Assembly: GCA_022432975.1 (NCBI GenBank)
Contig: CM039502.1
Location: 26,954,996-27,018,995 of the forward strand
Reading direction: 5' to 3'
Source of the DNA: Begonia masoniana
Lineage: Eukaryota > Streptophyta > Magnoliopsida > Cucurbitales > Begoniaceae
Length of the DNA: 64,000 nucleotides
Shown here: piece after piece, positions 1 through 64,000 of the stretch
Numbering within the stretch: the stretch's first letter is position 1
How the letters are laid out: every line of letters begins with the position of its first letter
The notes under the pieces: generated by a model
Told to the model about the DNA's origin: nothing
Database searches by the model: none
The model's input: only the letters and a program-made list of their open reading frames with translations
Translations under genes and position numbers: made by a program

Positions 1-1900
1 TTGAATGTAGGTTGGAACCTATATCTAGAATAGGAACTAACTTGACCTCATGAAAACCCAGTTAAAAACATGGATTTTAAAACCAATTGGTTGACCAATA
101 CAAGTATGCCACCGACCAGGAAAGGAAACGGTAGTCCGAACTTTAAAAGTTCAGACGACCAAGAGTTACATCTAGTTGGGTGGAGCAGATTATTTGCTTA
201 AGTCGACTACACATAAAATATCTCAATTGACCGATTCAGGCAATTGAACTTAAATGTTTTGTCCACCGTTCCAATGATCGAACCATCAATTTTTCCCATT
301 TCTTTCCAGTTTTTCAAACCAAAACGTTATCAAACTTGATACAAATTAATTTCTTAACAATTTTGTGTAATGATTTATAGTTTATGTCCAATTATTTTGA
401 TTATTAATCCAAAATGTTATTCTTTTCCATGACCCGTAAACTCAAATAAAATCAAAACTTATGCTTGATGATTTTGATTTCTCCTTGAAATTCTCTGTAT
501 CTTAAACCTCCACAACTCTTATCTAGGCTTTCTTCGACAAGATTTTCAGATCAACATCACGGTCCAACATTGAAAATCCAATTCTTCTTTGAGAATGGTA
601 AAAACTCGTAGTTGTTTACATACGTCTTGAAAATAAAAAAGATAAATGTGCCAATTTGTAGTCCTTTGACAGAATTCCGAGTCGTTTGGATCTAAAATCA
701 TACTTCCAAAATAAATCCAAGTTTTACCAAAAGATTGCGAAATCGAAAAGAAATTCAACTTACTCTCCTAGTCCCTTTGAGAAAATTGAAAATATTATGT
801 TCTGGAATGAACGATCCGCTGTCGACACAACAGAATTTTGCTCCCATGAATAACTTTCTCTGACCGGTCATTACTCTCTTGGTTTAAAGTAGGCTATGTA
901 TTATCACCCTGGCCCACAAAAGGACAAACCCATCAGTTTATGTTGCAAAATTTGTAACTGATGATTTGCTCAAGGAAAATTTTAAAACCTATCATTTACC
1001 CTCCTTATTCTTGCATTATCACACTATACGTATTACCAAACAAAAACAGTATAACTATAATAAAATTATCTATTAATCCACAGATAAGTAGTCATACTAA
1101 GCTCAGTATAAATTTCAAGTTATTAGATTGAAAACTTTTATCAAAACACATGCAAACAATTTGGAAAAATTGTTTCATTAACCACAAAAGTATTTTCAAA
1201 CCCTTTTCTACACATCGTAATATGATAGCCACAATAGGTACTTTCAAAACGAACCAAAAAAGTGATATCTAACAAACATATTTCTCTGTATTTACAGAAA
1301 ATGTGCTTCTCATCGACTAAAGGTCTGGTCGTCCACCGATCATCCTGAGACCAAGCATGCTCTCCATAAGATGTTCAGTCACATTATGAAATATCCAATC
1401 CATTAGATCAGTTTTGTAATTACCTTTTAAGTCTCCAAACTATAGGAAGCAAACAGCCTTTTTTTAGAGGTTTTAGAAATTTTTCTACCAATTTCTCTTT
1501 ACATCCCCCGAATGCGTTACTTTTGTATTGTTATTTTTTATGTACTATTAGAAAAAAGATCAATTATGACACTTCACGATGTCTTCTAGAAATTTTTTTA
1601 TTCATCCTACAATAAAACCATGCATGGATGATGATGCAATTCATATGATTTCAAGAATGGGTGACGGAGGATCAAAATGTTGGGGGAATCATCCTATAAA
1701 TTTTATTATTTCTTTCCTACAATATTAAAACATTTGAGTCAATATTAAATTAAAATATGGTAGCGGATATGCATTTCTCTTGGTTGCATTATAAGAACAT
1801 GAGTTAGTTTGTAAAACTAAGTAGGAATTTAGCTTTGTTGGTGCAGTATATTTGAGGGTATACATGTTAATCACTGCGATGGAGTTTAACGTATTTCACT
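1..1900. other. Unassigned AT-rich DNA
   Basis: I see no recognisable gene, LTR terminus or structural RNA here. The only open frames are short and lack a motif I can name, including a 70-codon minus-strand frame at 546-758. This could be old transposon sequence decayed beyond recognition by eye. Confidence 0.5.
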
Positions 1901-1916
1901 GATATAATTGTTTTTT

Positions 1917-2012
1917 AAGATTCTTAAATATTTAATTATATTTTAGTAGTTTATAGATTATTTATTTAAAGAAAGATTGTAGTTTTGGGAGGAGAGAGAA
2001 TTTTTTAGATAG
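1917..2012 (+). repeat. Left copy of an LTR-like direct repeat flanking a Gag relic
   Basis: This segment matches 2961-3062. Both copies run through an AT-rich stretch, then ATTATTTATTTAAA, then a purine-rich GGGAGGAG block, then GAATTTTTT. A pair of direct repeats flanking a Gag relic suggests remnants of short LTRs with the TATA-like TATTTAAA included. The termini are not clean and I see no primer-binding site, so the LTR reading is inference. Confidence 0.45.
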
Positions 2013-2017
2013 CAGGA

Positions 2018-2520
2018 ATGTCTCGAGAGTTAGATTCTCGATATGACGAACTTACTTGCGAGATGGGTATGATGAAAAAGTACATCACGACTATTATGGA
2101 GCAGCTCGCTTCCATTTCTTCGACTTTGCATAGGGGAGAAACAAAGTGTTCTGCTGGGTTAGGTAAGAAGAAAATGAACGAAGGAGAATCAGAGGTGGGC
2201 GAAGGAGGTTACCTGGATTCCTGCCAAGTTCCGACCGTGGAGTTTGGATTCGGATTGATAGATGGGTTCGGCATTCACGCAAGCGAGTCCCGACTAAGGC
2301 TGTTGGAGATGCCTGTGTTCAAAGGAGGTGATCCCGACGACTGGGTGCTCAGAGTAGAGCGGTTCTTTGCTCTTCAACAATGAACTGAGAGTGAAAGAAA
2401 TGGATGCGGTGGTGGTCCATTTGGATGGAGAGGCTCTTGCTTGGTTCCAAAGGATGAATGGACGACAAGTCCTGCCAGATTGGGCCAATTTTAAGAAGGC
2501 TCAGTGAGAGTAAATTTGAA
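2018..2520 (+). pseudogene. gag: Ty3/gypsy Gag N-terminal relic
   Basis: The frame from the ATG at 2018 gives a charged, helix-prone N-terminus. Around residue 90 comes the gypsy Gag signature: an LEMPVFKGGDPDDWVLRVERFF segment that fits the retrotransposon Gag family, whose usual pattern is a P.F.G.DP..W....E.YF core. The frame stops at about 2383. A +1-shifted frame continues the same homology (HLDGEALAWFQRMNG, then WANFKK), so there is a frameshift near 2381. Homology fades after about 2520. The sequence differs from Gag of elements A, D, E and G and belongs to another gypsy lineage. It is flanked by LTR-like repeats and is non-functional. Confidence 0.7.
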
Positions 2521-2960
2521 AAATTTACTCTTTCCGAGACATACCCGATTACATGCTTGAAGCTCAGTTTATAAAATGGGTTGATGATATATATTAGAGC
2601 AGAATTATTGGTGTTCAAATTGATTGGGTTAGGCCAAATCATACACACAACCCAACATATTGAAGACAAATATGCTATTTTACAGGCTGCTGAAAACTTG
2701 GGTGGATTCAGGGAGTCAAGCTTTCAAATTCAATAAATCCAAAATTTTATTCTCTAGGGAAGTCCACACTGACGTTTTCGAATGCTAGGCCCAATCCTTC
2801 TTTCCTTGTAACCCGGGCTTGTCGATGGGGCAAAACGGACAACTCAAAAGAATTTTGTTGTGAAGACAAATACCCAATTAAAAAGATTGACAAATTCCTA
2901 ACTACAAGCAAAGTGAGAAATTATAGAGTTCAATTTATTGCACTTAATATAGTTGTCCTT

Positions 2961-3062
2961 AAGATTGTTAGATAATATTTTAATTATATCTTTTAGTATT
3001 TTTTAGATTATTTATTTAAAAGGAGATTGTAATATTAGGAGGAGTGAAGAATTTTTTGGATG
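2961..3062 (+). repeat. Right copy of the LTR-like direct repeat
   Basis: This matches 1917-2012 with small indels and substitutions, including the ATTATTTATTTAAA core and GGAGGAG block. With the left copy it brackets the Gag relic at about 1 kb, which suggests an internally deleted gypsy element. The true end may lie further right, around 3190, where the sequence becomes T-rich. Confidence 0.4.
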
Positions 3063-3394
3063 GAAAGTTAGTAAAACTCTCGAATATCTTGTTATTTTGA
3101 GAGAGCTAACAGATCTCTCAAATTTCTGATCATTTTGTATTTTCATCTCGTCTTATGTTATATCTTATGGGGTTCATATCACACTAGCATCCTTGAACAT
3201 AAGCAAACTCAGAAAAGCCTAATATAGATCAAAGATAAATAAGTATTAAACTAAGCAGAATTTGATGTTTAAAATAACAATCCTCGGTTGGATTCTTTAA
3301 AGAAAAATTGCAAATAAAATTTGTGTAGGGCATGGGCATTGGAGAAATACAGAAAATTAGTTGTGTAATCAAACTAAGAACTAATAAAAAAAAC

Positions 3395-3885
3395 TTTCAA
3401 ATAATTTACGATGCATGCACAAGATATAAGTAATAAAGAGTAGCTACAAAACTTCACCGACACAATAGCTTTTAAATTTTTTTGATAGAACTACCAAAGA
3501 ATTACCGGGCAAATCTTCTTTGGCAGATGCCATGTTAAATACGTTTATATGATATCCCTACATGACAATCTGCCAATGGAGACTTTGCCCAGAAATTCAA
3601 CTGCAATTTAAGCTCAAGAGCTACACATACAGAAGAACGTGGAATGCCTTCTTATTTATGGAGATAAAGAACAAGCATATCCTTTGGAACAATCCTTTTG
3701 GCGTGTCATATTTTTTTGAACCAATTTCATGGTCCTAATATTCTCTTTCAAACTCAAAATAAATGAGTTTTTTTGGCTATGCAATATATGTTATTATTTC
3801 TCGTCGATATTGTTTTTGAGAAGTGCTCAAGATATGAGCAGTGGATTGGTGAAGAACTATGTGTTTCGTTGTTCAGTTATTTTAA
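3395..3885 (+). repeat. Repeat U, copy 1 (second half only)
   Basis: This aligns over about 490 bp with 28450-28940, and its first part aligns with 37330-37480. Shared landmarks are GCATGCACAAGATA, the stretch around GAATTAC followed by TCTTTGGCAGA, GGAGACTTTGCC, ACCAATTTCATGGTCC and GAGAAGTGCTC. I see no conserved protein, terminal inverted repeat or LTR end. It is an old dispersed repeat of unknown class. Confidence 0.7.
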
Positions 3886-3889
3886 AGGA

Positions 3890-5080
3890 TAAAATAAAAA
3901 TTAAAGCATATACTTTAGTGATTTGTTCAAATTAAATCATTTTTTTTAATAAAATGAATATCAAAATTTTGAGATTCGTTCAACTCAAATTTTAAATTTT
4001 TTTTAACAAAATAAACCTGAAATTGATTTTTTCAGTTTAACTTTGTTTTGTTCCTATTCGGTTTTTGTTTTACATTTATTATATTTAGACTCGGTTCTGG
4101 TTAGGTTGGACTTACTTTTGGGTCAATTGTAGTTGGTTTAGGCTTAATTTTTGTCTGTTTGGTCTCATTTTTTTGTATTAAAAAAATGTACAATACTATT
4201 TTATTCGTGCAATTTGGTTTCCATAGGAGAAATATTGAGTAGGGACTAATTTGTTTACTGTGTAAATTTTGATATTTATTTTGTTAAAAAAATTCATAAG
4301 TTGGACGCCTTTTAAAATTTGAGGTAAAGTTCCATAATATGTACTTTACCTTATTTTACAGTTTGTTTGATAAATCTTGCTTCAATTTCATTCAAGGCAG
4401 TTTTCATTTTGTTTCTGTTGTCAAGGTTTCATAAGATTTCTTTGGATTTTCCTAAGATGAAAGGGAAATATATTGAGAATAAAGGTGGAAGATGCAGTGA
4501 AATGGAAGATTCATGAGCATGTTCTCTTCTTTATTATTCATTTTCCAATATAAATAAATTGACATTACACATTTTGTGCAGCAAAAACTCGAGTGTGTTT
4601 CTTTAGTGGTCCAATATTCTCGGTCTATTTTTTAAAAACTATGAAACTTATTTTTTCCTTTGAAATATGATATATACTTGTCCTATCACATTTATTAACA
4701 ACAGGTAAGACGAGTCGACGTGTCGCATTTCGGTATTAAAATTTTAGAAGCACATGTCATTGTGTTAGGTAAAATAAGGAAGGAAAGCTCTTAGTGGTTA
4801 TTGATTAACGAAGTTGAAAATAACCATTGCTGCAACTCCAATAAAAAATGATGGTTGAAAACTGGTTGTCCTTAATTAATTAAGAAAGTTCAATGTAACG
4901 GTGCCATAAACTCATTGTTAACTAGTGAGGTTGAGAATAGAATAGTTGTTAACTATGTGATAGTCAGCATCAGAAATTCGAAATTTAATATTAAGGTACA
5001 TTACAAAAACTTATCGTTAGGACACCCTATTCAAGGAATGAGTTGCCTGGTGTAGTCATTCTAATGGGCCAGGTCTCAAT
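3890..5080. other. Unassigned AT-rich DNA
   Basis: No recognisable coding region or repeat terminus is visible. Homopolymer T and A runs are frequent and the open frames are short. Confidence 0.5.
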
Positions 5081-5084
5081 ATAA

Positions 5085-5330
5085 TAGCTAGAAACGAAGA
5101 ATAATAATCAAGAAAAATATAAATAAATAAGAAAACACAAGAACACTAAAGTTTACGTAGAAAACCCTAAATAGAAAAAAATTATAGGCAGATGAAGAAA
5201 TTAAGGTACAATTTAGTCTTGCAACTCAAGTATCAATATATAGATAAAATATAAAACTCTAATATTGATATACGACCTCGACCCTACCCAACTAGAATTC
5301 GGGTCACACTGAAATTTAACAATTATCAAT
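5085..5330 (-). repeat. Copia-LTR-like fragment, copy a
   Basis: This resembles 5440-5615. Both contain TTGCRACTCAA, ATCAATATATAGA, TACGA..TCGACCCTACC or a variant, and GGGTCACACYRAA, and they end in TTTAACA or CTCTAACA. Read on the minus strand the end is TGTTAGAG-like, typical of copia LTR 5' termini. It is a degenerate fragment without a partner internal region. Confidence 0.5.
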
Positions 5331-5439
5331 TGTTGATATTAGAGCTTTGGTTTTGAGAATTCAAAGCAAGGTTGAGAGTTTCGTACTCGGATTTAACGAA
5401 TGTTGGGTTTTGCAATTTTTGAAATTAAAGTTGCAATTT

Positions 5440-5615
5440 TATGGAAAAAGAAAAAACCACAGACAAAGAAGAAATTTACTATATGAAATCATGGTGCAAT
5501 TGAGTTTTGCGACTCAATCATCAATATATAGAAAAAACATAAAACCATATACTGATATACGAAATTGACCCTACCTAACTATAAATAGGGTCACACCAAA
5601 CTCTAACAATCTCAA
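5440..5615 (-). repeat. Copia-LTR-like fragment, copy b
   Basis: This is the second, better-preserved copy of the preceding repeat. On the minus strand it starts TGTTAGAGTTTGGTGTGACC and is followed by the TATA-like CTATTTATAG, which is how many copia LTRs begin. The flank at 5616-6035 runs into the end of element E with no recognisable coding content. Confidence 0.55.
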
Positions 5616-7164
5616 CATTGACACGAATTTCACATGAGAGATTCAATGCAAGCTACTCAGCCCAACCCAAAGCGAATTCAGAATATCAAATTCTAAAAAT
5701 GTCCATCTTCAAAGAAATTCTGGTGTAAGGAAATGAATATACAAAACTTCATTAGAAAATAACCTCCTCTTTCACAAAGGCCCATAGCGGGATAGCTCAA
5801 TAACTAATATTGATCAAGTTTAAGCTCTGTTTAAACTTGAGAGACATACTTGACAAGAAATCACATCTCTTCCTCTATGGTATCACCGAGCTATTTGAGT
5901 TATCACAACGTGTTGAATATTCACATAGGAATCGTTACTTCACCTACAATGATATACTTGCACTTTTTTCATCCAGAGTACTCAACGAAATCAGATTTTT
6001 CCTCAACTGGGGAATATGTCGCTTATTACCCAGTGTGTAACGCCCTGGGTTTTCTGAACCCGGTTCGTTACTCATAATATTGAACTACACTATGACATTC
6101 TGAGAAAATATTAAAATTTCACTCGACGGTCAAAATTTGATCCTTAAACGTAAAAACTTGCAGCAGAAAATATTTGTATAAAACGACATTCATTAAATAA
6201 TTAAATATTAAAGACTGTTGGTTGAAAGAAAACAACAGAACATATCTACCGCTGAATAGTTCTAGCGATATTATTAGAGACAGAGTAGTCTCGGCGGTGG
6301 AAACAGGAATAGAAGACATCCACCGCTAAACAGTGTCGGCGGTAGAAGCAGAAACAAAAGGATCCTTCTGCTACCAACATCCACCTCTCACGTCAGTCGA
6401 ATGACACGTCAACTTCACACACGTGCACCGGCCACGTCAGTCAAATGACGCGTCGACTACGCACGTCCACCGGTTACAAAACGAAAAACTCTATTTCTCA
6501 CATCTATACTCACATCCACCGGTCATAAAACGACAAAAGTTTAATACTCACATCCACTGATAATAAAACGACAAAAGCCTAATACTAACATCCACCGATC
6601 ATAAAACGACAAAAGCCTAACACTAACATCCATCGATCATAAAACGACAAAACCCATTACTCACGTCTACCGTTCGACAACATCCACTGATAGACTACAT
6701 CCACCGATAGATTACATCCACCGGTAGATTATAATACTCAACGTCCACCGGTGGATTACATCCACCGATAGACAATAACACTCATTATAGCAGCATATCA
6801 ACCATTTTCACTCTAAACAAATAAAACTCCGACTACCAAAATAACTTGTACATATTATTGAAAATCGTTCAAAACAACATAAGTCCACAACTTTCTAAAA
6901 ATACCCAGCAAGACAACTACCTCTAAACCAAATCATGTTTTTCAAACTCAGAACAAGAAAACCTTAAACTTGTTAAAAATATCAAAACTACTAATATTAT
7001 TAAAACCCTCTGCACACTTCAACAAATCACTTAACCACTGAAACTTCATATATAGACAATAGTTAAACCGCCTCATCAGAACACCAAACCGTGACATTGA
7101 AGTGCTCCCCCAACCAGCCTAGTCCTCAACATGCTCAGAGAACGCACCTTCTGAAGCTTCTTCA

Positions 7165-7622
7165 CCTATATCACAAAACTCATCTATTAGCCTAATGCTA
7201 AGTAAGTAGAGTAATAATGAAATGATATGCTGAAACATAAATCCTAGTCATGCAATTGCTATTTTCACACCTCAGTTGCATTCATGTTCTTTCTCTGATA
7301 TGATCCCTCGGTTTCATTGGGAATTGGATCAATTTTTTCAAAGTCATACATCCTCTTCATAAATTAAGGGGCAGATTAGTTCCCTTAACAGCTGATCTGA
7401 TCCTAAATTCCATTGAGAAGCAAATCAATTTTCCCAAAGTTATAAATCATCTTCATAAGTTAAGGGGCGGATTAGTTCCCTTAATAGTTGGTCTATTACA
7501 ATCTGTTTATGCCTTACCATTCCTTTACATGTAAATTCATTTTTGTATTCTTTCTAAAAACATGATGCATGACATACAGAAAACATTCAAACATGCATAA
7601 ACCTACTATTTTGTGATGTAGG
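7165..7622 (-). other. LTR stem module of element E
   Basis: Plus-strand arms are 7165-7179 and 7608-7622. As minus-strand RNA, CCTACATCACAAAAT would pair with GTTTTGTGATATAGG, with one C-A mismatch and one terminal wobble. The 428-nt loop holds two GGATCA/TTAAGGG-type units. The 5' arm follows a CAGGTAAGT donor-like site. Confidence 0.65.
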
Positions 7623-8025
7623 CTCGAAGGCACACACATACTCCACTTACCTGACTTCCTGGGAAAAGTTGGGTTGCAGGCTATCTCGGGATTTTGCTCA
7701 CCTAAAATCATAAACAAAGTGTTAATTCAATCTTCACTATAACTATTCTAAACTATTCAGAAACCTAAGGAAGCTAACTTGGAACTCTATTAATCGTGCA
7801 TTCTCGGTTTATCACCTAAACCCGAACCTACTCTCATTCACAGCATTCCCAAAACACACATTGTACTCTCTCTGCTATCTAGCCACTAAAACTCAAGAAA
7901 ACTCACATAGGTTGAAGAATGGAAATCGGAGAGGAAAATCGCCTGGAGAGCTCTGCTGAGCTTGAGCTAAATACCGAGAAAGAAAAATGAGAAAACAGTG
8001 GCGGCTAAACCTCATTAAACCCTTC

Positions 8026-8034
8026 CTTAAATAC
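8026..8034 (-). promoter_or_regulatory. TATA-like box of E 3' LTR
   Basis: Minus-strand GTATTTAAG lies about 145 bp inside the LTR 5' end. The same word sits at the equivalent place in the A and G LTRs. This conservation suggests the core promoter and a short U3. Function is inferred. Confidence 0.55.
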
Positions 8035-8182
8035 GGTATCCACTATAAATCTCAAATTACCATTATGCCCTTACTTAGTCACTCATTAACCTAATCAATA
8101 ATTCTCTAAATTTCATCCATAAAGTGTACACTATTAGTTGACAAGGTAAAACTGGTTCAATGGAACCGGGTGTTACAATCTA

Positions 8183-8190
8183 CCCTCCTT
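8183..8190 (-). other. Polypurine tract of element E
   Basis: Minus-strand AAGGAGGG sits 5 bp upstream of the 3' LTR start. It is identical to the tract of element A and lies where a plus-strand primer is expected. Confidence 0.75.
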
Positions 8191-8192
8191 AA

Positions 8193-8433
8193 AAGAATTT
8201 TGTTCTTAAAATTCAATACCTGAATAACTCTGGATGTTGGTTCATCATGTCCTGCTAGCGCTCTCAAGTTGTCTCCTCAACATCCTGGTTACGCCATAAC
8301 ACCTTCACTGGTTGAACTTCCTTATTACGTAGCACTTTTGTTGCATAGTCCAAAATTTCTACAGGTTTCTCCTCATAGGTAAGGGTAGAATGAACTTCAA
8401 TGTTCTGCTGTTCCGCAATTTGAGATGGATCCC
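8193..8433 (-). pseudogene. pol: E polyprotein C-terminus (chromodomain-like tail), distal part
   Basis: The minus-strand frame reads from PSQIAEQQ through a proline-valine-glutamate segment, then LRNKEVQPVKVLWRNQDVEE and TT. It aligns with the chromodomain-like tails of A, D and G. These tails carry the pattern IL....K.LRNK.V..VKVLW.....EE.TWE. The upstream part of the same domain lies at 17878 onward, beyond element A. The tail probably tethers integrase to chromatin, as known for chromoviruses. The tryptophan-rich end is followed by a stop (TAG from AGCGCTAGC), so the last residues are degenerate. Confidence 0.8.
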
Positions 8434-10512
8434 TGTAACGCCCCGAGTTTTCTGAACCCGGTTTGTCACTCATGAACCTGAATATTACTAAGAAACCTTG
8501 AACCGAATTTAAAACTTCCTTCGGAATTCAAATTTTAACGTTTGATAAAACATGAAGACTTGCAGCGGAAAATCTTCGAGCAAAAATAGAGTTGAGCAAA
8601 ACTATGCAACAGTGTTTGAATGATTGAGTAAAATATTAAGAAAATAATTCAGCCGGAAGGGATAAAGGTTTAAGCGTAAATTACTTAAAATTTAAGAAAG
8701 TCAAACACATCATCCGGAGAGCGAAGTCAACCGGAAGGAACTGGCTTAGAAAATAGAAGGCTTTTCCTAATAACAAAATGACAAAGTTTTGGCTACATCA
8801 TCCGGTCACAAAACGACAAAATACATCCTTCATCTACCGGTGACGTCAGCCGGATGATTTCTTCATCCAATCGACTTTACTCTACATCCACCGGTGACGT
8901 CAGCCGGATGATTTCCTCATCCGATCGACTTTACTCTACATCCACCGGTGACGTTAGCCGGATGATTTCCTCATCCGATCGACTAGACGACAAGTTCCAA
9001 CCTATATCTTTCGTTGGCTTCCACTGAAGACATCTTCCGATAGACAACAAAACATCAACTCAATATCTGCCGGTAGACTTCATCTACCGATAGAGAACAG
9101 AATCACATTTTATCCACTCCATGGCTTACAATCACAACTCTAATTACAGATAAGAGTTTACTCACTTCACTGAAACATTCAGAAATGATTCAAATCGTTG
9201 CATATCTCAAACCCAGTAAAAATCCAGTATTTAAAACTAACGGAATACTAACATCAGAAGGGTCTCAAAATATTTTTTGAAAACATCTAAGCAACTTCTT
9301 TCATTAGAAAGTTTAACATACTCAATTTGAAACCAATGTTCACTAAACCTTCACCACCACAGACACCAATTAAACCGCCCGATCAGCTGCCAGTCTATTA
9401 CAAGGAAGCACTCCTCCAACCAGTCTAGTCCTCAGTAGACTCAGAAAGCACACCTGCTGTCACTTCTTCGCCTACATCACAAAACTCATCTATTAGCCTA
9501 ATGCTAAGCAAGTAAAGCAATGATAAAATGGAAATGCTGAACATAAAACTTCCTAAACATGCAGTTTCTACTTTCTCATCTCAGTTGCATATTCATCGTT
9601 CTGTTAAGATCCCCATGTGAAGTTGGGAGTTGGATCAACTCTCCCAAAGTATAAATCCACTGTCTCATTAAGGGGCGGATTAATTCCCTTAACAGTAAGT
9701 CTGATTCACGTCCTCCGATCCCCCTTTGAAATTGGGAGTTGGATCAACTCTCCCAAAGTATAAATATCCATTGTCTCATTAAAGAGCGGATTAATTCCCT
9801 TAACAGTAAAACTGGTTTACATAACTGTTCAGTACATTCATTCCTTGCTCAACAAACCATGTAAATTCATTTTCGTATAATTTCAGAAATATGATGCATG
9901 ACATGTAAGCACATTCAATAAGTAAAAATCCTACTGTTTTGTGATGTAGGCCCGAAGGCTCAAGCAAACTTCACTTACCTGGATTCCTGGTGGATACTCG
10001 GTTAGGAGTTGCTTCGGAAATGCTCACCTAGAACCATGAACAGAACATTAAGCAAATCCTTACTAATCCCCATTCTAAAGCATTCTGAAACTTAAGTGGA
10101 CCGTTAGGAGTTCTATTCACTAAGCATTTTCCCAAATTTTCACCCCAACCCGAATCTACACTCATTCACAGCATATACGAAATCCCCACATTGCACTCCC
10201 TCAGCTATCTAACTGCTTAAACTTAAGAGAAATGAGGAAAACTTACCTAAGTTGAAGGAGGATCGGGCGAGGAAAATCGTCTAGAGAGCTCGGCTGCTTG
10301 AGCTGAAAACCCGAAGAGAAAATGGTATGAAATTGGTGGCGGCTACTGTGCATTAAACCCAACCCTCTTTCCTTAAATACGTTATCCACTTTTGAAAATT
10401 GTAAATTTACTCTAGTGCCCTTGTCTAGTCATTTAATAACCCTACTTGAATTATTGACTAATCGTACCATTAATAATAAAAAAAAGCTGGTTCGATAGAA
10501 CCGGGTGCTACA
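8434..10512 (-). repeat. 3' LTR of element A
   Basis: It starts TGTAACGCC at 8434 and ends GGTGCTACA at 10512 on the plus strand, giving 2,079 bp. It is 607 bp shorter than its partner at 15187-17872. Nearly all of that difference is 11 copies of a 54-bp unit. It retains about three units at 8830-8985, of which two have an intact TGACGTCA and one reads TGACGTTA. Confidence 0.96.
9471..9950 (-). other. LTR stem module, A 3' LTR
   Basis: Plus-strand arms 9471-9485 (CCTACATCACAAAAC) and 9936-9950 (GTTTTGTGATGTAGG) are perfect 15-bp reverse complements, separated by 450 nt. On the minus strand the 5' arm starts 28 nt after a donor-like GT at 9978. The 3' arm carries the acceptor-like AG. Confidence 0.8.
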
Positions 10513-10516
10513 ATCT

Positions 10517-10525
10517 ACCCTCCTT
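10517..10525 (-). other. Polypurine tract of element A
   Basis: Minus-strand AAGGAGGGT lies just upstream of the 3' LTR, 4 bp from its terminal TGT. Position and composition fit a plus-strand priming site. Confidence 0.8.
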
Positions 10526-13500
10526 AAAAGAATTTTGTCCTCAAAATTCGGTACCTGAATAATTCTGGATATTGGTCCATCATGTCTTGCTGACGTTCCC
10601 AAGTTGTCTCCTCCACATTCTGGTTGTGCCACAAGACTTTCACTAGTGGAACCTCTTTGTTGCGCAATACCTTCACTGCATAGTCTAATATCCTTACCGG
10701 TTTCTCCTCATATGTAAGAGTAGGATGAACTTCAATACTCTGCTGTTCCACAATCTGAGAAGGGTCTCGTACACATTTCTTAAGCATGGAGATATGAAAC
10801 ACATCATGGATTCCATCCATAGAGGTTGGTAGCTGTAGCTGGTAGGCTGTTTTCCCAATCCTTTTCAAGATCAAGAATGGTCCAATGTATCTGGGGTTCA
10901 GCTTTCCTCTCTTCCCAAATCTCACAACTCCTTTGAATGGTGACACCTTGAGAAAAACTTCATCACCAATCGCAAATTCCAATTCTCTACGCCTGCAATC
11001 CGCATAACTCTTCTGTCGACTCTGAGCTGCCAAAATTCTCTGTCGGATGAGGGCAACTTTCTCAACAGTTTGTTGCACAAGGTCAGGACCAAGCAACTGT
11101 ACTTCCCCAACTTCATCCCAGTACAAAGGTGATCTGCATTTTCGTCCATACAATGCTTCATACGGTGCCATTCCTATTGTTGCCTGAAAACTGTTATTAT
11201 AGGAAAACTCCACCAATGATAAAAATTGACTCCAAGATCCTTGAAAATCTAGTATGCAAGCACGGAGCATATCTTCTAAAGTTTGGATGGTTCTTTCGGA
11301 TTGTCCATCGTTTTGAGGGTGGAAAGCTGTGCTAAAACTAAGCTGTGTTCCCATAGCTCCATGTAGACTTTTCCAAAACTTAGATGTAAATCTGGAATCT
11401 CGATCTGAAACTATGGTACAAGGAACTCCATGCAATCTAACAATCTCTTGCACGTACAATTCAGCATGCTGATCCATTGAGTAAGTTATCTTTATTGGCA
11501 GAAAATGAGCAGATTTGGTTAGACGATCAACTATCACCCAAATGGTATCATATCCCTTTGCTGTCCTAGGTAATCCAACAACAAAATCCATCGTTATTTG
11601 CTCCCATTTCCATTCAGGAACTGGTAAGGGTTGCAATGTTCCTGAGGGTCTCTGATGTTCGGCCTTAATCTGTTGACAACACAAACATGACCCTACATAT
11701 TCTGCCACGCTTCGTTTCATACTAGGCCACCAGTAGTGTTGTTTAAGGTCTCTGTACATCTTTGTACTTCCAGGGTGAACAGAGAACCTGGAGGAGTGTG
11801 CTTCGGAAAGAATCTCATCACGAAGTTCCTTAATGGCTGGGACAAACCACCTATTTCTAAACTTGAGGATCCCATTAGCAGAATAGTTAAAATCTGATTG
11901 GTTCGTAGAATTCATGCTTGACTTGTACTTGTTACACTCATCATCATTCGTCTGAGCTTCCTTAATTTTCTCTAGAATGGTAGGCTTTAAGGTTATGGCT
12001 GATAGTATAGCTGATACACTGATTACTGCTTCTAGGTTAAATTTTTGGAATTCCGACTCTAAAGCTAATGGCATACTGAAAATCATAGATGGGGTTGATG
12101 TTGTTACTCTACTCAAAGCATCAGCCACAACATTCGCCTTGCCAGGATGATATTTTATTTCAAAGTCATAGTCCTTGACAAATTCTAACCACCGACGCTG
12201 CCTCATATTCAATTCCTTCTGTGTGAAAATATACTTCAGACTTTTATGATCTGAAAATATCTCACAGGACTGTCCATATAAGTAATGCCTCCAAATCTTA
12301 AGTGCAAAAACCACGGCAGCTAATTCTAAGTCATGCGTAGGGTAATTCTTCTCATGGGTTTTCAATTGTCTAGAGGCATAAGCTATTACTTTACCATCTT
12401 GCATTAACACACATCCAAGACCAATCTTGGAAGCATCACAGTAAATGCTAAACTTACCATTATCGACAGGAAGGGTCAGAATTGGAGCATTGGTTAATTT
12501 CTGTTTCAAGGTCATGAAACTATGTTCACATTCATCCGTCCATATATACTTCACATTTTTCCTTGTTAACTTAGTAAGGGGTGTGGCAATCTTTGAAAAT
12601 CCCTCGATGAATTTTCTATAATATCCTGCTAATCCAAGGAAACTTCGGATATCAGTGGCATTCTTCGGTTGAGGCCATTCCTTAACTGCTTGAACCTTGG
12701 CTGGGTCAACAGATATCCATCTCCAGAGATCACATGACCAAGAAAATGAACTTTGTCCAACCAAAACTCACACTTAGAAAATTTGGCATAAAGTTGGTGC
12801 TGCCTCAGTAATCCTAACACCAAGCTTAAGTGTCCTGCATGCTCTTCCTTAGTTCTAGAATAGATTAGAATGTCATCTATGAATACTATGACAAATTTGT
12901 CCAAAAACTCGTGAAACACCCTATTCATGAGATCCATGAAGGCTGCTGGAGTATTTGTCAAACCAAAAGACATAACCAAAAACTCATAATGTCCATACCT
13001 TGTGCGAAAGGCAGTCTTTGGGATATCTTCGGATTTTACCTTCAGCTGGTAGTAACCGGACCTAAGGTCAATCTTAGAGAAAACTCTTGCACCCCTAAGT
13101 TGGTCAAATAAGTCATCAATTCTCGGCAAAGGGTATTTGTTCTTGACAGTTAGCTTATTCAATTCTCTATAGTCTATGCACATACGCATTGATCCATCTT
13201 TCTTTTTGACAAAAAGGACCAGTGCACCCCATGGTGAAAAGCTAAGGCGTATGAACCCTTTATCCAACAATTCCTCCAACTGTTTCTTTAATTCTTTAAG
13301 TTCTGTTGGTGCCAGTCTATATGAATTTTTAGACACAGGCTCAGCTTCGGGGTAAACATCTACAACAAATTCAATTTCCCTATCTGGTGGCAAACCAGGA
13401 AGGTCATCCAAGAATACTTCGGGGAAGTCTTGGACAATTGGGACACTCTGAGGGTTTGCTTTCCCTACAAGCTGTGTGTCTAAAACGCTAGCTAAGAAGC

Positions 13501-15031
13501 ACAAATACTCTCCACACAGGGAAGGCCTTGTGTTAATAGAAGTCATCACAGACATTCCCTTACTCTTCTTTGAAGCTTGAAAGGTATGCTTCAAACTACC
13601 AGGGGGTTGGAAGCTAACTATTCCAGTCCTACAATCTATTGTGGCATGATGTTTAATCAACCAGTCCATTCCTAGGATTACATCAAATCCTATTATATCC
13701 ATAACTATAAGGTCAGCAAGTAGACTTATATTTCCTACTAACACTTCACTGTCAAGCATCACTTGGTTAGAGTGCATGCGTCCACCAGAAGGCAATGCAA
13801 CATTAAACACGTGCATGGAAGGGGTAAACTGTACATCTAACTTAATAGCAAAAGCAGATGCTATAAATGAATGTGTTGCACCAGAATCTATTAAAGTAAA
13901 AGCAGGCACATAGTTGATCAATATTGTACCTGACACCACAGCAGGCTGTTCTTCATTCCCCGACTCCATCATGGAGAAAATTCTTGGTTTAACCATAGCA
14001 GGGCCACTCTTAGGAACCGGACAGTCTCTACTAATGTGACCAACCTTGTTACAGTTGTAGCATCTGGTAACTTTAGGCTTCGAGCACTCTTTGTATGTGT
14101 GTCCAACCTCCTCACAGTTGAAACACTTCCCAAAGCCCATTCTGCACTCACCCGGGTGGTTCTTCAAACATTTAGGACACTGGGGAAATTTCCTGACATT
14201 CTGTACCTTCCCTCCTGATCCTTGGCTATTTTGGCCTTCACTTGGCCTCTTCGTTCCTCTCTGTTGGTGCGGCTGGTTAAACCTTTGTGGGACCTCTCTT
14301 GGCCTAGCACACATCCTCTCAGCTTCTTCCACTTCCAGAGCAGTGGACACAACCTCGCTGAAGGTCAAGCCTTTAATACCACAGAATTTAACTCCCCGGT
14401 GAATTTCTGGCTTCAGTCCATGAATAAATTTGAACACTTTATCCTCGTCTTTGTGAGCAAAATGTCCAGCAAACCTGGACAGAGATTCAAATTGCCTACT
14501 GTACTCAGCCACTGACCCTGTCTGCTTCAACTTCAGGAATTCCAACTTCTTTGCTGTCTGGACTGTGCTGCTGAAATACTTCTCGTAGAAAATGTCCTTG
14601 AATTGTGACTAGGACATTGCCAAAACATCTGTGGTGGTCTCCATTGTCTCCCACCAGAGTTGAGCTTCACCAGCTAAATGAAAGGTTGCCAATATGACCT
14701 TGTCTCCTTCTCCGATGTTGGCACACCTAAACATACTTTCAATCTTCCTAAGCCATCCATCAGCAATTATTGGATCAGATGACTGTCCATCGAACGTGGG
14801 TGGTCTTAGTCTCCGGAATCTATCTCCAAAATGTTCATTGCTAGAACCAGAGTTGGCACTTCTTTGTACCTATCGGTTCAACAATACTCCTAGTTGGTCA
14901 GACTGTTGGCGCACTAAGTCAGTTTGCTAACGTACTAAATCTGTCAGCTGCCTAATCACACTAGGCTCCTCTTCACCCCTCACATTTGGCATTTCTCTCG
15001 GCACTCTAGGTCTCCCTGGGCGTCTGGCCAT
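10524..15031 (-). pseudogene. gag-pol: Element A gag-pol polyprotein, broken
   Basis: The reading starts at the ATG at 15031 (MARRPG-like, shared with G). Domain order is Gag, a CPKC...HPGEC finger, two CX2CX4HX4C knuckles ([14 protein letters not shown] and [14 protein letters not shown]), protease ([10 protein letters not shown]), reverse transcriptase ([11 protein letters not shown] and FIDDILIYS), RNase H ([11 protein letters not shown]), HHCC integrase zinc region and DDE core, then a chromodomain-like tail ending in EETTWE. In-frame stops sit at 14609-14611, 14870-14872 and 14927-14929, each where related copies have Trp, Glu or Gln. A one-base deletion near 12715, between RT and RNase H, shifts the frame; the downstream frame is open to the stop at 10524. 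From 14545 on, pol is largely open, which indicates recent decay. Confidence 0.95.
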
Positions 15032-15171
15032 TGTACTAAATTCCTGCACAGGGTTATTTATACTCTTAAGTATCTATGAACTAAGGGTAACATAAACACT
15101 TACAGTTGTTGAAGTACTTCCATGCAACGATCGGCACTGATGAGTAATCTTTTGAACGGTTTAACTGAATG

Positions 15172-15183
15172 TCTCTGATACCA
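15172..15183 (-). other. Primer-binding site of element A
   Basis: Minus-strand TGGTATCAGAGA begins 3 bp after the 5' LTR end. It complements the 3' end of plant initiator tRNA-Met, the usual primer of chromoviruses, at 11 of 12 positions. Confidence 0.9.
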
Positions 15184-15589
15184 TACTGTAACGCCCCGAG
15201 TTTTCTGAACCCGGTTTGTTACTCATGAACCCGGATATTACTAAGAAACCTTGAACCGAATTTAAAACTTCCTTCGGAATTCAAATTTTAACGTTTGATA
15301 AAACATGAAGACTTGCAGCGGAAAATCTTCGAGCAAAAATAGAGTTGAGTAAAACTATGCAACAGTGTTTGAATGATTGAGTAAAATATTAAGAAAATAA
15401 TTCAGCCGGAAGGGATAAAGGTTTAAGCGTAAATTACTTAAAATTTAAGAAAGTCAAACACATCATCCGGAGAGCGAAGTCAACCGGAAGGAACTGGCTT
15501 AGAAAATAGAAGGCTTTTCCTAATAAAAAACGACAAAGTTTCGGCTACATCATCCGGTCACAAAACAACAAAATACATCCTTCATCTAC

Positions 15590-16346
15590 CGGTGACGTCA
15601 GCTGGATGATTTCTTCATCCGATCGACTTTACTCTACATCCACCGGTGACGTCAGCCGGATGATTTCCTCATCCGATCGACTTTACTCTACATCCCCCGG
15701 TGACGTCAGCGGATGATTTCCTCATTCCGATCGACTTTACTCTACATCCACCGGTGACGTCAGCCGGATGATTTCCTCATCCGATCGACTTTACTCTACA
15801 TCCACCGGTGACGTCAGCCGGATGATTTCCTCATCCGATCGACTTTACTCTACATCCACCGGTGACGTCAGCCGGATGATTTCCTCATCCGATCGACTTT
15901 ACTCTACATCCACCGGTGACGTCAGCCGGATGATTTCCTCATCCGATCGACTTTACTCTACATCCACCGGTGACGTCAGCCGGATGATTTCCTCATCCGA
16001 TCGACTTTACTCTACATCCACCGGTGACGTCAGCCGGATGATTTCCTCATCCGATCGACTTTACTCTACATCCACCGGTGACGTCAGCCGGATGATTTCC
16101 TCATCCGATCGACTTTACTCTACATCCACCGGTGACGTCAGCCGGATGATTTCCTCATCCGATCGACTTTACTCTACATCCACCGGTGACGTCAGCCGGA
16201 TGATTTCCTCATCCGATCGACTTTACATCCGATCGACTTTACTCTACATCCACCGGTGACGTCAGCCGGATGATTTCCTCATCCGATCGACTTTACTCTA
16301 CATCCACCGGTGACGTCAGCCGGATGATTTCCTCATCCGATCGACT
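15590..16346. repeat. 54-bp minisatellite carrying TGACGTCA
   Basis: About 14 units are arranged head to tail. Each unit has CATCCACCGGTGACGTCA followed by GCCGGATGATTTCCTCATCC and GATCGACTTTACTCTA. Most central units look identical. The 8-bp palindrome TGACGTCA is the classic CRE/bZIP (TGA-factor) target and occurs 14 times. One unit near 16217 has a partial internal duplication. Because 54 is a multiple of 3, the array is open in one frame; that frame is not a gene. Confidence 0.97.
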
Positions 16347-16832
16347 AGACGACAAGTTCCAACCTATATCTTCCGTTGGCTTCCACTGAAGACATCTTCC
16401 GATAGACAACAAAACAACAACTCAATCTCTTCCGGTAGACTTCATCTACCGATAGAGAACAGAATCACATTTTATCCACTCCATGGCTTACAATCACAAC
16501 TCTAATCATAGAGAAGAGTTTACTCACTTCACTGAAACATTCAGAAATGATTCAAATCGTTGCATATCTCAAACCCAGTAAAAATCCAGTATTTAAAACT
16601 AACGGAATACTAACATCAGAAGGGTCTCAGAATATTTTTTGAAAACATCTAAGCAACTTCTTTCATTAGAAAGTTTAACATACTCAATTTGAAACCAATG
16701 TTTACTAAACCTTCACCACCACAGACACCAATTAAACCACCCCATCAGCTGCCAGTCTATTACAAGGAAGCACTCCTCCAACCAGTCTAGTCCTCAGTAG
16801 ACTCAAAAAGCACACCTGCTGTCACTTCTTCA

Positions 16833-17312
16833 CCTACATCACAAAACTCATCTATTAGCCTAATGCTAAGCAAGTAAAGCAATGATGAAATGGAAATGCT
16901 GAACATAAAACTTCCTAAACATGCAGTTTCTACTTTCTCATCTCAGTTGCATATTCATCGTTCTGTTTAGATCCCGCTGTGAAGTTGGGAGTTGGATCAA
17001 CTCTCCCAAAGTATAAATCCACTGTCTCATTAAGGGGCGGATTAATTCCCTTAACAGTAAGTCTGATTCACATCCTCCGATCCCTCTTTGAAATTGGGAG
17101 TTGGATCAACTCTCCCAAAGTATAAATATCCACTGTCTCATTAAGGGGCAGATTAATTCCCTTAACAGTAAAACTAGTTTACATAACTGTTCAGTACATT
17201 CATTCCTTGCTCAACAAACCATATAAATTCATTTTCGTATAATTTCAGAAATATGATGCATGACATGTAAGCACATTCAATAAGTAAAAATCCTACTGTT
17301 TTGTGATGTAGG
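16833..17312 (-). other. LTR stem module, A 5' LTR
   Basis: Plus-strand arms 16833-16847 (CCTACATCACAAAAC) and 17298-17312 (GTTTTGTGATGTAGG) are perfect complements. The donor-like GT is at 17339-17340 and the acceptor-like AG lies inside the 3' arm, implying an intron of about 507 nt on the minus strand. Confidence 0.8.
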
Positions 17313-17732
17313 CCCGAAGGCTCAAGCAAACTTCACTTACCTGGATTCCTGGTGGATACTCCGTTAGAAGTTGCTTCGGAAATGCTCATCTAGAACCATG
17401 AACAGAACATTAAGCCAATCCTTACTAATCCCCATTCTAAAGCATTCTGAAACTTAAGTGGACCGTTAGAAGTTCTATTCACTAAACATTTTCCCAAATT
17501 TTCACCCCAACCCGAATCTACACTCATTCACAGCATATACGAAATCCCCACATTGCACTCCCTCAGCTATCTAACTGATTAAACTTAAGAGAAATGAGGA
17601 AAATTACCTAAGTTGAAGGAGGATTGGGCGAGGAAAATCGTCTATAGAGCTCGGCTGCTTGAGCTGAAAACCCGAAGAGAAAATGGTATGAAATTGGTAG
17701 CGGCTACAGTGCATTAAACCCAACCCTCTTTC

Positions 17733-17741
17733 CTTAAATAC
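17733..17741 (-). promoter_or_regulatory. TATA-like box of A 5' LTR
   Basis: Minus-strand GTATTTAAG lies about 130 bp inside the LTR start and is conserved with E and G. This is the best candidate for the core promoter of element A. If correct, most of the 2.7-kb LTR is transcribed R/U5, including the minisatellite. Confidence 0.6.
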
Positions 17742-17872
17742 GTTATCCACTTTTGAAAATTGTAAATTTACTCTAGTGCCCTTGTCTAGTCATTTAATAA
17801 CCCTACTTGAATTATTGACTAATCTTACCATTAATAATAAAAAAAGCTGGTTCGATAGAACCGGGTGCTACA

Positions 17873-20800
17873 ATCCCGCATACACTTCTTCAACATGGAA
17901 ACATGGAACACATTATGGATTTTTTCCATAGAAGTTGGTAACTGTAATTGGTAAGCTGTCTTTCCCATCCTCTTCAAGATTGAGAATGGTCCAATATATC
18001 TGGGGTTCAACTTGTCTCTATTTCCAAATCTCACAACTCCCTTGAATGGTGATACCTTAAGAAAAACTTCATCACCAACTTCGAACTTTAATTCTCTACG
18101 TCTCTTATCGGCATAGCTTTTCTGTCGGCTTTGAGCTGTTAAGATTCTCTGTCAGATGAGGGCAATCTTCTCTACTGTTTGCTGCACAACATCAGGACCA
18201 ATCAAACGTGCTTCCCCAACTTCGTCCAAATACAAAAGAGATCTGCATTTTCGTCCATACAACGCTTAATAGGTGCCATACATATGGTTGCCTAAAAACT
18301 GTTGTTATAAGAGAATTCACCAACGATAAATACTTACTCCAAGATCCTTGAAAATCTAATATGCATGCACGAAGCATATCCTACAACTTTGGATAGTCCT
18401 TTCAGATTGTCCATCTGTTTGAGGGTGAAAAGCTGTACTAAAGTTGAGCTGTGTACCCATAGCCTTATGCACACTCTTCCAAAACTTCGACGTAAATCTA
18501 GATTCTCGGTCAGAAACTATAGTGCTTGGAACTCCATGCAGTCTAACAATCTCATGCACATACAATTCAGCTAGTTGGTCCATCGAGTAAGTTATCTATA
18601 CGGGCAGAAAATAGGCAGATTTGGTTAGACGATCTACTATCACCCAAATTGCATCATGTCCCTTTGCTGTCCTAGGCAATCCTACCACAAAGTCCATCGT
18701 TATTTGTTCCCACTTCCATTCGGGAACTGGTAATGGTTGCAATGCTCCTGGAGGCCTCTGATGTTCAGCTTTAACTTGTTGGCAAACTAAACACAATCTT
18801 GCGTACTCGGCCACACTTCTTTTCATATTTGGCCACCAATAATGTTGTTTAAGGTCTCTATACATTTTTGTACTTCCAGGATGGACAGAGAGTCTAGAAG
18901 AATGCGCCTCCAAAAGAATTTCATTTCTAAGTTCAACATTAGTCGGAATAAACCACCTATTCCGAAACTTGAGAATTCCATCAACAGAACAGTTGAAATC
19001 CGACTTATCGGAAGAATACATACTTGACTTATACTTGATACACTCAGCATCAATCATCTGAGCTTCCTTTATTCTTTCCAAAATGGAAGACTTCAACGTT
19101 ATGGCAGAAAGCATAGCTGACACACTGGACACAGCTTCTAAATTAAATCTTTGAAACTCTGCCTCTAAGGCTATCGGTATGTCAAGAATCAATGCAGAGG
19201 CTGATGTTGACACTCTACTCAAAGCATCAGCTACTACATTCGCCTTGCCGGGGTAGTATTTAATCTCAAAATTATAATCCTTGACAAACTCCAACCATCT
19301 ATGTTGCCTCATATTTAATTCTTTCTGTGTGAAAATATACTTCAGACTTTTATGGTCCGAAAATATCTCACAAGACTGTCCATACAAGTAATGCCTCCAA
19401 ATCTTTAGTACAAAAACCACTACAGCTAATTCTAAGTCGTGTGTAGGGTAATTCTTCTCGTGTGTTTTCAACTGTCTAGAAGCATAGGCTATTACTTTTC
19501 CATGTTGCATCAACACACAACCGAGTCCAACTTTGGAAGCGTCACAATAAATGCTGAACTTTCTATTTTCAACAGGGCATGTTAATACTGGAGCATTGGT
19601 CAACTTCTGTTTCAAAGTCTAGAAACTGGATTCACATTCCTCTGTCCATGCATACTTAATATTTTTCCTTGTTAACCGAGTGAAGGGTGTTGCGATCTTC
19701 AAGAATCTTTCAATAAATTTCCTGTAATATCCTGCTAATCTAGGGAAACTCCGAATATCAGTGGCATTCTTTGGTTGGGGCCATTCCTTAACTGCTTGAA
19801 CCTTGGCTGGATCGACAGATATTCCATCACCTGAGATCACATGACCAAGAAAGTGAACTCTGTCCAACCAAAACTCACACTTGGAAAACTTAGCATAAAG
19901 TTGATGTTGCCTTAGTACTCCCAATACCAGGTTCAAATGTCTTGTATGCTTCTCCTTAGTACGTGAATAGATTAGTATATCATCAATAAATACTATGACA
20001 AACTTATTCAAATACTCATGAAACACCCTATTCATAAGATCCATGAATGCTGCTGATGCATTTGTCAATCCAAAAGACATAACCAAAAACTCATAATGTC
20101 CATACCTTGTGCGAAAGGCAGTCTTAGGAATATCTTCTGATTTGACTTTCATTTGGTAATAACCGGACCTTAGGTCAATCTTAGAGAAAACACGTGCACC
20201 CTTAAGCTGGTCGAATAAATCATCAATCATTGGCAATGGATACTTGTTCTTGATAGTTAACTTATTCAATTCCCGATAATCAACGTACATACGCATTGAT
20301 CCATCTTTCTTCTTAAAAAAAAGAACTGGTGCACCCCACGATGAAAAGCTTGGGCGTATAAACCCTTTATCCAATAGTTCCTCCAACTGTTTCTTTAATT
20401 CCTTAAACTCCGTAGGTGCTAACCTATAGGGATTCTTAGATACAGGCTCGGCACCTGGGTAAACATCTATAACAAACTCAATGTCCCTATCTGGCGGCAA
20501 GCCAGGAAGGTCATCTAAAAATACTTCTGGAAAGTCTTGGGCAACTAAGACATTTTAAAGACTTGCTTTTCCTACAAATTGTGTGTCTATAACACTGGCC
20601 AGAAAGCATAAATACTCTCTGCATGAAGAGGGTCTCGCGTTGATAGAAGTCATAATAGACATTCCCTTACTCTTCTTCGAGGCTTGAAAGGTATGCCTCA
20701 AACCACCAGGGGGTTGAAAACTAACTACTCCAGTCCTACAATCAATTGTGGTATAATGCTTGAACAATAAATCCATTCCTAAGATAACATCAAATCCCAT

Positions 20801-21626
20801 TATATCCATAATAATGAGATCAGCAGGTAAATTCTTGTTTCTTACCAACACGACACTATCAAACATCACTTGGTTAGAGTGCATGCGTTCACCAGAGGGT
20901 AACGCGACGTTAAATACATGCTCAGTAGGGCTAAACTGTACATCTAACTTGACAGAAAACGCATACGCTATAAACGAGTGTGTTGCACCAGAATCTATTA
21001 AAGTAAAAGCAGGTATAGAGTTGATCAAAATGGTACCTGACACTACGACGGGTTGTTCCTTATCGCCCGACTCCAACATGGAGAATATCCTCGGCTTTAT
21101 CTTAGCAGGGCCACTCTTTAGAGCTGGACAGTCTCTGTTAATATGGCCGACTTTGTTACAGTTGAAGCATCGGGTGATTCTGGGATTCGGGCAATCCTTG
21201 TATGTGTGTCCAACTTCCTCACAGTTGAAACACTTTCCCGTCCCAAACCTGCACTCACCCAGGTGACCTTTCAAACACTTCGGACATTGGGGAAACTTCC
21301 TGATGTCCTGCACCTTCTTTCCTGTTCCCTAGTTATTCTGGCCTTCACTTGGCCTCTTCATTCCTCTCTGCGGGTGTGGCTTGATAAACTTTTGTGGGGC
21401 TTCCTTTGGCCCAGCACACTTCATTTCAGCTTCTTCCACCTCCAATGCTGTGGACACAACTTCACTAAATGACAGCCCTTTAATACCACAAAATTTGACT
21501 CCTCTGTAGATTTCGGGCTTCAGTCCAAGCACAAACTGAAACACCTTATCCTCATTCTTGTGAACAAAATGTCCAGCAAACCTGGATAGGGACTCGAATT
21601 GCCTACTTTACTCTGCCACGGACCCT
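17873..21626 (-). pseudogene. gag-pol: Element E gag-pol polyprotein, broken and N-terminally truncated
   Basis: In minus-strand order: partial Gag (from 21626), finger region, two CX2CX4HX4C knuckles ([14 protein letters not shown] and [14 protein letters not shown]), protease [12 protein letters not shown] with [11 protein letters not shown] and FIDDILIYS, RNase [12 protein letters not shown], the HHCC/DDE integrase, then the chromodomain cut by element A. In-frame stops are at 18152-18154, 18596-18598, 19619-19621, 20555-20557 and 21329-21331. Three single-base deletions between about 18265 and 18395 shift and then restore the frame in the integrase. The Gag N-terminus, leader, primer-binding site and most of the 5' LTR are deleted. 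E is more decayed than A, in line with being the older host of the nested insertion. Confidence 0.93.
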
Positions 21627-21732
21627 TACTTAGTCACTCATTAACCTAATCAATAATTCTCCAAATTTCATCCATAAAGTGTACACTATTAGTTGACAAG
21701 GTAAAACCGGTTCAATGGAACCGGGTGTTACA
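21623..21732 (-). repeat. Remnant of E 5' LTR joined directly to gag
   Basis: These 110 bp match 8068-8177 of the 3' LTR. The junction with gag falls in CCCT (21623-21626), which is present in both the gag sequence (ACCCTGTCTG in element A) and the LTR (GCCCTTACTT). The deletion therefore looks like a microhomology-mediated loss of most of the LTR, the primer-binding site and the Gag start. Confidence 0.9.
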
Positions 21733-22745
21733 CACTATTCTCACAAATCCGTCAAAATATCCTAATTCTGATTGTACTAATTTTAGCTACCTTACTAGGT
21801 GTGTTATTATTCATTAACACGATACCTTCTAAAATTGTATCATACGTCGAAAACCAATTATGATTGTAATTCACATGAAACGAACAAGTTGTATCTAGAA
21901 TCCAATTATTGTTTGGCTTTGAATTTCCCTCTGACACAACAAGAAGATCTCCATAACTATAATCTTCTTCTACGACAACTACTTAACTAGACGTCATCAG
22001 TTGTTTTCCCTTCTCAGCGACTCTCTTAACATTCTGCAATTCTTGAAACTAAGATTTAATGTGCCTCCTTTTCTTACAGAAGTAATAGGTTTTATCCCGG
22101 TTCCTTGACTTTGATCTGCTCTTCGAATCCTGGATATTATCACTCCCTTTATTATTTGACTCTCTTGTTCTACATTGAACGATGAGTCCCTCTCCGCAAG
22201 ACTCGAATCGAGCAACAATTTATTTCATCTTTTCCTTTGATAATAAGGCGTCATAAACCTCTTTCAAAGATAGACTTTGCCTACTATATAAGATTGTATA
22301 TCTGCAAGTACCATATAAAGCAAGCAACGAGCACAATAGAATTAAGCTCAGATCCTTCTCATCGTACTTGCATTTCATAGTTTCTAAATCTGAAGCTAAT
22401 TCCTTGAATGCGGTAAAGTGTTTTTCAATTGAACTAGCTTCCATCAAATGATGAGAAAATGAACGTTGCTTTAAATGCAACTTATTGTCAGAGTTTTCTT
22501 CATACACAACTACTCCAATTTTACACATAATTCGGTGACTATTTTCTCGTTCAGAACGTTTTGCAAAATCTGATTCGACAAATGCAGACATATCATAGAT
22601 AGGGCTTTTTGATCCTTTTGAATTTTCTTCTCTTCACTTAAAGATAATGACATTTTATCCAGCCCTAACAACGTGTCGTCTAATTTCATATGTGTGAGCA
22701 CATATCGCATCTTCACCTGCCACAACTAAAATCTATTATTCCGAT
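21733..22745 (-). pseudogene. gag-pol: Ty1/copia gag and protease relic
   Basis: In minus order: a Gag N-terminus with NRF, a stop, then LWQVKMRYVLTHMKL; a LLGLDKMS segment; DQKALSMICLHLSNQIL; then the UBN2-type Gag core ending LLCSLLALYGTCRYTILY and LLSKEKM. Last comes a protease-like WILDTTCSFHVNYNHNWFST with LMNNNTPSKVA. These are hallmarks of copia Gag and of the aspartic protease that precedes the integrase; the usual DSG/DSA is DTT. Several frameshifts and stops interrupt it. The sequence ends abruptly where element E begins, and I could not find its continuation left of 6036. Confidence 0.85.
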
Positions 22746-23130
22746 CTAATCACTGGATATCAAATCTGAACCAACTCATCACTCAAAAAACTGGCTTCAA
22801 CAAAATATTCAATTCTAGAATATCCAATTACAAATTTTGAAACCCAAAAATAATATTCCAATCAAAATCAGCTCTAAAAATTAGAATAAATCCACCCAAT
22901 AATTTTAGAACAAATTCTCTAAAATGTTATGAACCAATAAACTAGCCTCAAAATGGAGAATTTAAATACCAAAATCTCCCAATCAAAGCAATTTAAAAAA
23001 TTGAATTTTTTAATGCCATTTTTAATGTCTTAAGAAGACCAGCAAAGTTCTCTGTGGGTGAAGAATCGACGAACTCGATGATGAACGACAACTGAGCATG
23101 TGGCGTATGGAGCATAAATTGAGGTTCGTG
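22746..23130. other. Unassigned AT-rich DNA
   Basis: Rich in AAAATT and CCAATT words. No LTR end or primer-binding site is recognisable for the adjacent minus-strand copia relic. Confidence 0.45.
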
Positions 23131-23291
23131 TTAGCATAAGCATTGTTTATATATATATTGTTTTCTTTATTTTTCTTGATGTAATCACTTGATGTAATAG
23201 TTATCACTTTGAACAAATACAAAAAACAGAGCTTCCTCCTATGATCTCCTTTTTCTCTTCTATCTTGTCTCCTTTGTTTCTACTTTCTCAA
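23131..23291 (+). repeat. 3' end of a copia-type LTR
   Basis: A TATA-like GTTTATATATATATTG at about 23145 is followed by a C/T-rich stretch ending TTTCTCA, directly before a primer-binding site. This fits the R/U5 part of a copia LTR on the plus strand, opposite to the copia relic at 21733-22745. Its 5' end is not defined. Confidence 0.5.
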
Positions 23292-23293
23292 CT

Positions 23294-23304
23294 TGGTATC
23301 AGAG
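23294..23304 (+). other. Primer-binding site (initiator tRNA-Met type)
   Basis: TGGTATCAGAG matches the complement of the plant initiator tRNA-Met 3' end. It lies just after a copia-type LTR end, in the usual AACTTGGTATCAGAG context. Confidence 0.75.
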
Positions 23305-23310
23305 TAAAAA

Positions 23311-23418
23311 ATGACTTCACCAAGCTTTGTGATTCCCACCTCCCCTTTGTCCCCCCTCTCTTCTTCCCTGCCTCCCTTCCCTTTCACGAACCTGACGCTT
23401 TGGGATTTAATTGTATAA
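23311..23418 (+). pseudogene. Possible copia Gag start fragment
   Basis: An ATG 6 bp after the primer-binding site opens 35 codons rich in Ser and Pro, with NLTLWDLIV near the end. Copia Gag proteins often begin with a Ser/Pro-rich stretch before a LW motif. Position is the main support. The frame then stops and no further Gag is visible. Confidence 0.35.
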
Positions 23419-23424
23419 ATTGAT

Positions 23425-24104
23425 TGTTTTCAGGTTTTGTTTTAGAAAAATTAAACATTATGCTGCTCGGATTTTATAAAGAAAAGTGTCTGCTTATGTT
23501 TTTGAGTCGTGTTTTCGGAGTTTTAGCGTGTCGAGGGTTGAAAATATTAGGAGATGGTTGGGGTAATTTTTATAGGTGAAATGGTGGTGTGGAAAGTGAA
23601 AAGAAGTGGAAAGAGTGGAAATAGGGTCGAAGGTGTCGACCCTTGAGTGGGTCCACTGAGCAAGGTGTCGACCCTTGAGTGTGTCAAATGACCAAGGTGT
23701 CGACCACTTTTACCAAGTGTCGACCAAAATTTCAAAGGGATGCAACCCGAGAAGAATGAAGTGTCAACCCCTGCCTGTGGGTGTCGACCAGTATTTTGAA
23801 GTGTCGACCCCTGCTTGTGAAGTGTCGACCCTTTGCATGCACAATGACAACGCTGAGCGCACGGCGCCTTTGTGGCCCATTTTGAAAAATTTTCAAAATT
23901 TTTCCTTTCAAAATATGTTTTAACCCGACCTTTTTCGACGCATTTTGTATGTATTTTACACACATTTTCCACACGTTTTTGAAGGTTTGAAAAACTCAAA
24001 AATCGAGTCCAAATTTTATCGAAAATGATTTTAAACCTCATTTTAAATATTGTAAAGACGAGCAAAGTAACGAACCGAGCTAGGGTGGGTTCGGGGGCAT
24101 TACA
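23425..24104 (+). repeat. LTR fragment related to family F at its 3' end
   Basis: The last 48 bp (about 24057-24104) read GAGCAAAGTAACGAACCGAG then CTAGGGTGGGTTCGGGGGCA and TTACA, nearly identical to the 3' end of LTR F2 at 59864-59911. The upstream part is unlike F2 and contains GTCGACC repeats. The 5' end is missing, so this is a truncated, solo-like LTR of a sister family. Confidence 0.75.
23633..23832 (+). repeat. GTCGACC short-word repeat cluster
   Basis: GTGTCGACC or a close variant occurs about seven times at irregular spacing of 20-65 bp. It often continues as CCTTGAGTG or CCTGCYTGTG. GTCGAC is palindromic. The cluster lies about 300 bp before the LTR 3' end, the same relative zone where other LTRs here hold different short-word repeats. 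Confidence 0.85.
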
Positions 24105-24797
24105 TTTGGTGAGAGAAAGTGGTTGCCAAATTTGGCAAGACACAATGTGTCCTCAGCTTGGTGAAGTGGTCGAGTACACCCTTTTGGGTTGTCTCCTTTT
24201 TCTGTTGTTTTTATAACCCTAATTTGTAAGAAGGGCTGAGGTATTTAAACACCCCTTATGACTGCCATTAGCAGGAACTTTTGAATAGAAAAAAAAACCA
24301 GAAGACTCTTCTTCAAAATCGGAGCTCTGAGCATCAAAACAACTCCACCTCACGGTAAGTCATTTCCGTGGATTGTTTTTCTTTGTTGGCTTCTATTTCA
24401 TGAGTGGTGAAAACCAAATCTTATTGCCTCATTCTCTGCCTTTTTCTTGAGGGTAGAATCTTTAGCAAGGGTGTACTAACTCATCCCCAAGCTTGTTGGA
24501 GTGTCTTCCCCAAAAAGAGACCAAATACCCGAGGAGGTGCATTTTATCACCAATCAAACCAACTAGTCTTCTGTCGTTCATATCTTCTGTTCCCCTGCAA
24601 ATTTGGCCCTAAAAGTTTAAGGGCATTTCATCCACACATATAGTAAGTTCGTGTTAAAAGTTTAGAGCATTTGGATTTATTTTGTAAGAGATATACATTC
24701 TGGAATTTAGTGTATTCTTGGCCAATCCGAGTTGTAGGCCGAGCCAATTTATTGCTTGTTTTTGTGTTACATCTTATTCCATAAGTTGAAGCTTATC
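24105..24797 (+). repeat. LTR-like region upstream of gypsy relic H
   Basis: It contains a TATA-like GTATTTAAACACCCC at about 24241, a donor-like CACGGTAAGTC at about 24353, and ends directly before a primer-binding-like sequence at 24801. The 5' terminus is unclear because it abuts the F-like LTR fragment at 24104, which may have inserted into it. Confidence 0.5.
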
Positions 24798-24800
24798 ATT

Positions 24801-24812
24801 TGGTATCATAGC
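24801..24812 (+). other. Degenerate primer-binding site of relic H
   Basis: TGGTATCATAGC differs from the initiator tRNA-Met complement TGGTATCAGAGC at one position. It is followed 55 bp later by the presumed gag start. Confidence 0.65.
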
Positions 24813-24866
24813 CTTGTTGTGTCCATGTTTGTCTTGCTTGGTTTGTAATGGTTTTATTGTGATTAA

Positions 24867-27420
24867 ATGATGACAAGAAGCGGTGCTAACATTAACAAAA
24901 ACTGAGACTCTATTAACCAACAAACCGTGACACCTAACCCGAGTGTTGGTGAAACTAGTTACCAAGGACAAATTGATGAGCTAAACCATAAGCTTGATAA
25001 CATAAACCAATTGATAATGGAAATTAGGAATGACCACGAAGCCCTTTACGTAGAAGAAGGTCAGATAGTCCAAGGAAGAGAAACAATTTTGATGAAGTTT
25101 TTGTAGAGGAATCTGAGGATGAGGATGATGTTAATCAACATACTAGATGTGGTGCTAACAAGGATTTGAATCATGTAAAAATGTTCATTCCTTCCTTTAA
25201 TGGTTCATGCAATGGAGATGTGTTTTTGGATTGGATAGACAAAGTGGAAAATGTGTTTGAATATACTACAAGCATACCGAGAAAGTAAAGCTACAACTAG
25301 TATCTCTAGAATTGACGGGATATGCTAGTTTATGATGGGACAACTTGAGAGCCCAAAGAAGGCATGAAGAAGATGATCCAATTGTTACTTGGAGGATTAT
25401 GAAATCTTTGATGTGGAATAGATTCGTGTCAATACACTACAAACAAAATTTGTTCCTACAATTGCAAAGTTTGAAGCAAGGTTCACAATCAGTTGAAGAT
25501 TACTTAACCGAATTTGAGACACTCAAGATTAGGAGTGGAATTGAAGAGCTCAAAGAGCAAGAAATTGCAAGATTCATAAGGGGTTTTCATAGAGAGATTA
25601 GGGACATTATAGCACTACAAACCGTGGATACCATGGATGCGATGGTACAACTTGCTTTGAAAATTGAAAGGCAAGTCAAGAAGAGGAAAGGCAAGGGGAT
25701 TATAATTCACTTTCTTCCAAAAATCGAAAGTTCTTTCAAACCACCAACTAAGGTGGATGAGAAGAAGTCTTTTACCAAGAATTGACCTCCAAAAGGGGTA
25801 GAAGACAAAAAGATAGTGGATCATGCAAATCAGGCAAGAGCAAGGGAGATTAAGTGCTTTAAGTGTCTTGGATTGGGGCACATTGCTTCCAAATGTCCCA
25901 ATAGAAGAGTAATGGTTCGTAAAGAGAGCACCGGTGAAGTAGTAAGCGAGTAAGAGCAAGAGAAATGTTCTAGTGAGTACCTTGAAAGCCAAGAGGCGGT
26001 TGTTCATGCACAAGAGGGGCCACTCTTGATGGTTATTCGAAGAGGCCCTCATGTAAAAAGTAAATGTTGAAGATTTTCAATGGGAGAATATCTTCCATAG
26101 CCGATGTTTGATCAAAGAGAAGGTTTGCTCTCTCATCATTGACGAAGGAAGTTGCACTAATGTGGCTTCTCTTGAATTAGTGGACAAGCTTGGGTTGGAG
26201 GCCACTACACATCCAAATCCCTACAAGCTAAGGTGGTTGAATGATCGGGATAATGTCAAAGTTTCCAAACAAGTGTGCATAGAATTTTTCATTGGAGGTT
26301 TCAAAGATAAGGTGCTTTGTGATGTGGTCTCTATAAGTGCTAGCCGTCTATAGTTAGGAAGACCGTGACAATTTGATAGAAGGGTCACTCCAATTTCTAT
26401 TCCTTGAAATTTGGTGGAAAAATAATTAAAATAGCCCCACTCAAGCCAGAACAAGTGGCTAAAGATGAAGAAGTATGGAGGAAAGGAAAAGATAAGTCTA
26501 ATCTTTTTATGTCAAAAAGGAATTGAAGAAATCTCTCTTAGAGGGAGGGTCTCTTATTCTTTTATTGTTTCGAGAAAGGATGGAAGAGTTAGGGGAACTC
26601 CGCATGGAAGTTAGAGCTCTCTTGAACTAATTTGAAGATATATTTCTTGAAGAGCTACCACAAGGCCTCCCACCCCTTCGGGGTATTGAGCAACAAATCG
26701 ATCTACAATTGGGGGTTGAGCTTCTAAAATGCCCCGCTTATAGAATGAATTCAAAGGAAACCAAAGAGTTGCAAAGTCAAGTGGAAGATTGTTAGAGAAA
26801 GGTTACATCCAGGAATCAATGAGTCTGTGTATCGTACCTACCGTTCTAGTGCCAAAGAAGAATGGTTCAATGAGAATGTGTGTGGATGGCCGAGCCATCA
26901 AAAAAATTACCATCAAGTATTGATTTCCTATTTCACGGCTCAAAGACATGCTAGATGAGCTTAGCAGAGCTTCCTATTTTTCCAAGGTGGATTTAAAAAG
27001 TGGCTACCACCAAATTTGAATGAGGGAAGGAGATGAGTGAAGACAGCTTTCAAGACCAAGTATGGGCTTTTCGAATGGTTAGTAATGTCTTTCGGCCTTT
27101 CCAATGCTAATAGCACTTTTATGAGACTCATGCACTATGTCCTCAAAAAAAGTTTTTAGGCAAGTATATAGTGGTATACTTCGATGACATTTTGGTGTAT
27201 AGTTCGGACCTTACATCCCACTTAAAGCATCTTGGAATCCTCTTTGAAACTTTTAGAAATGCCAAGCTTTTTGGAAACCTTAAGAAGTGTTCTTTTGCTC
27301 AAGAGATAGTGTATTTTCTTGGATTCATCATCACAAAAGACGACATAGAGGTCGATGAGTAAAAGATTGAGGCCATCAATGATTGGTCAATTCCAAAGGG
27401 GATCTCAGAGTAGGAGTTTC
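24867..27420 (+). pseudogene. gag-pol: Relic H: Ty3/gypsy gag-pol of a second lineage
   Basis: A MMTRSGANINKN-type start is followed by a stop. The Gag core is best at 25345-25785 (SLKQGSQSVEDYLTEFETL, then ARFIRGFHREI). One CX2CX4HX4C knuckle, CFKCLGLGHIASKC, lies near 25857. The protease-like domain (26108-26353) has LIIDEGSCTNVASLELVDKL, with the DxGS type seen in this lineage rather than [10 protein letters not shown] begins near 26630 and is broken by many stops; YFDDILVYS at about 27168-27200 and a partial VYFLGFIITK follow. Homology ends near 27420 before RNase H and integrase. Not related closely to A, D, E or G. 3' LTR not seen. Confidence 0.85.
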
Positions 27421-27489
27421 TATGGATATATATCTTTCTATAGAAGATTCATTAAGGATTTTAGTTCTATCATGACCTCTATTCCAAGC

Positions 27490-28965
27490 AAGGCGATAAG
27501 GGTATAAAGTTGCGATAAATATAAGTATATCAAAGCCATTATGTTGAATAAATGTATCAAAATTTCAACGCTGATGAAGTCACGTCACAATGCTAGTGTA
27601 AAATTTAAAACTTTTAAAACTAAATATAAAATAATATAAATTGATAATATAGTATAGTGATACTCGTTCATGTATCATAACATAAATGTGTGAAATTATA
27701 AAAATATAATGGTATGGATGACATTGAATGGTAAACTTAGAAATGCGTATATTGCATTGTATGTTGACGAAACATGCATCCTCGTATGGATTAAAGATAT
27801 ATGATTCGTGGACATCAAAATCTAGTCCTATATTCTTACATGGTTCGTCAAACATGTGTATTCATGTAAACAAACAAATGATTGAATAAATATCCTCATT
27901 GGATGAGAAATTGTATACCTTACAAGGAGGAGATGTCGGTGGCTAGAGCACGCTGAATGATTCCAATAAGTCTAGATGTATCATGATGTACATGTTTGTT
28001 TGATAATCATGTATAATGGAAATACATTAATATTGACAAATGAAAGTTGATATGGAAAAAATGAGACTAATAACAAATAACAAATTTTCATCTACATTGA
28101 GCATAGTATGCTACATTATATTGCTAGGAACATATTTGATATTGTTTTTACTATAGAGTGGGTGTAGGTTCTGCCCGTGTGTAGGTTTATGTTTCAGTAA
28201 ATTCTTAAAGTTAGAATTTTCTTACTAGACTTTATAAAAAATGACTATGTGAATTTTCTATTACTTTTGCATATACAATTGACAATTAAACTCAGGAGAA
28301 CTTAAAGGAAGTGTAATATGGTCAAGAGGCATAGCTACATAAGGATAGCTACAATGTCTAAGGTAGTGCATGGGTTGTTGCGTGTGTTCTTTGTACAAAT
28401 ATTTAAATATTATAAATAAAACCTTAAAAGGAGTTTTGTAACTTAAGATAACTAATATGCATGTACGTTAAACGCATGCATAGGAGAAAGAGTACTTTAT
28501 ACCAGCTACAAAACTTCTCTCACACAATAACTTTTGAATATTTCTAATATAACTGCCTAAGAATTACGGAGTGAATCTCCTTTGGCAAATGTCACATTAA
28601 ATACAAATATATATAATATCTCTTCATGACCATCTATCTGCCAATAGAGACTTTGCCGAGAAATCAACCAATTAAAGCTTCGGTACCTACACATACAAAA
28701 AGAACATTGAATGCCTTCTTACTTATGGAGTTGAAGAACAAGCATAGTCTTTGGAACTTTGCTTTTGCTTTGTCAAATAGAACCAATTTCATGGTCCCAA
28801 TTTTCCCTTTGAAGCTCAAAATAAACGAGGTTATTTTTTTTTTGCAATGCAATCAATATATTAGTTATCGTTATCATGTCGATATTATTTTCTGAGAAGT
28901 GCTCTAGATTCAAGTAGATTAGTAAAGAACTATGTGTTTCAACAATTAAATAGGGGGAAGAAACC
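27490..28965 (+). repeat. Repeat U, copy 2 (continuous)
   Basis: The first 590 bp match 29345-29950. The rest (28080-28965) matches 36940-37500 and 3395-3885. It is thus the only unbroken copy and defines U as at least 1.45 kb. Landmarks are ATAATATAAATTGATAATAT, GAAACATGCAT, GATATGTGATTCGTGGACAT in the sister copy, CTACAAAACTTC and GGAGACTTTGCC. No coding region, LTR end or target duplication was identified. Confidence 0.75.
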
Positions 28966-29044
28966 TTGTTTGCACAAGAACAGTGTTCAAAGGCGTGATG
29001 CTATGTTGGGGAAGTGGTGACATTGTGTTGGAGAAACCTCGGCA

Positions 29045-29188
29045 TTAATTGAAGAACCTTCTAGAAAAGTTGGCATCCCTTTGTGATATAATCTCATTTT
29101 GTGGGGCCAAGGCTGCCCTAATTTTCGTCAGTTGTTCTTCCATTGCCTGCATGACAGAAGAGACTGAAGATGAATCGTTCGTTGTCAT
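29045..29188 (-). pseudogene. Possible Gag N-terminal fragment, unrecognised
   Basis: A 47-codon minus-strand frame starts MTTNDSSSVSSVMQAMEEQL and continues with TKIRAALAPQNEIISQRD. The Ser-rich start followed by a short helix with Glu/Gln spacing looks like gypsy Gag N-termini, but no diagnostic motif is present. It lies between two copies of repeat U. Confidence 0.25.
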
Positions 29189-29344
29189 TGCGGGTAATAT
29201 AAAGAAATTGGCCCATGTTTTGAAGGGAAATAGTTGAAGCTTCTGACAGTTCTAACTGAGTCCTCTTCTGACGAGACCCGAGCACCTTAGCAATAGATGG
29301 TGCAAGATGTAGCATTACACTCTCAGTTGATTTTGAGCTTCAAA

Positions 29345-29960
29345 GATGCAACAATAAGGGTAAAAGTCATGACGTATAATAAGAGTATCGAAGCCATGAT
29401 GTGGAATAAATGTATTGAAGTTGCATACCTAAATAAGTAAAGTCGCTATGCAAGTGTGAAATTTAAAACTTATAAGATGACATGAAAAATAATATAAATT
29501 GATAATATAGTATAGTGATAGTCATTGACATATCATTACATAAATGCGTGAAATTATTAAATATATGATGGCATGCATGACATTGAATTGTAAACTTAGA
29601 AATGCATCTATTGCATTGTATGGTGATGAAACATGCATTATCTTGTATGGATTGAAGATATGTGATTCGTGGACATCAAAATCTAATCATATATTCTTAC
29701 TTCGTTCGTCAAACATGTGTATTGATATGAATAAACAAGTGATTGTACAAATATCCTCGCCGGATGGGAAATCTCAAACCTTATGAGGAGGAGATGTCGA
29801 TGGCTAGAGCATGCTAAATGATTCCAATAAGTCTAGATGTATGATGATGCACATGTTTGTTGGATAAATCATGTATAATGGAAAAATACTAACATTGAAA
29901 AATGAATGTTGATATCATTATCAGGTCGATATGAACAATGACATATGAATGTTGATATTA
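29345..29960 (+). repeat. Repeat U, copy 3, left part
   Basis: It aligns with 27490-28080. The match stops near 29960, where copia relic I begins, and the rest of U resumes at about 36940. Relic I therefore inserted into this copy, or the two parts were separated by a larger rearrangement. Confidence 0.75.
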
Positions 29961-29984
29961 AAAAGTCAAAGTCACTTGAGTTGT

Positions 29985-30220
29985 GTCAGCAATCAGTTTG
30001 GTGATATCTCTCTATTTTTCTATTTTTCTCTATTTTTCTATTGTTTGCTCAAGATACTAGTTTAATCGCTATTGATGTTGTTTCTTCTATCTTATTCTAG
30101 AAAAGATTATTGTGTACCCATCATGCTATAGTGTCTCCTTATTTTTTGCTTTATTTTGAGGCGTATGTTATTTGACATAATAATCTTTTTATCACATAAA
30201 GATGAAAAATAATTTATCTA
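29985..30220 (+). repeat. 5' LTR-like end of copia relic I
   Basis: Resembles 36655-36905 with several indels, including the T-rich stretch with three or more CTATTTTTCT words and the terminal ACATAATAATCTTTTTATCACA. No primer-binding site follows, because the region just downstream is replaced by F1 and deleted. Confidence 0.6.
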
Positions 30221-30750
30221 CTATGTAACGCCCCCGAACCCACCCTGGCTCGGTGCGCTACTTTGCTAACCAAACCCACGTTGAAACATAATTTAAACTA
30301 GGCCTAGACTCGCTAATTACCCTTACTCCTAACCGCTAAGCACCACGGCGTCTTCCCCGAAAATTTCGGCAGAGTAACGCCTGAAAATGGCGCCTCCAAA
30401 AATGCTAAGTACCTGAACACAAACCAATTCCCAACCAGATCCAGAATATTCTTACTCAGCTAATCACTCACTATCCAGCATACAAAATCTCCGATAATAG
30501 AAAAATGGAAAACTAAAATACTAACATCCGCAAATGTAGAAAATCCACAGGTTAGGGCGACCTATCACCCTTAACTTAACTATATACAACAATAAACATT
30601 TACAATAACCACCAAAATATTAAACCCCACATCTCCGAAGACCATGGTCGAGATGCCCCGACAACTGCCCGCACCGGCATACCGTGTACATCAACGACTG
30701 CGTCCCAATCCTAGCTTTCCTCGTAGCTCTAACCTGTACTGCTGTCGTCA

Positions 30751-31791
30751 CCTACACCACAGAACACACACACACACGTAAGCTTACGCTTAGCAAGTAG
30801 GGAATAATAAATATAAACAAGCACAATCCACACATAACCCTCACACAACCCTAACACAACCACACACACACGCTCAACACGACAACGCAACGCAACAACA
30901 CAACTTCCCAATGCAACTCAACAACATCACAATGCAATCAACCTAACACAATGCAGTTTCTAACTCTCAGTTGTGTTCGTTTGTTGTTCGTTGCTTTAAT
31001 CACGACATTTACGTATTTTAGTCAATCATCCTTCACAGAGGTCCCCTCGAGGTGCTACTACCAGCAACCTCAGCCCGACAAGGCACACTAATCAGGATCT
31101 CGTGTTTTAGCCAGTCATCTCTCATAGAGTTCCCCTCGGGGTGCTACTACCAGCAACCTCAACCCGACAAGTCACCCTATTCGAGATGCATTTACAATTT
31201 ACGTATCTTAGCCAGTCATCCTTCACAGAGGTCCCCTCGGGGTGCTACTACCCGCAACCTCAGCCCGACAAGGCCCACTATTCAGAATTTCGTATTTAAC
31301 CAATCATCCTTCAGAGGTCCCCTCAGGGTGCTACTACCAGCAACCTCAGCCCGACAAGGCACACTAATCAGGATCTCGTGTTTTAGCCGGTCATCTCTCA
31401 TAGAGTTCCCCTCGGGGTGCTACTACCAGCAACCTCAGCCCGACAAGTCACCCTATTCGAGATGCATTTACAATTTACTTTATCTGATTACATTCATGCT
31501 CACAATGCCAAACAATGCCACTAATCATTTCTAACGTGCTATACCATGATGCATGCTTCAAATATGCAATACCACACGAAACCATCAACACAACAACACA
31601 AGTCAACAATACAATACCAAACAAACAAACATCCCCCAAGACTATAAACTACGATGCATTTCACACTATGATGCAAGTTGCACAAATACTTAACCAGACC
31701 AAAACAAAGCAAAGCAATCAACTAACAATGCTCAACCAACAAAGAATACAACCAAACAACAAAAAACAAACCTACCGTTCCGTGGTGTAGG
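30751..31791 (-). other. LTR stem module, F1
   Basis: Plus-strand arms 30751-30765 (CCTACACCACAGAAC) and 31777-31791 (GTTCCGTGGTGTAGG). As minus-strand RNA the arms pair over 15 bp with a single G-U wobble, where F2 has a Watson-Crick pair. Confidence 0.8.
31030..31470 (-). repeat. Tandem hairpin-rich units in F1
   Basis: About five units of 85-95 bp are each built around CCCCTCGGGGTGCTACTACC AGCAACCTCAGCCCGACAAG (shown as two adjacent 20-base blocks). CCCCTCGGGG is self-complementary around its centre, and TGCTACTACCAGCA can form a TGCT/AGCA stem. They lie in the loop of the stem module. Confidence 0.85.
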
Positions 31792-32879
31792 CCCGAAGGC
31801 AAAACACAAACGTCCTCTACTTACCTGACTTCCTGCTCGGCACTTGCTTATTTACTTCGTCCCGTAAAATTACTCGTTAGACAACCTAATAAATAGAGAG
31901 AAAATAACTTAGCATCAACTTAATAAAATCTAAGGGACACTTAAACTTAAAACTAACCACATTCTTAACCAACTATACAAACTAATTGAAACTATAAACC
32001 CTAAACCCGAAATTCCACCAATTTTCACCGTCCGACTTCGAACGGCCATAACTTTTTCATTTCTCGATGGATTTTGATGCGCCACCCCAATTCGGAAACC
32101 TCTCCACGTCTACTATCCATTGAAATGCTTAAATTAATCAAACAAACAATTTGGCCAGCCCGAAAATACCAAAGACAGAATCGGCCCTATAGTGTTCTTA
32201 AACCGGTTTTTGTGTAACTTCCATAAAATCCTTAATTTAATCACCCAAACAACCTAAATCATCCATTCAACACTTAAATGATCCAAATAGGAAAGAAAAT
32301 CCAACATTTAAACCCAATTTTCGGATTCCATGGTTAGGGTTTTCCAAACCCTAACCAAACCTCACTAAACTACCATAAAAACACCACAAACTAACATCTA
32401 ATGGTATACAACTAAAAACCCACTAATTTTTTACCTTAAAAACCTTGAAGAACCTTGCTGGAAAATGGAGAGAACAGCAGCTATTGAGGAAGGGAGAATG
32501 GCGTGGGAGTTGGAGGAAGAAGAAGAAGAAATTTCCCTTTAAACCTAAATTTCTTTTCTCTTTTTATTTTCCTCCACAAGTTTTTCTAAAATTGCAAATT
32601 ACTCCTCCCTTTCTATCTTGAATTCTCCCACGTGATTCATTCTTATAAACCCCCACCATTTCTTATTTTATTTCATTAATTGTTAAATTTCTATTGGTTG
32701 TTAAAAACTTTTGACTTTTCAACCTAAATGGTTTTGACTTTTTCAATCATTCTTCATTCCTTTGCATGACTTGCTTCCAATCCATTTCTAATCCCTTTAT
32801 CACTTATCATTAACATCTCCTAACCGTTTAATCTAAGACATGAGTGTGCTACAGAAACTTCTCGGGTGTTACATACTAT

Positions 32880-34620
32880 GTATTTGAATTTAATAATTTG
32901 GAAACCAATTTAGAGGACAAGTTGACTTTGAGAGAAGTTAGACATGTTCAAGATATATGGCTGAATGTGATATCTACAGGTAAGGTAAATGATGAAGGTT
33001 TTGTCAATTATTTGGGTGGTGGTAAGTAGAAGTTCATCAAAGGTTTCCTAGTTATAGCCAGAAGAAAGAAAATCGACACTTTTTACTACATAAAGACAAA
33101 GTTATGAAATGTCACTAAAAAGTCAAATGATATTGAGTTTTGGCAAAAAAGACTTGACAACATTAGTAAGAAGGGACTTTAGACACTTGTCAAGAAGCAG
33201 TTTTTGCCAGATTTTAATTGCTCACATTTGAAGACATGTGTCCATTGTTTGTCTGAAAAATCTCACAAGGTTTTATTACGGAGTATCTACCCCTTTAGGA
33301 GACATCAAATTCTTTATTTGTGTTAATGCTGATATTTGTAGTATTCAAAATAAGACATGCGGTGGTGCATACTATTTTTTCACATTTATTGACTATAACT
33401 CACTAAAGATGTTTGTTTTTACTTTGAAATTATAAGATCAAGTATTAAAAGTTTTCAAAGAAATTCATGCAACATTATAAAGAGAGAAACCCGAAGAAAG
33501 CTTAAATGTGTTGGAGTTGATAATGGTGGTGAGTATAGAGGGCCATTTGAAAATACTGTAGAATCATGGGATTAAACTTGGCAAGATTATGCCTAAAATT
33601 CCTCTTCATTATGAAGTTGTAGAGAGAATGAATAGAGTGATTAAATAAAGAATCAATTGTATTCTCTTTTTTGCCAAGTTATCTAAACTTTTTTGGGGCG
33701 AAACTTTAAGGATCACAGCTGACTCTAATTAATCTTTCTCCTTTATCTTTGTTAGGTTTCGACATTCCTAAACAAGTTTGGAAAGGGAAAGATGTTATAT
33801 GCACTTGAGAGTGTTTGGGTGTAGAGTCTATGTTCACGTTTGGAAAAATGAACGATCTAGTTCGATGATAAAGCCAAAGAGAATGTCTAGTTGGGTTATT
33901 CATATGATGAGTTTGGATACAATTACTAAGCAGACAGCAAGAAGCCAAGATGTTGTTTTCTTGGAAGACCAGTTAGTTTAAACTGATAATGCAGAGAGAA
34001 TTCTAAATGTTTTTTCAAATTCTTTATCCATTTCAATTTCTTTTATTAGAATTCTAAATAGAATATAATATCTTCTAATATCTAATAAATACCACCTAGT
34101 TTGAATCTGTTAGTAGATCTTAGTAATTGAGAACTACAGGGGAGTTAGAGAGAAAAACCATGGTGATATTGTTGATTTGAGTATTCTACATATGATGGGT
34201 TTCAACTAATTGATACGATTGAATAAGATTCTTCAACATCATTGTCAGAATAAAAATCAATAAGAGATAGAGAGCCTTCTATGAGATATCATGTCCACGA
34301 GTATGTGATGCTTTTGGATAGGGGAAAATTAGAAACTTTCCATAAAAGCGATGTGCCATAAACAAATGACAGCAGCAAAAAGCCATGCAAGAGGACTAAA
34401 TTCTTTGCATGAAAATCATACATATGAATTGGTAAAGTTGTCTGAGGGCAAGCATGCTCTGAAAAATAAATGGGTAAGTCGGACGATAGTTGCTTAGAAC
34501 TGAGATATAAAGCTAAATTTATTGTGAAATGATATAATCAGACGAAAGGTGCTGGGTTTAATGAAATTTTCTCTTCAGTTGTGAAGATGACATCTTTATA
34601 AACCGCTATGTTTATATCTA
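32880..34620 (+). pseudogene. pol: Copia relic I: pre-integrase, integrase and RT start
   Basis: Frames in several phases give LTLREVRHVQDIWLNVISTG, matching the copia segment between protease and integrase. Then HCLSEKSHKVL with a CVHC-like zinc motif (integrase start), and weak integrase core through about 33800. Near 34415-34600 comes the RT start: SLHENHTYELVKLSEGKHAL, KNKWV and a frame-shifted GFNEIFSSVVKMTS-like segment. Stops and frameshifts are frequent. The reading breaks off at about 34620. Confidence 0.85.
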
Positions 34621-34629
34621 TTAAATTTC

Positions 34630-36150
34630 GAGTAAACTTTTTGTGTTATAAATGGTCAAGTTATTTTGAGTTGACTAGAATTGTTGTGATTCGTTAACGT
34701 TAGGCAACGTAAGATTTTTTAGTTAATTGGTCAAATTGGTAAATTGAGAGTTATCCTATAGTTAAAAATTGAAAAAAATAATCTTAGGTAATTTGGAATT
34801 TACCTCGGCTAAAGTATTGAGAAATGTATAGATTCTTAACAAATCGGGCTTTAAGGATTTTATACACATTGATTAATATGTAAATGAATAATTAAAAATA
34901 AATACTTTGAAGTTCAACCCGTCAGCTTCTATAAGGATTGACTGATTAGTCCACCCCAATTGTGGCAGAGCCTAAAAAGGGTCAACCCTTGCCCACCTAC
35001 AAAGGCAGTGTAGAGCAATGGTCGACCCCTGTCTAAAGGGTTGACCCTTGCAATGTCCGAACGACGCATAATGATATAGTTAATAGACAATTTTGTAGCT
35101 AACGCCCTATACGACAGTTTATAGTTTCCTTTCGGTTTAGGTTCATAGTCCTGGTATAGGACCCATCTATATATCGTTTAATATTTGAAAGGGGTATTCC
35201 TTCTAACCTTGAATTTTTGATAGGTTTGGACGACTTCTCTTATTAAGAGCCTTTTCCTGAAAAAGTCGCTCTTGTTGGTAAGAAGAGCGATCATTGTGCA
35301 GGTAGGAGTTTTATACTTTTAGCATTGGATTGCATCGTTTTATAAAAACTCATTTTGGTGAGTTGTCACCTATGGAAAACTTGAAGAGATTTGGTCGCCA
35401 GCACCCCACCCCATATTCTGCTACGTGAAAAAGTTTTTTTTTTAACGTTACAAAAATAGGTTATAGGGTGGTGATGAGTCACTCTCTGGGTTTTGAATCC
35501 ATAAATCTAATTTAGATATATTTGTTGATTACAATTTTACGGGTTGTATCATTGCTAACAATTTTTTGCCGGCAACCTGAGTGATGTTGCTGGATCTTTG
35601 GATCACCGTTACTTTTGGTTTTTTCTACCTCATGAGGTGCTGCATGATCTTCGGATCGCCGCCTTCTATAATAGTGTGTTGGAGGGGTCTGTGAGAGACT
35701 ATCCATTTTAACTAGGATGGTTTTTAAATAGAAAGTATGATAATGTCCTAGTTTGATATAATTGTTTATGTATACAATAATGTTTTGAATATCGTCTCAT
35801 CAATGATTTATAGAGTAAGTCTATTAAAATGATGGAAAGAGATTTTTTTTAAAATATATTTGCAAACCCATGAATGATATTTTTATCATGGTTGAGATGA
35901 AAGGTAAAACAAGTTTTACATATATCGCATCTAGTATAAGTTTCCTAGAGCAGTCAGCAATAGCGGAGCATAGGTAGTTTAATGTTCCTTATTTTCTTTT
36001 ATTTATATATTTGAGTGTTTCCCTAAATTTCTTGAGTTATATTTATTTTGGTATGTATAAGAATATTTGTAGTGGATGTTGGCTGCTTGGACTTTGTCGC
36101 ATAGTTATTTTACTTATCATACTATTATTTTTGTAATCACTACATGGAAC
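34630..36150. repeat. Inserted LTR-like sequence inside copia RT, unclassified
   Basis: The copia RT stops at 34620 and resumes near 36200, so about 1.5 kb is foreign or rearranged. It contains GTCAACCC/GTCGACCC words at 34975-35050, similar to the cluster at 23633-23832, and a hairpin near 35235-35300 (GAGCGACTTTTTC-like pairing with GAAAAAGTCGCTC). LTR ends and target duplications were not found. Confidence 0.45.
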
Positions 36151-36179
36151 TAGTGCTCAATCCAAATTAAGTTTTCAGT

Positions 36180-36640
36180 TGTCAATTGAGTCTTAAGATA
36201 TTAGTAATGATTTCATCATTCTACTGTTGTACATGGATGATATGTTAATTATGGGTCAAGAAGTCAAGAAGATTGACATGTTGAAGACAAAACTTAATAG
36301 GTCTTTTGTGATGAAAGACTACATAAAAAAGTTATGGGTATAAAAATTACTTACGATAGACATAATGGAAGATTGTGGTTATCTTAAGAAAAGTACATAG
36401 ATTCAATATGAGCAAGATAAAAGTAATTTCATCTCCACTCGTAAATCACTTTAAGTTAGGTCGAAGCATAGTCCTACAAGTGATAAAAAGAAGTTATGAG
36501 TAAAGTACCTTACGCATAAGTAGTGAGTAGTTTGATATATGTTTTGGTTTGCACTCCACTAAATATTGTTTATGTTGTCGAGCACTTAGTTGGTTTCTCT
36601 CTGATCCACAAAAAAAAGATTAGGTAGTTTGATGTATGTT
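36180..36640 (+). pseudogene. pol: Copia relic I: RT catalytic region onward
   Basis: FIILLLYMDDMLIMGQEVKK carries the YMDD-type catalytic box, followed by IDMLKTKLNRSFVMKDY. Degenerate matches to the thumb/RNase H linker follow: GRLWLS, EKYID, SSPLVNHFKL and a MSKVPYA...SLMY-like region near 36490-36560. Stops are frequent. It continues the RT broken at 34620. Confidence 0.85.
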
Positions 36641-36654
36641 GTGGTTGTGTCACA

Positions 36655-36905
36655 AATCGGTTTTATGAGATTTTTCTATTTTTCTCTTGTGTGCTGAGCA
36701 TATTTATTCTCGAGATTAATCTCACTTGCTGGTTTTTCTTCTATTTTGTAGTGGTATATCATATTGAATTTTGGTCCCGTGGATGTAGGCAAAATGTCAA
36801 ACCATGTTAAAATTCATTGTCTCGTTATTTTCTGCTTTATTTTGTAGTGTATTATTAATTAACATAATAATCTATTTTTAATCACAAAAAAAGGAAAAAA
36901 GCTTT
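36655..36905 (+). repeat. 3' LTR-like end of copia relic I
   Basis: Partner of 29985-30220, ending near AACATAATAATCTATTTTTAATCACA. It follows the last pol homology directly, so the RNase H domain and polypurine tract are deleted or unrecognisable. Confidence 0.55.
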
Positions 36906-36939
36906 ATCCATTGCCTAATCGAATTTTATAGACTCACTT

Positions 36940-37500
36940 TCCCAACAAAAAACAATAGATTTTCATCTACATTTACCATGCTGTGTTACATTATAATGCT
37001 AGGAACATATTCAATAATGTTATTACAATAGAGTGACATAGTCAGTGTAGGTTGTGCTGGTTTGTTGGTTTATATTTGAGTAAATCCTTAAAATTAGGAT
37101 TTTCTTAGTTGACTTCATAAAATCTGACTGTTTAATTTTTTTCACTTTTGCACATATAATTGACAATGAGACTCGGTGGAAGTCAAAGGCAATGTAATAT
37201 GGTCAAGAGACATGGCTACAAAATGATAGGTCATTTGATGTACTTAGTCTCTAAGGTAGTGCATGGGATGTTCCGTGTTATTTGTAAAAATATATAAATG
37301 TTGCAGATAAAACCTTAAAAAGAGTTTTGCAACTTAATAGAACTATTTGCATGTACGTATAAATGCATGCACAAGATAAAGTATAATAATAACCCGCAAC
37401 AAAAATTCTCATGCACAGCAGCTTGAATTTTTTCGATACAACTGCTTAAGAATTATGGGGAAAATTTCCTTTGGCAGAGGCCATGTTTCATTAGAGTTTT
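36940..37500 (+). repeat. Repeat U, copy 3, right part
   Basis: Aligns with 28080-28600 of the continuous copy: ATTTTCATCTACATT, TGCTAGGAACATAT, GAGACTCGGTGGAAGTCAA-like, GCATGTACGT and TTCCTTTGGCAGA. It is the continuation of 29345-29960. Confidence 0.7.
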
Positions 37501-37875
37501 ATAGACCATTTTTTCGAGTCCAAGAGGCAGGCTGAGCCTAGCCCAAGGGTTGGGCTCGCAAGCCCACAAAGGACTGAGTCAGGCAGTCCCCAAACGAGCC
37601 GACCAACAAGCCAGCTTGTTGGCCCAGCAAGCCAAGCTCGCGAGCCAACCCGCTTGCCCCCGAACCCTAAACAATTTCTCTACAAAAATCGAACCGAAAA
37701 TCAACTAACCTCAAAAACTTTCTTCACTAAAGAGATAGAGCACACTGAGACGAACACTTTGACGCCAAAATTGCACCGGTAGAAGGTCGACCACCTGCTT
37801 GACTCTCTTTCTCTCTCCTTAGGTCTCTCTATTCATTATCCCCACGCACCACAAGAGGAGAAGAGTCTTCACCCC
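37501..37875. repeat. GC-rich AAGCC/GGGCTCGC short-word stretch and D flank
   Basis: From about 37525 to 37665 the sequence is far more GC-rich than its surroundings, with words such as GCCCAAGGGTTGGGC and GGGCTCGCAAGCCC (both perfect small hairpins) and GCTCGCGAGC (a palindrome). It resembles the short-word zones inside the LTRs but I cannot assign LTR ends. The remainder, up to the start of element D, shows nothing recognisable. Confidence 0.5.
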
Positions 37876-38745
37876 TGTAACACCCGGTTTTATTTGACTT
37901 TATTATTCCGTTAAATAATGACATTTTTGTAAATATGTCAAATTAAGTCCGTTTTGCGAACGGAAAGTTTTAATGGAGCCTTGGTAATAAACTGGAATTT
38001 ATGATAAAATATGAAAATTTGGAGAAACCGAATCGTTGGATAAATAACGAAATAAAAAGAAACAAATAGAAAATCAAGTGGAGGGGCAAAATGGTCATTT
38101 GGCAAGTTTTTTTTAATTAAATAGGCAAAATCCTTTTATTCCTCAACACTTCAATGAAATTTCATTTTCCTCTCCCTCACCTCTCGGCGATTCTCTTCTC
38201 CTCATGCGGCAATTCCTCACTTCCGGCGACCAACATTCTTCCAATCGACTCCGACTTTTCACGATTTCTTCTCCGATCAATGTTCTAGGTAAGATTCTAT
38301 AGTTTTCGAACGCTGGATTTTGGTTTTCTAGAGTTTAAACGATTAGGGTTCGTTTATAGTTTTTGTGAAATTGTCGGATTAAGTTTACAATCGTTAAGGT
38401 TATCCTATTTACGACCCTAGTCGACGTATTGGTGATTATTGGACGAAGTTAGACGATTTATTGGTGAATGTTAGGGTTTTAGAGGTTTGGAGTTGTGGGA
38501 AAACTCCATTAATGGAGGTTTTAAAATGTCGAGCACGAATTGCTCGACAAAATGCCTCAATGAGTTAATTTAGAGTTTCAGGAGATTTTCTTAGTTAAGG
38601 TTTTGTTAGTTTGGAAGTTTAACAGTTTAAACTCGGTTTTAAATGACGAATGTTGTGCATTTCCATAGGTGAACAATGCTCGTGGACGGAGCTTAAATTG
38701 CAACGGACGTGAGGTAAGTCTTCGTGATTTATTTGGCCAGTTTGG

Positions 38746-39246
38746 CCTACACCATAAGAATGTATTGGAATTGAGGAATTGGAAATGTAGCGTGTTGGTA
38801 ACTAGATTGTGTAGTTAGGCTACTTTAAGCTATAGAATGTTTAGTGTTCGTTGTTTGTTTTATGTTTGTTTCTATTATTGTATTCTGCACGTCCATGCAT
38901 CATGTTTTTTTTGAATAAGCATGCAAAATGAATTTTCAAGTATGTTTTTCATGAAAGGGATAACGAAAAGGTATAAATGTACATAATAATGGTTACGTCG
39001 GGGTGGTGGTTCAAACATGGCTGTCAGATGAAGCATGTTTTCCCCCCGGGTAGATACGAGGGGCTATCCAATCGCCGGATGTGCCGCTCTTATCTACTGA
39101 GAGCGAAGCCCCGGTGACGTCTGAAATGAAATGAATAGCAAAAAGGTAGGATGACTGCATGATTTTTAGCATTGCATACGCATAACATTCATCTGCATTT
39201 ACGTAAGTTTACTGAGCCCTTTAGCTCATAGTTTAATTCTATGGTG
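38746..39246 (+). other. LTR stem module, D 5' LTR
   Basis: The 5' arm CCTACACCATAAGAAT (38746-38761) lies 32 nt after the donor-like GT at 38714. The 3' arm here is only partly kept: ATTCTATGGTG at 39236-39246, followed by AATG where the 3' LTR has TAGG. The partner LTR retains the full arm, so this copy has lost its acceptor-like end. An alternative AG lies at 39263-39264. Confidence 0.65.
39060..39112 (+). other. Three-way-junction-like element in D LTR loop
   Basis: GGGGCT (39060-39065) pairs with AGCCCC (39107-39112). Inside, ATCC (39066-39069) pairs with GGAT (39077-39080) over a 7-nt loop, and CGCTCT (39085-39090) pairs with AGAGCG (39100-39105) over a 9-nt loop. The 3' LTR copy keeps the outer stem and the first hairpin, and part of the second. 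Confidence 0.6.
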
Positions 39247-39780
39247 AATGTGATTTTGAGACAGGTGAGGACGACGTTCCTCCACCCGAAGTATGAACGT
39301 GTTGATGGAGGATGGCCCGTGGGAGTGCGCTGGCAGTCGGTGCGAATTTTGACCCGTGGGGATGTAAGTAAATATTTTTTGGGATTTTGATAGATAGAAA
39401 CGTAAGAAAATTGTATAGTGAGACCATATTAGAATGTTTGGTGTCTGGATAGATATTGTATAGTATTTTCTCGTGTGTTTGATATTTTCAAACAGAGGGA
39501 ATTGTTCAAATTTTAAACAGAACCACATGGTTTGTTTTTATGAAATTTGGTTACGTTTTAAATATGTTTTGAGTCGTGAAAACTTACTTCATTTTAAATA
39601 TGTCTCGAGTGGGTTTTGAGCGAGATTATGAAGGATGCGCGAGTGTCGAGTGAACTTATGATGAAATGTGTTATTGTGATCTATGAAATGTTTAGAGGTG
39701 AATTGATGAAGGAAAACTGACGAAGGAAAAATTGTGATGTGTGTGTAAAATGTGCAGGGCGTGAAAGAATGAAAGGAGGC

Positions 39781-40040
39781 AGCTCTCTGAAAATTTGGAT
39801 TCCAGAGAGCTTGCCGATCGATCGCCAGGGAGGGCGATCGATCGGCCCTCTTTGGTCACGCTCTGGAAGAAATTCCAGAGCGCGTGCCGATTGATCGCCT
39901 GGTGTGGGCGATCGATCGGCTAGGGATCGATCGCCAAGGGCAATCGATGGAATTTTATGGGGGCGATTGATCGCCCCCGCATTTTTGGCAACAGCCGATC
40001 GATTGGCTGAAATGGCTGATCGATCGGCCATGCAAATTTC
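39781..40040 (+). repeat. GATCGATCG hairpin zone in D 5' LTR
   Basis: GCCGATCGATCGCC (39813-39826) and GGCGATCGATCGGC (39833-39846) are perfect 14-bp reverse complements with a 6-nt loop. Upstream, GCTCTCTG (39782-39789) pairs with CAGAGAGC (39803-39810). CTCTGGAA/TTCCAGAG follows, then further GATCGATCG or GATTGATCG words up to 40035. The 3' LTR has a shorter version (48781-48915). Confidence 0.9.
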
Positions 40041-40196
40041 GGTCAGTTGCTTTTTTTGCCCTCGGTTCCTTTGGCTGATTGATTCTCCTACTTTATTATA
40101 TTTTCTTTAAATGGTTTTGAGGATGTTTTAATTGATTTAGAGATAAAAAAAAATTCACGGGAAATTAAGGGTAAAGAATTAGGGATGTTACAGTTA

Positions 40197-40208
40197 TGGT
40201 ATTATAGC
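40197..40208 (+). other. Degenerate primer-binding site of element D
   Basis: TGGTATTATAGC starts 5 bp after the LTR end. It differs from the initiator tRNA-Met complement TGGTATCAGAGC at two positions. Confidence 0.6.
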
Positions 40209-40358
40209 CCCCGGGTTTTAAAATCAGTTCTGTAGACTACTCGACTGCACAGCCACTACGTGGACATTTTTCCTCAACTGTAAGTACGTTTTATTTTATT
40301 TCTTTGCTTTTGTTTCTTAGAAATGTTTGTTTCAACTTTTATAGGAATTATAGCAAAA

Positions 40359-42893
40359 ATGGTTCGAGGTAGAGATGCTAGGTACGATGCCCTAGATAGG
40401 CTGACAGATTTACTCGATCGTTAGGCCCAGCATATGGACCGACAAGCGCAACAGATCGAGAATTTAGTAAACCGTGAAAACCAGAGAGCTCAAGATATAG
40501 TCATTCCGAACAATCGCGGCATGGAGAGGTTTCAAAAGCTACGACCTCCAGTATTCAATAGTCAGTCGTCGGATCCTACTGTTGTGGAGGAATGGATTCA
40601 GACGATGGAAGATATGTTGGCCTACGCGAAGATTGAGAATGCTGTTAAGGTCACATGCGTCACTTTCCACCTGGCGTTGGATGCCCGATTTTGGTGGGAT
40701 TTGATTAAGGCGACTACGGACGTGACATTGATGAGCTGGGAACGGTTTAAGACCGTGTTCTTTGATAAATATTTCAGCCGTACGGTGAGGGCGGCAAAAA
40801 GAACGGAGTTCACGCAGCTGAAGCAGACCAGTACAGTTGCAGAGTATATTAGGAAGTTCGAAGCCTTATCATGGTTTGCACCGCACTTAGTCAGTGACAA
40901 TGAAGACAAAGTGCAACAATTTATGGATGGACTAAATGCAGAGATTTGAAAGAATATGATAGTATCTGGCGTTTTGGATGTGCCCTACGAGGACATCGCG
41001 GCGAGGGCTTTGGAGTTTGAGGCTGGGGAATTGACCTGTGTTAAGCCAAGAGAGCTTGCTAAGGTCTTCTTCCGTGAGATCCAGCCTCAGTTATGGAATC
41101 AAGGTTGGCAACCCAGAGGACAACAACCACAGCAATAATAGCAAAGAGGCGTTAAAAGGCCTTATGATGGAGGAAAATATCAGGACAAAGGGAAGCAAGT
41201 TCAGGGGGCTACTCAAAAGCCTGTTTGTCTTAAGTGTCAGAAAGAACATTACGGCGATTGTCAGATGGGTACCAATAGTTGTTATAGATGCAGAGAGGTT
41301 GGCCATTTTATCATTAACTGCCCATTACTGAACCAAAATCAACCAGGCAAGGATCAACAGGGCAGAGACTAGAGGAGAGTTTTGCGGAGGATCTTTGCCT
41401 TCATCGAGCCTGGTGACGTCGACGACGAGGCTCAGCCATCTGTTATAGCAGGTACTATCTTAGTCATGAGTGTAGCAATATTTTCTTTGATAGACACAGG
41501 AGCTACGCACTCCTTCATTTCAACTGCTTGCATGACTAGATTGGGGTTAGAGTCTGAGTTAGCAGAGTATGAGTATAGAGTGATGCTGCCTTCGGAAGTG
41601 AGTATGCAGTCCAATCGTATCTTCCAAGGCAACGTCGTCTCGGTAGAGATTAATACCCTCTATGCTTGCCTGATAGTTATGAGCATAGAGCGGTACGATC
41701 TTATTTTGGGGATGGACTGGCTAGCACGCCATTTCGCTACCATTGACTGCCGATCCAGATTGGTAACTTTTCGGCCTCCGGATAAGGAAGAGTTTTCATA
41801 CCAGGTAATAAATAGGTCGAGTGGATCGCCTATTTCCTACTCCATGAAGATCCGAGAGTAGTTTAGAGGTGAATGCTCTGTTTATCTGGCTACGGTGGTC
41901 GATACTCAGCTACTCGTAGTTAGAGAATTCTCCGAGATCTTCCTCAACGATCTTCCCGGAATGCCTCCGGATAGAGAGATCGAGTTTGTTATTGATGTTT
42001 ATCCAGGCTCAGGGCCTGTATCGAAGAATCCGTATAGACTGGCACCTGCTTAACTAAAGGAGCTGAAGACTCAGTTAGAATAGTTGCTAGACAAGGGGTT
42101 CATTCAACCTAGTTTCTCTCCTTGGGGTGCGCCAGTTCTGTTTGTTAGGAGGAAGGATGGATCTCTCTGAATGTGCATGGATTACATAGAGTTGAATAAG
42201 CTAACGGTGAAGAATAAGTATACACTGCCCCGGATTGATGATTTATTTGACCAACTGCAGGGTGCCTAAGTGTTTTTGAGGATTGACCTGTGCTCGGGTT
42301 ATTATCAGTTGAAGGCCCGGAGAGAAGATGTTCAGAAAATGGCCTTCCGAACAAAGTATGGACATTACGAATTTCTTGTGATGTCTTTCAGACTTACGAA
42401 TGCTCCAGCAGCATTTATGGACTTGATGAACCGTATTTTTAAGGAGTATCTAGACAAGTTTGTCATCGTCTTCATTGATGACATCTTGGTCTATTCGAAG
42501 ACAAAGAAAGAGCACAAGGAGCATTTGCAGAATGTTCTTAGGATTATATGTCAGCACCAATTGTATCCGAAGTTCTCAAAGTGCGAGTTTTGGCTGGACA
42601 GAATAAGCTTTCTCGGCCATATCATATCTCAAGAGGGAATCTCAGTGGATCCAACTAAGATTGAAGTTGTCAAGGATTGGCCACAGCCTAAAAATGTGCG
42701 TGAGGTACACGAGTTTTTCGGATTGGGTGGATATTACAAAAAGTTCATCGAGGGATTTTCAAAGATCGCAGTCCCTCTTTCACGTTTGACCAGGAAAAAT
42801 GAAAAGTTTGTATGGTTTGCTGCATGCGAAAAGAGCTTCAATGAGCTGAAACAAAGACTGACTACAGCACCAGTGTTAACGTTGCCTGCTGAA
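40359..42893 (+). pseudogene. gag-pol: Element D gag, protease and RT
   Basis: The frame starts at the ATG at 40359 (MVRGRDARYDALDRL) and stays in one phase to 42893. Gag core is VEEWIQTMEDMLAYAKIENA, then LDARFWWDLI and TEFTQLKQTSTVAEYIRKFE. A finger CLKC...GDC and a knuckle CYRCREVGHFIINC follow. Protease is LIDTGATHSFI; RT has [31 protein letters not shown] and [11 protein letters not shown]. At least nine in-frame stops occur, for example 40422, 40947, 41136, 41139 and 41859. Homology ends at LTLPAEGG, exactly where RNase H should begin. Confidence 0.92.
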
Positions 42894-43560
42894 GGTGGAT
42901 GTGAACTACAAACAGAAATTTACTATTCACTAGGTGGATGTGAATAAGACAAAAGTGAATAGTGGCAGCGGTGGATGCGAACAAACAAAGGAGATATTTA
43001 CTGTTCATCGGTGGATGTGAACTACAAATAGAAATTTACTATTCATAGGTGGATGTGAACTACAAACAGAAATTTACTATTTACAGGTGGATGTGAATAA
43101 GACAAAAGTGAACAGTGGCAGCGGTGGATGCTAATAAACAAAAGAGAGATTTACTGTTCACCGATGGATGTGAACTACAAACATAAATTTACTATTCACA
43201 GGTGGATGTGAACTACAAATAGAAATTTACTATTCACAGGTGGATGTGAATAAGACAAATGTGAACAGTGGCAGCAGTTGATGCGAATAAACAAAAGAGA
43301 GATTTACTGTTCACCGGTGGATGTGAACTACAAACAGAAATTTACTATTCACAGGTGGATGTGAATAAGACAAAAGTGAACAGTGACAGCGGTGGATTTG
43401 CTTATTAAAAGAGTAGCGGTAGATGTGATTTCTAAAGAGAACAGTGGATATGAATAAGACAAAAATGAACAGTGACAGCGGTGAAAGTGAATAAGAAAAA
43501 AATGAATAGTGACAGCGGTGGATGTGTTTTTAGAAAGGGCAGTGGTAGATGTAGTTTTAA
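42894..43560 (-). repeat. Alternating hairpin repeats of J
   Basis: Three subunits alternate: GGTGGATGTGAACTACAAAC plus a tail ending ACTATTCAC; GGTGGATGTGAATAAGAC plus AAAAGTGAACAGTGGCAGC; and GGTGGATGCGAATAAAC plus a tail ending ACTGTTCACC. Together they form a higher-order unit of about 115 bp, present about four times and then decaying. GTGAACAGT and ACTGTTCAC are exact complements, so successive units can form hairpins. Confidence 0.85.
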
Positions 43561-44139
43561 AGAAAAAACTGACAACTTTTAACAGGATTACATGGGAACA
43601 GAAGACGTGAAAACAGGAGGTATGAAAGCTTCAAACTTTAGAAAACGATTCAAAATATGATTTTGGGCATATCAGGAAAACATGACAGAAATTTAAGGAA
43701 AACAGATTGCATGAATAACTCTAAAATCACAGATAATCCATGCACACCTTAAAAGAGAAAATATTCCAAACAATTCTAGAATACTTCAGAACATAAATTC
43801 AACTGTCAAATACAACGGTTTTAAATACATCAACAACAGAATATTTCAAAACGACAACTATCAACTGTCAAACAGAGGTTTAAAACTCGAACATCAGAAC
43901 CTATACATTATAAAATTCCTAACAGAGTTTTTAAACCAAAAACACAGAACCACAACAGAGGTTTAAGAACAAAACAGCAGAATCCCAGTAAAGTTTTACA
44001 AACTTGAACATTACTTTAAAAACTTCCCTCCCTCAGGTCAGAAACATGTCTGGTTGCCACAACTACCCCCGAGAGCTCGAGCCACCAGCCACCTATTCGT
44101 CGGACTGAGGCACAAAGTCCTCATTTGCAGATTCAGTAC

Positions 44140-44609
44140 CTACATCAGGGAGTTCACCTATGAGTCTAAAACTCAGTAAGAACATATATAAATGCAGTGA
44201 TGCATATGCTATGCATGAACTTTCAGAATACGGTGACAGAATAGTACATTACGTTTCAGTGGTAGAGGGGTATAAGTAGGGGTTATAGGGGAACTGGCAA
44301 GTGCACGACAGGCACAAACAGATATACAGAAACAAAACAGTAGGCCAGTCCCCGTCCCGCACTTAACCAATACATTTCAGTCAGATTTTATCTTGCTTAG
44401 CTTCAAACCGTGTACAGAAAATAATTTTACATGAACTTTCAGGAATATCGTGTATGCATGGACATTCACTGTGCTTACAATTAAAACAGCAGACAACAGA
44501 AACAACAAAACAAAACCTAAAGGAAGAACAGGTTACTCGGAATATAACTTCAACTTATCTACCCGAAACCTTTCGACAGTAGTAAAATTCTAGAGTCTCC
44601 GCAATGTAG
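44140..44609 (-). other. LTR stem module, J (partial)
   Basis: Plus-strand arms CTACATCAGGGAG (44140-44152) and CTCCGCAATGTAG (44597-44609). On the minus strand they pair at 12 of 13 positions if two G-U pairs are allowed, with one C-C mismatch. The outer three bases differ from the other families. Confidence 0.55.
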
Positions 44610-45324
44610 CACCTTAAGGGCCAACCTACGGGTATGAACTTACCTGTTTGCTGTAGAGTTGATGTTCTTGATCGTCTCGGTAATGCACTAACCTGTACAT
44701 GCACGGAAGGAAAATAAACAAGCTGCAAATGCTAACTAATAACTTGTAGGATATGCTTCTAACTCCATTCAGACTTTTAGAAAACGATCCAAAGTGTTTT
44801 CATGTAATAACAGTGAGTTTTCTCCAAAACACCTTAACCCTAAACTTCAACAAAACTCACTTTTAACATGTCCATACTTGTCAACTAGGTTAGATGATTA
44901 CCTTTGCTGAAGAAAATAGAAGTAAGCAGGAGAAACAAGTTTTGGAGATTTGGCACCGTCGCCTGGAAGAGAGAAAACAGAGAAGGCAGAAGGATGTTTC
45001 ACGTAGGAGGGAAGAGAAAAGAACATGGCTTCTTCAACAAGTTGTCAAGTGTCACTCAACCATTGGCTTCCTCCCACTAACCTTAATTGGTTTACCTAAT
45101 TTGCCCTCCCATTGGTTTTTAACCAAGGTGTTCTGTTTTGGTTGATTTTTAGTTTGGTTTTTCAATTGAATTATTAGTTAAATTCACCAATCCGTTTTCT
45201 CTAGACATCCAATTGGGGTATCACAAAACTCCAATGAAATACGCACTTCATTAATGGCCAATATATGTATATCCCATTTAATTGTTCAATGAATAATGAC
45301 ATGACTAAAATACTTGGTGTTACA

Positions 45325-46830
45325 GCTAAGGTCTGAGATCGAGAGGTTTGATGTGGAGATTGTGGCCGAGTTGTCCACTATGCTCACGAACATTTCTCTT
45401 AGGCCGACACTAATTGACAAACTCCGAGAAGCTCAGAAGGAAGACTTGGAGTGTGAGAGATATCGATTGAGCATGACGTCTGAGGACCAGCCCGATTTCA
45501 GCTTGTCGGATGATGGTGTATTGAGATTCAGGCATAGGTGGTACGTGCCTAACGATGAGGAGATGAAGAGAGAGATCTTAACCGAGGCACACTCCTCGGT
45601 GTACTCAGTGCATTTGGGGAGCACAAAAATGTAAAGAGACCTGAGACAACATTTCTGGTGGCCGAACATGAAGAGAGAGATTGCCAGGTATATGGAAACT
45701 TGCCTGGTTTGTCAACAGGTTAAGGCAGAACACCAAAGGCTAGCGGGAACCTTACAGCCACTGCCAATTCCGGAGTGGAAATGAGAGCAAATCTCTATGG
45801 CTTTCATTGTTGGACTCCCAAGAATGACGAAAAGGCACGATGGAATTTGGGTGATTGTGGACCGTTTAACAAAGACGGCCCACTTTCTATGAGTGAAGAT
45901 GACCTATTCTATGGATCAATTTGCCGAGCTATATGTGCAGGAGATCGTCAGGTTACATGGAGTGCCTATTTCGATTGTGTCCGGTAGAGATGCCAGGTTT
46001 ACTTCAAAATTCTGGAAGAGTCTACATAAGGCTATAGGAACTCAGCTGAATTTTAGCACGGCATTTCATCCTCAGACTGACGGGTAGACGGAAAGAACAA
46101 ATTAGATTCTTGAGGATATGCTTAGAGCTTGCGTGCTGGAATTTTAGGGCTCGTGGAGTCGATATTTGCCCTTGATTGAGTTCTCGTACAACAACAGCTT
46201 CCAGGCTACGATTGGCATGGCTCGTACGAGGCATTGTATGGTCGAAAGTATAGGTCTCCGCTATACTGGGACAAGGTTGGCGAAGCTAGTATAATTGGCC
46301 CAGATATTTTGCAACAAACAGCGGAGAAGATCGCTATTATCAGACAACGTATAGAGATAGCACAGAGCCGCCAAAAGAGTTATGCTGACACTAGACGGAG
46401 GGAATTACAGTTCAATGAGGGTGATACTTGAAGATTTCTCCGTTTAAGGGCGTTATGCGGTTCGAAAAAAGAGACAAGTTAAACCCTCGTTATGTGGGGT
46501 CCTTTCCTATTTTGAAGAGGATCGGGACTATGCCGTACAGGTTACAGCTTCCGATGTCTATGGAAGGTATTCATGATGTGTTTCACGTGTCCATGCTCAG
46601 AAAAATGCGTGCGTGATCCATCACACGTCATTGAGACAAGAGAGATCGAGGTGCAACCAACGTTGACCTACGTGGAAAAGCCGGTACGAATTTTAGAGTC
46701 CTCTCTCAAGGTGTTGCACAATAAGGAGATCCCGCTAGTAAAGGTCCAATGGCGGAATCACGGTGTTGAGGAAGCTACTTGGGAGAGGCAGCAGGATATG
46801 ATGTTGAAGTATCTTGAACTGTTTGTATAG
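45325..46830 (+). pseudogene. pol: Element D integrase and chromodomain-like tail
   Basis: It resumes at QLRSEIERFDVEIVAELSTM in a new phase. The integrase zinc region follows, then D of the core (45790-45810), [20 protein letters not shown], and IVSGRDARFTSKFW. Related elements read SDRD here, so the second catalytic Asp is Gly in D. The Glu (DG-stop-TERT context) remains after a stop at about 46085. Frameshifts occur near 46220, 46430 and 46600. The tail ends [20 protein letters not shown] and carries the chromodomain-like pattern with VLHNKEIPLVKVQW. The protein is inactive. Confidence 0.92.
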
Positions 46831-46870
46831 TCAAATTTTGAGGACAAAATTTTAATTAAGGTGGATGGAA

Positions 46871-48990
46871 TGTAACACACGGTTTTATGGTACTTTATTA
46901 TTCCGTTAAAAAATGGCATTTTTGTAAATATGTCAAACTAAGTTCGTTTTGTGAACGAAAAGTTTTAATGGAGCCTTGGTAATAAACTGGAATTTATGGT
47001 AAAATATGAAAATTTGAAGAAACTGAATCGTTGGATAAATAACGAAATAAGTAAACAAACAAATAGAAAATCAAGTGGAGAGGCGAAATGGTCATTTGGC
47101 AAGTTTTTTTTAATTAAATAGGCAAAATCCTTTTCTTCCTCAACACTTCAACGAAATTTCATTTTTCTCTCCCTCACCTCTCAGTGATTCTCTTCTCCTC
47201 CCGCGGCGATTCCTCACTTCCGGAGACCAACATTCTTCCAATCGACTCTGACTTTTCACTATTTCTTCTCCGATCAACGTTCTAGGTAAGATTTTATAGG
47301 TTTCGAACATTGGATTTCAGTTTTCTAGAGTTTAAACGATTAGGGCTCGTTTAGGATTTTTGTGAAATTGTCAGATTAAGTTAACAATCGTTAGGTTTAT
47401 CCTATTTACGACCCTAGTCGACGTATTGGTGATTACTGGACGAAGTTAGACGCTTTATTGGTGAATGTTAGGGTTTTAGAGGTTTGGAGCTTTGGGAAAA
47501 CTCTATTAATGGAGGTTTTGAAATGTCGAGCACGAATTGCTTGACAAAATGCCTCAATAAGTTAATTTAGAGTCTTAGAAAATTTCCTTAGTTAAGGTTT
47601 TGTTAGTTTGGAAGTTTAACTGTTTAAACTCGGTTTTAAATGACGAATGTTGTGCCTTGCCATAAGTGAACAATGCTCGTGGAGGGAGCTTAAATTGCAA
47701 CGGACGCGAGGTAAGTCTTCGTTATTTGTTTGGCCGGTTTGGCATACACCATAAGAATGTATTTGAATTGAGGAATTGGAGATGTAGCGTGTTTCGGGTA
47801 ACTAGATTGGGTAGTTAGGCTACTTTAAGCTATAAAATGTTTAGTGTTCGTTGTTTGTTTTATGTTTATTTCTATTATTGTATTCTGCACGTCCATGCAT
47901 CATGTTTTTTCGAATAAGCATGCAAAATGAATTTTCAATTATGTTTTTCATGAAAAGAATAACGAAAAGGTATAAATGTACGTAATAATGGTCACGTCGG
48001 GGTGGTGGTTCAGACATGGCTATCAAATGAAGCATGTTTTCCCCCAGGTAGATACGAGGGGCTATCCAATCGCCGGATGTGCTGCTCCTATCTACTGAGA
48101 GCGAAGCCCCGGTGACATCTGAAATGAAATGAATAGCGAAAAGGTAGGATGACTACATAATTTTAAGCATTGCATACGCATAGCATTCATCTGCATTTAT
48201 GTAGGTTTACTGAGCCCTTTAGCTTATAGTTTAATTCTATGGTGTAGGTGATTTCGAGACAGGTGAGGACGACGTTCGTCCACCCGAAGTATGAACATGT
48301 TGATGGAGGATGGCCCGTGGGAATGCGCTGGCAGTCGGTGCGAATTTTAACCCGTGGGGATGTAAGTAAATGTTTTTGGGGATTTTGATAGATAGAAACG
48401 TAGGAAAATTGTATAGTGGAACCATATTAGGATGTTTGGTGTCTGGATAGATAATATATAGTATTTTGTCGTGTGTTTGATTTTTTAAACAGAGGGAATT
48501 GTTCAATTTTTTAACAGAACCACGCGGTTCGTTTTTATGAAATTTGTTTAAGTTTTAAATATGTTTTGAGTTGTGAAAACTTACTTCGTTTTAAATATGT
48601 CTCGAGTGGGGCGAGATTATGAAGGATGCGCGAGTGTCGAGTGAACTTATGATGAAATGTGTTATTGTGATGTATGAAATGTTTAGAGGTGAATTGATAA
48701 AGGAAAACTGATGAAGGAAAAATTGTGATGTGTGTGTAAAATGTGCAGGGCGTGAAAGAATGAAAGGAGGCAGCTCTCTGGAAATTTGGATTCCAGAGAG
48801 CTTGCCGATCGATCGCCAGGGAGGGCGATCGATCAGCCCTCTTTGGTCACGCTCTGCAAGAAATTCCAGAGCGTGTGCCGATCGATCAGTTGAAATGGCT
48901 GATCGATCGACCATGCAAATTTCGGGCAGTTGCCCTTTTTGCCCTCGGTTCCTTTGGCTGATTGATTCTTCTACTTTATTATCTTCTCTC
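46871..48990 (+). repeat. 3' LTR of element D, truncated
   Basis: Starts TGTAACACACGG at 46871 and aligns with the 5' LTR until TTCTACTTTATTATCTTCTC at about 48985. The final 130 bp of the LTR, ending TGTTACA, are absent. The GATCGATCG zone is shorter than in the 5' LTR. Confidence 0.93.
47743..48248 (+). other. LTR stem module, D 3' LTR
   Basis: Arms CATACACCATAAGAAT (47743-47758) and ATTCTATGGTGTAGG (48234-48248) pair with one mismatch and one bulged base. The donor-like GT is at 47711 and the acceptor-like AG at 48246-48247, giving an implied intron of 537 nt. Confidence 0.75.
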
Positions 48991-49974
48991 TCTTTTTAAA
49001 TAAATTAAATATTTTATTTAATTTAATACAATTATTATTTTAATTCATAAAATAATATCATATAATAAACTAATATATATACCCACTATATGTATATATA
49101 TAAATACACTGATTAGTTTATGTCCAATCACGCTCAACTCTCTATCCCGACACGCACCAACCTGAATGTGTCGAACTAGCCAAGAAGGAAGAAAAAATCC
49201 ACGAAAATAAGATAAATTCTTAAAATTCAATTTCGAGGTCAAATCAAAGTCACTCATTAACCGATTGATCAAAGAAAAATATATGTGACCAAGTGCCAAC
49301 GTGTAATAACAAAATCGAGTCAAACCGAATACATTGACTTTGAAAGACTCAAAAATTTGTTGTAAAATTTTAAAATTCTCGGATTTTACACCGCTAGTTT
49401 AGGAGTGGATTTTCAAGTCCTCATCAAGAGATTATATCATTCAATTTGACATTTATGTTTATACCCGTCTCTAGATCGTGAGATATTTTCGCAAAAAAAT
49501 TGTGTATTCTTAACTATATAACACGAACTAGATTCGGAAATTACGTGACGAAGATTCACAAAAAATAAATTTGTTGGCTTTGTCCCCTTCAAGTTATATA
49601 TAGTTGAGAAGATTACTAACCTTAATTTATTGAGATATTATAAGTCCGTAATTTCTTATATATTATTGTGTCTAATTCGAGACAACAAGAGTATAAAGAT
49701 TTTTGTAAAATTGTCCAACTTAAATCAAGAAAATTAAAAACCGATGTATATAATAGGTGGAATTCAACTTATTTAATGTTACAAAATGTTATGTCATATT
49801 GATAAGTTATTTGTGATTTTATTAATAATAGCACGCAAAATATTAACCATGACAAATCTAATTATGATATTGTTAATATCTTTCTTTATTTTTTAAAATA
49901 TTTTTTATGATACTACAAATCAATGTTCTAGAATTTATTATCTCACTTCTAATATTATTCTTCCTATATTTGTA
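48991..49974. other. Unassigned AT-rich DNA
   Basis: Strongly AT-rich with ATATAT runs near 49070-49100. No coding region or terminal repeat recognised. It separates the truncated D LTR from the hAT fragment and may belong to the hAT element. Confidence 0.45.
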
Positions 49975-50600
49975 GATTTGACATGTAATTTTGTAAAATA
50001 TCGACTAATATATGAATTTAGTAATATTCGTAATAAAATGAAAACAAAATTTAAAAAATATAGGCATAACATTCTTCTTATTTTTTGTTATACATGCATA
50101 ATGGATCCGAGATTTAAATTAAAAGGAGTATGTCTTATGCTCAATAGGATTTCTACAAATTTATGTATTGCACATTTAATTACTAGTAATGACATAACAA
50201 ATTGAGTTGCTAATTTATATGCTTCTTATGAATAAAATATTTCAATTTTAATCGTTATTATTCACGATCTCCACATACCGAGAGTCATCCTAATAATAGT
50301 AGCAGTGATGGTGGAGGTAGTTTTAGTCAACAATATAGTATTAATGATATATGGAGTAAATTACAAACTAAAAATTATTCTATTTCTTTTACAAATGAAC
50401 TCAATATTTATTTTGAAGCTCGTTATCAATTTTCTCGAGATGAAAATTTTGATATTTTAAATAGGTGAAAAAGACATTCTACCACATATCCTATTCTTTC
50501 TATAATGACAAGTGATCTAGTAACACCTCTTGTTTCTACTATAGTATCAAAATCTGCTTTTAGTGCAGGTGGACGTGTTTATGATGAACGAAGAGGAAGA
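49975..50600 (+). pseudogene. hAT transposase C-terminal fragment
   Basis: The frame at 49978 has NKMKTKFKKY and then IMDPRFKLKGV, the RNase H-fold segment with ILDPR seen in hAT transposases. After a frameshift near 50215 another frame reads LNIYFEARYQFS, a WKRH/KRHS-like TTYPILSIM, and TPLVSTIVSKSAFSAGGRV followed by YDERRGR. These are the landmarks of the hAT C-terminal dimerisation domain. A stop replaces the expected WW before KRH. It is cut by the first G LTR at 50601. Plain decay plus insertion make it inactive. Confidence 0.9.
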
Positions 50601-50744
50601 TGTAACACCCGGTTTCTATTAACCGATTTACCTTGTTTCATTTTTTTTAGAATGCTTTAAAAGTAAAATTGGGTGATTTTGTGATTAGGTTAATAAGTGA
50701 ATGAGTAAGGACAAAATGGTAAATTGCAATTTATTGTGGATAAC

Positions 50745-50753
50745 GTATTTAAG
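50745..50753 (+). promoter_or_regulatory. TATA-like box of first G LTR
   Basis: GTATTTAAG, 145 bp into the LTR, preceded by GTGGATAAC. It is conserved at the same place in A, E and the second G LTR. Confidence 0.6.
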
Positions 50754-51139
50754 GGAGGGTTTAATGAGGTTTAGCCGCCACTGCCCCCTCATTTTTCCTT
50801 TCTCTGTATTCAGCTCAAGCTCAACAGAGCTCGAGACAATTTTCCCTCCGACTTCTCCAGTGATTTCTCCGATTTAGGTGAGTTCCTCCATTTTTCCTTA
50901 TGACTTGACAGTTAAATAACAGAGGGAGTTCAATGTATGTGTTTTTGGGAGTGTTGTGAATGTGTGTAGTTTCGGGTTTAGTGCAGAATCGGGAATACAC
51001 AAAGATCTGAGCTTCCAAACTAATTTTCTTGAGACTCCTGGATAGTTTAGAATGAAGTTTAACTAATACACTGTCTATGGTTTTAGGTTTGAGCAGAACC
51101 CGAAGTGGTTAGCAACCAAACATTTCCCCAGGAATCCAG

Positions 51140-51623
51140 GTAAGTAAAGTATGCATGTGTCTTCGGGCCTACATCACAAAACATTAGGATTATGCATTAT
51201 GCGAATGAGTTTGTATGACATGCATCATGTTTTTATGAAAGATTACGAAAATGAATTTTCATGTAAAGAATGGTAAGGCATGAACTGAATGTGACAGATC
51301 AGCTATTAAGGGAATTCATCCGCCCTTTAATCGAGTAGAGGATGTAAAACATTGAGAGAATTGATTCTACTTCCAAGGGAACTGAGGGATCAGAATAGCT
51401 ATTAAGGGAATTCATCCACCCCTTAATCGAGTAGAGGATGTATAACATTGGGAGAACTGGTCCCACTCCCAAGGAAACCAAGGGATCAGATCAGTAAACG
51501 AACGAATGTACAACTGAGATGAGAAAGTAGAAACTGCATGTTTAGGTTTTATGTTTCAGCATATCATTTCATTATTGCTTTGCTTGCTTAGCATTAGGCT
51601 AATAGATGAGTTTTGTGATGTAG
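51140..51623 (+). other. Putative leader intron in first G LTR
   Basis: Donor CCAG/GTAAGTAA at 51140 and acceptor TGATGTAG/G ending 51623 delimit 484 nt. The same two sites are kept in A, E, F, D (3' LTR) and J at matching positions. Splicing is inferred from consensus and conservation only. Confidence 0.45.
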
Positions 51624-51624
51624 G
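51168..51624 (+). other. LTR stem module, first G LTR
   Basis: CCTACATCACAAAAC (51168-51182) and GTTTTGTGATGTAGG (51610-51624) are perfect complements over 15 bp with a 427-nt loop. The loop holds two tandem units of about 95 bp (51299-51486), each with a TTAAGGG...CCYTTAA hairpin and CATCC/GGATG complement. Confidence 0.82.
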
Positions 51625-52878
51625 TGTTGAGGTTACTGCAGGTGATTTCCCTGAGTTCACAGACGCATAGATGATGTTGGAGGAGTGCATTCAGGCCACG
51701 ACTTTGTAAACTGATGAGGCGGTTTAACCAGTGTTTTGTACATGTGCATTGTAGTGAAAAACGGGATAGCTGAGTTGTGTTTAAGTTTCGCTGACAGAAT
51801 CAACTTTTAATGTCCTAATCTTAGGTTTGAAAACTCTCTGGTTCAGTCGACAATATTTTCACTTAAGTATGTTGAGTCTTATGACATCAATAGTTTTCAA
51901 TGTTTTGAAACACATTTTGAAATCTTCTAAAAATAGTACCTTGCTGATTTAGCATTGGTTTTTACTGGATTTGAGTAATGTAGGGATTGGAGTCGTTTTC
52001 GAAAGGTTTCATTGAAGCGAATAAGTCCCTTCATAGTAGAGTTGTTTTTGTATAGAGTATGAATTGTTGAAAAATTGCTCTGTTTTCTACCGGTAGTGGT
52101 AATCTATCGGTAGAAGACATCGTTTTCTATCGGTAGAAGATGGTTGTTTTCTACCGGTAGGAGTAGCGTGTTAAATCTATCGGATGGTGTAGTTTATTTC
52201 ATCGGTAGGAAGTTTAGACTTTTGTCGTTTAGCGATCGGTGGATGTCGAGTGCTATAGTTAACGGAAGATGTAGGAAATGATTTTGTCGTTTAGTGATCG
52301 GTGGACATTGTGTATTATGTCTATCGGAAGATGCGGGAAGACTTTTGTCGTTTAGTGACTGGTCAATGTATTCTGTTTGTTTTGTTTTGTGAGTAAAGTC
52401 TTTTGTCGTCTTATGATCGGCAGAGGCTGGATGAACGAATCATCCGGCTGACGTCATCGGCAGATGTAGTAGCAAAACTTGTCGTTTTGCGATCGGCTGA
52501 AGATGGAAGAATAATCCTCCGGCTGACGTCATCGGTAGAGATCCTTCAGTTTTATTTCTGCCCTCTTGTTGACTTTGTTTAGCGGCAAACGAGTTTGACT
52601 TTTGCAACTTTCAAAGTATTTTGCGATTTAAACCTTATTTCTTTTGGCTGAATGTTCCTAAACATCTCAATTAATTATTCAAACATTGTTCTTTAGTTTT
52701 GTTTAACTCTATTTTTGTTTAAATGATTTCCATTGCAAGTATTTAAACGTTTTGAAGTTTTAGAAAAATGTCAAATTTAGACTTTTGCGCAAAATTTTAA
52801 ATTTGGTCCAAAGTTTCTTAGTCATGTTCGAGTTTATGAGTAGCAAACTGGGTTTGGAAAACTCTGGGCGTTACAGTA

Positions 52879-52890
52879 TGGTATCAGAGA
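52879..52890 (+). other. Primer-binding site of first G copy
   Basis: TGGTATCAGAGA, 3 bp after the LTR end, matches the complement of initiator tRNA-Met at 11 of 12 positions. Confidence 0.9.
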
Positions 52891-52958
52891 TATTCGGTTA
52901 AACCGTTCAAAAGATTACTCATCAGTGCCAATCGTTGCATGGAAGTGCTTCAACAACT

Positions 52959-53018
52959 GTAAGTGTTTATTTTAACATTAGCTAATAGATTTTTAAGAGT
53001 GTAATTAACCCTGTACAG
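52959..53018 (+). other. Putative short intron between primer-binding site and gag
   Basis: CAACT/GTAAGTG begins at 52959 and CTGTACAG/G ends at 53018, 12 nt before the gag ATG. CAACTGTAAGT is also present in elements A and D and in the second G copy. At 60 nt it would be near the short limit for plant introns, so this is tentative. Confidence 0.35.
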
Positions 53019-56000
53019 GACTTTAGTATAATGGCTCGACGCCCAGGAAGACCTAGAGTGCCAAGGGAAATGCCAAACCTGAGTGGTGGAGAGGAGCCTA
53101 GTGTGATTAGGCAGCTGACAGAGTTGGTGCGTCAGCAAACCGATTTAGTGCGCCAGCAGTCTGATCAACTAGGAGTACTATTGAACCGAGAGGAACAAGG
53201 AAGTGCCAACTCGGGTTCTAGCAATGAACATTCTGGAGATAGATTCAGGAGATTACGACCACCCACGTTTGATGGTCAGTCGTCTGATCCAGTTATTACT
53301 GAAGGGTGGCTTAGGAAGATTGAAAGTATGTTTAGGTGTGCCAACATAGGAGAAAGAGACAAGGTCACGTTGGCGACATTTCACTTGGCTGGTGAAGCTC
53401 AACTCTGGTGGGAAACAATAGAGACCACCACTGATGTCTTGGCGATGCCTTGGTCGCAATTCAAGGACATTTTCTATGAAAAGTATTTCAACAGTACTGT
53501 CCAAACTGCAAAGAAGTTGGAATTTCTAAACTTGAAGCAGACAGGGTCTGTAGCCGAGTATAGTAGGCAGTTGGAGTCCCTGTCCAGGTTTGCTGGACAT
53601 TTTGCTCATAGGGACGAGGACAAGGTATTCAAATTTGTGCATGGACTGAAGCCAAAAATCTACGGAGGGGTTAAATTTTGCGGTACTAAAGGTTTGACTT
53701 TCAGCGAGGTTGTGTCCACTGCTCTGGAAGTGGAAGAAGCTGAAAGGAAGTGTGCTGGACCAAAAGAGATCCCACAAAAGTCGGTCCAGCCACATCATCA
53801 AAGGGGAATGAAGAGGCCCAGTGAAGGCCAGCATAGCTAAGGAACGGGAAAGAAAGTGCCAGATGCCAGGAAGTTTCCCCTGTGCCCGAAATGCTCGAAG
53901 AGTCACCTGGGTGAATGCAGGTTCAGTTCGAGAAAGTGTTTCAATTGCGAGGAAATTGGACACACATTTAGGGATTGCCCGAAGCCCAGAGTCACCCGAT
54001 GCTTCAACTGTAACAAGGTTGGCCACGTCATTAGGGACTGTCCAGCTCCTAAGAATGGCCCTGCTATGATTAAGCCGAGGATATTCTCCATGATAGAGTC
54101 GGGCGATGATGAGCAGCCTGCTGTTGTGTCAGGTACTATATTAGTCAACTCTATACCTGCTTTTACGTTGATAGATTCTGGTGCAACACATTCATTCATA
54201 GCATCTACTTTTGCTGTTAAGTTAGATGCACAATTTACCCCTTCTATGCATGTGTTTAGTGTTGCTTTACCCTCTGGTGAACGCATGCACTCTAACCAGG
54301 TGATGCTTGACAGTGATGTGTTAGTAGGAAGCGTGAGTCTACCTGCTGATCTCATTATTATGGATATAATGGGATTTGATGTAATCTTAGGAATGGATTG
54401 GTTGTTTAAACATTATGCCACAATCGACTGTAGGACTGGAGTAGTTAGATTCCAACCCCCTGAAGGTTTAAATCATACTTTCCAAGCTTTAAAAAGGAGT
54501 GAGGAAATGTCTGTTATGACTTCGATAAATTGTAGACCCTCACCATGCAGAGAGTACCTATGCTTCTTGGCCAGTGTTCTAGACACACAATTAGTAGGAA
54601 AAGCAACAACCCTAAATTTCTTAATTGTACAAGACTTCCCTGAAGTGTTTTTAGATGACCTTCCTGGTTTACCACCAGATAGGGAAATCGAATTCGTTGT
54701 AGATGTTTACCCCGGCGCTGAGCCTGTGTCTAAAAATCCATATAGTCTAGCACCAACAGAACTTAAGGAATTAAAGAAGCAATTGGAGGATCTGTTGGAG
54801 AAGGGGTTCATACGCCCAAGCTTTTCACCGTGGGGTGCACCTGTCCTTTTTGTCAAAAAGAAAGATGGGTCAATGCGAATGTGCATTGATTATAGGGAAT
54901 TAAATAAGTTAACCGTCAAGAACAAGTATCCATTGCCAAGGATTGATGATTTATTTGACCAGCTTAAAGGGGCACGTGTTTTCTCTAAGATTGACCTTAG
55001 GTCCGGTTATTACCAATTGAAAGTCAAATCTGAGGATATTCCTAAGACTGCTTTTCGCACAAGGTATGGACATTATGAGTTTTTGGTCATGTCCTTTGGA
55101 TTGACAAATTCACCAGCAGCCTTTATGGATCTCATGAATAGAGTGTTTCACAAGTATTTGGATAAGTTTGTCATAGTGTTCATAGATGACATTTTAATCT
55201 ATTCGCGTACTAAGGATGAGCATGCTAGGCACTTGACCTTGGTGTTGGAAGTATTAAAACAGTACCAACTATACGCCAAGTTTTCTAAGTGTGAATTTTG
55301 GTTGGACCAAGTTCACTTTCTATGACATGTTATCTCTGGAGATGGTATATCTATCGATCCAGCTAAGGTCCAAGCAGTTAAGGAATGGCCCCAACCGAAG
55401 AGTGCTACAGATATTAGGAGTTTTCTTGGACTGGCAGGATATTATAGAAAGTTCATTGAAGGATTCTCGAAGATTGCTACCCCCCTTACTAGGTTAACAA
55501 GGAAAAATGTGAAGTATATATGGACTGACGAATGTGAGCATAGTTTTCAGATCTTGAAAAAGAAACTGACCGATGCTCCAATTTTAACCCTTCCAGTTGA
55601 AGATGGTAAGTTTAGCATTTACTGTGACGCTTCCAAAATCGGTCTTGGTTGTGTTCTAATGCAAGATGGAAAAGTAATAGCTTATGCCTCTAGACAGTTG
55701 AAAACACATGAGAAGAATTACCCTACGCATGACTTAGAGTTAGCTGCTGTGGTTTTTGCTCTAAAGATTTGGAGACACTATTTGTATGGACAATCTTGTG
55801 AGATATTTTCAGATCATAAGAGCCTGAAGTATATCTTCACACAGAAGGAATTAAATATGAGGCAACGTCGATGGTTGGAATTTGTAAAGGATTATGATTT
55901 CGAGATTAAGTACCACCTCGGCAAAGCAAATGTTGTGGCAGATGCCTTGAGTAGAGTGACAACATCAGCCTCAGCCATGATTTTAGACATGCCAGTAGCT

Positions 56001-57277
56001 TTAGAGTCTGAATTCCAAAAGTTTAATCTAGAAGAAGTATCCAGTGTATCAGCTATGCTTTCGGCCATATCCTTGAGGCCTACTATTATGGAGAAAATAT
56101 AGGAAGCTCAAAGGAACGACACTGAATGCAATAAGTATAAGTCCTGCATGGACTCTACAGACAAGTCAGATTTTAACTATTCCGCTGATGGAATCCTTAG
56201 GTTTAGAAATAGATGGTTTGTTCCTGCCATTAAGGAACTTCGAGATGAGATTCTTTCTGAAGCACATTCTTCTCGATTTTCTCTTCACCCCGGAAGTACA
56301 AAGATGTACAAGGATCTTAAACAGCATTATTGGTGGCCATGTATGAAAATGAGTGTGGCAGAGTATGTAGGATCATGTTTGTGTTGTCAGCAGATTAAAG
56401 CTAAGCATCAGAGACCCTCAGGAACATTGCAACCTCTACCAGTCCCTGAATGGAAATAGGAACAAATAACGATGGATTTTGTTATGGGATTGCCTAGAAC
56501 AACAAAGGGACATGATGCAATCTGGGTGATAGTTGATCGTTTAGCCAAATCTGCCCACTTTCTACCGATAAAGATGACATACTCGATGGATCAGCTTGCT
56601 GAGTTGTATGTGCATGAAGTTGTTAGACTGCATGGAGTTTCAAGTACTATAGTTTCAGACCGAGACTCTAGATTTACATCTAAGTTTTGGAAGAGTTTGC
56701 ACAAGGCTATGAGGACGCAGCTTAATTTCAGTAGAGCTTTCCACCCTCAAACTGATGGACAATCTGAAAGGACTATTCAAACATTAGAGGATATGCTCCG
56801 TGCATGTGTATTAGACTTTCAAGGTTCATGGAGCAAATACTTGTCCTTAGTTTAATTTTCTTATAACAATAGTTTTCAGACAACAATAGGCATGGCACCA
56901 TACGAGGCATTGTATGGACGAAAGTGCAGATCTCCATTGTATTGGGATGAAGTTGGAGAAGCACGAATGATTGGTCCTGACATTGTGCAGCAGTTAGTGG
57001 AGAAAATTGCCCTCATCCGCCAGAGGATCTTAACAGCTCAAAGCCGACAGAAGATGTAACACCCGAGATATTTTTAAGGAAAATTGGAGATAAAATAAAA
57101 GAATAAGAAAATAGATTGTTTTATTTAATTTAAAAGAAAAGTGAATGGTTTTAGGTTCGGGTATTTTCAGTGAAATTAAGCCGTAGGTTATAATTTAAGA
57201 ACGAGATTTAATGAAATTTGAAATGGTCGGACGTACGGGAGGGCAAAACGGTAAATGAGAATTTGATTAATGGTTAG

Positions 57278-57280
<3 letters not shown>

Positions 57281-57314
<34 letters not shown>
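57281..57314. repeat. (ATT)n microsatellite
   Basis: About 11 ATT units in the U3/leader region of F2, followed by an AATAAT stretch that can pair with it. Confidence 0.95.
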
Positions 57315-57758
57315 TAAAAAATAATAATAAATAAAAATCAACAGAATAGCCGAAGCTATTCTGTCTAGCCCGAGCGCGAGAAGCAGGGGAGGGGAGAGGG
57401 AGACGACGAGCGACGTCCCTCCTCCGACGAGCACCGGCGAATCCGACGTTCTCCGACCAGACGACGGCGACGAGCTGGGCCCGGTTCTCTCCACGCACGA
57501 ACCGATCAGGTAAGCTCGGTTCCTCCCCTGTTTCTGTTCTGTTCGGGGCTGTGGATCGCCGAGCTGCTAGAGCTCCGATCACCGGCCTAGATTGGCCGCC
57601 TCCGGCATGGGTTTGCCGACCCTGGTCCGGTTTTGGTTGCCTGGCTGTGAAGAGCCCGTTTTGGGCGAAAATACAGTGAAGCCTGATTTAGGGCATTTCG
57701 GTTTTGGTGGGTGTAGCTCGGGATTTTGGTTAGATTATTCAAATTGAAGGTGTGGGGC

Positions 57759-57782
57759 GGGGGGGGGGGGGGGGGGGGGGGG
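57759..57782. repeat. 24-base poly-G run
   Basis: A homopolymer of 24 G (preceded by GTGGGGC) inside F2; its length is likely to be uncertain in sequencing. F1 has no equivalent run. Confidence 0.9.
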
Positions 57783-58335
57783 TCGTTTGGTGAGGAATTG
57801 AGTGAGAATTGATGGAAAATCAAAAATGGGGATTTTTCGGGTAAGGGCAGTTCGGGTTTTTGCTATTTTGACCTAGCTAGGGTAATTTGTTTTAAAATTC
57901 CTTTTGGCCGGTTAAAATAGGCTATTAGAGGAGTACGTGGCCGCTGGAATCGTTCGATTCCAATATTCGACGCGAAAGTTACGCGCGTTTGAAGTTTCAG
58001 GTCGGTTTTTACTGAACCTCAATTAGTGGCCCGTTTAGTTAGATTTTAGTTGGATTAGGCTAAAAATAGTAGTTTGAGAGTAATTGGTGAATGTAGACTT
58101 AATTTTAATGGAGTTGAAGTTGGACGGTAAAATTTACATAAAAATCGGGTTTTGTGTTTTGGTGAGAGAAAGGAGTTTGAAGTATGGTTAGTTTTAGTTA
58201 GAAAATTTATGAGTGAATTGCTAAGTTATTTTCTATAATTGATAGGTTATCAGACGAGTGAATTGATCGTTAGAGGTGAGCACCGTAAAGCCGAGCAGTC
58301 ATGTAAGTAGAGGAAGTTTGTGTTTTGCCTTCGGG

Positions 58336-59385
58336 CCTACACCACGGAACGGTAGGTTTGTTGTTTGTTGTTTGGTTGTCTTCTTTGTTGGTTGAGCATT
58401 GTTGGTTGATTGCTTTGCTTTGTTTTGGTCAGGTCTGGTTAAGTATTTGTGCGACTTGCATCATAGTGTGAAATGCATCGTAGTTTATAGTCTCAGGGGA
58501 TGTTTGTTTGTTTGGTGTTGTATTGTTGACTTGTGTTGTTGTGTTGATGGTTTCGTGTGGTATTGCATATTTAAAGCATGCATCATGGTATAACACGTTA
58601 GAAATGATTAGTGGCATTGTTTGGCATTGTGAGCATGAATGTAATCAGATAAAGTAAAATGTAAAATGCATCTCGAATAGGGTGACTTGTCGGGCTGAGG
58701 TTGCTGGTAGTAGCACCCCGAGGGGAACTCTATGAGAGATGACCGGCTAAAACACGAGATCCTGATTAGTGTGCCTTGTCGGGCTGAGGTTGCTGGTAGT
58801 AGCGCCTCGAGGGGAGCTCTATGAAGGATGATTTGTTAAAATACGAAATTCTGAATAGTGGGCCTTGTTGGGCTGAGGTTGCTGGTAGTAGCACCCCGAG
58901 GGGACCTCTGTGAAGGATGACTGGCTAAGATACGTAAATGTAAAATGCATCTCGAATAGGGTGACTTGTCGGGCTGAGGTGCTGGTGTGTAGCACCCCGA
59001 GGGGAACTCTATGAGAGATGACCGGCTAAAACACGAGATCCTGATTAGAGTGCCTTGTCGGGCTGAGGTTGCTGGTAGTAGCACCCCGAGGGAACCTCTA
59101 TGAAGGATGATTGACTAAAATACGTAAATGTCGTGATTAAAGCAACGATCAGCAAACGAACACAACTGAGAGTTAGAAACTGCATTGTGTTAGGTTGATT
59201 GCATTGTGATGTTGTTGAGTTGCATTGGGAAGTTGTGTTGTTGCGTTGCGTTGTCGTGTTGAGCGTGTGTGTGTGGTTGTGTTAGGGTTGTGTGAGGGTT
59301 AATTGTGGATTGCATTTGTTTATATTTATTATCCCTTACTTGCTAAGCGTAAGCTTACGTGTGTGTGTGTGTTCCGTGGTGTAGG
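58336..59385 (+). other. LTR stem module, F2
   Basis: CCTACACCACGGAAC (58336-58350) and GTTCCGTGGTGTAGG (59371-59385) are perfect 15-bp complements with a loop of about 1,020 nt. The 5' arm starts 33 nt after the donor-like GT at 58303, and the acceptor-like AG is at 59383-59384. Confidence 0.82.
58670..59130 (+). repeat. Tandem hairpin-rich units in F2
   Basis: Five units of about 85-95 bp, each with CTTGTCGGGCTGAGGTTGCT, GGTAGTAGCACCCCGAGGGG and then a variable end such as ACCGGCTAAAACACGAGATC. They are the reverse of the F1 units. Confidence 0.88.
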
Positions 59386-60556
59386 TGACGACAGGAGTAC
59401 AGGTTAAAGCTTGAGGAAAGCTAGGATTGGGACGCAGTCGTTGATGTACGCGGTATGCCGGTGCGGGCAGTTGTCGGGGCGTCTCGACCATGGTCTTCGG
59501 AGATGTGGGGTTTAATATTTTGGTGGTTATTGTAAATGTTTATTGTTGTATATAGTTAAGTTAAGGGTGATAGGTCGCCCTAACCTGTGGATTTTCTGCA
59601 TTTGAGGATGTTAGTATTTTAGTTTCCCATTTTTCTATTATTAGAGATTTTGTATGCTGGATAGTGAGTGATTAGCTGAGTAAGAATATTCTGGATCTGG
59701 TTGGGAATTGTTTTGTGTGCAGGTACTTAGCATTTTTGGAGGAGCCATTCTCAGGCGTTACTCTGCCGAAATTTTTGGGGAAAACGCCGTGGTGCTTAGC
59801 GGTTAGGAGTAAGGGTAATTAGCGAGTCTAGGCCTAGTTTAAATTATGTTTCAACGTGGGCTTGGTTAGCAAAGTAGCGCACCGAGCTAGGGTGGGTTCG
59901 GGGGCGTTACAGAAGAGCTATGCCGACAAGAGGTGTAGAGAATTAGAGTTTGAAGTAGGTGATGAAGTTTTTCTTAAGATATCACCATTTAAAGGAGTTG
60001 TGAGATTTGGAAAGAGAGGCAAGTTGAACCCCAGGTTCATTGGACCGTTCACGATTCTGAAGAGGATTGGAAGAACAGCTTACCACTTACAACTACCAAC
60101 TTCTATGGAAGGGGTACATGATGTATTCTACGTTTCTATGTTGAAAAAGTGCATAAGGGATCTAAACCAAGTCATGGAACAGCAAGACTTTGAGATTCAT
60201 CCTACCCTTGCCTATGAAGAGAAACCAGTAAGGATCTAAGATTATGCAGTGAAGGTATTGCGCAACAAGGAAGTTCCATTGGTGAAGGTATTGTGGCGTA
60301 ACCAGAATATTGAGGAGACAACTTGGGAGCGCTAGCAAGACATATTGGACCAACATCCAGAATTATTCAGGTACTGAATTTTGAGGACAAAATTCTTTTA
60401 AGGATGGTAGATTGTAACAACCGGTTTCTATTAACCGATTTACCTTGTTTCATTTTTTTTAGAATGCTTTCAAAGTTAAATTGGGTGATTTAGTGATTAG
60501 GTTAATAAGTGAATGAGTAAGGACAAAATGGTAAATTATAATTTATTGTGGATAAC

Positions 60557-60565
60557 GTATTTAAG
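60557..60565 (+). promoter_or_regulatory. TATA-like box of second G LTR
   Basis: GTATTTAAG, 145 bp inside the LTR, as in the first G LTR. Confidence 0.6.
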
Positions 60566-60978
60566 GGAGGGTTTAATGAGGTTTAGCCGCCACTGCCCCC
60601 TCATTTTTCCTTTCACGGTATTCAGCTCAAGCTCATCAGAGTTCCAGGCGATTTTCCCTCCCACTTCTCCAGTGATTTCTTCGATTTAGGTGAGTTCCTC
60701 CATTTTTCCTTATGACTTGACAGTTAAATAACAGAGGGAGTGCAATGTATGTGTTTTTGGGAGTGTTGTGAATGTGTGTAGTTTCGGGTTTAGTGCAGAA
60801 TCGGGAATACACAAAGATCTGAGCTTCCAAACTAATTTCCTTGAGACTCCTGGATAGTTTAGAATGAAGTTTAACTAATACACTGTCTATGGTTTTAGGT
60901 TTGAGCAGAACCCGAAGTGGTTAGCGACCAAACATTTCCCAGGAATCCAGGTAAGTAAAGTATGCATGTGCCTTTGGG

Positions 60979-61435
60979 CCTACATCACAAAACATTAGGA
61001 TTATGCATTGTGCGAATGAGTTTGTATGACATGCATCATGTTTTTATGAAAGATTACGAAAATGAATTTTCATGTAAAGAATGGTAAGGCATGAACTGAA
61101 TGTGACAGATCAACTATTAAGGGAATTCATCCGCCCCTTAATCGAGTAGAGGATGTAGAACATTGGGAGAATTGATCCCACTCCCAAGGGAACTGAGGGA
61201 TCAGAATAGCTATTAAGGGAATTCATCCGCCCCTTTATCGAGTAGAGGATGTATAACATTGGGAGAACTGATCCCACTCCCAAGGGAACCGAGGGATCAG
61301 ATCAGTAAATGAACGAATGTACAACTGAGATGAGAAAGTAGAAACTGCATGTTTAGGTTTTATGTTTCAGCATATCATTTCATTATTGCTTTGCTTCCTT
61401 AGCATTAGGCTAATAGATGAGTTTTGTGATGTAGG
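60979..61435 (+). other. LTR stem module, second G LTR
   Basis: CCTACATCACAAAAC (60979-60993) and GTTTTGTGATGTAGG (61421-61435), perfect 15-bp complements; the loop holds two tandem units at about 61108-61300. Confidence 0.82.
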
Positions 61436-62638
61436 TGTTGAGGTTACTGCAGGTGATTTCCCTGAGTTCACAGACGCATAGATGATGTTGGAGGAGCGCA
61501 TTCAGGCCACGACTTGGTAAACTGGATAGCTGAGTTGTGTTTAAGTTTCGCTGACAGAATCAACTTTTAATGTCCTGATCTTAGGTTTGAAAACTCTTTA
61601 GTTCAGTCGACAATGTTTTCACTTAAGTATGTTGAGTCTTATAACAGCAATAGTTTTCAATGTTTTGAAACACATTTTGAAATCTTCTGAAAATAGTACC
61701 TTGCTGATTTAGCATTGGTTTTTACTGGATTTGAGTAATGTAGGGATTGGAGTCGTTTTCAAAAGGTTTCATTGAAGCGAATAAGTCCCTTCGTAGTAGA
61801 GTTGTTTTTGTATAGAGTATGAATTGTTGAAAAATTGCTCTGTTTTCTACCGGTAGTGGTAATCTATCGGTAGAAGACATCGTTTTCTATCGGTAGAAGA
61901 TGGTTGTTTTCTACCGGTAGGAGTAGCGTGTTAAATCTATCGGATGGTGTAGTTTATTTCATCGGTACGAAGTTTAGACTTTTGTCGTTTAGCGATCGGT
62001 GGATGTCGAGTGCTATAGTTAACGGAAGATGTGGGAAATAATTTTGTCGTTTAGTGATCGGTGGACATTGTGTATTATGTCTATCGGAAGATGCGGGAAG
62101 ACTTTTGTCGTTTAGTGACTGGTCAACGTATTCTGTTTGTTTTGTTTTGTGAGTAAAGTCTTTTGTCGTCTTATGATCGGCAGAGGCTGGATGAACGAAT
62201 CATCCGGCTGACGTCATCGGCAGATGTAGTAGCAAAACTTGTCGTTTTGCGATCGGCTGAAGTTGGAAGAATGATCCTCCAGCTGACGTCATCGGTAGAG
62301 ATCCTTCAGTTTTATTTATGCCCTCTTGTTGACTTTGTTTAGCGGCAGACGAGTTTGACTTTTGCAACTTTCAAAGTATTTTTCTATTTAAACCTTATTT
62401 CTTTTGGTCGAATGTTCCCTAACATCTCAATTAATTATTCAAACATTGTTCTTTAGTTTTGTTTAACTCTATTTTTGTTCAAATAATTTCCGTTGCAAGT
62501 ATTTAAACGTTTTGAAGTTTTAGAAAAATGTCAAATTTAGACTTTTGCGCAAAATTTTAAATTTGGTCCAAAGTTTCTTAGTCATGTTCGAGTTTATGAG
62601 TAGCAAACTGGGTTTGGAAAACTCTGGGCGTTACAGTA

Positions 62639-62650
62639 TGGTATCAGAGA
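62639..62650 (+). other. Primer-binding site of second G copy
   Basis: TGGTATCAGAGA, 3 bp after the LTR end, identical to that at 52879. Confidence 0.9.
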
Positions 62651-62790
62651 TATTCGGTTAAACCGTTCAAAAGATTACTCATCAGTGCAAATCGTTGCAT
62701 GGAAGTGCTTCAACAACTGTAAGTGTTTATTTTAACATTAGCTAATAGATTTTTAAGAGTGTAATTAACCCTGTACAGGACTTTAGTATA

Positions 62791-64000
62791 ATGGCTCGAT
62801 GCCCAGGAAGACCTAGAGTGCCAAGGGAAATGCCAAACCTGAGTGGTGGAGAGGAGCCTAGTGTGATTAGGCAGCTGACAGAGTTGGTGCGTCAGCAAAC
62901 CGATTTAGTGCGCCAGCAGTCTGATCAACCAGGAGTACTATTGAACCGAGAGGAACAAGGAAGTGCCAACTCGGGTTCTAGCAATGAACATTCTGGAGAT
63001 AGATTCAGGAGATTACGACCACCCACGTTTGATGGTCAGTCGTCTGATCCAGTTATTAATGAAGGGTGGCTTAGGAAGATTGAAAGTATGTTTAGGTGTG
63101 CCAACATAGGAGAAGGAGACAAGGTCACGTTGGCGACATTTCACTTGGCTGGTGAAGCTCAACTCTGATGGGAAACAATAGAGACCACCACTGATGTCTT
63201 GGTGATGCCTTGGTCGTAATTCAAGGACATTTTCTACGAAAAGTATTTCAACAGTACTGTCCAAACTGCAAAGAAGTTGGAATTACTAAACTTGAAGCAG
63301 ACAGGGTCTGTAGCCGAGTACAGTAGGCCGTTCGAGTCCCTGTCAAGGTTTGCTGGACATTTTGCTCACACGGACAAGGTATTCAAATTTGTGCATGGAC
63401 TGAAGCTAGAAATCTACAGAGGGGTTAAATTTTGCGGTATTAAAGGTTTGACTTTCAGCGAGGTTGTGTCCACTGCTCTGGAAGTGGAAGAAGCTGAAAG
63501 GAAGTGTGCTGGACCAAAAGAGGTCCCACAAAAGTCGGTCCAGCCACATCATCAAAGGGGAATGAAGAGGCCTAGTGAAGGCCAGCATAGCCAAGGAACG
63601 GGAAAGAAAGTGCCAGATGCCAGGAAGTTTCCCCTGTGCCCGAAATGCTCGAAGAGTCACCTAGGTGAATGCAGGTTCGGTTCGGGAAAGTGTTTCAATT
63701 GCGAGGAAATTGGACACACATTTAGGGATTGCCCGAAGCCCAGAGTCACCCGATGCTTCAACTGTAACAAGGTTGGCCACGTCATTAGGGACTGTCCAGC
63801 TCCTAAGAATGGCCCTGCTATGATTAAGCCGAGGATATTCTCCATGATAGAGTCGGGCGATGATGAGCAGCCTGCTGTTGTGTCAGGTACTATATTAGTC
63901 AACTCTATACCTGCTTTTACGTTGATAGATTCTGGTGCAACACATTCATTCATAGCATCTACTTTTGCTGTTAAGTTAGATGCACAGTTTACCCCTTCTA
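62791..64000 (+). pseudogene. gag-pol: Second G gag-pol (runs off window)
   Basis: Starts with MARCPGRPRVPREM. Stops are at 63166-63168 (TGG to TGA) and in the following WSQF (CAA to TAA, about 63217). A 6-bp in-frame deletion near 63370 removes two residues relative to the first copy. The position that is TAA at 53838 in the first copy is still CAA here. Gag, the finger CPKC...GEC, both knuckles and the protease start [11 protein letters not shown] are present before the window ends. Confidence 0.93.

Follow-up and report, generated by a model that had tools for sequence, protein, structure and literature searches.

A covarying RNA fold at the predicted splice sites of a leader intron in the LTRs of Begonia masoniana retrotransposons

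Why LTRs that in part barely align should each carry two short arms that are reverse complements of one another is the question raised by this locus. The window, i.e. the whole stretch of DNA analysed, is 64 kb long (C1:26,954,996-27,018,995 of a 795-Mb assembly) and is packed with nested Ty3/gypsy elements that have RT, RNase H, integrase, SH3_Tf2-1 and a weak C-terminal chromodomain match. The RT, integrase and chromodomain place the elements among the Ty3/gypsy chromoviruses; the chromodomain is weakly supported because its score (Chromo PF00385, E 0.0023, residues 692-737 of the A ORF, 18.3 bits) is under the Pfam cut-off of 25.1. The best 120 RT relatives are all plants where an organism name is attached. 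Tekay/Del is the candidate clade name. Tekay/Del chromoviruses, for which PMC6317226 was the source of this lead, are alike in having a Ty3/gypsy pol with the domains listed above; unlike for the elements described here, no LTR intron is mentioned in the available portion of that paper. A term search for "intron" in the available text of a paper on the Del-type Retrosat-2 (PMC3485330) gave no use of the word. A viral contig collection contained no relatives in an RT search and no matches in two DNA pattern scans. In a genome contig collection four contigs with distant RT relatives were found (L001-L004), and arm motifs with fewer than three mismatches were absent from them. Since the searches outside this plant genome gave no arm-bearing relatives, all results rest on one genome.

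All arm pairs named in the original prediction were located, with the mismatches it had described. The arms are about 15 nt each and are separated by about 330-1,040 nt (331-1,026 between arm starts in the 35 records introduced below). Perfect 15-bp pairs, given here with the 5' arm first, are found in G1 (51168-51182 and 51610-51624) and G2 (60979-60993 and 61421-61435) on the + strand and in A1 (9936-9950 and 9471-9485) and A2 (17298-17312 and 16833-16847) on the - strand. The arms of F2 (58336-58350 and 59371-59385, +) also pair perfectly, with letters differing from those of G and A. F1 (31777-31791/30751-30765, -) has one G-U in place of a Watson-Crick pair, E (7608-7622/7165-7179, -) one mismatch plus one G-U, and J (44610-44596/44153-44139, -) retains 12 of 13 pairs, two of them G-U. 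The pairing in D requires a 1-nt bulge, and a different half has been lost in each of the two LTRs: D1 (38746-38760/39236-39250, +) has retained CCTACACC in the 5' arm and has a decayed end in the 3' arm, and D2 (47743-47758/48234-48248, +) has retained GGTGTAGG in the 3' arm and has the bulge and one decayed base in the 5' arm. Arm-like sites with at most three mismatches occur 17 times in the window, compared with 2.65 ± 1.60 times in shuffled sequences. The LTRs of A, E and G align with each other at 67-77%. The F LTR, which had been said to be barely alignable to G and D, indeed gave no alignment of at least 200 bp to the G, A or D LTRs (E<=1e-10).

The first LTR of element G spans 50601-52875 (+), has the ends TGTAACACCC...GGGCGTTACA and is repeated from 60413 onwards. 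The element (50601-64000) is apparently tandem or recombinant and consists of an LTR, an internal region, an LTR (60413-62635) and internal sequence again. Inside its 3' part, at 57055-59911, is an F-family LTR without internal region that looks like a solo LTR, with a start placed from the TGTAACACCC motif; on the - strand there is a relative at about 32873-30224. A 54-bp tandem array in the 3' part of the A-family LTR has about 12 or more copies in A2 (15583-16346) and about three in A1 (8831-8984). A MIR399 precursor match at 3495-3602 on both strands (73.3 bits on -, 64.4 on +, cut-off 57), in DNA that is plant-like, was the only Rfam match at gathering scores in the whole window. No Rfam matches at E<=1 were obtained in 51000-51800, where a short-loop model could miss a 450-nt insert.

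The arms have a constant position relative to splice signals. All seven window copies that were found by arm sequence alone have a (G/T)GTAAGT donor about 30 nt upstream of the 5' arm, and in the same seven the 3' arm terminates in a UGUAGG-type acceptor, with the variant UAUAGG in E. In element orientation the window copies read exon end, GTAAGT, about 30 nt, 5' arm, variable stretch, short hairpin and 3' arm. The exon ends before GTAAGT are CCAG, TCAG, ACAG or GAG; the donor context of F2 is decayed (CAT^GTAAGT, where ^ marks the predicted junction).

In G1 the arms are part of the second of two predicted introns in the leader. Leader intron 1 (50878-51086, +; donor ATTTAG^GTGAGT, acceptor TTTTAG^GT) is placed by its position from the intron loss described below, and is followed by leader exon 2 (51087-51139, +) and by leader intron 2 (51140-51623, +; CCAG^GTAAGT ... 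TGTAG^G), which bears the structure. The order within intron 2 is donor CAG^GTAAGT, a hairpin (P1), the 5' arm, a long variable loop, a further hairpin (P3) at a branch-point-like motif, and the 3' arm, the end of which is the 3' splice site UGUAG^G; the helix between the arms is designated P2. When intron 2 of G1 is folded, its 5' arm has a pairing probability of 1.00. The 3' splice site is predicted at A51622-G51623, and G51624, still within the 3' arm, is the first base of exon 3.

The two local hairpins adjoin the arms. P1 has a stem of 3 to 5 bp and ends at the 5' arm, as in GCC-UUCG-GGC, GGCC-CUUAA-GGCC and GGCC-GAUU-GGCC; in G1 it is found just 5' of the arm at 51159-51168 (+) with the tetraloop UUCG. 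Its stem is at least 4 bp in 16 of 35 records and at least 3 bp in 31, and a stem of at least 4 bp was obtained in 19 ± 6% of shuffled flanks. P3 is a 5-bp hairpin with the strands TTAGC/GCTAA, TAAGC/GCTTA, TAAGT/ACTTA, TGAGC/GCTCA, TGAGT/ACTCA or TGAGA/TCTCA. Its 3' strand is a branch-point-like CTNA located 6-13 nt upstream of the 3' arm, and in G1 (51588-51602, +; TTAGC-ATTAG-GCTAA) it includes most of a branch-point-like CTAAT. The first six pairs of P2 (CCUACA/UGUAGG) are invariant, partly because they were used as anchor. The loop between the arms contains a tandem array in 18 of 30 introns, with a unit length that differs from 5 to 190 bp (e.g. 51301-51490). A UAGG motif recurs in many families just after the 5' arm (51184-51187), in and beside the P3 loop (51595-51598) and at the end of the 3' arm; CCUA of the 5' arm could pair with any of these copies, a possible alternative hairpin. 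A divergent group of three loci (L049, L053 and L054) has short introns (331-386 nt between arm starts) in which P2 is kept, P3 is only 4 bp with a mismatch and the frame of exon 3 is open for 24-32 codons.

The structure is abundant. The pattern GGTAAGT-N(20-36)-CCTACAYYRY gave 25,930 + 25,871 = 51,801 matches in the 795 Mb of the genome, and the reversed control gave 5 + 0. An unselected sample, drawn with the arms disregarded, consisted of twenty 10-kb stretches of C1 at even steps and four stretches of other contigs. The donor and arm pattern was found 17 times in these 24 stretches, 14 times with 1.4 kb of room downstream, and in all 14 testable blocks there was a GTAGG block behind a branch-point-like motif that paired with the 5' arm at 12-15 of 15 positions. 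The 5' arm starts 28-36 nt from the donor in these 14 random copies. The partner was required to have a GTAGG end behind a YTNAY motif, a requirement shared by the shuffled control. When positions 7-15 of the 5' arm were shuffled, at least 12 pairs were obtained in 13% of cases on average and in 43% at most, and the observed mean of 13.57 pairs was reached in none of 2,000 shuffle runs.

A targeted sample of 28 further stretches was taken from the pattern matches, picked for differing P1 and 5' arm sequences. A 3' block was present in 16 of these loci, 12 of which passed the P3 anchor; the four dropped at that anchor (L039, L041, L046 and L051) pair at 6-8 of the 9 positions 7-15, and false 3' blocks in the same introns pair at 2-5 of 9. 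The remaining 12 loci comprise three with a decayed 3' arm end (L042, L045 and L048), one found in continuation sequence (L063/L068, pairing 14/15) and eight without a 3' block in the sequence examined, including the continuations of L038, L050 and L055. Among late loci, kept outside all counts, L069 and L071 pair at 13/15 each and L070, a short sequence, gave nothing.

For the covariation analysis the 5' and 3' blocks were located by separate anchors that avoid the tested positions, giving 35 records of which 30 are distinct. The strict detector needs its anchors (GGTAAG, NCTACA, TGTAGG and those of P3), and E, D1, D2 and F2 are therefore absent from the set. The records were chosen by donor-type and acceptor-type anchors and are excluded as evidence on constant arm position. 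At P2 positions 7-15 the matched arms are paired at 82.2%, compared with 69.0 ± 1.6% for swapped partners (0 of 20,000 permutations); with Watson-Crick pairs only, the values are 71.5% and 49.8 ± 2.4% (again 0 of 20,000). Positions 2 and 5 of P3 are paired at 91.7%, compared with 66.2 ± 3.6% when swapped (0 of 20,000), and position 5 alone gave 4 of 20,000. These swap tests bear out the claim that the arms differ between families and that the partner arm changes to match, i.e. that the changes are compensatory.

A tree-aware test of the R-scape type, as proposed in the original prediction, was applied to the 30 distinct introns. A G-statistic with average-product correction was used, and in the null the parsimony changes of each column were placed randomly on the tree. 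Significant covariation (E<0.05) was found for 6 of 20 stem pairs (P2.7, P2.12, P2.14, P2.15, P3.2 and P3.5) and for 1 of 760 non-pairs, the latter a link between adjacent columns that belong to P2.14 and P2.15. The result was unchanged with a second tree. P2.8-11 and P2.13 were not significant among the 30 introns (P2.11, E 0.09-0.12). P2.1-6, P3.1, P3.3 and P3.4 hardly vary, and this invariance is not used as evidence since it is partly imposed by the anchors. P2.7 is TA in 17 introns, CG in 10, AT in two and T-G in one; P2.12 is AT in 11, GC in 10 and CG in two, with five wobbles and two mismatches; P3.2 is AT in 15, GC in 12 and TA in two, with one mismatch. P2.15 covaries but is often a non-standard pair, G-A in 11 of 30. 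On the LTR sense strand G-U wobbles outnumber A-C (30 vs 10), which points to pairing in the sense transcript rather than in the DNA. The pairing between the arms is thus real and covaries between families, and the swap test, the tree-simulated null and the wobble bias together support the proposed selection on base pairing in the transcript.

When whole introns were folded by energy, P2 exceeded a probability of 0.5 in only 14 of the 30, and P3 did so in 12. The acceptor AG is paired with some partner at a probability above 0.8 in 21 of 30. The P2 probability was 0.03 for J and 0.38-0.61 for D1, D2 and E. This modest support may mean that helpers or kinetics matter, or that model energies are unreliable over such lengths.

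That intron 2 is spliced in nature is indicated by an element on C9. A genome search with the spliced-junction pattern of the A family (acceptor UGUAG^G) gave six matches at up to three mismatches, of which four have three mismatches and two are exact; the exact ones lie on one strand of C9, separated by 6,085 bp. Both C9 stretches (L072 and L073) align to the A1 LTR in three blocks, A1 1-271, 483-536 and 1040-1205; the middle block, 100% identical to A1, is the counterpart of leader exon 2 of G1. Intron 1 (CTTAG^GTAAGT...CTAG^GTGAGC) and intron 2 (CCAG^GTAAGT...TGTAG^G), the counterpart of the structured intron of G1, are missing from both LTRs. The aligned parts of the LTRs are identical at 472 of 481 positions and look like one element. 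On this A-family element the removal is precise from GT to AG, as expected of a spliceosomal intron. Donor and acceptor share AGGT, an ambiguity of 4-5 nt, and the GT-AG rule was therefore used to fix the exact junction base. The alternative, two independent deletions across the shared AGGT bases that were passed to both LTRs, was judged far less likely than splicing. Since both introns are absent at the predicted sites, the intron appears to have been spliced with its acceptor inside the 3' arm, and the sequence alignment identifies the acceptor of intron 2 as the last AG of that arm, UGUAG^G. RNA without the fold was evidently reverse-transcribed at least once, in this element. The intron-less element comes from a targeted search of one family (A) in one genome. 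In 304 kb of local sequence (the unselected stretches and the window) 52 keys gave no spliced junctions of either type; the 240 kb of unselected stretches included in it contain 17 intron-bearing 5' blocks.

Coding functions of the leader exons were also considered. Translated in one phase, exon 3 just after the acceptor (51624-51670 in the window, and at other loci) gives a short acidic tail; the stop is at codon 14 in 19 of 35 records. The exon 3 anchor distances are congruent to 2 mod 3 in 20 of 24 anchor-bearing records (of 35), and mismatches at the third position number 45 compared with 27 and 19 at the others (14 sequence pairs). Constant phase and third-position mismatches are a hint of coding in the sequence, and a protein-coding exon 3 is kept as a lead. 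Three findings speak against it: another frame is open for at least 12 codons almost as often (23/35 vs 27/35), exon 2 has no codon bias (15/14/12, seven pairs), and in the spliced C9 copy the reading frame from the first ATG of exon 1 meets a stop at the junction (judged by eye).

The interpretation that we favour, by a slight degree, takes the arms as the two strands of P2, a long-range helix within a conserved RNA fold of the spliceosomal leader intron, and holds that this fold slows splicing by hiding branch point and acceptor. It builds on the covariation, on the position at splice signals and on the loss of both introns in one natural element. In the fold, the partner of the acceptor AG is a stretch that closely follows the donor, and a separate hairpin covers the branch-point-like motif; since the 3' arm ends in UGUAG^G and P3 holds the motif, acceptor and motif are both paired when the RNA is folded. 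Hidden in this way, the putative branch point and the acceptor would be used slowly or in a regulated manner, and part of the RNA would retain the intron. The 5' leader is the template for R and U5, so that any spliced genome loses the intron from both LTRs. Intron-retaining RNA alone would copy the intron back into both LTRs at reverse transcription, and spliced RNA, with its shorter leader, would be mRNA. Since tens of thousands of LTRs retain the intron, the template of reverse transcription must normally be unspliced RNA, and a fold that slows splicing would serve exactly to keep it so. Among the three roles that had been offered for the arms, leader splicing with use of the acceptor is the best supported, because the C9 element places the acceptor at UGUAG^G inside the 3' arm; that the fold hides the acceptor is what we infer from its geometry, and genome-RNA packaging is less favoured. 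In the available part of a study of Arabidopsis, single-strandedness of branch sites goes together with 3' splice site recognition (PMC7784297), and in yeast introns structure is depleted around canonical splice sites, as stated in the accessible text of PMC12350175. Points against masking are that a stem near the splice sites could also aid splicing by proximity, that splicing through the fold does occur, as in the C9 element, and that P2 has energy support in only 14 of 30 introns and intron loss was seen in one element.

A helper of proximity would be a P2 that joins the donor to the branch-point and acceptor region and so promotes splicing of a long, repeat-filled intron, like a zipper stem of yeast. 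The short distance from donor to 5' arm in the 14 random copies and a 3' arm that ends at the acceptor whatever the loop length agree with such a role, which we nevertheless regard as unlikely. Zipper stems are widespread in yeast, but their definition requires 20 nt or more between the end of the stem and the branch point downstream of it (both from the available portion of PMC12350175), whereas here the branch-point-like motif, paired in P3, is followed by the 3' arm, which includes the acceptor AG in its pairing. On this criterion, with the branch point located by motif, a yeast-type zipper stem was rejected. Decoy masking, in which splicing would use an AG about 5-20 nt further downstream because P2 covers the first one (UGUAG), is very improbable: AG^GTGAG-like sites do occur downstream in many families, and structures over cryptic sites are known in yeast (same portion of PMC12350175), but the sole natural spliced copy found uses UGUAG^G, and the 52 keys gave no match for either junction type in the local sequence.

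Retroviral packaging signals sit downstream of the major donor, and the fold could likewise be a packaging, dimerisation or export signal that is confined to intron-retaining RNA and marks it as genome RNA. In favour of such a signal, splicing removes the whole fold, and the unselected stretches hold 17 intron-bearing 5' blocks, with no spliced junction there or in the window (52 keys). The C9 element without introns 1 and 2 was nevertheless reverse-transcribed, so the fold is not strictly required, and a packaging role leaves unexplained why one arm must be the acceptor; we consider it distinctly unlikely. It is hardly credible that the arms have no function at all, whether they are explained as an inserted element's terminal inverted repeats or as inverted repeats inherited from a common ancestor. 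The arms are short, those of A and G pair perfectly, and many of the copies are young and related, but the compensatory changes involve at least three standard pair types (P2.7 TA/CG/AT, P2.12 AT/GC/CG and P3.2 AT/GC/TA), they stand against a tree-aware null, the position at splice signals is constant in the window copies and a further hairpin covaries. MITE terminal inverted repeats in particular were rejected on the constant donor distance and the AG^G end of the 3' arm in 7/7 window copies found by arm sequence alone.

Compared with known systems, the fold that we propose to slow splicing differs in place and geometry. In HIV-1 and MLV splicing from a leader donor is inefficient and unspliced RNA is the genome. 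The elements described here are like them in the leader donor, in a presumed low rate of splicing and in unspliced RNA as genome, but here both splice sites are inside the LTR, splicing deletes LTR sequence and the acceptor pairs with sequence just after the donor. The zipper and downstream stems of Saccharomyces cerevisiae, as described in the available part of PMC12350175, are likewise intronic long-range helices a few tens of nucleotides after the donor, and there too structure alters the effective distances in a spliceosomal intron; unlike in those stems, the 3' arm here holds the acceptor AG, the motif has a hairpin of its own and the fold is common to many transposon families. Plant LTR retrotransposons are generally without introns, Ogre and EVADE being notable exceptions, according to the accessible portion of a 2025 review (PMC12786077). 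BARE1 has a facultative intron in the gag region and a division between RNA pools (PMC3735527, in part), and spliced isoforms are reported for Tyran and Varan of sunflower (PMC7730604, in part). All five are, like the present elements, plant LTR retrotransposons with partly spliced RNA, but the introns of Ogre, EVADE and BARE1 are in the internal coding region and not in the LTR leader, and no conserved fold is described for any of the five in the available portions of these papers and of PMC6317226. Among the matches listed from the open-licence literature, titles and abstract openings describe no LTR leader intron with a conserved fold. Structure-controlled splicing is already known; what would be new here is the LTR leader as its place, and its geometry.

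In this abundant group of chromoviruses the introns are located within the LTR, and a conserved fold covers the acceptor. Such a location is paradoxical, because reverse transcription of spliced RNA removes the intron from both LTRs, as was found once, on C9; the RNA that serves as genome must therefore stay unspliced, and the fold may be what ensures this. In the fullest form of this reading, on which we are evenly divided, P1-P2-P3 would be a previously undescribed structured-RNA family present in tens of thousands of LTRs and acting as a splicing switch in cis, a bistable fold that, by engaging branch point and acceptor, splits the transcripts into intron-keeping genomes and spliced mRNAs, so that the intron of the LTR is not lost when the RNA is reverse-transcribed. 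How retrotransposon RNA is divided between translation and replication, a long-standing question, becomes directly testable in these elements, with intron-less LTRs as a natural marker for counting the failures.
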